From positions 1 through 38,098 of the forward strand of contig CALXDD010000030.1 of assembly GCA_944386985.1 (NCBI GenBank): 38,098 nucleotides of DNA, read 5' to 3'. Below are positions 1 through 38,098 of this stretch, one piece after another (position 1 is the stretch's first letter; each line of letters starts with the position of its first letter). The translations under genes and the position numbers were made by a program. Origin of the DNA: an uncultured Oscillospiraceae bacterium (GTDB lineage: Bacteria; Bacillota; Clostridia; Oscillospirales; Oscillospiraceae). The notes beneath the pieces were generated by a model. The model worked only from the letters and a program-made list of their open reading frames with translations. It had not been told where the DNA came from and ran no database searches.

Positions 1-1451
<1,451 letters not shown>

Positions 1452-1557
1452 ATTGTTTGCCTCCTAAATCTATAGAAAAATTATTATTAACAAATGAAAT
1501 TTGGAATACGCAATTTTTTGCCCGAAGGGCAAATGATTTCAAATCATTTTTCCAAGG

Positions 1558-1624
1558 ACATGCGCCTTGGAAAAATTCATTGACCCAGCCGCCTTGGGCG
1601 GCGTCACCAGTCCGCAGACTGGTG
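1558..1624 (-). repeat. 67-bp tandem unit, dnaK-proximal copy
   Basis: This stretch is identical over 67 bases to 1668-1734, giving a period of 110 bases. The unit spans the loop and right arm of H4 plus H3 and H2. Here H4 is complete, because 1547-1557 supplies its matching arm. Confidence 0.93.
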
Positions 1625-1667
1625 GTGGGGGGACTCTGGGGGGAGCCTGCTCCCCCCGGACTTAGGA

Positions 1668-1734
1668 ACATGCGCCTTGGAAAAATTCATTGACCCAGCC
1701 GCCTTGGGCGGCGTCACCAGTCCGCAGACTGGTG
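1668..1734 (-). repeat. 67-bp tandem unit, grpE-proximal copy
   Basis: Exact copy of 1558-1624. Next to this copy the H4 partner arm is replaced by different sequence, so H4 cannot form fully. This points to an internal duplication with a break inside H4. Confidence 0.93.
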
Positions 1735-1778
1735 AGGGGGGATCCTCAAGGGGGGACGAAGTCCCCTCTTGAAGCTCT

Positions 1779-2360
1779 TTAGTTTGCGACTACAACGGTA
1801 GCAAACCGGATGACCTTGTCTCCCATGAGGAAGCCCTTCTGGTACACCTGGGACACCACGTTCTCGCCCAGGGTCTCGTCCTCCACATGCATCACGGCGT
1901 TGTGCCGCTCGGGGTCAAAGGGCTGGCCCATGGGGTCCAGCACCGTTACGCCCAGCTTCTCCAGCACCGCCTGGAGCTGGTGGAAGATCATCTCCATGCC
2001 CTTCTTGTGGACATTGTCCTCGTCGCCCTCCTGGGCCACCGCCCGCTCTAAGTTGTCATAGACCTCCAAGAACTTGGCGATGGTGTCGGTTTTGGCGTCC
2101 TGATAGACGGTCTCCTTCTCCCTGGTGGTGCGCTTGCGGTAGTTGTCATATTCCGCCATGAGACGAAGGTGCTGGTCGTTGAGGCTGCTCAGCTGCTGGG
2201 CCAGATTTTCCATCTGCTCCATCTGAGCCCGGGTGACGGTGAAGGTCTCCACGGTCTCCTCCTTTTCCTCCTTCGCCTCCTCCTGGGGGGCGGCTTTTGT
2301 CTCCGGCATCACCGGAGTCTCCTGCTCCTCCTTGGGGGTGGGGTTCTCTTGTTTGCTCAT
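1779..2360 (-). CDS. grpE: GrpE nucleotide exchange factor
   Basis: Cytoplasmic dimeric co-chaperone that releases ADP from DnaK. The protein is 193 residues, a normal length. Residues 1-40 are acidic and low in complexity (many E, K and P), as is usual for GrpE. A long coiled-coil helix covers roughly residues 45-110 and contains LAEYDNYRKRT, the conserved region before the four-helix bundle. The C-terminal beta domain carries FDPERHNAVMHVED and GFLMGDKVIRFATVVV, close to the family signature. The start codon overlaps the hrcA stop as ATGA, so translation is probably coupled, and an AAGGAGGA stands upstream. It is the second gene of the CIRCE-controlled operon. The hairpin array begins directly after its stop codon. 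Confidence 0.97.
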   Translation of the reverse strand: MSKQENPTPKEEQETPVMPETKAAPQEEAKEEKEETVETFTVTRAQMEQMENLAQQLSSLNDQHLRLMAEYDNYRKRTTREKETVYQDAKTDTIAKFLEVYDNLERAVAQEGDEDNVHKKGMEMIFHQLQAVLEKLGVTVLDPMGQPFDPERHNAVMHVEDETLGENVVSQVYQKGFLMGDKVIRFATVVVAN

Positions 2361-3427
2361 GTCTTCTGTTCCTCCTTAGGGCCCGGAAGCATCGGGTCCT
2401 GCTTTGGGTCCTGCTTTCCAAACATTTTTGTCAGGCCCTCGGCAAAATAGCTCAGCCGTGCGGCCACAGTGGCGTAGTCCATCCGGGTGGGACCTACCAC
2501 GCCGATGAGGCCCCGCATATTGTCTCCGATGTCGTAGCTGGCCACCACCACGCTGGTATCCCGCAGGGCCTCGTTCACATTCTCCGGCCCGATGAGGATC
2601 TCCATGTTGGTGCCGGCAGGGGGCACCGGCAGATTCTCTGTGTTGTCCACCATAAAGCTCATCAGCTCGTGGGCCTTATCCGCGTCCCGGAATTCCGGCA
2701 GCTTCAGGATATTGTTGGCCCCGGTGGTGTACACCTTGTTTCGCTCGCCGCCCTCGATCACCGAGCAGGTATACTCAATGGTCAGCGACAGCGTCATAAA
2801 GAGGGGTCCCGGCGTCTTGGAGGAGAGATCCATCAGCCGGCGGTTCATCTCCGTCTCGTCGATACCGGTAAACTGGGCGTTGAGAAGCGCTGCCAGGGCG
2901 GTGAGCTGATCGGCGTCCACGCCGGTCTCCGACCGCAGCAGCCGGCTTTTCACCCGGCTGTCCTCCGTCATCACCACGGCGATGAAGCTGCTCTCATCCA
3001 CGCTCAGAAGATCGTAGCGGTGGACCGTCAGCCCCGGGGTGCCGGAGGCCATGGCGTAGGCGGGGTAGTTCACCAAGGCGGCGGCCATCTGGCCCGCCTT
3101 GGAGATCACGCCGTCCAGCTCCTGCATCTTCATCTGCAGGGCCTTGTTGATCTCCTCCGTCTCCTGAAGGCTCAGCGCCCGCTGTTCCATCAGCTCATTG
3201 ACATACAGCCGGTAGCCCTTGGGGGAGGGAATCCGTCCGGCGGAGGTGTGGGGCTGTTCCAAATACCCCATCTCCACCAGGTCCGCCAGCTCGTTTCGGA
3301 TGGTGGCGCTGCTGACCTTGGTGGACAGCTGGGAGGCGATGGCTTTGGAGCCCACCGGCTCGGCGGTGGAGATGTAGTTCTCGATCACCACTTTCAGTAT
3401 TTCCTTTTTTCGTGGCGTCAACTCCAT
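2357..3427 (-). CDS. hrcA: Heat-inducible transcription repressor HrcA
   Basis: DNA-binding repressor of the class I heat-shock genes; it binds CIRCE and is kept active by GroEL. The length of 356 residues fits the family. The N-terminal winged helix covers about residues 1-80 (LTPRKKEILKVVIENYI, SSATIRNELADLVEMGYLEQPHTSAGR). A GAF-like dimerisation domain follows, and GLIGVVGPTRMDY lies near the C-terminus. The ATG at 3427 is chosen because AAAGGAGGAG lies directly upstream. A longer reading from a GTG at 3445 would place the start inside the CIRCE element and upstream of this ribosome binding site. It is the first gene of hrcA-grpE-dnaK and overlaps grpE by four bases. It should repress its own operon and groES-groEL at 36.8 kb. 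Confidence 0.97.
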   Translation of the reverse strand: MELTPRKKEILKVVIENYISTAEPVGSKAIASQLSTKVSSATIRNELADLVEMGYLEQPHTSAGRIPSPKGYRLYVNELMEQRALSLQETEEINKALQMKMQELDGVISKAGQMAAALVNYPAYAMASGTPGLTVHRYDLLSVDESSFIAVVMTEDSRVKSRLLRSETGVDADQLTALAALLNAQFTGIDETEMNRRLMDLSSKTPGPLFMTLSLTIEYTCSVIEGGERNKVYTTGANNILKLPEFRDADKAHELMSFMVDNTENLPVPPAGTNMEILIGPENVNEALRDTSVVVASYDIGDNMRGLIGVVGPTRMDYATVAARLSYFAEGLTKMFGKQDPKQDPMLPGPKEEQKT

Positions 3428-3438
3428 AAGCTCCTCCT

Positions 3439-3498
3439 TTAGCACTCCTCATCCCCGAGTGCTAAACAGAGTGTATCACCGAACTCCCGCCTTGTCAA
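3439..3498 (-). promoter_or_regulatory. hrcA promoter with CIRCE operator
   Basis: A perfect CIRCE inverted repeat, TTAGCACTC-N9-GAGTGCTAA, lies at 3439-3465, just upstream of the hrcA ribosome binding site. On the minus strand the promoter is TTGACA (3493-3498), a 17-base spacer and TACACT (3470-3475). CIRCE therefore sits around the transcription start and in the 5' leader, where bound HrcA would block transcription. Confidence 0.95.
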
Positions 3499-3588
3499 TG
3501 CTTTCCGGGGGACGGAAATTGAACAATTTGTAAATTAGGGGAAAATAATTTGTGACGACGGGCCTTTGGCCTGTTCCCGAGGCTCTCG

Positions 3589-3617
3589 TTGCCTTTTTTC
3601 CAGGGCTGTGGTACAAT
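3589..3617 (+). promoter_or_regulatory. Promoter of lspA-rluD
   Basis: TTGCCT (3589-3594) and TACAAT (3612-3617) are separated by 17 bases, about 60 bases upstream of the lspA start codon. The promoter is divergent from hrcA. Confidence 0.7.
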
Positions 3618-3675
3618 AAAGTCCGACTTTTCTGAGAATATGGTCCCCAGGACCGAAACCTGAAGGAGAATCCCT

Positions 3676-4188
3676 ATGATCTACGCTGTCGCCCTTGTGC
3701 TGCTGTTGGCCGCCGACCAGCTGGTAAAGCTGTGGGTGGTCCGCCATCTGGAGCTGTTTGAGACCATGGCGTTCCTGCCCGGCTTTTTAGAGCTGAAGTA
3801 TGTGCAGAACACCGGGGGAGGCTGGTCGGTGCTGTCGGAGCACACCTGGCTTCTGAGCCTTCTCACGGCAGTGATCATGGTGATCGTGGCGGCGCTGATG
3901 ATCCGGCGGGTGGTCCGCCATCCCCTGGGGCTGTGGGCCTGCACGCTGATTCTGGCGGGGGGCCTTGGAAACCTCATCGACCGGGTGCGGCTGGGGTATG
4001 TGGTGGATATGTTCAACTTCCAGTTTATAAATTATCCCGTTTTTAATGTGGCGGATATCTGCATTGTGATCGGTATGATTTTAGGGGCGGTTTACTACCT
4101 CTTTTTCTATGAGAAGGTAGACGCTCCCCGCCGCAGAGGGGGAGAGGAGGGGAAGGATGGAGCCGATTCTGCTCACCCCGGGACCTGA
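3676..4188 (+). CDS. lspA: Lipoprotein signal peptidase (signal peptidase II)
   Basis: Membrane aspartyl protease that cleaves signal peptides from diacylglyceryl-modified prolipoproteins. Its 170 residues and four hydrophobic segments (about 1-20, 57-76, 85-101 and 123-145) match the family. The catalytic aspartates are D102 in GGLGNLIDRV and D127 in VFNVADICIVIG, and the early D14-Q15 is present. The usual NxGAAF motif reads NTGGGW here, a mild variation. The C-terminal tail is charged and probably cytoplasmic. GAAGGAG precedes the ATG. The gene overlaps rluD by 32 bases; an lspA-rluD pair is common in Firmicutes. The small lipoprotein at 10359 and the membrane-anchored proteins nearby show that envelope processing is in use. 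Confidence 0.97.
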   Translation: MIYAVALVLLLAADQLVKLWVVRHLELFETMAFLPGFLELKYVQNTGGGWSVLSEHTWLLSLLTAVIMVIVAALMIRRVVRHPLGLWACTLILAGGLGNLIDRVRLGYVVDMFNFQFINYPVFNVADICIVIGMILGAVYYLFFYEKVDAPRRRGGEEGKDGADSAHPGT

Positions 4189-5080
4189 GGCGGCGGGACA
4201 GCGGCTGGACGCCTACGCGGCGGAGGCGGTGGAGGGGCTCACCCGGTCCGCCGCCCAGCGGCTTCTCGCCCAGGGACAGATCACCGTCAACGGCGGCGCC
4301 GCCGCCAAGAACTACAAGCTCACCGGCGGGGAGACCATTGCGGTGACCCTGCCGCAGCCGGAGCCCACGGAGGCGGCGCCCCAGAACATCCCTTTAGACG
4401 TGGTGTATGAGGACGAGGATGTGATCGTGGTGAACAAGCCGGTGGGCATGGTGGTCCACCCGGCCCCCGGCCATCCCGACGGCACGCTGGTCAACGCCCT
4501 TCTCTACCACTGCGGCGAGAGTCTCAGCGGCATCGGCGGAGAGATCCGGCCGGGCATCGTCCACCGCATCGACCGGGACACCAGCGGCCTCATCATCGCC
4601 GCCAAAAACGACGCCGCCCACCTGGCCTTAGCGGCCCAGCTGGAGGACCACAGCCTCTGCCGGACCTACGAGGCGGTGGCCATGGGCCGCTTCCGGGAGG
4701 ACAGGGGCACTGTGGACGCCCCCATTGCCCGCCACAGCACCGACCGCAAGCGGATGGCGGTGGTGCCGGGGGGAAAACGGGCGGTGACCCACTGGGAGGT
4801 GGTGGCCCGGTACCCCGGCTGCACCCACATCCGCTGCCATCTGGAGACCGGCCGCACCCACCAGATCCGGGTCCACATGGCCTACATCGGCCACCCCCTC
4901 TACGGCGACACGGTGTACGGGGCAAAAAGAGCGGCCGCCGACATGACCGGCCAGTGCCTCCATGCCTCCGCCCTCACCTTCGTCCACCCCCGCACGGGGG
5001 AGACCATGACCCTCACCTGTCCTCTGCCGGAGGAGTTTCAGCGGCTTTTGGAGAAGCTGCGGCGGATGGGGGCGCAATAG
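4157..5080 (+). CDS. rluD: RluA/RluD-family rRNA pseudouridine synthase
   Basis: Converts specific uridines in 23S rRNA to pseudouridine. An S4 RNA-binding domain lies at about residues 14-65 (RLDAYAAEAVEGLTRSAAQ). The catalytic domain follows, with VVNKPVGMVVHPAPGH near 92-106 and the signature HRIDRDTSGL at 136-145, where D139 is the expected catalytic aspartate. The C-terminal TGRTHQIRVHMAYIGHPL is also conserved. The 307-residue length fits RluD. Which uridine it modifies cannot be read from sequence, so the symbol follows the usual lspA-rluD context. The start overlaps the end of lspA, suggesting one transcript. A strong hairpin terminator follows. Confidence 0.95.
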   Translation: MEPILLTPGPEAAGQRLDAYAAEAVEGLTRSAAQRLLAQGQITVNGGAAAKNYKLTGGETIAVTLPQPEPTEAAPQNIPLDVVYEDEDVIVVNKPVGMVVHPAPGHPDGTLVNALLYHCGESLSGIGGEIRPGIVHRIDRDTSGLIIAAKNDAAHLALAAQLEDHSLCRTYEAVAMGRFREDRGTVDAPIARHSTDRKRMAVVPGGKRAVTHWEVVARYPGCTHIRCHLETGRTHQIRVHMAYIGHPLYGDTVYGAKRAAADMTGQCLHASALTFVHPRTGETMTLTCPLPEEFQRLLEKLRRMGAQ

Positions 5081-5091
5081 ATCTGCAGAAA

Positions 5092-5126
5092 AAGACCTCC
5101 TTGCCATGGTAAGGAGGTCTTTTTTG
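5092..5126 (+). terminator. Terminator of lspA-rluD
   Basis: The stem AAGACCTCCTTGCC pairs across an ATGG loop and is followed by six T on the plus strand. The A run on the other side gives T residues on the minus strand too, so it could also stop mfd transcripts. The stretch from 5131 to 5253 shows no gene. Confidence 0.9.
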
Positions 5127-5253
5127 GCGTCGTTCGGGAGATCCTGCCGGAGGCAGGCTCTTTTCGTCTTTTTAATGGGGGGATAAGGTCCTCTTTGCCG
5201 GCGGCCGTCAAAGCGAAGCTCTTCCCGCCGGCAGGCCAAAAACACACCTGCTG

Positions 5254-8200
5254 TCAGCGGGCCGGACTCTCCCCGCCCTGCTGCAGCTTCAGATCCTCCA
5301 CCAGCTCCAGGGCGGCCTGAAGACTGTCCTGGCCGGGACGGAGCTTCATCGTCACCGCCGGGGTCTCTCCCGCCGACAGCACCAGCCGCTGGCGGTATTT
5401 CTTCAGCCCGCACACCTTCACCACGCGCTCCACCTCCAGCACCGAGAGGGTGAAGCGGAGGGTATCCTTCCGCTGGGTGATGTCGGTGACGCCCACCGCC
5501 GAGGCGGCGGAGCGGAGCATGGCCACGTCCAGCAGGGCCTGGACGCTCTTGGGCGGCTCTCCGTACCGGTCGATCAGCTCGTCTAAGAGATCCGAGGCGT
5601 CGTCGCCGCTGCGGATGGCGGCAATGCGCCGGTAGAGGTCCATCCGCTGCTCCGGGGAGGGCACATAGGACTCGGGGATGTTGGCGGAGAGGGTCAAATC
5701 GGCGGAGCACTCGGTGACCACCGGCTTTTTCTCTCCCCGCTCCTCCAGCACCGCCTCCTCCAAAAGCTGGAGGTACATGTCGTAGCCCACCGTCATCATA
5801 TAGCCGGACTGCTCCGGCCCCAGGAGATTGCCCGCTCCCCGGATCTCCAGATCCCGCATGGCGATCTTGAAGCCGGAGCCGAACTCCACATACTCCCTTA
5901 TGGCGGTGAGCCGCTTGGTGGCGATCTCCGAGAGCACCTTCCCCTTCCGGAAGGTGAGATAGGCGTAGGCCCGGCGGGCGCTGCGGCCCACCCGGCCCCG
6001 GATCTGGTGGAGCTGGCTGAGGCCGTAGCGGTCCGCGTCCTCAATGATGAGAGTGTTCACATTGGGGATATCCACCCCCGTCTCGATGATGGTGGTGCAC
6101 ACCAGCACCTGGGCCTCCCCGTCCACCATCTGCTGCATCACTGTGGACAGCTGCTGCTGGCTCATCCTTCCGTGGCCCACCACCACCGTCACATCCTCCC
6201 CCAGCATCTTCTGAATGCGGGCGGCGGTGGCGTCGATGCTCTCCAAGCGGTTGTGGAGGTAGTAGACCTGGCCGCCCCGGTCGATCTCCCGGCGCATGGC
6301 GTCCTGGAGAATGCCCCAGTCGTGCTCCAGCACATAGGTCTGCACCGGCTGGCGGTTCCGGGGAGGCTCCTCAATGGTGCTCATGTCCCGGATGCCGCTG
6401 AGAGCCATGTTCAGCGTCCGGGGAATGGGGGTGGCGGTGAGGGTCAGCACGTCCACCTGGCGGCTCATCTCCTTGAGCTTCTCCTTGTGGCTCACCCCAA
6501 ACCGCTGCTCCTCGTCGATGATGAGAAGCCCTAAGTCCTTAAACTGGATGTCCTTCTGCAGCAGCCGGTGGGTGCCGATGAGGAGATCCACCTTTCCCTC
6601 CCGGAGATCGTGGAGGATCTGCTTGCCGGTGTTGCCGGTCTGGAAGCGGCTCAAGACCTTGATGGTCACCGGGAATCCCCGGAAGCGGCTCATGGCGGTG
6701 GCGTAGTGCTGCTGGGCCAGCACCGTGGTGGGCACCAGAATGGCCGCCTGCTTGCCGTCCAGCACGCACTTCATGATGGCCCGCATGGCCACCTCCGTCT
6801 TGCCGAAGCCCACGTCCCCGCAGAGGAGCCGGTCCATGGGCACCGGCCGCTCCATGTCCGCCTTGATCTCCGCCACGCACCTGAGCTGGTCGTCGGTCTC
6901 TTCGTAGTCAAAGGCCTCCTCAAACTCCTGCTGCCAGGGGGAGTCGGGGGAGAAGGCGAAGCCCGGCATCCGCTGGCGCTGGGCGTAGAGCTGGATGAGG
7001 CCCCGGGCCAGGTCCTTCGCCGCCGCCTTGGCCCGGCTCTTCTGCCGCTGCCAGTCGGAGCCGCCCAGCTTGCTGAGCTTGGCCGGGCGGCCGCCGTCCT
7101 CCTCGCCGCCGGCGCCGATGTACTTGCTCACCAGGTCCAGCTGGGTGGCGGGGACGTAGAGACAGTCGCTGCCGGCGTAGGCGATCTTGATGTAGTCCTT
7201 TTCCACCCCGTCCACCGGCATGCGCTGGATGCCCACAAAGCGGCCGATGCCGTGGTAGGTGTGGACCACCAGGTCCCCGGGGGTGAGGTCGGTGTAGGAC
7301 TGGAGCTTCTGGCGGCTGGAGTCCTTCTTCTGCCGCCGCTCCTTGGATTTCTTCCCGCTGACGGAGGCGGTGAGCTGGCCCTCGGTGAGGATGGCCAGAC
7401 CCAGCTGGGGGTACTCCGCTCCGGCGGACAGGGCCCCTACGGCGATGCGGACCTCTCCGGGGCCGGGCATGGCGGTGAGGGCAAAGTCCAGCACCGTGGG
7501 GATCTGCCGCTCCTCCAGCAGCCGGTGGAGGTTCCTGGCCCGGGCCTCGCTGGAGCAGAGCAGCAGCACCGCCTCCCGGTCCCAGCGGTAGTGCTCCAGG
7601 TCCGCCGCGGCGGTGTCGAGACTGCCGCCGTAGGCGCTGAGCTGCTTGGCGGTGAAGGTGAGAAGGGCCTTGGGATTCAGGGGATACCGGGAGGTGGGCA
7701 GGGCCTCCATCATGCAGAGGGGACGGGAGGCAAGGCCCTCCTCCCACTCCCGCTGGGTGAGGAGCAGAGCGGTGAGATCCGTATCGTCCCCCCGCTCCAA
7801 GAGGATCTCCGTGTCCTCCTTGGCCTGCCAGAGCACCCCCTTCACCCGCTCGCCCACCCGGCCGCTCTCACCCAGAACCAGAAGGGCATTGTCAGGCAGG
7901 CAGGCAAAGGCGCTCACCATATCCCCCTCCAAAAGCTCCGCCGCCGGGAGGATCAGGGCCTCGTCGATGTTCTCCGTCCGGCGCTGGGTGCCGGTGTCAA
8001 AGCGGCCCAGGGAGTCCACCTCGTCGTCAAAGAAGTCGCAGCGGACAGGCCGGTCCATCATGGGGGAGAACACGTCTAAAATGCCGCCCCGGAGGGCGAA
8101 CTGGCCCACGCCCTCCACCTGGTCGCAGCGGGTGTAGCCCGCCGCCGTCAGGCGCAGAGGGAGGGACTCCAGATCCACCCGCTCTCCCACCCTGAGGCGG

Positions 8201-8616
8201 AGGGAGGCGTTTTTGAGAGCCTCCGGCGGGGCGGTGCGCTGGAGGAGGGCCTCGGCGGTGGCCACAATGGGGGGCGTCTCTCCCGCCGCCAGGCGGCACA
8301 GGGCGGCGATGCGCCGGTGGTCAAACTCCCGGGAGGAGATGGACCCGGCGGGGCGGTAGAGCTCCCGGGCGCACAGCAGGAGGGGCGTCTCACCGGTGAG
8401 GGCCTCTAAGTCCCCGCAGATGCGGCGGGCCTCCCCCTCGTCGGCACAGAGCAGTACCGGGGTGCGGCCGGTGTCCATGGCCAGGGCCGCCGCCAGCAGG
8501 GAGCGGTGGATGGAGGCGAGGCCGGTGACCGCCACCGGCTGCCGCCCCTCCCGAAGGGCCTGGGCGGCCTCGGCGGCCTCGGGGATCTGCAAAATGGCTT
8601 GGAGCAGCTGGCGCAT
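5254..8616 (-). CDS. mfd: Transcription-repair coupling factor Mfd
   Basis: Large ATP-driven translocase that removes stalled RNA polymerase from damaged DNA and recruits UvrA. The 1120-residue length is normal. The N-terminal UvrB-like region is followed by the RNA-polymerase-interacting domain near residue 440 (LTPGDLVVHTYHGIGRFVGI). The translocase motor has Walker A GDVGFGKTE near residue 600 and the DEEQRFG box near 700. TLTATPIPRTL and QIRGRVGRS follow. The C-terminal TRCF domain contains PESYVPSPEQRMDLYRRI. The ATG at 8616 is preceded by AGAGGAGG; an upstream in-frame extension has no such site and would start close to the mapped promoter. The gene appears monocistronic. Confidence 0.98.
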   Translation of the reverse strand: MRQLLQAILQIPEAAEAAQALREGRQPVAVTGLASIHRSLLAAALAMDTGRTPVLLCADEGEARRICGDLEALTGETPLLLCARELYRPAGSISSREFDHRRIAALCRLAAGETPPIVATAEALLQRTAPPEALKNASLRLRVGERVDLESLPLRLTAAGYTRCDQVEGVGQFALRGGILDVFSPMMDRPVRCDFFDDEVDSLGRFDTGTQRRTENIDEALILPAAELLEGDMVSAFACLPDNALLVLGESGRVGERVKGVLWQAKEDTEILLERGDDTDLTALLLTQREWEEGLASRPLCMMEALPTSRYPLNPKALLTFTAKQLSAYGGSLDTAAADLEHYRWDREAVLLLCSSEARARNLHRLLEERQIPTVLDFALTAMPGPGEVRIAVGALSAGAEYPQLGLAILTEGQLTASVSGKKSKERRQKKDSSRQKLQSYTDLTPGDLVVHTYHGIGRFVGIQRMPVDGVEKDYIKIAYAGSDCLYVPATQLDLVSKYIGAGGEEDGGRPAKLSKLGGSDWQRQKSRAKAAAKDLARGLIQLYAQRQRMPGFAFSPDSPWQQEFEEAFDYEETDDQLRCVAEIKADMERPVPMDRLLCGDVGFGKTEVAMRAIMKCVLDGKQAAILVPTTVLAQQHYATAMSRFRGFPVTIKVLSRFQTGNTGKQILHDLREGKVDLLIGTHRLLQKDIQFKDLGLLIIDEEQRFGVSHKEKLKEMSRQVDVLTLTATPIPRTLNMALSGIRDMSTIEEPPRNRQPVQTYVLEHDWGILQDAMRREIDRGGQVYYLHNRLESIDATAARIQKMLGEDVTVVVGHGRMSQQQLSTVMQQMVDGEAQVLVCTTIIETGVDIPNVNTLIIEDADRYGLSQLHQIRGRVGRSARRAYAYLTFRKGKVLSEIATKRLTAIREYVEFGSGFKIAMRDLEIRGAGNLLGPEQSGYMMTVGYDMYLQLLEEAVLEERGEKKPVVTECSADLTLSANIPESYVPSPEQRMDLYRRIAAIRSGDDASDLLDELIDRYGEPPKSVQALLDVAMLRSAASAVGVTDITQRKDTLRFTLSVLEVERVVKVCGLKKYRQRLVLSAGETPAVTMKLRPGQDSLQAALELVEDLKLQQGGESPAR

Positions 8617-8724
8617 GGCCGAGCCTCCTCTCGTCAGAAATATTTTTGGACAGCAGAAAACCCACGCCGCGCCGTGGGGCGGGCGTGTGGCTTCTCTTCT
8701 GTCAACTGGGTTCCTTGCCCTATG

Positions 8725-8753
8725 AGGGTAACGCCCCAAATCCGATTTGTCAA
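8725..8753 (-). promoter_or_regulatory. Promoter of mfd
   Basis: On the minus strand TTGACA (8748-8753), a 17-base spacer and TACCCT (8725-8730) stand about 110 bases upstream of the mfd start. The leader carries a GC-rich inverted repeat around 8663-8680 with no recognisable riboswitch. Confidence 0.75.
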
Positions 8754-8818
8754 GCGGAAGGTGTCGGTTTTGTTCCCTCCATTGCCGGGAGCGGCGCTTT
8801 TTTCCCCGTCAAAGGAGC

Positions 8819-8852
8819 AAAAAGCGATCCCCCGGTTCGGGGGACCGCTTTC
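8819..8852 (-). terminator. Terminator of the NhaC-family gene
   Basis: The hairpin AAAGCGGTCCCCCG with a CGAA-type loop is followed by T residues on the minus strand, 33 bases after the stop codon of the antiporter gene. Confidence 0.85.
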
Positions 8853-8885
8853 CGTATCCATTTTGCGGGGAGGGCGGGCCTTCCT

Positions 8886-10199
8886 TTATTTTCCCTTCCG
8901 CTGGGGGATCACAAAGATAAACACCAGGGAACTGAGCAGCAGCAGATAGGGATAGAGGAGATAGGGCATAATCTGAAAGGCGGAAACCGTCTGCCCCAGC
9001 TCCGAGGCGGCGGTGATGGCCACCAGCATCTGGGCGCCGTAGGGGATGACCCCCTGGAACACGCAGGAGAAGGTGTCCAGCAGGGACGCCGCCTTCCGGG
9101 GCGTGATGCCGTACTCCTCGCTCATCTCCTTGGCAATGGGGTTGGCCATGACGATGGCCACCGTGTTGTTGGCGGTGGCGATGTCCATGGCGCCTACCAG
9201 CAGTCCCATACCCAGCTGGCCGCCCTTGTTGCCCTTGAACACCCGGCGGATAAACTGCAGCAGCGCCTCAAAGCCGCCGTAGACCCGGATCAGCGCGCAC
9301 ATGGCCGCCACCAGAATGGCCACCATGCTGGTCTCAAACATGCCGGAGGCGCCGGAGCCCATGTTGGCAAGAAGATCGGTGGCGGCGGTCTGGCCGGTGG
9401 CCAGCATGATGACCGCTCCGGACACGATCCCCACCAGCAGCACCACGAACACGTTGATGCCGGCAATGCCGCCGATGAGCACCAGCACATAAGGAATGAT
9501 CTGAATGAGGTTGTAGCTCCCCTCCACGGCGCCGTTCAGCGTCACGTTGAAGCTCATGACGAGAACCACCGCCAGCGTGGCCAGCGCCGCGGGCAGAGCG
9601 ATGGCGAAGTTCTCCCGGAACTTGTCCTTCATGGGCACCCCCTGGCCGTTGCAGGCGGCGATGGTGGTGTCGGAAATAAAGGACAGGTTGTCGCCGAACA
9701 TGGAGCCGCCCATCACCGCGCCGATGCACATGGGCACGCCAAAGCCCGAGGCCATGGCCACCTCCACGGCAATGGGGGTGATGAGGGTGATGGTGCCCAC
9801 GCTGGTGCCCATGGCGGTGGACACGAAGCAGGCCACCACAAACAGCACCGCCACGGCGAACCGGGAGGGGATGATGGACAGCATGAAGTAGGCCACGCTC
9901 TGGGCGCTGGAGCGGCCCACCACGCCCACAAAGGCCCCGGCCACCAGGAAGATCAGCAGCATGGTGATGATGTTCTTGTCCCCCACGCCGCTGGCCATCA
10001 CCTCTAACTTCTGGTCAAAGGAGAGCTTCCGGTTCTGGAGGCAGGCGGTCAGAATGGCCACCAGGAAGGCGATGACGATGGGAATGTTGTAAAATCCCAT
10101 GTAAATCTTCATCCCGTACTCAAAGGTGAGTCCCAACCCCAGATACAGGGCCAGAAATACGGCGATGGGCAGCAGTGCAATGGGATTGCTTTTTTTCAT
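8886..10199 (-). CDS. NhaC-family Na+/H+ antiporter-like transporter
   Basis: Polytopic inner-membrane carrier of the NhaC family (ion transporter superfamily). It is 437 residues with about 11-12 hydrophobic segments. Family-like stretches include STAMGTSVGTITLITPIA, GGSMFGDNLSFISDTTIAA and ATANNTVAIVMANPIAKEM. The ATG at 10199 is chosen because AGAGGAGAAGG precedes it and MKKSNPIALLPIAVF begins the first membrane segment; a longer frame would read through the promoter. The substrate is uncertain. The family includes Na+/H+ antiporters, malate/lactate antiporters and amino acid carriers such as MetT. The gene has its own promoter and terminator. A sodium/proton exchanger would fit with the sodium-type V-ATPase in the same window. 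Confidence 0.88.
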   Translation of the reverse strand: MKKSNPIALLPIAVFLALYLGLGLTFEYGMKIYMGFYNIPIVIAFLVAILTACLQNRKLSFDQKLEVMASGVGDKNIITMLLIFLVAGAFVGVVGRSSAQSVAYFMLSIIPSRFAVAVLFVVACFVSTAMGTSVGTITLITPIAVEVAMASGFGVPMCIGAVMGGSMFGDNLSFISDTTIAACNGQGVPMKDKFRENFAIALPAALATLAVVLVMSFNVTLNGAVEGSYNLIQIIPYVLVLIGGIAGINVFVVLLVGIVSGAVIMLATGQTAATDLLANMGSGASGMFETSMVAILVAAMCALIRVYGGFEALLQFIRRVFKGNKGGQLGMGLLVGAMDIATANNTVAIVMANPIAKEMSEEYGITPRKAASLLDTFSCVFQGVIPYGAQMLVAITAASELGQTVSAFQIMPYLLYPYLLLLSSLVFIFVIPQRKGK

Positions 10200-10246
10200 A
10201 TAGAATCCTTCTCCTCTCACACGCACAATTTGCGAAAAACACTGTG

Positions 10247-10275
10247 ACTGTACCACAAATTGCACATAAAGTCAA
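10247..10275 (-). promoter_or_regulatory. Promoter of the NhaC-family gene
   Basis: On the minus strand TTGACT (10270-10275), a 17-base spacer and TACAGT (10247-10252). Two CAAATTG-type blocks in opposite orientation (about 10224-10233 and 10254-10264) flank the -10 box and could be a weak operator. Confidence 0.75.
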
Positions 10276-10315
10276 GAAGAGGGGGATTTTGTCCCGGTTT
10301 GGGAGCCAAGAGTGC

Positions 10316-10353
10316 AAAAAAGCCCCGGCGGTCTCTCAGTGGGCCGCCGGGGC
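10316..10353 (-). terminator. Terminator of the small lipoprotein gene
   Basis: A GCCCCGGCGG/CCGCCGGGGC stem is followed by six T on the minus strand, just after the stop codon at 10359. Confidence 0.88.
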
Positions 10354-10358
10354 GGGGG

Positions 10359-10619
10359 TCACGGCTTGCTCTGGGGATTTTCCCCGTCGGTGAGGTCGCC
10401 GTCGCTGTCGTGGACCCTGCCGTCGTCGATCATGTCGTCCATCTCGTCCTTGGCGTTGTCCATACCGTCCTGCACCGCGTTCTCCATGTCGTTCACGCCG
10501 TTCTCCACGGCGTTCTCCATGTCGTTCACACCGTTTTTCACAGCGTTTCGCTCCGGCGCGCAGGCGGTGAGAGACAGCGCCGCCAGCAGCGCCGCCAGCA
10601 GCAGAGATACTCGTTTCAT
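10359..10619 (-). CDS. Small repeat-containing lipoprotein
   Basis: An 86-residue predicted lipoprotein of unknown function. MKRVSLLLAALLAALSLTAC is a signal peptide ending in a lipobox (L-T-A-C), so the cysteine would be lipidated and the protein held on the outer face of the membrane. The mature part has 11-residue repeats of the form NGVNDMENAVE, about three copies, then an acidic tail rich in D and N. The pattern suggests an amphipathic helix. The ATG at 10619 is preceded by AAAGGAGAGGAG. It is the first coding sequence downstream of the cobalamin-riboswitch-like leader, but two terminators lie between them, so a link is unproven. I recognise no family. Confidence 0.8.
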   Translation of the reverse strand: MKRVSLLLAALLAALSLTACAPERNAVKNGVNDMENAVENGVNDMENAVQDGMDNAKDEMDDMIDDGRVHDSDGDLTDGENPQSKP

Positions 10620-10712
10620 CCGTTCTCCTCTCCTTTCCCATGGCATATGCCACGTCTCTTAGTATGGTCCGGCCGCGGCGGCTTATCATGCCAAAATTTA
10701 TCAAAAGACGCG

Positions 10713-10753
10713 AAAAAGCGCCGGAGGGAGGTCGCCCGCCCCGGCGCGCTTTC
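10713..10753 (-). terminator. Second terminator below the riboswitch-like leader
   Basis: The arms GCGCCGG and CCGGCGC pair and are followed by five T on the minus strand. It lies between the riboswitch terminator at 10831 and the lipoprotein gene, with no coding sequence between the two terminators. Another hairpin (10793-10829, GTTTCCGC/GCGGAAAC) sits in this short interval. Confidence 0.6.
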
Positions 10754-10830
10754 GCGTTTCACAAAGACGTATGAGAAGGAAAGGAGTGTATCGTTTCCGC
10801 GGACCGCCCCACCGGTCCCCGGCGGAAACC

Positions 10831-10870
10831 AAAAAAAGTTCGCATCCGCTCCCCCCGGCCGGATACGAAC
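10831..10870 (-). terminator. Riboswitch-associated intrinsic terminator
   Basis: A ten-base stem GTTCGTATCC/GGATGCGAAC around a GC-rich loop is followed by seven T on the minus strand, about 75 bases after the B12-box-like sequence. Confidence 0.85.
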
Positions 10871-11050
10871 AAAGCCCCGCCCGGTTGCCCGGCGAGGCCG
10901 AAAACAGATGCACTGCTCCGGTTTCGGCGAAAGCGGCAGCCGCCTGACTGTGTATCTGACTGAGCCCTCCAGGGGGCATCACAGTGACCGACTCGCGGGG
11001 ATTCTCACCCCATTCCACAGCGCCGGAACCTCCGGCGTTCAGACAGCCCT
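10831..11050 (-). promoter_or_regulatory. Cobalamin-riboswitch-like leader with terminator
   Basis: On the minus strand the core GGGGTGAGAATCCCCGC (around 10995-11011) is followed by GTCACTGTGA and then by AGTCAGATACACAG (10946-10961), which resembles a B12 box. This order matches the cobalamin riboswitch class. A GC-rich hairpin with CAA loop and the hairpin GTTCGTATCC/GGATGCGAAC with seven T (10831-10870) form the expression platform. A consensus promoter stands upstream. No B12-related gene follows. A seemingly open minus-strand frame here translates as MEWGENPRESVTV, which is the riboswitch core read as protein, not a gene. Confidence 0.78.
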
Positions 11051-11066
11051 ATATGAACTTGTTGAG

Positions 11067-11095
11067 ATTGTACCACAAAAGGGCCCGTTTGTAAA
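11067..11095 (-). promoter_or_regulatory. Promoter of the riboswitch-like leader
   Basis: On the minus strand TTTACA (11090-11095), 17 bases and TACAAT (11067-11072). Transcription would start about 15 bases before the riboswitch core domain. Confidence 0.8.
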
Positions 11096-11129
11096 GAGAA
11101 AACCGTACGCTTTCGCTACGGGGGCCATG

Positions 11130-11158
11130 TTGACCGGAAAGCGCAAAGGGCCTATAAT
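11130..11158 (+). promoter_or_regulatory. Promoter of the TRIC-type gene
   Basis: TTGACC (11130-11135), 17 bases and a perfect TATAAT (11153-11158), about 80 bases upstream of the start codon. It is divergent from the riboswitch promoter. Confidence 0.85.
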
Positions 11159-11246
11159 CATAAACGCCGCGGCGGCTTTTGTCTTCCCTGCGGCGCGGGC
11201 CTTCCGGCACAGGCCGCAGGCCGTCATCTTACAAAGGAGGATCCCC

Positions 11247-11888
11247 ATGGATCTGTTTCTCTATTTCGCCGAGCTGGTGGGCACCGCGGCCTTCGCCCTG
11301 TCCGGGGCGCTGCTGGCCATCCAGAAAAAGCTGGACCTCTTCGGCGTGCTGTTTCTCGCCGTGATCACCGCCCTTGGCGGCGGCACCATCCGGGATGTGC
11401 TGCTGGGCCGCATCCCGCCCAGAATGTTTTACAGCGGCTGGTATGTACTGCTCAGCGTGGCGGTGGCCCTCATCATGTTCCTGGCGGCCCGGTGGTCCCA
11501 CGGACGGCTCACCCGCTTTGGCGTCTGGGCGGACCGGGCCCTCAATTTCTGCGACGCTCTGGGCCTTGGCATCTTTGCCGTCATCGGCACCCAGGCCGTG
11601 GGCCGGGTGGGCTACGCCGACAACGCCTTCCTCAGCATCTTTATGGGCATGATCACCGGCGTGGGGGGCGGTGTGCTGCGGGACATGATGTGCGGCGACA
11701 TCCCCTTTGTACTGCGAAAGCATATCTACGCCCTGGCGGCGATCATGGGAAGCATTGTCTACTATGTGCCGGTGCGGCTGGGCCTTCTCACCGTCTACTC
11801 CGCCACCCTTCTCGGCGTGGCGGTGACAGTGGCCCTGCGGCTGCTGGCCCGGCACTACCGTTGGAATCTGCCCCACGCGGAGGTGTAA
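11247..11888 (+). CDS. TRIC channel / UPF0126 (YadS-like) membrane protein
   Basis: Predicted seven-helix membrane protein of the UPF0126 family, whose members are related to trimeric intracellular cation channels and are thought to pass monovalent cations. It is 213 residues, normal for the family. Two similar halves each carry a GGG-R-D motif: ALGGGTIRDVLLGRIPP near 47-63 and GVGGGVLRDMMCGDIPFVLR near 135-154. The ATG at 11247 has AAAGGAGGATCCCC in front of it; an open frame continues upstream but crosses the promoter. The HMA-like gene starts two bases after its stop codon, so the two probably share a transcript. Confidence 0.92.
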   Translation: MDLFLYFAELVGTAAFALSGALLAIQKKLDLFGVLFLAVITALGGGTIRDVLLGRIPPRMFYSGWYVLLSVAVALIMFLAARWSHGRLTRFGVWADRALNFCDALGLGIFAVIGTQAVGRVGYADNAFLSIFMGMITGVGGGVLRDMMCGDIPFVLRKHIYALAAIMGSIVYYVPVRLGLLTVYSATLLGVAVTVALRLLARHYRWNLPHAEV

Positions 11889-11890
11889 GC

Positions 11891-12109
11891 ATGGAATTTA
11901 CCTATACGGTCACCTATATGAAATGTCAGTCCTGCACGGCCCACAGCCACTGCGGCCAGTGCAGCCGGGAGCTGGAGCCGGTGCTGGCGGCCAGCCCCGG
12001 CGTGGAGGCGGCCTCTCTGGACCTGGAGCACAAAAGCGCCCGCCTCACCGCCCGGGACGAGGACGCGGCGCTGGACGCCCTGGACGACGCGGGGATCTTC
12101 CCCGACTGA
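11891..12109 (+). CDS. Small HMA-like (heavy-metal-associated) protein
   Basis: A 72-residue cytoplasmic protein that fits the ferredoxin-like fold of metal chaperones. The order of elements is strand (FTYTVTYMKC), helix (CSRELEPVLAASPGV), strand (EAASLDLEHKSARLTA) and helix (DAALDALDDAGI). PGVEAASLDLE is close to the usual PGV-x-SVxVDL segment. The metal site is unusual: the standard GMTCxxC loop is replaced by a cysteine/histidine-rich CQSCTAHSHCGQC with two CxxC pairs. It could bind a metal or an Fe-S centre, but this is inference. GGAGGTG precedes the ATG. The gene is tightly coupled to the TRIC-type gene, and its stop lies two bases from the convergent noc stop. Confidence 0.82.
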   Translation: MEFTYTVTYMKCQSCTAHSHCGQCSRELEPVLAASPGVEAASLDLEHKSARLTARDEDAALDALDDAGIFPD

Positions 12110-12111
12110 GA

Positions 12112-12915
12112 CTACCGCCGGGCGCTCTTGGGGATCTTTACCGTCACGGTGATGCCCTCCTCCGTCTCCTGCCGGTCCACCTTGGCGTCCACCCCGGCCT
12201 GCTGCATGATCTGCACGCTGCGGCGGATGCTGTTGAGGAAGAGGCGGACGTCCTTGATGATGTAGCCGGGCCTTCTGGGCGGCGGCGTCACCTGGGCCGT
12301 CTGGAGAAGCTCCTCCACATAGGCCTCCGTCTGGGCCACGTTCAGATGGGCCTCCCCGATGTGGCGCAGGGCGCTGAGCCGCAGCTCCTCGTCCTCCAAG
12401 CGCAGAAGGGTGCGGGCGTGGCGCTCGGTGAGCTGATAGGACCGGAGCAGCTCCACGCAGGCGGGGGAGAGGCGCAGCAGTCTCAGCTTGTTGGCCACGG
12501 CGGACTGGGACTTGCCCAGCCGGGCGGCGGCCTCCTCCTGGGAGAGATGGTAGTCGGTGATGAGTTTGGAGATGGCGGCGGCCTCCTCCATGAAGTGGAG
12601 ATCGCTGCGCTGGAGGTTTTCGATGAGGGCCAGGAGGGCGCTCTGCCGCTCGTCCACCTCCACCACCACGCAGGGGACCTTCTCAAGGCCCGCCATACCC
12701 GCCGCCCGCAGCCGCCGCTCCCCGGCCACCAGGATGTAGCTCAGGGGCCCCTTTTGAACGGTGAGGGGCTGGAGGATGCCGTGGACGCGGATGGAGGCGG
12801 CCAGCTCCTCCAGGGCCTCCGGGTCAAAGTACCGCCGGGGCTGGGCGGGGTTGGGGGCGATGTGGTTGATGGGAATGTAACGAATCCGTTTTGACGCATA
12901 TTTTACGGAATCCAT
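12112..12915 (-). CDS. noc: Noc-type ParB-family nucleoid occlusion protein
   Basis: DNA-binding CTP-dependent clamp protein of the ParB family. Box I/II residues appear as HGILQPLTV, GERRLRAAGMAGLEKVPC and LIENLQRSDLHFMEEA. The helix-turn-helix reads LSQEEAAARLGKSQSAVANK followed by LRLLRLSP and LTERHARTLLRL, which is closer to Noc than to Spo0J/ParB. Noc blocks division over the nucleoid by tethering DNA to the membrane. The ATG at 12915 (267 residues) sits eight bases after AGGAGG; another ATG at 12921 is too close to it. A TATACT -10 box lies at 12951-12956. Noc is usually next to rsmG or parA; here it stands alone, so a ParB-paralogue role is possible. Confidence 0.9.
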   Translation of the reverse strand: MDSVKYASKRIRYIPINHIAPNPAQPRRYFDPEALEELAASIRVHGILQPLTVQKGPLSYILVAGERRLRAAGMAGLEKVPCVVVEVDERQSALLALIENLQRSDLHFMEEAAAISKLITDYHLSQEEAAARLGKSQSAVANKLRLLRLSPACVELLRSYQLTERHARTLLRLEDEELRLSALRHIGEAHLNVAQTEAYVEELLQTAQVTPPPRRPGYIIKDVRLFLNSIRRSVQIMQQAGVDAKVDRQETEEGITVTVKIPKSARR

Positions 12916-12994
12916 AGACATTTCCTCCTATTTTCTTCGGTATTACCCACAGTATAGCAGGGGAACCATGCGAAAAGAGGAGAAGCGCGTCTAT

Positions 12995-13034
12995 AAAAAG
13001 GACCGGGGCGGAAAACCTTCCGCCCCGGTCCTTT
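12995..13034 (-). terminator. Terminator of the MATE gene
   Basis: A 17-base perfect stem AAAGGACCGGGGCGGAA pairs across a four-base loop and is followed by a T run on the minus strand. Between it and the MATE stop codon, 13035-13129 holds only smaller palindromes (for example CCCCTCGAGAGGGG). Confidence 0.9.
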
Positions 13035-13129
13035 GCTGTTTCTCCCCTCGAGAGGGGACTTTTGTCCTCCGGCAGGGGCCGGGCTTTGCCCTGCCGGTAC
13101 CCGGCGCCTGCTGTTTGGCGTTCTGCCTG

Positions 13130-14524
13130 TCAGGAGCGGGCCGGCACATGGTCCGGCTTTTTCAGCTGCCGCCACACCGTCAGCAGCATGGTGATGTAGC
13201 AGGCGGCGCCGCCGATGACATTGGACACCGGCTCCGCGGCGAAAACCCCGTAAGGCCCCATCACCAGCGACAGCAGATACATGGCGGGGATCACCACGAT
13301 GACCTTGCGCAGAAGGGAAAAGAACACCGCCTTCTTGGCGTGGCCCAGGGCCACAAAGGTGTGCTGTCCCGCGCTTTGAAAGCTCATCATGAAATAGGCG
13401 CAGAAATAAACCCGCATGGCGTGGACGCCGGTCTCCAAAAGGGCCGGGTCGTCGTTGAAGAGGATCACCCAGATCTGAGGCGCCGCCATGATGACGGCCC
13501 AGGAAAAGAGATTGTAGGCCAGGGAGGAGAGGGTGACAAAGCGGATGCCCTGGCGCACCCGGCTGTACTGCCCCGCGCCATAGTTGTAGCCCAGCACCGG
13601 CTGGGCTCCCTGGGTGAGGCCCTGGATGGGCTGAACGAAAATCTCCCGGACAGAGGAGGTGACGGTCATGGCGCTGACATACAGATCCCCCATGGCCGCG
13701 CCGCCGTGGAGGGTGCCGTAGTGCTGCAGCAGGGCGTTTCCGGTGCCCTGAACCAGGCTGTTGGTGACGGAGAAGGTAAATCCGGAGAGGCCCAGGGAGG
13801 TAATTTTTCTGATGAGGGGCGGATGGAACCCCAGGCACTGGCGGGTAAGGGGGACGACGGTCTTTTTCCCGGTGAGAAAGCGGAGGACCCACAGCGCGGA
13901 GCACAGCTGGGAAATCACCGTGGCCAGCGCCGCTCCGGCGATGCCCATGCCGAAAAGGAAGATCAACACCGGGTCCAGCACCGTATTCAGCACCGCCCCC
14001 AGCAGCACCGTCATCATCCCCATGCGGCCAAAGCCCTGGGCGTTGATGAAGGGATTCATCCCCAGAGAGAGCATCACCGGGATGGTGCCGATGAGGTAGA
14101 TCAGCAGATACTGCCGCCCGTACACCACGGTGGCGTCGCTGCCGCCCACCAGGTAGAGGATGGGGTTGAGGAAGGCATAAAAAATCACCATCAGCGCCGC
14201 CCCCAGCACCAGCAGGTACACAAAGGCGTTGCCCATGATCCGCTGGGCCTCCTTGTCGTCCCCGTGGCCCCGGGCAATGGAGAAAAGGGGCGCGCCGCCC
14301 ATGCCGGAGAGATTGGAGAAGGCGGTAATGATATAGATCACCGGCATCACCAGTCCGATGCCGGTGAGCGCGTCCCGGCCCACGTTGGGGATGTGGCCGA
14401 TGAACATCCGATCCACCACGTTATACAGCACCACCGTCAGCTGGGCCACCGTCATAGGCACCGCCAGAGACAGGATGCTCTTGGCGATAGAGCCCTTGCT
14501 GAAGTCACTTTTCTGGTCTTTCAT
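13130..14524 (-). CDS. MATE-family multidrug exporter (MepA-like)
   Basis: Polytopic inner-membrane exporter that uses an Na+ or H+ gradient to expel cationic drugs or metabolites. It is 464 residues with about 12 hydrophobic segments in two halves. MATE features include MTVAQLTVVLYNVVDRMFIG in helix 1, GLVMPVIYIITAFSNLSGMG with GGAPLFSIARG, and in the second half PIQGLTQGAQPVLGYNYGAG. The last motif is typical of the MepA/NorM-like bacterial subgroup. GGGAG stands upstream of the ATG at 14524. The gene has its own promoter and terminator and no regulator gene beside it. The substrate cannot be read from sequence. Confidence 0.93.
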   Translation of the reverse strand: MKDQKSDFSKGSIAKSILSLAVPMTVAQLTVVLYNVVDRMFIGHIPNVGRDALTGIGLVMPVIYIITAFSNLSGMGGAPLFSIARGHGDDKEAQRIMGNAFVYLLVLGAALMVIFYAFLNPILYLVGGSDATVVYGRQYLLIYLIGTIPVMLSLGMNPFINAQGFGRMGMMTVLLGAVLNTVLDPVLIFLFGMGIAGAALATVISQLCSALWVLRFLTGKKTVVPLTRQCLGFHPPLIRKITSLGLSGFTFSVTNSLVQGTGNALLQHYGTLHGGAAMGDLYVSAMTVTSSVREIFVQPIQGLTQGAQPVLGYNYGAGQYSRVRQGIRFVTLSSLAYNLFSWAVIMAAPQIWVILFNDDPALLETGVHAMRVYFCAYFMMSFQSAGQHTFVALGHAKKAVFFSLLRKVIVVIPAMYLLSLVMGPYGVFAAEPVSNVIGGAACYITMLLTVWRQLKKPDHVPARS

Positions 14525-14569
14525 GCGAATTTCTCCCTTGTACGGCAGGCAAAACTGTCTTTTTTCTCT

Positions 14570-14598
14570 ATTTTACTCCCCTTTTTCAGGAAATACAA
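14570..14598 (-). promoter_or_regulatory. Promoter of the MATE gene
   Basis: On the minus strand TTGTAT (14593-14598), 17 bases and TAAAAT (14570-14575), directly after the cysS terminator hairpin. Confidence 0.65.
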
Positions 14599-14603
14599 GC
14601 AAG

Positions 14604-14627
14604 AGAGGACCGCTTCTGCGGTCCTCT
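14604..14627 (-). terminator. Probable terminator of cysS
   Basis: A ten-base perfect stem AGAGGACCGC/GCGGTCCTCT around a four-base loop lies 27 bases after the cysS stop codon. The T tract is poor (CTTGCTTG), so termination may be partial. Confidence 0.65.
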
Positions 14628-14653
14628 TCTCTGATTTCTTCCGGGGATTCCGG

Positions 14654-16096
14654 TCACACCCGCCGCCAGGAGGCGCCCTCCTTGGTGTCGGTGATCTCAA
14701 TGCCCTGGGATTTCAGCTCGTCGCGGATGCGGTCGGCCTCGGCAAAGTTCTTCGCTTTCTTGGCCTCGTAGCGCTGGAGCACCAGAGCGTCGATGGCAGG
14801 ATCTCCCTCGCCGGTGATGGTATAGCCTCCGGCGGCACTGGTGGACTGGCTCTCCTTCTCCCGGAGGGCGGCGGCCTTCTCCAGAAGGCTCAGGCTCAGC
14901 ACCTCGTCGAAGCTGCCCAGGATGGCCAGCTTGGTGGCGTCGTTGGTTTTTGCCTTCAAAGCGTCGTAGAGAGCGGTGACGCCCATGGAGGTATTGAGGT
15001 CGTTGCCCACCTGCTGGAGGAACTTCTGCTTATACTCCTCCACCACGGCGGCGTCGGCCTCTCCGTCCTTGGGGTTGAGGGCGGCGATCTTCTTGATGAG
15101 CTTCTGGTAGGCCCCCTGGGCGTTGGTGAGGTTTTCCCAGGAGAACACCAGGGCCTTGCGGTAGTGGCTCTGGAGGCAGAAGAAGCGGTAGCTCAGGGGG
15201 TCGTAGCCCTTCTCCTCCAGGAGGGAGACGGTCAAAAACTCGCCCTTGGACTTGCTCATCTTGCCGGAGGTGGTGTTCAGGTGGTGGACGTGGAACCACT
15301 GGGGGCACCAGGGGTGGCCCAGGTAGCTCTCGGACTGGGCGATCTCATTGGTGTGGTGGGGGAAGGCGTTGTCCACGCCGCCGCAGTGGAGGTCCAGGTA
15401 CTCCCCGTTGTGCTTGAGGGAGATGCCGGTGCACTCAATGTGCCAGCCGGGGTAGCCCACGCCCCAGGGGGAGTCCCACTTGAGGGCCTGGTCCTCAAAT
15501 TTGGACTTGGTGAACCAGAGGACGAAGTCGTTCTTATTGCGCTTGTTGGTATCCTCCTCCACGCCCTCCCGGACGCCCACGGCCAGATCCTCCTCGTCGT
15601 GGTCGTTGAAGATATAGTAGCGGGGGAGCTTGGAGGTGTCGAAGTAGACGTTGCCCCCGGCGAGGTAGGCATAGCCCTTGTCGATGAGGGAGGAGACGAT
15701 CTTGATATAGTCGTCAATGCAGTTGGTGGCGGGCTCCACCACGTCCGGGCGCTTGATGTTCAGCTTTTTGCAGTCCTCGAAGAAGGCGTCGGTGTAGAAC
15801 TGGGCGATCTCCATGACGGACTTGTGCTCCCGCTTGGCGCCCTTGAGCATTTTGTCCTCGCCGGTGTCGGCGTCGCTGGCCAGGTGGCCCACGTCGGTGA
15901 TGTTCATGACCCGGTTGACGTCATAGCCCTCGTACCGGAGGAATTTCTCCAGCACGTCCTCCATGATATAGGAGCGGAGGTTGCCGATATGGGCGAAGTG
16001 GTACACCGTGGGGCCGCAGGTATACATCTCCACATGGCCGGAGGTGTGGGTTTTGAATTCTTCCTTCTTATGGGTGGCACTGTTGTATAAATACAT
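14654..16096 (-). CDS. cysS: Cysteinyl-tRNA synthetase
   Basis: Charges tRNA-Cys with cysteine in the cytoplasm; a class I synthetase of 480 residues. The HIGH motif appears as HIGN at residues 36-39 within VYHFAHIGNLRSY, a common CysRS form, and KMSKS is at 279-283. The zinc ligands are expected at C27, C222 (WHIECTGISLKH), H247 and E251. The anticodon-binding DALR-like domain fills the C-terminal third. The ATG at 16096 follows AAAGGAG by eight bases; an upstream in-frame extension lacks a binding site. cysE lies upstream on the same strand, and a cysteine T-box precedes cysE. If transcription passes the 1 kb palindromic element between them, both genes respond to uncharged tRNA-Cys. Confidence 0.97.
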   Translation of the reverse strand: MYLYNSATHKKEEFKTHTSGHVEMYTCGPTVYHFAHIGNLRSYIMEDVLEKFLRYEGYDVNRVMNITDVGHLASDADTGEDKMLKGAKREHKSVMEIAQFYTDAFFEDCKKLNIKRPDVVEPATNCIDDYIKIVSSLIDKGYAYLAGGNVYFDTSKLPRYYIFNDHDEEDLAVGVREGVEEDTNKRNKNDFVLWFTKSKFEDQALKWDSPWGVGYPGWHIECTGISLKHNGEYLDLHCGGVDNAFPHHTNEIAQSESYLGHPWCPQWFHVHHLNTTSGKMSKSKGEFLTVSLLEEKGYDPLSYRFFCLQSHYRKALVFSWENLTNAQGAYQKLIKKIAALNPKDGEADAAVVEEYKQKFLQQVGNDLNTSMGVTALYDALKAKTNDATKLAILGSFDEVLSLSLLEKAAALREKESQSTSAAGGYTITGEGDPAIDALVLQRYEAKKAKNFAEADRIRDELKSQGIEITDTKEGASWRRV

Positions 16097-16209
16097 GGCG
16101 GTGGCTCCTTTATTTTTTATTTTGTGGTCTTCTGACAAAGAGAGTTGGTTCGTTTTTTGCCCTCCGGCGAGGGCGGGGGCTTTTTGTCCCGCTGACGCGG
16201 GGGAGTTCT

Positions 16210-17093
16210 TTTTTGTCGGTACCCGACGGTGTACTGATAGGTGTTTTGCCTCCGGCGGGTGACTTTTCTCGCCAAAGAAAAGTCACCATCTCCGCGCTAA
16301 GAGCCTCGCTGCGCTCGGTTGCGCTCCGAAACGCCTCGCTGCGGCTCGGTGAAAAGTTGGCTTAGAACCAATGGTTCTAAGGACTCCTTTGTTTCCTATT
16401 ATGGGGAGTCTTGTTCCGTTTGTATCGTTATCTTGTACGGCTGACCCTGCAAGGGGGTGACAGTTCCCCCTGTTTCCGCGCTTCAGCGCGCTCCCCTGGT
16501 GGCCGTTATAGCCTCTGCAATTGTACTGCACTGAAGCCTTCCCCTCGGGGGAAAGAGGCGAAGCGCCGCCTGTGGCGGATGAAGCGAGCCTCTTTCGAGG
16601 ATGCGGCACGATTGGCGGGCACGAATAGTGCCCGGGAATCGTTTTGCCGCGACGGTGGTCAGGTGCCTCCGAAGGAGACGGATGAGGGGAACGGCATCAA
16701 AATTTAACAGATGGATTCGGAGGCAATCTTCCGTAAAATACGAGTTTTGATTTTCCTTCCGAGTTGGTCTGAAGCTTTGGGGTAGCGTTCCCCTCATTCG
16801 TCACGGCTGCGCCGTGCCACCTTCCCCCAGGGGAAGGCTTTTAGACGAAGCAGCCATCGTCTACCCAGCAGGGGAGCGCGCCGAAGCGCGGAATTAGGGG
16901 GACCATGACCGTCGACGGAGCGTCGGAGGCAACAGGACCAACAACAGTCAGGGGGGACTATCGTTCCACGTCAGGACAAGGGAATTCTTAGAACCGTAGG
17001 TTCTAAGCTGATTTTTGCCTACTTTTGTTCAGCGACAAAAGTAGGCCGCCGGAGGCATAACACCTGCCGACGTGCGTCGGCCGCCGACAAAAA
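16210..17093. repeat. Nested inverted-repeat element between cysE and cysS
   Basis: About 880 bases of non-coding DNA have mirror-symmetric modules. The ends read TTTTTGTCGG (16210-16219) and its complement (17084-17093). Next inside are AGGTGTTTTGCCTCCGGCGG (16239-16258) with an inverted near-copy at 17046-17065, each attached to a hairpin ending in (A)4GT (16259-16286, 17017-17046). Then come CTTAGAACC/GGTTCTAAG palindromes (16361-16381, 16987-17007) and CGCGCT-rich blocks (16475-16497, 16870-16892). Further in are CCTTCCCC blocks (about 16535-16556, 16824-16846) and a GATGAGGGGAACG pair (16682-16696, 16788-16802). Short open frames here are not convincing genes. It resembles a MITE-like element or two head-to-head repeats. 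Confidence 0.82.
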
Positions 17094-17106
17094 GCTAAGC
17101 CTCCCG

Positions 17107-17880
17107 TCAGCCGGCTGCCTTCTTCTCCTCCGCCGGGGAGGAGACTGCGGCATCCGCCGGAGCGGCGGACGATACCGCCTCCCCCAGCCCTCTGGCGCAG
17201 GGGGGAACCTCCCCCGACTCCCGCTCCATCTTCTTCAGGCGGCACTCCGCCTGCCGCAGCTGGCGCTCCAGCTCCTCAATCCGATAGCTCAGCGCGGTGA
17301 TCTTCGCCAACGTGGGGTTCTCCACACTGGTCTGGTCCACCTCGTCGGCATAGGAGTGGACCTTCTTCCCTCCCACCCGGACAATCTGGGCCGGAACACC
17401 CACGGCGGTGGCGTTCTCCGGCACCTCCTGCAGCACCACCGCTCCGGCGGCAATGCGGGCGTTGTCGTGGATCACAATGGGCCCCAGCACCTTGGCTCCC
17501 GAGCCCACCATCACATTATTCCCCAATGTGGGGTGGCGCTTCCCCACATCCTTTCCCGTGCCCCCCAGGGTCACCCCCTGATAGAGCAGCACATCGTCCC
17601 CCAGCTCCGCCGTCTCGCCGATGACGATGCCGGTGCCGTGGTCGATCACCAGCCGCCGGCCGATGGTGGCCCCGGGGTGGATCTCAATGCCGGTCCAAAA
17701 CCGGCTCCACTGGCTCACCAGCCGGGCCAGAAACAGCATCTTATGCCGGTACAGCCAGTGGGCCAGCCGGTGATATAGGGTGGCATGGACGCCGCTGTAG
17801 AGGAGAAAAATCTCCAGCTTGCTCCGGGCGGCGGGGTCCCGCCGCTGGTAAGCGCCCAGCGTCTCGCTCAGTCGTATCAT
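17107..17880 (-). CDS. cysE: Serine O-acetyltransferase
   Basis: Transfers acetyl from acetyl-CoA to L-serine, giving O-acetylserine for cysteine synthesis. It is 257 residues. An N-terminal helical domain (SKLEIFLLYSGVHATLYHRL) is followed by a left-handed beta helix of hexapeptide repeats. Family residues include DHGTGIVIGETAELGDDV, QGVTLGGTGKD and KRHPTLGNNVMVGSGAKVLG. H and D residues in the D-H-G-T-G and K-R-H-P-T-L motifs form the expected active site. After about residue 175 the chain ends in a helical tail and then a low-complexity A/E/P region, longer than usual. GAAGGAAGG precedes the ATG at 17880. A T-box leader controls it. No cysK was seen in this window. Confidence 0.95.
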   Translation of the reverse strand: MIRLSETLGAYQRRDPAARSKLEIFLLYSGVHATLYHRLAHWLYRHKMLFLARLVSQWSRFWTGIEIHPGATIGRRLVIDHGTGIVIGETAELGDDVLLYQGVTLGGTGKDVGKRHPTLGNNVMVGSGAKVLGPIVIHDNARIAAGAVVLQEVPENATAVGVPAQIVRVGGKKVHSYADEVDQTSVENPTLAKITALSYRIEELERQLRQAECRLKKMERESGEVPPCARGLGEAVSSAAPADAAVSSPAEEKKAAG

Positions 17881-17917
17881 AGCGGTCCTTCCTTCAAAAA
17901 CTCGGAAAGCCGGAAAC

Positions 17918-17951
17918 AAAAAACGCCCCCTGCCCTTCGGCAGAGAGGCGC
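17918..17951 (-). terminator. T-box regulated terminator
   Basis: A GC-rich stem with a GAA loop followed by six T on the minus strand, 38 bases before the cysE start codon. Confidence 0.88.
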
Positions 17952-18140
17952 ACAGCGCGGTTCCACTCTCGTGTTTCCCTTTCTCGGGCCTGTATCGTGA
18001 CCCCCACGGAGGGCATTGCCCCTCCCGCTCCCGGACGCACCTTCCCCGTCGGTTCCGCAGGGCGGCTTGCAGCCGGTGACCGCCCCTCTCTGTTCGGCGC
18101 CTTGACAGGTACTCTTTCCGTTCCTCGCGGCTTTCCTATC
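17918..18140 (-). promoter_or_regulatory. T-box leader of cysE (cysteine type)
   Basis: On the minus strand the leader contains an AGTA motif and AGAGAG early in stem I. A candidate specifier TGC (18037-18039, in GGTGCGTCC) is followed by the conserved T-box AGAGTGGAACCGCG at 17956-17969. The terminator directly after it (17918-17951) is a GCGCCTCTCTGCC/GGGCAGGGGGCG stem with six T. TGC is a cysteine codon, so uncharged tRNA-Cys should favour read-through. The specifier assignment rests on position and gene context only. Confidence 0.9.
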
Positions 18141-18146
18141 CACATT

Positions 18147-18175
18147 ATATTATCAGCCGCCGCCCCCTGTGTCAA
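18147..18175 (-). promoter_or_regulatory. Promoter of the cysE T-box operon
   Basis: On the minus strand TTGACA (18170-18175), a 17-base spacer and TAATAT (18147-18152). It is divergent from the gntR promoter 30 bases away. Confidence 0.9.
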
Positions 18176-18205
18176 CCCCCTCCTCTCCTTCCCGGAAAAT
18201 TGCCG

Positions 18206-18234
18206 TTGACAGAATACCACCGCCGTGCTATACT
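18206..18234 (+). promoter_or_regulatory. Promoter of the gntR-ABC operon
   Basis: TTGACA (18206-18211), 17 bases and TATACT (18229-18234). Confidence 0.9.
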
Positions 18235-18261
18235 AACTGTACTAATACAGTGAGTACAGTT
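18235..18261 (+). promoter_or_regulatory. Probable GntR (YtrA-type) operator
   Basis: A perfect 9-base inverted repeat, AACTGTACT-N9-AGTACAGTT, begins directly after the -10 box and covers the expected transcription start. It is the likely autoregulatory site of the GntR-family protein encoded downstream. Confidence 0.85.
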
Positions 18262-18278
18262 TAACGGAGGTGGGACCG

Positions 18279-18362
18279 ATGGCCATCACATTACTGGCCC
18301 CCGCTTTAGGGGCGGGGATTTTGCTGGCGATCTTTGCGGCGGCGCTGATCGCCCGGAGATAA
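18279..18362 (+). CDS. Predicted 27-residue single-pass membrane peptide
   Basis: A very short open frame begins ATG at 18279 and encodes a peptide of the form MAITLLAPALGAGI, then LLAIFAAALIA, ending in R-R. Nearly the whole chain is one hydrophobic helix with a positively charged C-terminus. GGAGGT lies seven bases upstream of the ATG, a better site than many long genes here have. It is the first reading frame after the operator and ends 18 bases before gntR. It could be a small membrane protein of the ABC system or a translated leader. No homologue is recognised, and expression is not shown. Confidence 0.6.
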   Translation: MAITLLAPALGAGILLAIFAAALIARR

Positions 18363-18380
18363 AGACAAAGGAGGGATAAG

Positions 18381-18743
18381 GTGATTACACTGAATTACCG
18401 GGACTCCCGACCCATCTACGAACAAATTCGGGACGGACTGCGCCGCCTCATCGTCACCGGGGCTCTGGGCCCCGACGAGAAGCTGCCGTCGGTGCGGTCC
18501 ATGGCCACGGAGCTGGCCATCAATCCCAACACCATCCAGCGGGCCTACGCCCAGCTGGAGGCGGAGGGCTATATCTACTCCATCCCCGGGAAGGGGAGCT
18601 TTGCCGCCCGGATGACCCAGAGCGCCGACGGGCGGAAGGAGGAGCTTTTGGAAAAACTCAGGGAGATCGTGACGGAGCTGTGCTATCTGGGCCTGAGCCG
18701 GGAGGAGATCTGTTCCCTGATCAAGGAGGGGGAAGGCGCATGA
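18381..18743 (+). CDS. GntR-family regulator, YtrA subfamily
   Basis: Short transcriptional repressor of 120 residues with a winged helix at about residues 10-75 and a short C-terminal dimerisation helix pair, which defines the YtrA subgroup. Motifs are SRPIYEQIRDGLRRLIVTG, LPSVRSMATELAINPNTIQR and AYAQLEAEGYIYSIPGKGSF. The start is a GTG at 18381 with AAAGGAGGG upstream. Its stop overlaps the start of the ABC ATPase as ATGA. In Bacillus subtilis, YtrA controls an ABC operon induced by cell-wall-active antibiotics; a similar role here is inference. The inverted repeat at 18235-18261 is its probable binding site. Confidence 0.93.
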   Translation: MITLNYRDSRPIYEQIRDGLRRLIVTGALGPDEKLPSVRSMATELAINPNTIQRAYAQLEAEGYIYSIPGKGSFAARMTQSADGRKEELLEKLREIVTELCYLGLSREEICSLIKEGEGA

Positions 18744-19639
18744 TTGAAGTAAAAAATGTGGTGAAAACCTTTGACGGCTTCCGGGCCCTGGACGATCTGA
18801 CCATGACCGTGCCCGAGGGGGCCATCTACGGACTGGTGGGGCCCAACGGCGCGGGCAAATCCACCATCATCCGCCATCTCACCGGCATCTACCGGCCCGA
18901 CAGCGGCCAGGTGCTGGTGGACGGGGAAGGGGTGTATGAAAACCCCGGGCGGAAGGCTCTGCTGGCCGCCATTCCCGACGACTGGTACTACTTCCCCTCG
19001 GCAAGCGTTGTGGACATGATGCGCTTTTACCGGGGCTTCTATCCCCGGTTTGACGGGGAGCGGTATGAGAAGTTCAAGGAGGTATTCTCCATTCCGGAGA
19101 AGTCCCTCATCCGCCGCCTCAGCAAGGGCATGCAAAAGCAGGTGGCCTTCTGGCTCACCATGTGCTGCCGTCCCAAGTACCTCATTCTGGATGAGCCGGT
19201 GGACGGCCTCGACCCGGTGATGCGCCGGCAGGTGTGGAGCCTGATGATGGCGGATGTGTCGGAGTACGGCACCACAGTGCTGGTAAGCTCCCACAACCTC
19301 CGGGAGCTGGAGGATGTGTGCGACCATGTGGGCATCCTCAGCCGGGGCAGGGTGCTGCTGGAGCGGAGCCTCAGCGACCTCCAGGAGAACATCGTAAAGC
19401 TCCAGGCGGTGTGGAAGGACCAGGAGCCCCCGGCCCTGCCCGGGGACCTGGAGGTGCTGCACACCTCCCATGTGGGACGGGTGTACACCTACATCATCCG
19501 GGGCGCCGCCAGGGTTCTGGAGCAGCGCCTGGCGCCCCTCCAGCCCCTGATGCTGGAGGCCCTGCCTTTGAGCCTGGAGGAGATCTTTATCTATGAACTG
19601 GGAGGTGAGCACTATGCCGTCAAAGAAATCGTACTTTAA
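18740..19639 (+). CDS. ABC transporter ATP-binding protein (YtrB-like)
   Basis: Cytoplasmic ATPase of 299 residues that should power the permease encoded next. Walker A is GLVGPNGAGKSTIIRHLTG near residues 34-52. The signature motif is LSKGMQKQV instead of the usual LSGGQ, a form common in this ABC-2 subgroup. Walker B is YLILDEPVDGLDPV, and the switch histidine lies in VLVSSHNLRELE. After about residue 215 a C-terminal extension follows, as in YtrB-like and Nod-type ATPases. The ATG overlaps the gntR stop by four bases, so the two are translationally coupled. The gene overlaps the permease by 26 bases. Confidence 0.95.
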   Translation: MIEVKNVVKTFDGFRALDDLTMTVPEGAIYGLVGPNGAGKSTIIRHLTGIYRPDSGQVLVDGEGVYENPGRKALLAAIPDDWYYFPSASVVDMMRFYRGFYPRFDGERYEKFKEVFSIPEKSLIRRLSKGMQKQVAFWLTMCCRPKYLILDEPVDGLDPVMRRQVWSLMMADVSEYGTTVLVSSHNLRELEDVCDHVGILSRGRVLLERSLSDLQENIVKLQAVWKDQEPPALPGDLEVLHTSHVGRVYTYIIRGAARVLEQRLAPLQPLMLEALPLSLEEIFIYELGGEHYAVKEIVL

Positions 19640-21491
19640 TCCGGCGCTCTACCGGAAAAATCTCAGCCGGTTCTGGCCGCTGTGGGGCGGCGTGAGCCTG
19701 GTGGGCTGCGTGGCGCCTCTCTACATGCTGCTGACCCTTTTGAGCCGCGGCGGCGCGTATATCCAGATGAGCAGCGTATCCAGCTCCATCTACGCCCTTG
19801 TGACCATTCTGATCCCCGGCTTTCTGCTGGTCTATGCCTCCCTCTGCGGGGTGCTGACCTGGGGCTATCTCTCCAACGCCCGCAGCGTGGGACTCTATCA
19901 CACCCTGCCGGTGAGCCGGACCTGTCTCTTTTTCACCTCCCTGGCCTCGGGGCTTACCATGATGCTGCTGCCCTTTTTGATTGTGGGGACCCTCAGCTCC
20001 CTGGTGCTGCTGTGCTTCGGCATTCTGCCCCTGAAGACGGTGGCCTGGGCGGCGGTGCTGGTGATTGGGATGTGCGTGCTGTTTTTCTCCCTCATCACCC
20101 TTGCCGCCATGGTCTCCGGCAACAGCTTCGCGGTGCTGGCCTTCTACTATCTCGGCAACTTTTTGGCCGCTATACTGGACTGGCTTCTCAGCAGCTTCTC
20201 CAGCGGCTTCCTCTTCGGCATCGCCAACAGCTACACCGGCCGGGTGGAATTTTTCTCCCCCGTTCTGTATATCTACAACCACTTCACCACCTACTACGAC
20301 GGAGAGGCCTACCAGCTGTCCGGCACCTGGTGCATCGGGGTCTACGCCCTGGTGGGCATCGTGCTGCTGGCGCTGTCCCTGCTGCTCTACCGCCGGAGAA
20401 AGAGCGAGAGCGCCGGGGACGTGGTGGCCCAGAGCTGGCTCAAGCCCATCTTCCGCTACGGCGTGGCCCTGCTGTCCGGCCTGACGTTGGGGCAGGTGCT
20501 CTATACCTTCGTATACACCATCCCCTTCGGCGCCAGCCGCTACAAGAGCATCGTCCCCATGGCGGTGTGCGTGCTGGTGACGGCGCTGCTGGGCTACTAT
20601 GTGGCCTCCATGCTGCTGAAAAAGTCCCTGCGGGTGTTCCGGGGGAACTGGCAGGGCCCCCTCACCACGGCCGCCATTGTGGTGATCCTCTGCGGCTGCG
20701 TCAGCTTCGATGTGTTCGGCTCTGTGTCCTATGTACCGGATCTCCAGGAAGTAGACGATGTTATTATCAGCTTTTATGACCGCTCCTTCAGCGCGTCGGG
20801 GGACAGCCGGCTTGCCCAGGAGATTGCGGCGGCCCACCGGGCCATTCTGAAGGACGAAGCCTATATCCGGAGCATGACCAGTGACGGCGGCTACGCCTAT
20901 ACCATGGATGAAAGCGGCGTCCAGGAGACCATGGAGACCACCCTGTATCTGAGCTACCGCATGAAGGACGGCACCATGGTCCAGCGGCGGTACGACATGC
21001 CCCTGGTCCGGGACCGGTGGTACAACCAGCCGGACACCTTTGACTACCTTCTGCGGCAGGCCGTGTACGGGCCGGAGGCCTCCGACGCGGCGGTGACCCC
21101 TGTGCTGGGGGATACCCTGGACAGTCTCTACGGGGAGTACTGGAACAACGACACCGGGGACGTTGTCACCTTCAACCTCACCAGCGACGGGGCGCAGCGA
21201 ATTTACGACGGCCTGCTGGCGGACGCCGCGGCAGGAACGCTCTATGACGACGACATTTTCCGCTACGACTACTATTATAACAACGGCATCAGCGGCAACC
21301 TGGAGTTCTCCTTCCGCTACTGGTCCGAGGAGACCATGAGCCGGGAGGTGGAGTTTGTCCGGGTGGATCTCTCTCCCACCATGACCAACACCATGGCGGC
21401 TCTAAAGGAGGAGGTACCGGAGTGGTTTGCGGGCCTTTCCGAGGCGTCCCAGCTCTCCGCCTTCCCGGATACCGTCTCCGCGGAAACCTGA
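19614..21491 (+). CDS. ABC-2 type permease with large C-terminal domain
   Basis: Membrane subunit of the YtrA-controlled transporter, 625 residues. Residues 1 to about 370 hold roughly eight to ten hydrophobic segments (for example WGGVSLVGCVAPLYMLLTLL and ILIPGFLLVYASLCGVLTWG). From about residue 371 a hydrophilic domain of some 250 residues follows, rich in Y and D, and probably outside the cell. This layout resembles clostridial ABC-2 proteins annotated with a DUF6449-like C-terminal domain; that identity is from memory and untested. GGGAGGTG stands before the ATG at 19614, inside the end of the ATPase gene. The substrate is unknown. A strong terminator lies at 21721. Confidence 0.88.
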   Translation: MPSKKSYFNPALYRKNLSRFWPLWGGVSLVGCVAPLYMLLTLLSRGGAYIQMSSVSSSIYALVTILIPGFLLVYASLCGVLTWGYLSNARSVGLYHTLPVSRTCLFFTSLASGLTMMLLPFLIVGTLSSLVLLCFGILPLKTVAWAAVLVIGMCVLFFSLITLAAMVSGNSFAVLAFYYLGNFLAAILDWLLSSFSSGFLFGIANSYTGRVEFFSPVLYIYNHFTTYYDGEAYQLSGTWCIGVYALVGIVLLALSLLLYRRRKSESAGDVVAQSWLKPIFRYGVALLSGLTLGQVLYTFVYTIPFGASRYKSIVPMAVCVLVTALLGYYVASMLLKKSLRVFRGNWQGPLTTAAIVVILCGCVSFDVFGSVSYVPDLQEVDDVIISFYDRSFSASGDSRLAQEIAAAHRAILKDEAYIRSMTSDGGYAYTMDESGVQETMETTLYLSYRMKDGTMVQRRYDMPLVRDRWYNQPDTFDYLLRQAVYGPEASDAAVTPVLGDTLDSLYGEYWNNDTGDVVTFNLTSDGAQRIYDGLLADAAAGTLYDDDIFRYDYYYNNGISGNLEFSFRYWSEETMSREVEFVRVDLSPTMTNTMAALKEEVPEWFAGLSEASQLSAFPDTVSAET

Positions 21492-21578
21492 CAAAAAAAC
21501 GAACAACTTGAAAAAAAGTATGGGAGCGCAGGTGGATGTCTCCCCGGCGCAAGCCGTCGAACCCACGGTGAGACAAGG

Positions 21579-21608
21579 TTTTCCACAGTTTCCACATACT
21601 TTTCCACA
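21579..21608 (+). other. Cluster of three DnaA-box-like motifs
   Basis: TTTTCCACA at 21579-21587, GTTTCCACA at 21588-21596 and TTTTCCACA at 21600-21608 lie in tandem in the same orientation. They sit in the 286-base gap between the convergent permease and SLH-protein genes. The consensus DnaA box is TTATNCACA, so each has one or two mismatches. AT-rich stretches flank the cluster on both sides. No dnaA, dnaN or rpmH gene is nearby. Confidence 0.45.
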
Positions 21609-21720
21609 GCTTTATGTAAACGCGTTTTTCCTGAAAAAGTGCTGGAATATCCCCGTCTTCTCCCTAAATAAACAACGGGAAAACAGAGGGGTCTCCTCCA
21701 AATGGTCCCGCGGCGGAGAA

Positions 21721-21760
21721 ACACGCCGGGCGGCTTTAAAAGCCGCCCGGCGTGTTTTTT
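21721..21760 (+). terminator. Terminator of the gntR-ABC operon (probably bidirectional)
   Basis: A nearly perfect palindrome ACACGCCGGGCGGCTTT/AAAGCCGCCCGGCGTGT is followed by six T on the plus strand. It lies 17 bases from the stop of the convergent SLH-protein gene and could serve both. Confidence 0.92.
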
Positions 21761-21777
21761 ATGGGGCAGGGGAGCGC

Positions 21778-23730
21778 TTACTCCGCCGCCACCGCCTGGA
21801 AGAGGCGGTAGATGGTCATGTAGGACTGCTCCCGGGTGTAATTCCCTCTGGGGGAGAAGTTGTTGCTGCCGGTGCCGTTCATCACGTTGATGCCGCAGAC
21901 GAAGTTCACCGCATCCTGGAAGATGGAGCTGATGGCGCTGCCGTCGTTGAACTGGATGGCCTCCGCCTGGGTGGTGTCCATGCCCAGCACCTTGGCGGCC
22001 CGGGCCAGGAACGCGGCGGCCTCCTGGCGGGTGATGGAGGCGTAGGGGTCAAACTTGCCCTCGCCCCGGCCGTTGACGATGCCCAGGGCGTAGGCGGCGA
22101 TGACGTCGCTGTCCGTGGCGTCATAGAAGGGGTACTCCTGCTGCCACTGCTCCAGGGTCTTGCCGGTCTTCTCCTTCACGATCACATCGATGTCCTTGCC
22201 CATGGTCTCGCTGACGGCCTGGATGGTCAGATCGCAGAACTCGCCCCGGTTGATGGCGTTGTGATAGAGGTTCTGGAGGTAGGTGGGCACCAGGTTCTCC
22301 TCGATGGCGGCGGTGACCTCCTCATAGGCCCAGCCGCTCATGTCGCTCTTTTCGGGCAGGGCGGGCTGGTAGCTGATGTGGCCAAAGCCGTACTTGCCGT
22401 TCTCCTGGATCACCACATACTCGCTGGGGGCGTAGACCACGGGGGTATCACCGCCCTCCACCTCCTGGAAATAGGTGTCCGGGTCCAGCTTGTCCGCGCC
22501 GGGCACGGCGCTGCCCTTGCTGTCGATGACGTAGGCCTTGCTGCCGTCATACACCACCGCGTAGCCGTCGTCGCCAAAGCCGGTGGTCTGGGCGTACTGG
22601 GCGGGGATGGCCACGCTGCCGTTCTCATCCAGGAAGCCCCACTTGCCGTTCTGCTCAAAGGCGGCCAGACCGAAATTGTAGCTATACAGGTAGTCGTACT
22701 GGAAGGGAATCACCGTCTGGCCGGACTTGTTGATAGCCCCCCACTTGCCGTTGGGATTCTCCACCATGGCAAGGCCCGTAACGCCGAAGACCTCATAGTC
22801 GCCGTACACGTCGGAGACCCGGAAGTCGGCGTAGGCGGGCTGGATGATGAACTTGCCGGTGGCGTCAATGACGCCCCAGCGGCTGGTAACCTCGCCGGTG
22901 GCAATGCTCTCACTGCGGACGCCCACCCAGGCCATGCCCTGGTTGAAGGGCCGCAGATCTGTGTAGACGTAAGCCGTCTCCGAGGACTCCACGGGAACAG
23001 TGAGGGTCTGGCCGGTCTTCAGGTTCAGATACTTCTGATCGCCGCCGGCGGCCGCAAAGATCCCCACGATCAGGGTGTTTTCCGTCACCTGCCAGCCGTA
23101 GGGGTCATACCAGGAGACGCTGTCATCGGCCAAGGGCAGATCCACCGCCCTGCCGGTGGTGTCAAAGAGGTAGGCGCCGGCCTCGTCGGGGTCATAGAAG
23201 CTGATATAGCCGTTGTGGAAGGCCACCGCCGGGGACAGCGTCTCGTCGGTGGTGGAATAGCGAATGGGACCGGTGGTCAGATTGCCGGTCTCCTCGTCGT
23301 AGTAGCCGTTATAGAGAAATTGGGTCTCATTGCCCTTGGTGTCTACAAAGGCCATCTCATAGGTGGTGTACATCCGGCCGGTCTCCGTTCCCTCGCCGGT
23401 CACCCAGTCGTACTCCACCTCCGGATAGGTGTCTACCTTGGCGCCCACGATGGCGTAGCCCTCGCTGAACAGGCCGGCGATGTCATACCGGAAGGGGATG
23501 ACCACCTTGTTGTTCTCGTCGATGTAGCCCCACTTGCCGTTTTTCTCCACCGGGGCCAGACCGTCGCTGAACTGTCCTGCGTTGTCATACTGGGGAGCGA
23601 TGGCCTCTGTATAGGTCAATACGCCCCGCTCTCCCTCCTCCCCGGCGGCCAGGGCCGCCGCGGGCAGGGCGGTGACAGACAGACACGCCGCTGCAAACGC
23701 CGCCAGAATCCGCTTTTTCCAACTCTTCAT
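21778..23730 (-). CDS. Secreted WG-repeat protein with S-layer homology domains
   Basis: Predicted surface protein of 650 residues. Residues 1-29 are a signal peptide (KKRILAAFAAACLS, cleavage near ALA-AG). The middle part has WG (KWG) beta repeats: GKWGYIDENNKVVIPF near 65, GKWGAINKSGQTVIPF near 328 and GKWGFLDENGSVAIP near 362, with weaker copies between. The C-terminal 120 residues contain SLH-like motifs (AYALGIVNGRGEGKFDPYAS with ITRQEAAAFLARA, and INVMNGTGSNNFSPRGNYTR), which usually bind pyruvylated cell-wall polymer. GGAGAGG precedes the ATG. It has its own promoter. Its ligand or role is unknown; WG-repeat proteins are frequent in gut Clostridia. Confidence 0.93.
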   Translation of the reverse strand: MKSWKKRILAAFAAACLSVTALPAAALAAGEEGERGVLTYTEAIAPQYDNAGQFSDGLAPVEKNGKWGYIDENNKVVIPFRYDIAGLFSEGYAIVGAKVDTYPEVEYDWVTGEGTETGRMYTTYEMAFVDTKGNETQFLYNGYYDEETGNLTTGPIRYSTTDETLSPAVAFHNGYISFYDPDEAGAYLFDTTGRAVDLPLADDSVSWYDPYGWQVTENTLIVGIFAAAGGDQKYLNLKTGQTLTVPVESSETAYVYTDLRPFNQGMAWVGVRSESIATGEVTSRWGVIDATGKFIIQPAYADFRVSDVYGDYEVFGVTGLAMVENPNGKWGAINKSGQTVIPFQYDYLYSYNFGLAAFEQNGKWGFLDENGSVAIPAQYAQTTGFGDDGYAVVYDGSKAYVIDSKGSAVPGADKLDPDTYFQEVEGGDTPVVYAPSEYVVIQENGKYGFGHISYQPALPEKSDMSGWAYEEVTAAIEENLVPTYLQNLYHNAINRGEFCDLTIQAVSETMGKDIDVIVKEKTGKTLEQWQQEYPFYDATDSDVIAAYALGIVNGRGEGKFDPYASITRQEAAAFLARAAKVLGMDTTQAEAIQFNDGSAISSIFQDAVNFVCGINVMNGTGSNNFSPRGNYTREQSYMTIYRLFQAVAAE

Positions 23731-23835
23731 AATTTCCCTCTCCTTCTTAATTTTTCCGCCTCAGAACCAGTCCCCCACGGAAAAAGAAAGCGCCCTACCA
23801 TAGGAGATCGATCCTGCAGCAGATGCTGTATTTTC

Positions 23836-23865
23836 AGTATAAGGACACAGGCGGGAGCTTGTCAA
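23836..23865 (-). promoter_or_regulatory. Promoter of the SLH-protein gene
   Basis: On the minus strand TTGACA (23860-23865), 18 bases and TATACT (23836-23841), leaving a leader of about 100 bases with no recognised element. Confidence 0.88.
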
Positions 23866-23926
23866 GCGCTATGAAAGGAAACAGGAATAATCTGTATTTT
23901 TTGGTCTTCTCCGCCGGGGACAGCAG

Positions 23927-23958
23927 AAGGCCCGGTCCTCCTCAGAGGACCGGGCCTT
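23927..23958 (-). terminator. Terminator of the V/A-ATPase operon
   Basis: A 14-base perfect stem AAGGCCCGGTCCTC/GAGGACCGGGCCTT with a four-base loop lies 22 bases after the subunit D stop codon. The T tract on the minus strand is weak (TTCTGCTG). Confidence 0.75.
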
Positions 23959-23980
23959 TTGTGGTTTTGCGGATGCGCGC

Positions 23981-24637
23981 TTACGCGGGCTTGAAGTTGT
24001 GGGCCTCCTGGAGCACCATGTCCTTGACCTTCATGAGGCGGGTGATGTTGCCGCGCTCATTTTCGTCCAGCTTCATGGTGATATACTTGATCTTCTCCTG
24101 CATCTCAGGAATCATCACATATTCCAGGGCGTTTACCCGGCGGCGGGTCTTCTCGATATCCTCCGCCAGAAGCTGCATGGTCTTCTCCACCTCGGCCAGC
24201 TCCAGCATGTCCTGGAACACCCGGTTCAGGGCGTCCACCGCGCTATCCAGCTCACCGCTGGTCTGGGCGAAGCCGTAGGGATAGACCTCCGTGGGGTCCT
24301 CGTTGCGGGTGTGGAACTCGTACACCGGCACGTTGACGCTCATGACGTTCTTGAACTTCATGTCCAGCTCCACGCTCTGCTTGGGATACAAAAGCGCCTG
24401 CTCCAGCATCTCCGGACCCATGATGGCCGAGGCCACCGTGAAGGCGGCGTTGGCCTCCTCCAGGCCCTTCTCCACCTTGGCACGCAGCTCCCGGTTCTTC
24501 CGCACGATCTCCAAAAACTGCTTCATCAGCTCATCCCGCTTATCCTTCAGCAGCTTGTGGCCCCGGGTGGCGGTTTTCAGCCGCCCCTTCAGCCGCGTCA
24601 GCTCCATTCTGGTGGGATTGATGGTGGCTGTCGCCAT
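23981..24637 (-). CDS. ntpD: V/A-type ATPase subunit D (central stalk)
   Basis: Rotor shaft subunit of 218 residues that transmits rotation between the membrane ring and the A3B3 head. Two long helices at the N- and C-terminal ends form an antiparallel coiled coil. The start region NPTRMELTRLKGRLKTATRGHKLLKDKRDEL is split here by its conserved motifs: NPTRMEL, LKGRLKTA and GHKLLKDKRDEL, all typical of subunit D. The end has TRRRVNALEYVMIPEM, also family-like. AAGGAGGTG stands before the ATG. It is the last gene of the operon, 32 bases after subunit B, and is followed by a hairpin terminator. Confidence 0.96.
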   Translation of the reverse strand: MATATINPTRMELTRLKGRLKTATRGHKLLKDKRDELMKQFLEIVRKNRELRAKVEKGLEEANAAFTVASAIMGPEMLEQALLYPKQSVELDMKFKNVMSVNVPVYEFHTRNEDPTEVYPYGFAQTSGELDSAVDALNRVFQDMLELAEVEKTMQLLAEDIEKTRRRVNALEYVMIPEMQEKIKYITMKLDENERGNITRLMKVKDMVLQEAHNFKPA

Positions 24638-24669
24638 AGGTTCACCTCCTTCTCTTCGAGGCTATGATC

Positions 24670-26046
24670 TCAGTCCTTCTTGGGCCAGTACTTGTCGATC
24701 ATATCCTGCTTGATGCGCTTGAGCTCACTCTTGGGCAGGATGGAAAGCAGCTCCCAGCCCAGATCCAGGGTCTCCTCAATGGAGCGGTTCTCCTCAAAGC
24801 CCTGGGACACATAGCGCTTTTCAAACTCGTCGGCAAACTTGGCGTACAGCAGATCTGTGGGGCTCAGGGCAGCCTCGCCCAGGATGGTCATCAGCTCCTT
24901 GGCCTCCTTACCGGAGGCGTAAGCCGCGAACAGCTGGTTCATGGTGGAGGCGTGGTCCTCACGGGTCTTGCCCACGCCGATACCCTTATCCTTCAGACGG
25001 CTCAGGGAGGGCAGCACGTCCACCGGGGGCAGGATGCCCTTGCGGTAGAGGTCACGGGAGAGGATGATCTGCCCCTCGGTGATATAGCCGGTGAGGTCGG
25101 GGATGGGGTGGGTCTTGTCGTCCTCGGGCATGGTGAGGATGGGGATCATGGTGATGGAGCCCTCGTAGCCCAGCTTCCGGCCGGCCCGCTCATACATGGT
25201 GGCAAGGTCGGTGTACAGGTAGCCGGGGTAGCCGCGGCGGCCGGGAACTTCCTTCCGGGCGGCGGAGACCTCACGGAGGGCCTCGGCGTAGTTGGTGATA
25301 TCCGTCAGGATGACCAGCACATGCATGCCCTTCTCAAAGGCCAGATACTCCGCGGCGGTAAGAGCCATACGGGGGGTGGCGATACGCTCGACGGCGGGGT
25401 CGTTGGCCAGGTTCGTGAACAGCACGGTACGGTCGATGGCGCCGGTGCGCTTGAACTCATTGACGAAATACTCCGACTCCTCAAAGGTGATGCCGATGGC
25501 GGCGAAGACCACGGCGAAGTTGGCCTCGCCTCCCAGCACCTTGGCCTGACGGGCGATCTGGGCCGCCAGCTGGGCGTGGGGCAGGCCGGAGCCGGAGAAA
25601 ATGGGCAGCTTCTGGCCGCGGACCAGGGTGTTCAGACCGTCGATGGTAGACACGCCGGTCTGGATAAACTCGTTGGGGTAGTCCCGGGCGGCGGGATTCA
25701 TGGGCAGGCCGTTGATATCCTTGTGGGCCTCGGGCAAAATAGCGGGGCCGCCGTCGATGGGCTGACCCATGCCGTTGAACACGCGGCCCAGCATGTCGCC
25801 GCTGACCGCCAGCTCCAGGGGATGGCCCAAAAAGCGGATCTTGGAGTCCCGGAGATTGATGCCGGCGCTGCTCTCAAACAGCTGCACCACGGCGGTGTCG
25901 CCGTTGACCTCCAGCACCTTGCAGCGACGGATGGAACCGTCGTGGAGCTCGATCTCGGCCAGCTCGTCGTAGGTGACGCCCTCCACCTCGTGGACCACCA
26001 TCAGAGGTCCGGAGACCTCATGGATGGTACGATATTCCTTCATCAT
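24670..26046 (-). CDS. ntpB: V/A-type ATPase subunit B (non-catalytic)
   Basis: Regulatory subunit of the A3B3 hexamer, 458 residues. It opens with [17 protein letters not shown] and contains [19 protein letters not shown] in place of a true P-loop, as expected for the non-catalytic subunit. Other conserved stretches are [49 protein letters not shown] and [13 protein letters not shown]. Two ATG codons stand in tandem, and the first overlaps the subunit A stop codon (ATGATGA), so translation is coupled to subunit A. No odd features. Confidence 0.97.
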
Positions 26047-27821
26047 TCGTCCTCACCGCCTTTCTCCGCAATGGCGGTAATCTCCGCCTCCATCTTGTCA
26101 TGGATGGCGGCGTACTCCGCCCGATATTTCTCCTCCTCCACGAACTTGGCGCGGCCGATGTCCTCCTTGGCGGAGATGGACAGCAGGGCCTGGAGGTCGG
26201 CGCCCTTGGCGACGGCGTCCCGGGCCAGCTTGTCGTAGTCGAGGATCAGGGCCAGCAGGCGCTCCTGCCGGTCGAAGCTGGAGTAGCAGTCCACATCCAT
26301 AAAGGCGTTTTGCTGCAGGAAGTCCTCGCGGACCATCTTGGCCGTCTCCAGCGTCAGCTGATCGTTGGGCCCCAGGGAGTCCTTACCAACCAGCTTCACG
26401 ATCTCGTCCAGCTCGGCCTCCTCCTGGAGAATGCTCATGGCCTTGTTCCGGTCCACCATGAACTGGGAGCCGAGGTGCTCGTCAAACCAGGGCTTCATGG
26501 TGTCGAGATACAGGCTGTAGGAGTTCAGCCAGTTGATGGCGGGGAAGTGGCGGCGGTAGGCCAGGGACGCGTCCAGAGACCAGAACACCTTGACGATGCG
26601 CATGGTGCCCTGGGAGACAGGCTCGGAGAGGTCGCCGCCCGGAGGGGACACGGCGCCCACGGCGGTGAGGGAGCCGGTGCGCTCGTCGCTGCCCATGCAC
26701 TGCACCACGCCGGCACGCTCATAGAACTGGGCCAGACGGGAGGCAAGGTAGGCGGGGTAGCCCTCTTCACCGGGCATCTCCTCAAGCCGGCCGGACATCT
26801 CACGGAGGGCCTCGGCCCAGCGGGAGGTGGAGTCGGCGATGACGGCCACATCGTAGCCCATGTCGCGGAAATACTCGGCGATGGTGATACCGGTATACAC
26901 AGAGGCCTCACGGGCGGCCACGGGCATATCGGAGGTGTTGGCGATCAGAACGGTACGCTTCATCAGCGTCTCGCCGGTGCGGGGGTCGGTGAGTTCAGGG
27001 AACTCACGGAGCACGTCGGTCATCTCGTTGCCCCGCTCGCCGCAGCCCACATACACCACGATATCCACATCGGACCACTTGGCCAGCTGGTGCTGGACCA
27101 CGGTCTTGCCGGAGCCGAAGGGGCCGGGGACGGCGGCGGTGCCGCCCTTGGCGATGGGGAACATGGTGTCGATGATCCGCTGGCCGGACTGGAGGGGGGT
27201 GATGGGGTTGTGCTTTTTCTTATAGGGCCGGCCCACGCGGACAGGCCACTTCTGGACCATGGTAAGCTCACGGAGCTCGCCCTTCTCGGTGCGGATCTTG
27301 GCGACGACCTCATCGACGATGTAGTCGCCGGGCTTGATGACCCACTCCACGGTGCCGGAGACGCCGTTGGGGACCATGATCTTGTGGAGCACCACGCTGG
27401 TCTCGGGGACGGTGCCCAGGATATCGCCGGCCACCACGCTGTCGCCCACCTTGGCCACAGGGGTGTAGGCCCACTTCTTCTCCCGGCTGAGGGCGGGAAC
27501 CTCCACGCCGCGGGCCAGGTTGGAGCCGATCTTCTTGACGATCTCCTCCAGGGGGCGCTGAATGCCGTCGTAGATATTCTCAATGATACCGGGGCCCAGC
27601 TCCACGCTCAAAGGAGCGCCGGTGGACACCACGGCGGCGCCGGGGCCCAGGCCGGAGGTCTCCTCGTAGACCTGAATGGAGGCCTGGTCGCCGGTCATAT
27701 TCAGGATCTCGCCGATCAGCCGCTGCTCGCCCACGCGGACCACGTCCGCCATGTTGGCGTCGGCCAGGCCGTCGGCGACCACCAGAGGTCCGGAAACCTT
27801 GATAATCTTGCCTTGACTCAA
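26043..27821 (-). CDS. ntpA: V/A-type ATPase subunit A (catalytic)
   Basis: ATP-hydrolysing subunit of the A3B3 head, about 592 residues. Walker A is [17 protein letters not shown] near 232-248, a form specific to V/A ATPases. Further conserved parts are [35 protein letters not shown] and [17 protein letters not shown]. The large A-specific insertion is present near residues 110-200. The start is uncertain. The family usually begins near [14 protein letters not shown], which here needs a TTG at 27821; a GTG at 27830 is in frame. Neither has well-placed Shine-Dalgarno spacing. A modular hairpin array of about 270 bases lies between this gene and subunit F, so initiation may depend on that leader. 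Confidence 0.96.
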
Positions 27822-27886
27822 GCTTTTCACTGCCTTTCTTCGTATAGTGAGGGGTGGAGGAACAAACTCCCGCATCCCATCCCCAA

Positions 27887-28158
27887 GGGGCCGCAGCCCC
27901 CAATCCCTGAGGTGCGGTCTCCTCGCGGCATAGCCGCTGTGGCCTACGCTACAAACATGCCACTGGCATGTTTGCTTAACGCTGCGGGGCACAGCCCCCG
28001 GTTCTTTCGCCCCCAGGCGAAAGAAGAAATTTCAATCATTTTTCCAAGGACATGCGCCTTGGAAAAATACGTTGACCCCAGCCGCCCTGGGCGGCGTCGC
28101 CAGTGACCGATGTCACTGGTGAGGGGGGAGGTCGAGGGGGGACGCAGTCCCCCTTCGA
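27887..28158 (-). repeat. Modular hairpin array, copy 2 (subunit F-A gap)
   Basis: Read along transcription the array starts six bases after the subunit F stop. It holds H1 (28132-28158), H2 (28099-28121, stem CCAGTGAC), H3 (28081-28095, GCCGCCCTGGGCGGC), H4 (28040-28068, TTTTTCCAAGG arms with loop CGCATGT) and H5 (28002-28026, TTCTTTCGCC/GGCGAAAGAA). H6 (27985-28000) follows. This copy then continues with extra palindromes not seen in copy 1: an 11-base CAAACATGCCA/TGGCATGTTTG at 27952-27974 and GGGGCCGCAGCCCC at 27887-27900. The array fills most of the 343-base gap inside the ATPase operon. Confidence 0.9.
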
Positions 28159-28164
28159 AAACCG

Positions 28165-28473
28165 TCAGCTGATGTCCGCTCCCACGGCTCTCTCCACAGC
28201 GCTCTGGAGGGCGGCCTGCCCGAGACCCAGAGAGCCGGTCTTGCCGGGAATCAGGATCACCGCCGGGGTGACGGAATCCTTGTAGCGATCCACCTCGCCG
28301 CTGATGAGCTGGGCCAGCTGCTCCGTAATGTAGATCACCGCGTAGTTCTCCTTGGCAAGGCGGTGGAGGGTGTGGCGGGCGGTGTCCGCATCCTCGGCAA
28401 ACACCACCTCCAGTCCCAGGGCCTTGAAGCCAAGGACGCTGTCCCTGTCGCCCAATACCGCGATCTTATACAT
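28165..28473 (-). CDS. ntpG: V/A-type ATPase subunit F
   Basis: Small central-stalk subunit of 102 residues that binds subunit D and can regulate activity. It starts MYKIAVLGDRDSVLGFKALG, a typical subunit F opening. It continues with YAVIYITEQLAQLI and PAVILIPGKTGSLGLG, which match the family core. The ATG at 28473 lies inside the end of the subunit C gene (8-base overlap), with only a weak GTGAGAG upstream, so coupled translation is likely. A hairpin array starts right after its stop codon. The name ntpG follows Enterococcus usage; the subunit itself is called F. Confidence 0.95.
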   Translation of the reverse strand: MYKIAVLGDRDSVLGFKALGLEVVFAEDADTARHTLHRLAKENYAVIYITEQLAQLISGEVDRYKDSVTPAVILIPGKTGSLGLGQAALQSAVERAVGADIS

Positions 28474-29470
28474 AGCTCTCACGCAACCTTTCCCGGATCA
28501 TCTCGCCGCTGATGCCGGCCATCCGGCCGCTCATGATAACCCGAACGGCGGTGAACTCGATCTCCTTGGCCACCAGATAGGCGATGACCACCTCCACGCC
28601 GAAGGGGATCTGCTTGGCGGAGGCCGCCATCTCGGTGACCGCGTCGTCGCAGGCCTTCTCAAAGGCGGTGAGACTGCCGCCGGACACGGCGGCCCCTCCG
28701 GCCTCCGCCGCGGCGCGCAGGAAGGTGGGCCGGTAGAGCTCCTCCAAATTGCCGCTGAGAGCGGCGGTGGCAACGGACTCCGGCGACACGGTGCCGCCGG
28801 GGAAGAGCACCCGGCGGAGGAAATCCCCGCCCTTGTGCATCCGGGAGGCCCGGACGGCGCTGCGGAGATTGGCCGCGTCAATGGTGGCCTGAACATACCG
28901 GCGGAGGAACTCGCTGCCGGCGGCCTCGGCGGCCTGGAGCATCTCCTTAAAATAGGCCCTGTCCAAAATGGTGTCGCCGCGCTGGGGGTCTCCGGTGGTG
29001 CTGAGCACCTCGGAGGCCTCCGTCAGCGCCGCGGCCATCACCGGGGGCAGAAGGTCCGCATGGCCCTCCTCCACCGCCCCGATGAGACGGCTGCGCTCCA
29101 CACGGCCCGCGTCCACCAGCAGCTGCCTGGCGTCCACGCCCATGGCCCGGGCCTTCAGCAGCACCTTCACATTGTGGTAGTCGTACTTCACCTTGAACAC
29201 GTCCACCACCGCCTTGTCCGGCACGAACCGGTACAGCTCCCGGAAGGTCTTCTCCCGCTCGGCGGCCAGGGCGTCGTTCAGCGCCTTTTCACTGGAGGGG
29301 GAGAACTCGTCGTAGCCGATCTCCTGCAGCACCTTGGCCGCGTCGGCGGCGGAGGGCGCATCGATCATCCGGTCCATCCGGGCCGACGTGAGAATGCTGT
29401 TCTCCCGGGCCCGCAGCCAGGTGGAAATAAACAGGTAATCGGTGTCACGCAATGCTTTCACATGTGCCAA
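28466..29470 (-). CDS. ntpC: V/A-type ATPase subunit C (d-type, ring adaptor)
   Basis: Subunit that links the rotor shaft to the membrane ring, 334 residues, mainly helical. Conserved-looking parts are YLFISTWLRARENSILTS, VDVFKVKYDYHNVKVLLKAR and a C-terminal IEFTAVRVIMSGRMAGISGE. The last motif is typical of the family. The start is most likely TTG at 29470, because AAAGGAGG stands at good distance before it; no ATG fits as well. The gene overlaps subunit F at its end. It lies 51 bases after subunit E in the operon. Confidence 0.94.
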   Translation of the reverse strand: MAHVKALRDTDYLFISTWLRARENSILTSARMDRMIDAPSAADAAKVLQEIGYDEFSPSSEKALNDALAAEREKTFRELYRFVPDKAVVDVFKVKYDYHNVKVLLKARAMGVDARQLLVDAGRVERSRLIGAVEEGHADLLPPVMAAALTEASEVLSTTGDPQRGDTILDRAYFKEMLQAAEAAGSEFLRRYVQATIDAANLRSAVRASRMHKGGDFLRRVLFPGGTVSPESVATAALSGNLEELYRPTFLRAAAEAGGAAVSGGSLTAFEKACDDAVTEMAASAKQIPFGVEVVIAYLVAKEIEFTAVRVIMSGRMAGISGEMIRERLRESYV

Positions 29471-29521
29471 AAGCCATCCTCCTTTCTCGATGTTGAGAGT
29501 GTTTCGTCTCGGACGGCTTGG

Positions 29522-30238
29522 TCAGCGAAACAACACCTTGGCGACGTCCGCCGCCATGTTCTCGCGCAGCATGCGCAGCTGGGTCTCAAAGGCACAGTTG
29601 ATCTCCACGCTGCCGTCCCGCAGGATGAGACCGCCGGTGATGTCCCGGGTCTCCTCCGCCAGGGTCAGCATGGCGGTGCCCTGGAGGATGGCGTTGGCGC
29701 CGGTGACCACCTTGTCGATGATCTTCCCCGCCTTGGACTCCTTCAGCTCCTGAGGGAGATTGGGGGCCACGCTCTTGGCCAGGATCTGGTTGGCCCGGGC
29801 GACCACCTTAGCCCCCACGGCGTCCCGATCCCGCTGATTGAGGAGCACCTCCTCCCGGCCGGTCTGGGCCGAGGAGGCCGCGATGCGGGCCAGAAGATCC
29901 ACATACTCCTCCTCCGGCAGGCTCAGCAGCCGCTGCTTGGCCTGGGCAAAGGCCTTCTCGATGCACGCCTGCTTCTGAGCCAGGATCAGCTTCCTGGCCT
30001 CCATCTCCGCCGCGCCCTCCAGGCGCTGCCGGCGCTGCTCTGCCGCCTTCCGGGCATCTGCCCGGGCCTTCTCCGCCGCCTGGGCGGCCTCGGCCTGGTA
30101 CTGCCCGCGGATGGCGGAGGCCTTCTCCTCCGCCTGGGCGGCGATGGCGGCAATGTCGGCCTGGGCGTCCTGCTCAATGCGCGCGGTAATTTTTTCGATT
30201 CCGTTCATGTAGCTTGTTACCGCCTTTCCCTTGTTCAT
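29522..30238 (-). CDS. ntpE: V/A-type ATPase subunit E (peripheral stalk)
   Basis: Peripheral-stalk subunit that pairs with subunit H/G and holds the head still. It is 238 residues from the first ATG. Residues 10-115 form a long alanine- and glutamate-rich coiled coil (ITARIEQDAQADIAAIAAQA, LEGAAEMEARKLILAQKQA). The C-terminal globular domain includes TGGLILRDGSVEINCAFETQ, a family feature. Two starts are possible: ATG at 30238, preceded by GGAGGAACGC, and a second ATG ten codons later (MNGIEKITARI), which resembles the usual family start but has a weaker binding site. I chose the first. Confidence 0.92.
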   Translation of the reverse strand: MNKGKAVTSYMNGIEKITARIEQDAQADIAAIAAQAEEKASAIRGQYQAEAAQAAEKARADARKAAEQRRQRLEGAAEMEARKLILAQKQACIEKAFAQAKQRLLSLPEEEYVDLLARIAASSAQTGREEVLLNQRDRDAVGAKVVARANQILAKSVAPNLPQELKESKAGKIIDKVVTGANAILQGTAMLTLAEETRDITGGLILRDGSVEINCAFETQLRMLRENMAADVAKVLFR

Positions 30239-30287
30239 GCGTTCCTCCGGGCCGCCCGGCCCGGATTGCCTCTGTGCCGCCGGCTGC

Positions 30288-30779
30288 TTACAGCGCGTTC
30301 ATCAGCAGCAGGATGGTGGCCAGCAGGGAAAGGATGGCGTAGAACTCCACGATGCCGCAGAGGATGATGCCCTTGGTGGCCTCCTCGGGGCGCTTGGCCA
30401 CGATGTTGATGGAGGCGGCGGCCACACGGCCCTGGAAAATGGCGCTGAGCCAGCCGCCCAGGGCGATGGGCAGGCAGGAGACGAAAATGGTCAGCCCCTG
30501 GGAGATGGTCAGCTGCTGCACACCGCTGCCGCCGAACACGCCGAGGGTCAGCAGAACGAAGAACCAGGCCACCATGCCGTACAGGCCCTGGGTACCGGGG
30601 AGCACCTGCAGGATCAGGCACTTGGAGAAGTTCTCAGGGGCCTCGCTGATGACGCCGGTAGCGGCTTCGCCCACCAGGCCGGTGCCCTTGGCGGAGCCCA
30701 CGCAGCACAGGCCAACCGCCAGCGCCGCGCCCAGGAATGCCAGACCAATCCCACCAAATAACTCGATAAAAGCTGCCAT
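30288..30779 (-). CDS. ntpK: V/A-type ATPase subunit K (membrane rotor ring)
   Basis: The ion-carrying ring subunit, 163 residues, four transmembrane helices formed by two fused hairpins. The second hairpin has E145 in GIVEFYAIL, the ion-binding glutamate; the first hairpin has no such acid. L60, T63 and Q64 lie in LPGTQGLYG, Q116 in IFQGRVAAA, and Y67 follows. These match, with the same spacing, the sodium ligands L61, T64, Q65, Q110 and E139 and the supporting Y68 of Enterococcus hirae NtpK. The ring is therefore predicted to carry Na+. AAGGAGG precedes the ATG. Its start lies one base beyond the end of subunit I. Confidence 0.96.
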   Translation of the reverse strand: MAAFIELFGGIGLAFLGAALAVGLCCVGSAKGTGLVGEAATGVISEAPENFSKCLILQVLPGTQGLYGMVAWFFVLLTLGVFGGSGVQQLTISQGLTIFVSCLPIALGGWLSAIFQGRVAAASINIVAKRPEEATKGIILCGIVEFYAILSLLATILLLMNAL

Positions 30780-30780
30780 G

Positions 30781-32733
30781 TTACTGTTCCTCCTTGATTA
30801 CATCAACATATTTTGTTTGGATTGCCAGGGGCTGATAGGGCTTGCCGCCCTCTTGATAAAACCGGTTGAAAAACTCCAGGCACTGCAGGCGCAGGTCGTG
30901 GACATAGCAGCCCAGCAGGTTCAGCGCCAGGTTCAGTGCGTTGCCGATGATGGACACGATGACAAACAGGATCACGCTGCCGAAGGTGGCGCCCAGGGTG
31001 TTGAACACCGAGGCGATCACGCTGCCCGACAGCATCAGGGCCATCAGACGGACATAGGAGAGGATATCACTGAAAAACCCGGTGACGCCGTTGTACACCA
31101 GCCCCACCAGGGAGGCGACCTTCCCCAGGCCCTTGGCCTTCCGGGTACCGCCGAACACCAGCATCAGCCCGCCGATGGTCAGCACCACCGGCACGCCGGC
31201 CACAGTGCCGATGCCGAAGATGGCCAGGCCCACGCCGGCCAGGATAATCCACCAGGTGATCTCGTCGAAGAGGGCGTCGATGAAGTTGCCCTCCTGGATC
31301 TTTTTCACCACACTGACGGTCATGCCCGTCACCACCTGGATGGCGCCCAGCACCAGGGAGCCCAGCATGATGGCCACCGTGTCATCCAGGGGGGTGAACA
31401 GGGCCGGCATGGCAAAGGTGCTGTCGGGGTTGATGATCTTCAGCAGCTGGGGGATAAAGTCCCCGAAGAAGCCGCCGGTCATGGCGCCCACAATGAAGGT
31501 GCTGATCCCGCACAGCAGCACCAGCTCCATGAAGTTGCGGGTGCCGCCCTGGGGCTTGGCCTTCATCAGCACGAACAGGGCGCCCAGGATCATCAGAATC
31601 CCGTAGCCCATGTCCGCCATCATGATCCCGAAGAAGGTGATGAAGAAGGGGGCCATAAGGGGGTTGGGATCCACCCCGTTATAGGCGGGGAGGGAGTACA
31701 TCTCCGTCACTACGTTCATGGAGCGGCTGAGGGGCCCGTTTTTCAGCTTTACCGGCACCTGGGGATAATCCTCCTCGGTGGGATCCGACAGGGCATAGGC
31801 GCAGTCATACTCCGCCAGCAGCTTCTCCAGCCGCCCGGTCTCCGGCACGGGCACCCAGCCCTCCAGCACCAGCAGAGCCCCGCCGGTGAGCAGCCGCTCC
31901 TTGGCGGACTCCTTGGCGATGACCTGCTGCACCCGATCCTGGGCCACCAGCAGCTCCTGCCGGCGCTGGCCCAGGGCCTCCAGGGCCTCCAGCTCCCGCT
32001 GGCGCTCCGCCGCCGTCTCCTTCAGCTCTCCATCCAGCCGCCGGAGATTCTCCTCCGCCGTTCCGGTGAGCTCCTTGAGCTGGGCAAAGGAGAACCCAAA
32101 GCTCCGCAGAGCCTCCAGGGCCTTTGCCTCGCCGCTGCGGTGGCACAGCACCAGCAGGTACTGCTGCTCACGGTCGGCGGACAGGCGCTGGATCTCCACC
32201 GCCCCGGCCGCCTCCTCCACCGCGCCGCACAGGGTGGGGAAATCCACCGTGTTGGCCACGGTGCCCAGCCAGATCAGCACGGTTTTCGTCCCCTTCTGCT
32301 CCAGGGGGATCTGGTCATCCGCCCAGGGGCGCAGGGCCATCTGGTCGGCCTGCAGCCGGGTCTCCCGAGCGGTGCAGGCGCCGATGGCCTTGGCATGGGC
32401 GTTGATCTCCCGGGCCAGGGCCAGGGCCTGCTCCAGGGCCCCGGTGTCCAGCAGGGCCTCCTCGGCCATCTGCTCCCGGGGGGCGAACAGTCCGCCGCCC
32501 TTCTGGGGCGCATAGCGGTTCAGCGTCTCCAGCGCCTGCTTCAGCTCGGTCTGGGTGCTTCTGGCCTGGGGCAGGGCGGAGGTGTCCCGGTGCAGCAGCT
32601 GCCCCCAGTCCTCCTCCCCTGCGGAGGGTTCGCCCACTTCCACACAGCCTGCATGGAGCAGGCCGGCCATCAGCGCCTCCTTGTCCCGGTTGAGGGCGAT
32701 CAGCTGGAGCCGTTTCATCCTCACAATGGACAT
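30781..32733 (-). CDS. ntpI: V/A-type ATPase subunit I (a-type stator)
   Basis: Membrane stator that, with the K ring, forms the ion path; 650 residues. The N-terminal half is a soluble helical domain (starts SIVRMKRLQLIALNRDKEAL) with long coiled coils near 80-120 and 210-270. The C-terminal half from about residue 330 has seven to eight transmembrane helices, including PFFITFFGIMMADMGYGILM and SYVRLMALMLSGSVIASVF. The arginine in YVRLMAL is the expected essential residue facing the ring. The ATG overlaps the stop of the upstream gene by one base. Confidence 0.96.
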   Translation of the reverse strand: MSIVRMKRLQLIALNRDKEALMAGLLHAGCVEVGEPSAGEEDWGQLLHRDTSALPQARSTQTELKQALETLNRYAPQKGGGLFAPREQMAEEALLDTGALEQALALAREINAHAKAIGACTARETRLQADQMALRPWADDQIPLEQKGTKTVLIWLGTVANTVDFPTLCGAVEEAAGAVEIQRLSADREQQYLLVLCHRSGEAKALEALRSFGFSFAQLKELTGTAEENLRRLDGELKETAAERQRELEALEALGQRRQELLVAQDRVQQVIAKESAKERLLTGGALLVLEGWVPVPETGRLEKLLAEYDCAYALSDPTEEDYPQVPVKLKNGPLSRSMNVVTEMYSLPAYNGVDPNPLMAPFFITFFGIMMADMGYGILMILGALFVLMKAKPQGGTRNFMELVLLCGISTFIVGAMTGGFFGDFIPQLLKIINPDSTFAMPALFTPLDDTVAIMLGSLVLGAIQVVTGMTVSVVKKIQEGNFIDALFDEITWWIILAGVGLAIFGIGTVAGVPVVLTIGGLMLVFGGTRKAKGLGKVASLVGLVYNGVTGFFSDILSYVRLMALMLSGSVIASVFNTLGATFGSVILFVIVSIIGNALNLALNLLGCYVHDLRLQCLEFFNRFYQEGGKPYQPLAIQTKYVDVIKEEQ

Positions 32734-33047
32734 CAGCTCTCGACCACCCTTCTGACGATCATCTCAACCGCCTTCGCCATGTTGGCGTCGGCTGCGGCAG
32801 CGAGAGAGCGGCAGTCCTCCCCGGCAGCCGCCAGGATCTCCTGCCTCCGCTTTTCCGCCTGCTGCTCCGCCTCGCCCATCATCCGGGCGCTCTCGGCAGC
32901 AGCCTGCGTTTTCCCGTTCTCCAGCAGCGCGCGGCCCTCCCGTTCCGCCTCAGCCAACAGCTTTTGGGCGTTGACCTTGGCCTCCTGCCGGGCCTGATCC
33001 ATGGATTCCTCCACGCCGCGGATGGTGTTGATGCTTTCCAATGACAT
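32733..33047 (-). CDS. ntpF: V/A-type ATPase peripheral-stalk subunit H/G
   Basis: First gene of the operon, 104 residues, almost entirely one alanine-, glutamate- and arginine-rich coiled coil (AKVNAQKLLAEAEREGRALL, EAEQQAEKRRQEILAAAGE). It ends in a short conserved-type KAVEMIVRRVV helix. Length, composition and position before subunit I fit the peripheral-stalk partner of subunit E (called NtpF in Enterococcus, H or G elsewhere). AAGGCGGTGAAACA stands before the ATG, a modest ribosome binding site. It overlaps subunit I by one base. Confidence 0.9.
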   Translation of the reverse strand: MSLESINTIRGVEESMDQARQEAKVNAQKLLAEAEREGRALLENGKTQAAAESARMMGEAEQQAEKRRQEILAAAGEDCRSLAAAADANMAKAVEMIVRRVVES

Positions 33048-33091
33048 TGTTTCACCGCCTTCTTATACGGATTGTTTGCGCCCGGCGGACA

Positions 33092-33119
33092 GCCGGAACG
33101 CCCGGCGTTCCGCCGGCTC
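33092..33119 (-). other. Hairpin in the ATPase operon leader
   Basis: On the minus strand CGGAACGCC/GGCGTTCCG form a strong stem within the roughly 110-base leader, without a T tract. It may affect mRNA stability or translation; no riboswitch class is recognised. Confidence 0.5.
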
Positions 33120-33165
33120 TCAGAACTTTGTCGCCCTTCCATTTTTTGGGCATTCTGATTGCTTT

Positions 33166-33194
33166 ACTATACCACGATTTCAGCAGAGCAACAA
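33166..33194 (-). promoter_or_regulatory. Promoter of the V/A-ATPase operon
   Basis: On the minus strand TTGTTG (33189-33194), 17 bases and TATAGT (33166-33171). Upstream (33195-33335) is AT-rich DNA without a gene. Confidence 0.75.
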
Positions 33195-33334
33195 GGATAT
33201 TATGTCTGGAAAGCGTGATTTTTTACATACTGTACAAAAGAATTCTCATTTCTGTCACACATTTAACAAAGTGTTTTGCATGCCAACTTTTTCCTCTTTC
33301 CGCACTTCTGTAGAATTGAGGGAACTTTTTTCCT

Positions 33335-33369
33335 ACAAAAAATGGGACAGGGGGCAAAAGCCCCCTGTC
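33335..33369 (-). terminator. Terminator of the DUF4015-like gene
   Basis: A ten-base stem GACAGGGGGC/GCCCCCTGTC with a four-base loop is followed by ATTTTTTG on the minus strand, about 20 bases after the stop codon. Confidence 0.88.
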
Positions 33370-33389
33370 TAATTATGCACGCATTGTTT

Positions 33390-34403
33390 TTATTGTATCG
33401 CCTGGATACCGTCCGTTTCATTGGTCAGAACCACCAGTCCCACCTGCTGGCCCACCACCTCCCGGACCGCCGCCTCGTCGGTGAGGGAGGGGAGATAGAT
33501 CCGGTCCACCAGGGGAGCGATGGCGGCGGCGTCCACGCCGGACACCGGGTCCGCCCCGCCGAGGATCTGTTCTTCGCTCAGCTCCACCGACAGCGCGACC
33601 TCCTCCGGAAGACTATCGCGCAGGGAGGTGAGAAAGCCGGTGAGGCCCTCGGTCTTGGTGACGGTGAGGCCGGAGTAGTCAATCTGGGACTGATCCCCGT
33701 CCTCCTCGGTGGGATAGCCGAAATCCGTGAGGAGGATCTCCGTAAAGCCCATGTCCACGCACTCGTTTGCCACCTGGGCCATATAGGTCCGGGTGCCCTC
33801 CTTGGCCGGGTCCATCCAGTGGGAGCGGAGGCGGTCGTACCAGATATAGCCCCCCTCCTGGCAGATGCCGGCGCCGGTCATGTCGGAAAAGGCGTGGAAG
33901 CTGTCGTGGAAGCAGCCCACCTCCGCCGTCAGCCGCATGCCGTCTCCGGCGGCGCTGAGGGCCTCGGTGATCTGGGTCTGGGTCACCGCGTCGTCGGCCA
34001 GGGCCTTGGTCTTGGCGTACCGGGAGTTATACTGGAAGGTGCCGTTGAAGCCCTTCATCTCCACCACCGCCGCGTCATAGCCGCTCTGGGGAAGGCCCTG
34101 GGCGCACAGCTCCTGGGCGGTCATGGCGAGGGCGTTCTCCCGCTCTCCGACGCTCTGGCCGTCCGCCCCGTCCGGGGATAAAATCTCCAGGTTCACGTCC
34201 CCTCCGTCGTCCTCGCTGTTATCCCTGCCGTGGAGAAAGGGCAGATCCAGGGAGATGGTGCCGTCGGACTCGTAGACAAGGTAGTCCTGCAGCAGAAGAT
34301 AGCCGCCGGACAGCGCCAGCAAAAGCACCAGCACCACCACCAGCAGGATCTTTCCCGCTCTGGGGCGGCCCCGGTAGCTGTGATAGCCTCGGTTGGAACG
34401 CAT
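33390..34403 (-). CDS. Membrane-anchored DUF4015-like putative glycoside hydrolase
   Basis: A 337-residue protein with one N-terminal transmembrane anchor (about residues 18-38, ILLVVVLVLLLALSGGYLLL). A spacer rich in D, G and S (about 58-85) and a TIM-barrel-like domain outside the cell follow. DAAVVEMKGFNGTFQYNSRY, SHWMDPAKEGTRTYMAQVA and CVDMGFTEILLTDFGYP follow the order seen in DUF4015 putative glycosyl hydrolases. The usual W-x-DP and F-D-Y-x-R-F-P positions are partly altered (LLTDFGYP). Catalysis is not proven. GGAGGGAGGAG precedes the ATG. The gene has its own promoter and terminator and lies upstream of the V-ATPase operon on the same strand. Confidence 0.8.
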   Translation of the reverse strand: MRSNRGYHSYRGRPRAGKILLVVVLVLLLALSGGYLLLQDYLVYESDGTISLDLPFLHGRDNSEDDGGDVNLEILSPDGADGQSVGERENALAMTAQELCAQGLPQSGYDAAVVEMKGFNGTFQYNSRYAKTKALADDAVTQTQITEALSAAGDGMRLTAEVGCFHDSFHAFSDMTGAGICQEGGYIWYDRLRSHWMDPAKEGTRTYMAQVANECVDMGFTEILLTDFGYPTEEDGDQSQIDYSGLTVTKTEGLTGFLTSLRDSLPEEVALSVELSEEQILGGADPVSGVDAAAIAPLVDRIYLPSLTDEAAVREVVGQQVGLVVLTNETDGIQAIQ

Positions 34404-34441
34404 GGGTTCTCCTCCCTCCGTCGTTTTCCGTTTATTCTTGT

Positions 34442-34470
34442 ACTCTACCGTATTTCAGCGAATTTTTCAA
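34442..34470 (-). promoter_or_regulatory. Promoter of the DUF4015-like gene
   Basis: On the minus strand TTGAAA (34465-34470), 17 bases and TAGAGT (34442-34447), about 40 bases before the start codon. Confidence 0.7.
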
Positions 34471-34528
34471 CCGCTGTTTTGTAAATTTTCCTGACGAAGG
34501 CCGGAAAAGGCGGTCGCTTTTTTGCCCA

Positions 34529-34557
34529 TTGCCTTTTTCCCGGCCATTGGGTATACT
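34529..34557 (+). promoter_or_regulatory. Promoter of the RlmL-like methyltransferase gene
   Basis: TTGCCT (34529-34534), 17 bases and TATACT (34552-34557). It shows that an upstream in-frame ATG at 34529 cannot be the start. Confidence 0.75.
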
Positions 34558-34579
34558 GAATAAAACATACGAGGAAGGA

Positions 34580-35713
34580 ATGGAAGGGAAGATGGAGATG
34601 CTGCGCTTTGCTGTGCCCTGCCTGTTCGGGCTGGAGGGCCTGGTGGGAGACGAGATCCGGCGGCTGGGCCTTTTGGATGTAAAGGTGGAGGACCGCCGGG
34701 TCACGGCCCGGGGAAGGATAGAGGATCTGGCCCGGCTGAACCTGAACCTCCGCTGCGGCGAGCGGGTCCAGGTGGTGCTGGGCGCCTTCACCGCCCGGAG
34801 CTTTCAGGAGCTTTTTGAGGGGGTGGAAAGCCTTCCCTGGGAGGACTGGATTCCCAGGGACGGCCATTTCCAGGTGAAGGGCTACAGCCGGGACTCCCAG
34901 CTCCACTCCGTCCCCGCCTGCCAGTCCATTGTGGAGAAGGCCGCCGCCACCCGCCTGGGGAGGAAGTACGGCCTTGCCACCCTGCCCAAGACCGGGGCCC
35001 GGTATCAGATCCAGTTCGGCATCGTCCAGGATGAGGTCACCGTGAGCCTGGACACCTCCGGCGACGGTCTCCACAAGCGGGGCTACCGGGCGGTGGGGGT
35101 GGAGGCCCCCCTCCGGGAGACCCTGGCCGCCGCCATGGTGACCCTCAGCCGCTTCCGGGGGAAGGACCCCTTCCGGGACCCCTTCTGCGGCAGCGGCACC
35201 ATTCCCATCGAGGCCGCCCTCATCGCCATGAACCGGGCCCCTGGGCTGGACCGTTCCTTCGACGCCCAGAAGTGGCAGGCGGCGCCCTCCCGGATCTGGA
35301 TGGAGGCGGCGGAGGAGGCCATGGATAAGGAGTTCCACGGCCATTATGACATCTGGGGCGGGGACATCGACCCCAAGGCCGTGGCCATCGCCCGGGAGAA
35401 CGCCCGGAAGGCCGGGGTGGAGGACCTTGTCCGCTTTGACACGGCGGACATGGGGGCCCTCCGGGTGACGGGGGAGTTCGGCCAGATCGTCACCAACCCG
35501 CCCTATGGCGAGCGGCTTTTGGACGACGAGGGGGCAAGGGCGCTGTACCGCTCCTTCGGGGAGATGTACCGGAAGGTGCCGCCCCGGTGGCGGGTGCTGG
35601 TGCTCAGCAGCGCCGAGGATTTTGAAAAGGCCTTTGGACGGAAGGCGGACAAGAAGCGCAAGCTCTACAACGGCCGCCTCAAGTGCGATTTGTACTTTTT
35701 CCAGAGAGGCTGA
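34580..35713 (+). CDS. RlmL/YpsC-type 23S rRNA N2-guanine methyltransferase
   Basis: S-adenosylmethionine-dependent methyltransferase of 377 residues with an N-terminal THUMP domain (about 50-150) and a Rossmann-like catalytic domain. DPFCGSGTIPIEAALIAMN is the SAM-binding motif I region joined to the family-typical PIEAA. GGDIDPKAVAIARENARKAG is motif II, and IVTNPPYGERL is the NPPY catalytic motif for amino-group methylation. The ATG at 34580 follows GAGGAAGG and lies about 16 bases from the expected transcription start; ATG codons at 34592 and 34598 are alternatives. The lipid-kinase gene starts 24 bases after its end, suggesting one operon. Confidence 0.93.
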   Translation: MEGKMEMLRFAVPCLFGLEGLVGDEIRRLGLLDVKVEDRRVTARGRIEDLARLNLNLRCGERVQVVLGAFTARSFQELFEGVESLPWEDWIPRDGHFQVKGYSRDSQLHSVPACQSIVEKAAATRLGRKYGLATLPKTGARYQIQFGIVQDEVTVSLDTSGDGLHKRGYRAVGVEAPLRETLAAAMVTLSRFRGKDPFRDPFCGSGTIPIEAALIAMNRAPGLDRSFDAQKWQAAPSRIWMEAAEEAMDKEFHGHYDIWGGDIDPKAVAIARENARKAGVEDLVRFDTADMGALRVTGEFGQIVTNPPYGERLLDDEGARALYRSFGEMYRKVPPRWRVLVLSSAEDFEKAFGRKADKKRKLYNGRLKCDLYFFQRG

Positions 35714-35737
35714 GAGAGAGGAGAGAGGGAGAAAGGG

Positions 35738-36667
35738 ATGCGACATATCCTTATTATCAACCCCACTGCCGGCAAGCACAGCAGCGCCGCCATGCTGATG
35801 GAGAAGGCCCGCCGTCTCCGGGAGGAGCGGGGAATTGACTGCTCCTGCATCCTCACCCGCAGCGCCGGCCACGCCATGGAGACGGTCCGGTCCATCGCCC
35901 GGGAGGGGGAGCCGGTGCGGTTTTACGCCTGCGGCGGCGACGGCACCGTCAACGAGGTGGCAAACGGGGTCATCGGGCTTCCCAACGCCGCCATGACCTG
36001 CGTGCCCGTGGGCACCGGCAACGACTTTCTCAAAAACTTCGGCCCCGAGGCTCTGCCCCGGTTTCTGGACTTGGAGCAGCTGTGCGACGGCCCCCAGTTT
36101 CCCCTGGACGCCATCGACTGCAACGGCCGCTGCTGCCTCACCATCGCCTGCAGCGGCATCGACGCCCAGATCGCCGACAGCGTCCACCGCTACAGCGGCG
36201 GCCCCCTCCTCAGCGGCCGGGGCAGCTACCTGGCCTCGGTGGCGGTGAATTTTCTCTTCCGGGGCATCGGCCACCACTGGACCGTCACCCTGGACGACGA
36301 GGTGGTGGAGGGCGACTTCGCCCTGGTGTCCATGTGCAACGGCCGGTACTACGGCGGCGGCTCCACTCCGGTGCCCCAGGCCAGGATGGACGACGGGGTG
36401 CTGGAGACCATTTTGATCAAAAAGGTGAGCCGCCTCACCTTCGCCCGCCTCTTCCCGGCCTACTCCGCCGGGGAGGCCGCCTCCCTGCCAAACATCGCCC
36501 GGGTGGTCACCGCCCGCACCGTCCGCATCCAGTCGGCGGGGGAGGACATCGTCACCTGCCTGGACGGGGAGTCCCTCCGCTCCCGGGACGTGACCCTTCG
36601 GCTGGCGGAGGGAAAGGTCCAGTTTTTCGCGCCCCCCGGCTGCGATCCCAACGCCACCGCCCGGTGA
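35738..36667 (+). CDS. Diacylglycerol kinase catalytic-domain protein (DgkB/YegS family)
   Basis: Cytoplasmic lipid kinase-like protein of 309 residues. In Firmicutes the relative DgkB phosphorylates diacylglycerol left from lipoteichoic acid synthesis and returns it to phospholipid synthesis. IINPTAGKHSSA opens the nucleotide-binding fold. YACGGDGTVNEVANGVIGL contains the GGDGT motif near 66-70, and PVGTGNDFLKNF is the GTGNDF motif. MDDGVLETILIKKVSR and the final beta domain with CLDGESL complete the family pattern. AGAGGGAGAAAGGG precedes the ATG. The exact lipid is not readable from sequence. Confidence 0.92.
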   Translation: MRHILIINPTAGKHSSAAMLMEKARRLREERGIDCSCILTRSAGHAMETVRSIAREGEPVRFYACGGDGTVNEVANGVIGLPNAAMTCVPVGTGNDFLKNFGPEALPRFLDLEQLCDGPQFPLDAIDCNGRCCLTIACSGIDAQIADSVHRYSGGPLLSGRGSYLASVAVNFLFRGIGHHWTVTLDDEVVEGDFALVSMCNGRYYGGGSTPVPQARMDDGVLETILIKKVSRLTFARLFPAYSAGEAASLPNIARVVTARTVRIQSAGEDIVTCLDGESLRSRDVTLRLAEGKVQFFAPPGCDPNATAR

Positions 36668-36724
36668 AAACAGGGCTCCCTTTGTGAACAATTTGTAAAA
36701 GCCAAAATTTTTGCCAAAAACCTC

Positions 36725-36788
36725 TTTACAAATCTGAATAATGAGGGTATCATAAGCATCGTTAGCACTCCAGCTTTATGAGTGCTAA
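36725..36788 (+). promoter_or_regulatory. groES promoter with CIRCE operator
   Basis: TTTACA (36725-36730), 17 bases and TATCAT (36748-36753) are followed by a perfect CIRCE, TTAGCACTC-N9-GAGTGCTAA, at 36762-36788. The CIRCE lies at the expected transcription start, so HrcA should repress groES-groEL. Confidence 0.95.
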
Positions 36789-36841
36789 CGATGCGAACTT
36801 GTTTACAAGAAAAATTGAGAATATATTGGAGGAATGAAACC

Positions 36842-37126
36842 ATGAAACTGATCCCTCTGGCAGACCGTGTGGTGCTGAAGATGATGGAAGCGGAGGAGAC
36901 CACCAAGGGCGGCATCATCCTGACGGCTTCCGCCAAGGAGAAGCCCTCCGTAGCTGAGGTCATTTCCGTCGGCCCCGGCGGCACTGTGGACGGCAAGGAA
37001 GTCGTGATGACGGTGAAGCCCGGCGACAAGGTCATCTGCGAGAACTACGCCGGCAGCAAGGTGAAGATCGAGGACGAGGAGTACGTCGTCGTTCGGCTGA
37101 AGGAGATCATCGCCATCGTCGAGTGA
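36842..37126 (+). CDS. groES: Co-chaperonin GroES
   Basis: Ten-kilodalton lid of the GroEL folding chamber, 94 residues. The chain begins MKLIPLADRVVLKMMEAEET. The mobile loop TTKGGIILTASAKEKP binds GroEL, and VISVGPG and KPGDKVICENYAGSKVKI form the conserved barrel. GGAGGAATGAAACC stands before the ATG at 36842; a longer frame reaches into CIRCE and is rejected. It is the first gene of groES-groEL, but a hairpin array of about 175 bases starts four bases after the stop codon, making an unusually long gap for this pair. Confidence 0.97.
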   Translation: MKLIPLADRVVLKMMEAEETTKGGIILTASAKEKPSVAEVISVGPGGTVDGKEVVMTVKPGDKVICENYAGSKVKIEDEEYVVVRLKEIIAIVE

Positions 37127-37130
37127 TCTT

Positions 37131-37304
37131 TCGAAGGGGGACTTCGTCCCCCCTCGACCTCCCCCCCTCACCAGTGACGCCGGTCACTGGTGCCGCCGCC
37201 CAGGGCGGCGGGGGTCGGGGAATTTTTGTCAGGCGCATGTCCTGACAAAAATGATTGGATTTTCTTCTTTCGCCTGTGGCGAAAGAACCGGGGCTGCGGC
37301 CCCT
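37131..37304 (+). repeat. Modular hairpin array, copy 3 (groES-groEL gap)
   Basis: The array starts four bases after the groES stop. Order: H1 (37131-37156, TCGAAGGGGGAC/GTCCCCCCTCGA), H2 (37169-37192, CACCAGTGAC/GTCACTGGTG), H3 (37195-37209, GCCGCCCAGGGCGGC), H4 (37222-37252, ATTTTTGTCAGG/CCTGACAAAAAT with loop CGCATGT), H5 (37265-37287, TTCTTTCGCC/GGCGAAAGAA) and H6 (37288-37304). The H4 stem differs from copies 1 and 2 at three paired positions, each with the matching change on the other side, while the loop is identical. The rest of the gap to groEL holds only a small CGCGGAGTATTCCGC palindrome. Confidence 0.92.
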
Positions 37305-37379
37305 GGCCCCCCGTGGGGTTTGCGGGGGTTTTGTGTAAACAACGCGGAGTATTCCGCAAGGCTATATTTATGGAGGTAA

Positions 37380-38098
<719 letters not shown>

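Follow-up and report, generated by a model that had tools for sequence, protein, structure and literature searches.

Three hairpin arrays lie in the window, a 38,098-nt stretch of DNA from an uncultured Oscillospiraceae bacterium, and each begins with H1 in the sense of transcription just behind a stop codon, at the three operons named in the original prediction. Between groES (36842–37126, plus strand) and the N-terminal part of groEL (37386–38096, plus strand), which were called with a codon-based gene finder and whose orthologues in locus L107 are recognized by NCBIfam as GroES and GroEL, the plus strand carries H1 at 37131–37157, 4 nt past the groES stop that ends at 37126, followed by H2 (37169–37192), H3 (37195–37209), H4 (37221–37252; family core ATTTTTnnnAGGCRCATGTCCTnnnAAAAAT), H5 (37265–37287) and H6 (37289–37303); beyond H6 stands a terminator-like hairpin and then TTTTG (37308–37328, plus strand). 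The array between V-type atpF and atpA lies on the minus strand and opens with H1 at 28132–28158, 6 nt past the atpF stop (28165–28167), continuing through H2 (28100–28121), H3 (28081–28095), H4 (28038–28069) and H5 (28002–28025) to an upstream copy of H6 (27986–27999), a second element termed E2 (27902–27985) and a downstream copy of H6 (27887–27901). At grpE-dnaK, also on the minus strand, H1 ends at 1772, 6 nt past the grpE stop (1779–1781), and opens the first of two tandem H1-H2-H3-H4 units, which is broken off within H4 (1661–1772, covariance score 75.9 bits); the second unit (1538–1660) scores 139.9 bits, and the groES-groEL array is matched over 37131–37260 at 125 bits. The measured distances of 4, 6 and 6 nt agree with the expected start 4–7 bases past the upstream stop. 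The expected order H1-H2-H3-H4-H5 holds as to modules and succession, but it is not universal, given that grpE-dnaK is built of tandem units and closes with a hairpin (TTTGCCCTTCGGGCAAA, 1517–1533, minus strand) that differs in sequence from H5 of the other two arrays; the module list was also incomplete, as atpF-atpA adds a sixth hairpin, an 84-nt insert and a second H6 copy. A similar layout of E2 between H6 copies is seen in L070, L077 and L091, where the right copy has diverged.

In sense order, H1 is of the type TCAAGGGGG...CCCCCTTGA, H2 reads CACCAGT...ACTGGTG, H3 reads GCCGCC...GGCGGC or GCGCGC...GCGCGC, H5 reads TTCTTTCGCC...GGCGAAAGAA and H6 reads GGGGGCTGCGGCCCCC. The three arrays fold far better than their dinucleotide shuffles (z of −6.15, −6.90 and −7.07, with an equally good fold in 0 of 200 shuffles each). 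A single promoter scan of the groES-groEL region returned one weak site, 9 of 12, at 37226–37255. Elsewhere in the window, at 22591–23563, diverged repeats of about 60–78 nt lie within a single predicted coding region.

A covariance model of H1-H4 (R1), built from 8 copies, returned 35 matches with E no higher than 0.1 in the genome of the window. The 14 at the head of the list resemble sense copies; among the weak matches, many either echo a palindrome from the opposite strand or are additional weak matches next to a known copy. Across 60 genomes, 22 held matches at E of 0.01 or less, all 11 genomes of the window's genus among them, and the best score outside the genus in these 60 was 56 bits. 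The 11 genus genomes tallied 193 R1 matches, and the array counts rest on the matches listed: those of at least 44.9 bits were fetched with flanks as 94 stretches and rescored together with the window, 8 weak matches (31–39 bits, mostly opposite-strand echoes) were excluded before counting, and the final set of 110 hits, or at least 104 arrays, comprises the listed matches of at least 44.9 bits plus one of 41.2 bits. Genes were called with our own codon-based gene finder, and NCBIfam names, given to representatives only, include pgk and a partial gyrA that score under their curated cut-offs.

Among the matches listed, at least 104 arrays were placed in the 11 genus genomes and both neighbors were called for 94, of which 91 are sense to both co-directional genes, 2 are antisense to both and 1 is mixed, being sense to its upstream and opposite to its downstream gene; where a single neighbor was called (n = 10, again among listed matches), it was co-directional in 10 of 10. 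Both antisense arrays belong to one genome, G010, and stand immediately before a start codon. In 68 of the 95 listed arrays with a co-directional upstream gene, the start of H1 falls in the interval from −5 to +13 nt relative to the stop, and in 6 of these 68 it is at −3, with the stop codon inside the H1 foot. A 400-kb sample of the window's own genome contains 262 co-directional, 38 convergent and 38 divergent gene pairs; in this sample, the gene after a 3' end is co-directional with probability 0.775, against 91 of 92 for the listed arrays (p = 4e-9 if arrays were independent, which arrays at shared junctions are not). Two stretches, L142 and L144, represent the same junction of the same genome on two contigs and were each counted, whereas the pairs L071/L075, L085/L088 and L084/L089 may each be parts of one place, only L084 falling within the 94. 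In the window's genome, arrays coincide with contig ends (C2 start, C67 start and C68 end). Arrays probably break the assembly at contig ends and are hence under-counted, so that copy numbers are probably minima. Within the genus, then, the predicted uniform, stop-proximal and intra-operonic arrangement is borne out among the listed matches, and the copies are neither randomly oriented nor mostly located between operons.

These arrays, among the matches listed, group into 30 junction clusters, 20 of which are common to at least two species and 12 of which recur in 4–9 species; 28 hold arrays sense to both genes and the remaining 2 an antisense one. Best NCBIfam matches, drawn from part of the 30 clusters' representatives, name the junctions pheS-pheT, V-type atpF-atpA, ACT-protein-PRK05313, argJ-argB, groES-groEL, grpE-dnaK, rplA-rplJ, pgk-tpiA, purH-purD, prs-pth, argG-argH, ygeW-arcC, fabG-fabF, unnamed gene-prmC, aconitase-family hydratase-icd, rplI-dnaB, smc-ftsY, ftsY-rph, gyrB-gyrA and arcA-ornithine carbamoyltransferase. 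They are ordinary operon pairs with no rule of higher downstream demand, and the earlier suggestion of a downstream gene whose product is required in large quantity does not hold as a rule, as prs-pth, smc-ftsY, purH-purD, argJ-argB and the prmC pair are included.

Comparison of equivalent junctions reveals both occupied and array-free states. The gyrB-gyrA gap holds an array in one of the eight genus genomes read, that of the sister species G008, where it measures 263 nt; it is array-free at about 18 nt in the window's genome (G000), 12 nt in G002, 10 nt in G009 and 22 nt in G005, and no array was seen in the part of the gap read in three other genus genomes (gaps of 109, 422 and 882 nt). For groES, detected in 33 of 36 genomes with 30 loci compared, the gap to groEL is 195–514 nt in seven measurable genus genomes, the eighth being interrupted by a contig end, and at most 113 nt in 20 of 22 other genera (4 of the 22 judged by eye). 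The long-gap exceptions are L302, whose 185 nt contain an H4-like element of different build, and L308 (G016), with 171 nt. The L308 spacer is hairpin-rich and carries a different repeat (GGGCGAC...GTCGCCC) at this same junction in another genus. At argG-argH, a window-type array is present in G000, G004, G006 and G008, an H4 array with another middle module in G002 and G009 (L409, L410) and a degenerate H4 array in G003 (L411), and no array was recognized in G007, G005 or G001 (L407, L408, L412); the spacer of L407 is 432 nt long with a long internal direct repeat. The difference between occupied and array-free junctions is, we infer, one of insertion rather than loss.

What occupies a junction is more variable than the fact of its occupation. 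Array identity was 0.572 when one junction was compared across species (267 pairs), 0.545 when both junction and species differed (5216 pairs) and 0.580 between separate junctions within a genome (610 pairs), in a comparison of 111 rows that include at least one opposite-strand echo; some close species pairs are more alike at the same junction (0.72 vs 0.46; 0.79 vs 0.65). Array position is conserved more than array content.

Beyond the genus, H4 is shared between the window arrays and elements of other Oscillospiraceae. An exact H4 pattern scan with one genome per species gave at least 117 stretches, and the 80 listed bear titles of Oscillospiraceae, Ruminococcaceae or other Clostridia. Among the matches listed, these stretches contain 121 H4 places, some of them window-genus copies, with a co-directional gene upstream at 99, an opposite one at 13 and none called at 9, and with a co-directional gene downstream at 68, an opposite one at 41 and none called at 12; placement between divergent genes occurs at 2 of the 100 listed places with both neighbors called, both in L250-L286. 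Outside the window's genus, the near-constant feature is sense orientation behind a gene and not location within an operon. The intra-operonic placement originally proposed consequently describes the window's genus, while outside it many of the elements lie between convergent genes as well. Within the H4 loop, after GCGCA, a small element (CAAGGTGAATTGCCCC...) is found in L087, L088, L109 and L131, and inverted in L139.

Pseudoflavonifractor sp. MSJ-37 (G060) harbors 30 copies of an H4-bearing element with a full length of about 235–265 nt and inverted termini CAGCGTGTCGAA...TTTTTTGACAGNCTG, its ends being of the CAGNNTGTCRAAAA type. P. gallinarum DSM 107456 is a further carrier among isolates. 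A perfect flanking direct repeat of 14–41 nt accompanies 24 of the 30 copies, as against 1 of 870 swapped flanks. The repeat is a locus-specific hairpin, mostly the one behind the host gene: 16 of the 24 fold alone as a single hairpin, and the others resemble the identical portion of two slightly diverged hairpins. TTTT stands after the right-hand repeat copy in 14 of 24 cases but after the left-hand one in 2 of 24, the pattern expected if a terminator hairpin were duplicated while its T run stayed downstream. Similar flanking repeats are present at L185, L219 and L229, all in one further genome, and at L222 in yet another; random positions within these loci give at most 13 nt. In L358 (equal to copy L322 of MSJ-37), the left and right flanking hairpins have loops that are reverse complements of each other, as if one of the two hairpins had been inverted. 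The right end of the element has 25 matches in MSJ-37, 22 of them at known copies and the other 3 without a left end within about 1.5 kb. In the window's genus, the arrays lack a flanking repeat or second copy of H1, the longest shared string being 11 nt, and terminal inverted repeats of the kind met in MSJ-37 kin were not seen there; E2 between H6 copies may be a weaker parallel to the MSJ-37 duplication, at four loci of which three have a diverged right copy. Judged by their sequences, the MSJ-37 elements look mobile and appear homologous to the window arrays, mainly via H4 and its 3' side. Of the 30 copies, 28 are sense to the upstream gene, and as sense copies on contig C1 switch strand six times, orientation tracks genes and not the replication fork. 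The original argument held that a passive mobile element would appear in both orientations; these relatives, with inverted termini, flanking duplications and 28 of 30 copies in sense, contradict it, and orientation alone is therefore no argument against mobility.

Candidate movers were sought in four genomes for Y1 (PF01797), with no match in MSJ-37 or G006, one in G000 and two in G009. Y1 transposase genes at G000:C23:37099-37455 and G009:C8:62041-62397 (a 159-aa open frame) have one internal TGA each. Carriers without a Y1 match are rich in elements, with 30 copies in MSJ-37 and 23 R1 matches in G006. The single DDE_Tnp_1 (PF01609) match of MSJ-37 has no element ends in its 3.6-kb locus, and reverse transcriptase (RVT_1) has no match in G009. 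Y1, DDE_Tnp_1 and RVT_1 were each rejected as the mover, none being common to the carriers searched.

At the Rfam gathering threshold, the window gave 0 hits and 13 kin loci gave Gut-1 only, elsewhere in L210, with no intron domain; this Gut-1 RNA (RF01706, 56.1 bits) lies at L210:4900-4976 on the plus strand, about 1.5 kb from the H4 element in the same 8-kb stretch. Relaxed Rfam searches gave 9 hits for the groES-groEL array, the lowest E being 0.059 (Scr1601, sub-threshold), and 9 for L192, among them gyrA RNA on the flanking hairpins (E 6.7e-5, 27.8 bits where the cut-off is 45); all of these sub-threshold hits were taken as chance. The groES-groEL array had no match in plasmid and phage collections and the H4 pattern none in viral_contigs. 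H1 as a free-standing module was likewise discarded, in that of its 11 places in the window's genome 7 lie within R1 matches of at least 68 bits, 3 in matches of 18.9–27.9 bits and 1 in none. No description of this array family was found in the excerpts of open PMC literature consulted, those of PMC12320835 having no bearing on it. The absence of an Rfam match accords with the original prediction.

REP sequences are located close to where the upstream ORF ends, with a co-directional or convergent gene as the next neighbor, and sometimes provide the stop codon themselves (PMC3733652); the arrays resemble REPs and BIMEs in being mosaic groups of GC-rich palindromes that lie at the 3' ends of genes and in co-directional gene pairs, often directly at the stop codon (PMC3733652). 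They differ in forming a multi-hairpin unit of near-fixed sense orientation whose H4 is conserved, in lacking a GTAG/CGTC foot and in that no RAYT was found in MSJ-37 or G006, and further in that REPs within BIMEs alternate in orientation (PMC2817692) and the arrays do not. The MSJ-37 kin have, as do MITEs, terminal inverted repeats and a target-site duplication. Like IS1634 and IS1549, they combine inverted termini with long direct repeats of variable length, which in those elements range from 8 to 514 bp and for which the excerpted text gives no mechanistic model (PMC2266710). Unlike in those elements, the repeat in MSJ-37 mostly consists of the hairpin that stands behind the local gene; the IS1634 end consensus C-----YT is mismatched by CAGNNTGTC at position 7, and the DDE_Tnp_1 search of MSJ-37 found no matching transposase. 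Group IIC introns insert beside intrinsic terminators in fixed orientation; the elements differ in that no Rfam intron domain was found at gathering threshold in the window or the 13 loci and in that full-length MSJ-37 copies are about 235–265 nt long. REP hairpins near stop codons reportedly cause ribosome stalling, a finding attributed to Liang, Rudd and Deutscher in 2015.

Given their sense orientation, their stop-proximal H1 and the recurrence of the same junctions in 4–9 species for 12 of 30 clusters among the matches listed, the arrays could be cis-acting RNA elements that the host keeps to tune the two halves of a message through stability, processing or protein binding at the H4 loop. 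The loop AGGCRCATGTCCT is conserved, being fixed by the search pattern itself, and three H4 stem pairs covary; in 118 rows fitted to the model, 95.6% of cells pair, and in this fitted alignment both partners have changed in 34 of 35 pairs, against 20.3 in shuffles. Selection on the sense RNA would lead G-U pairs to exceed A-C mispairs, and the stems show no clear G-U excess: the counts are 65 G-T to 95 A-C over all stems in 110 rows, a surplus contributed by H1, where the alignment register is uncertain, 47 to 37 for H2-H4 without H1, and 4 to 3 for the three H4 pairs that are free to vary, across 171 distinct sequences drawn from all loci collected, these pairs otherwise showing 504 Watson-Crick and 2 other combinations. 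RNA-level selection is consequently not evident, and the stems do not support the original proposal of an RNA element separating the expression of neighbors. That distant species are hardly closer in content at the same junction than between junctions, that the junctions follow no common stoichiometry logic and that gyrB-gyrA is occupied in just one of eight genus genomes read weigh against host maintenance as well, and we regard it as unlikely. Transcription terminators or attenuators are considerably more improbable. A terminator role has been proposed for hairpin clusters that need no poly-U trail (PMC8355165), and although the original prediction had no module ending in a sense U tract, two sense terminator-like sites lie at groES-groEL, the hairpin with TTTTG at 37308–37328 and H4 itself at 37222–37252 (tail GATTGGATTT). 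Among the matches listed, such sites occur in sense in 38 of 91 arrays, compared with a fraction of 0.20 in shuffled sequence, but antisense sites are equally common (45 of 91, likewise above shuffled sequence), and the excess of sense over antisense that marks an intrinsic terminator is not seen; in H4, moreover, the T run belongs to the 5' arm and the A run to the 3' arm, and complete termination within pheS-pheT, gyrB-gyrA or atpF-atpA would presumably be costly.

Strict palindromes also fit a DNA-hairpin substrate, and the arrays might be purely selfish DNA that inserts anywhere, with purifying selection sparing the copies between stop codon and ribosome-binding site. Operon gaps of 10–22 nt leave only the stop-proximal position free, the strict Watson-Crick pairing suits such a substrate, and inserts are nested within H4 loops in both orientations. 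Selfishness does not by itself explain the sense orientation (antisense in 2 of 94, among the matches listed), nor does it explain why arrays are stop-proximal even at long-gap junctions such as ygeW-arcC, where about 150 nt extend beyond the array, and we consider this account rather doubtful. Classical REP sequences mobilized by a RAYT would share the genomic niche, the 3' end of an upstream ORF between co-directional or convergent genes (PMC3733652), but the alignment of 8 copies (A2), read by eye, has no fixed GTAG or CGTC unpaired foot, its stem-side linkers varying, and the Y1/RAYT domain had no match in MSJ-37 or G006, which makes this identity very improbable indeed.

The reading we favor, and hold to be somewhat probable, is that the arrays are a new REP/MITE-like palindromic family of the Oscillospiraceae, grown by nested insertion, transcribed in sense and acting as intercistronic hairpin barriers. 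Repeated H1-H2-H3-H4 units stand behind genes in near-fixed sense orientation, junctions that hold arrays are short and array-free in relatives, content differs at conserved positions, and inverted-terminus elements in relatives are flanked by the local gene's hairpin. Units would insert beside hairpins or stop codons and become targets in turn, such that arrays grow; the copies that survive would be those between stop codon and Shine-Dalgarno sequence. Because the arrays sit in transcribed 3'UTR or intercistronic RNA, effects on messages can be proposed: strong hairpins might shield the upstream message at its 3' end and might detach the downstream cistron, with translational coupling lost and cleavage possible. 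An experimental precedent is the cip-cel operon of Ruminiclostridium cellulolyticum, in which intergenic stem-loops direct cleavage and stabilize processed ends (PMC10311766). There too, stem-loops lie between operon genes; the abstract does not present them as a repeated or mobile family (PMC10311766). For the sense bias, either transcription-tied insertion or selection on RNA would do, and recurrence at the same junction in up to nine species could equally reflect a selected function.

A bolder extension of this family reading, possible though we doubt it more than we credit it, is that these are small mobile elements guided to their insertion sites by nucleic-acid structure and by transcription: they would target transcript-end hairpins and duplicate the whole hairpin, and in one genus they would have spread into essential operon junctions, their hairpins becoming intercistronic RNA elements. 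Whole-hairpin duplication would leave the host its terminator, and the element would then be transcribed in sense as 3'UTR. Should this hold, an abundant group of gut clostridia would carry a repeat that rewires essential operons with their genes unbroken, and the relatives of that repeat would copy whole hairpins behind genes on insertion. There would be a new insertion mechanism to find. Further, occupied and empty operon junctions would form a natural series for studying intercistronic hairpins and the expression of paired genes.
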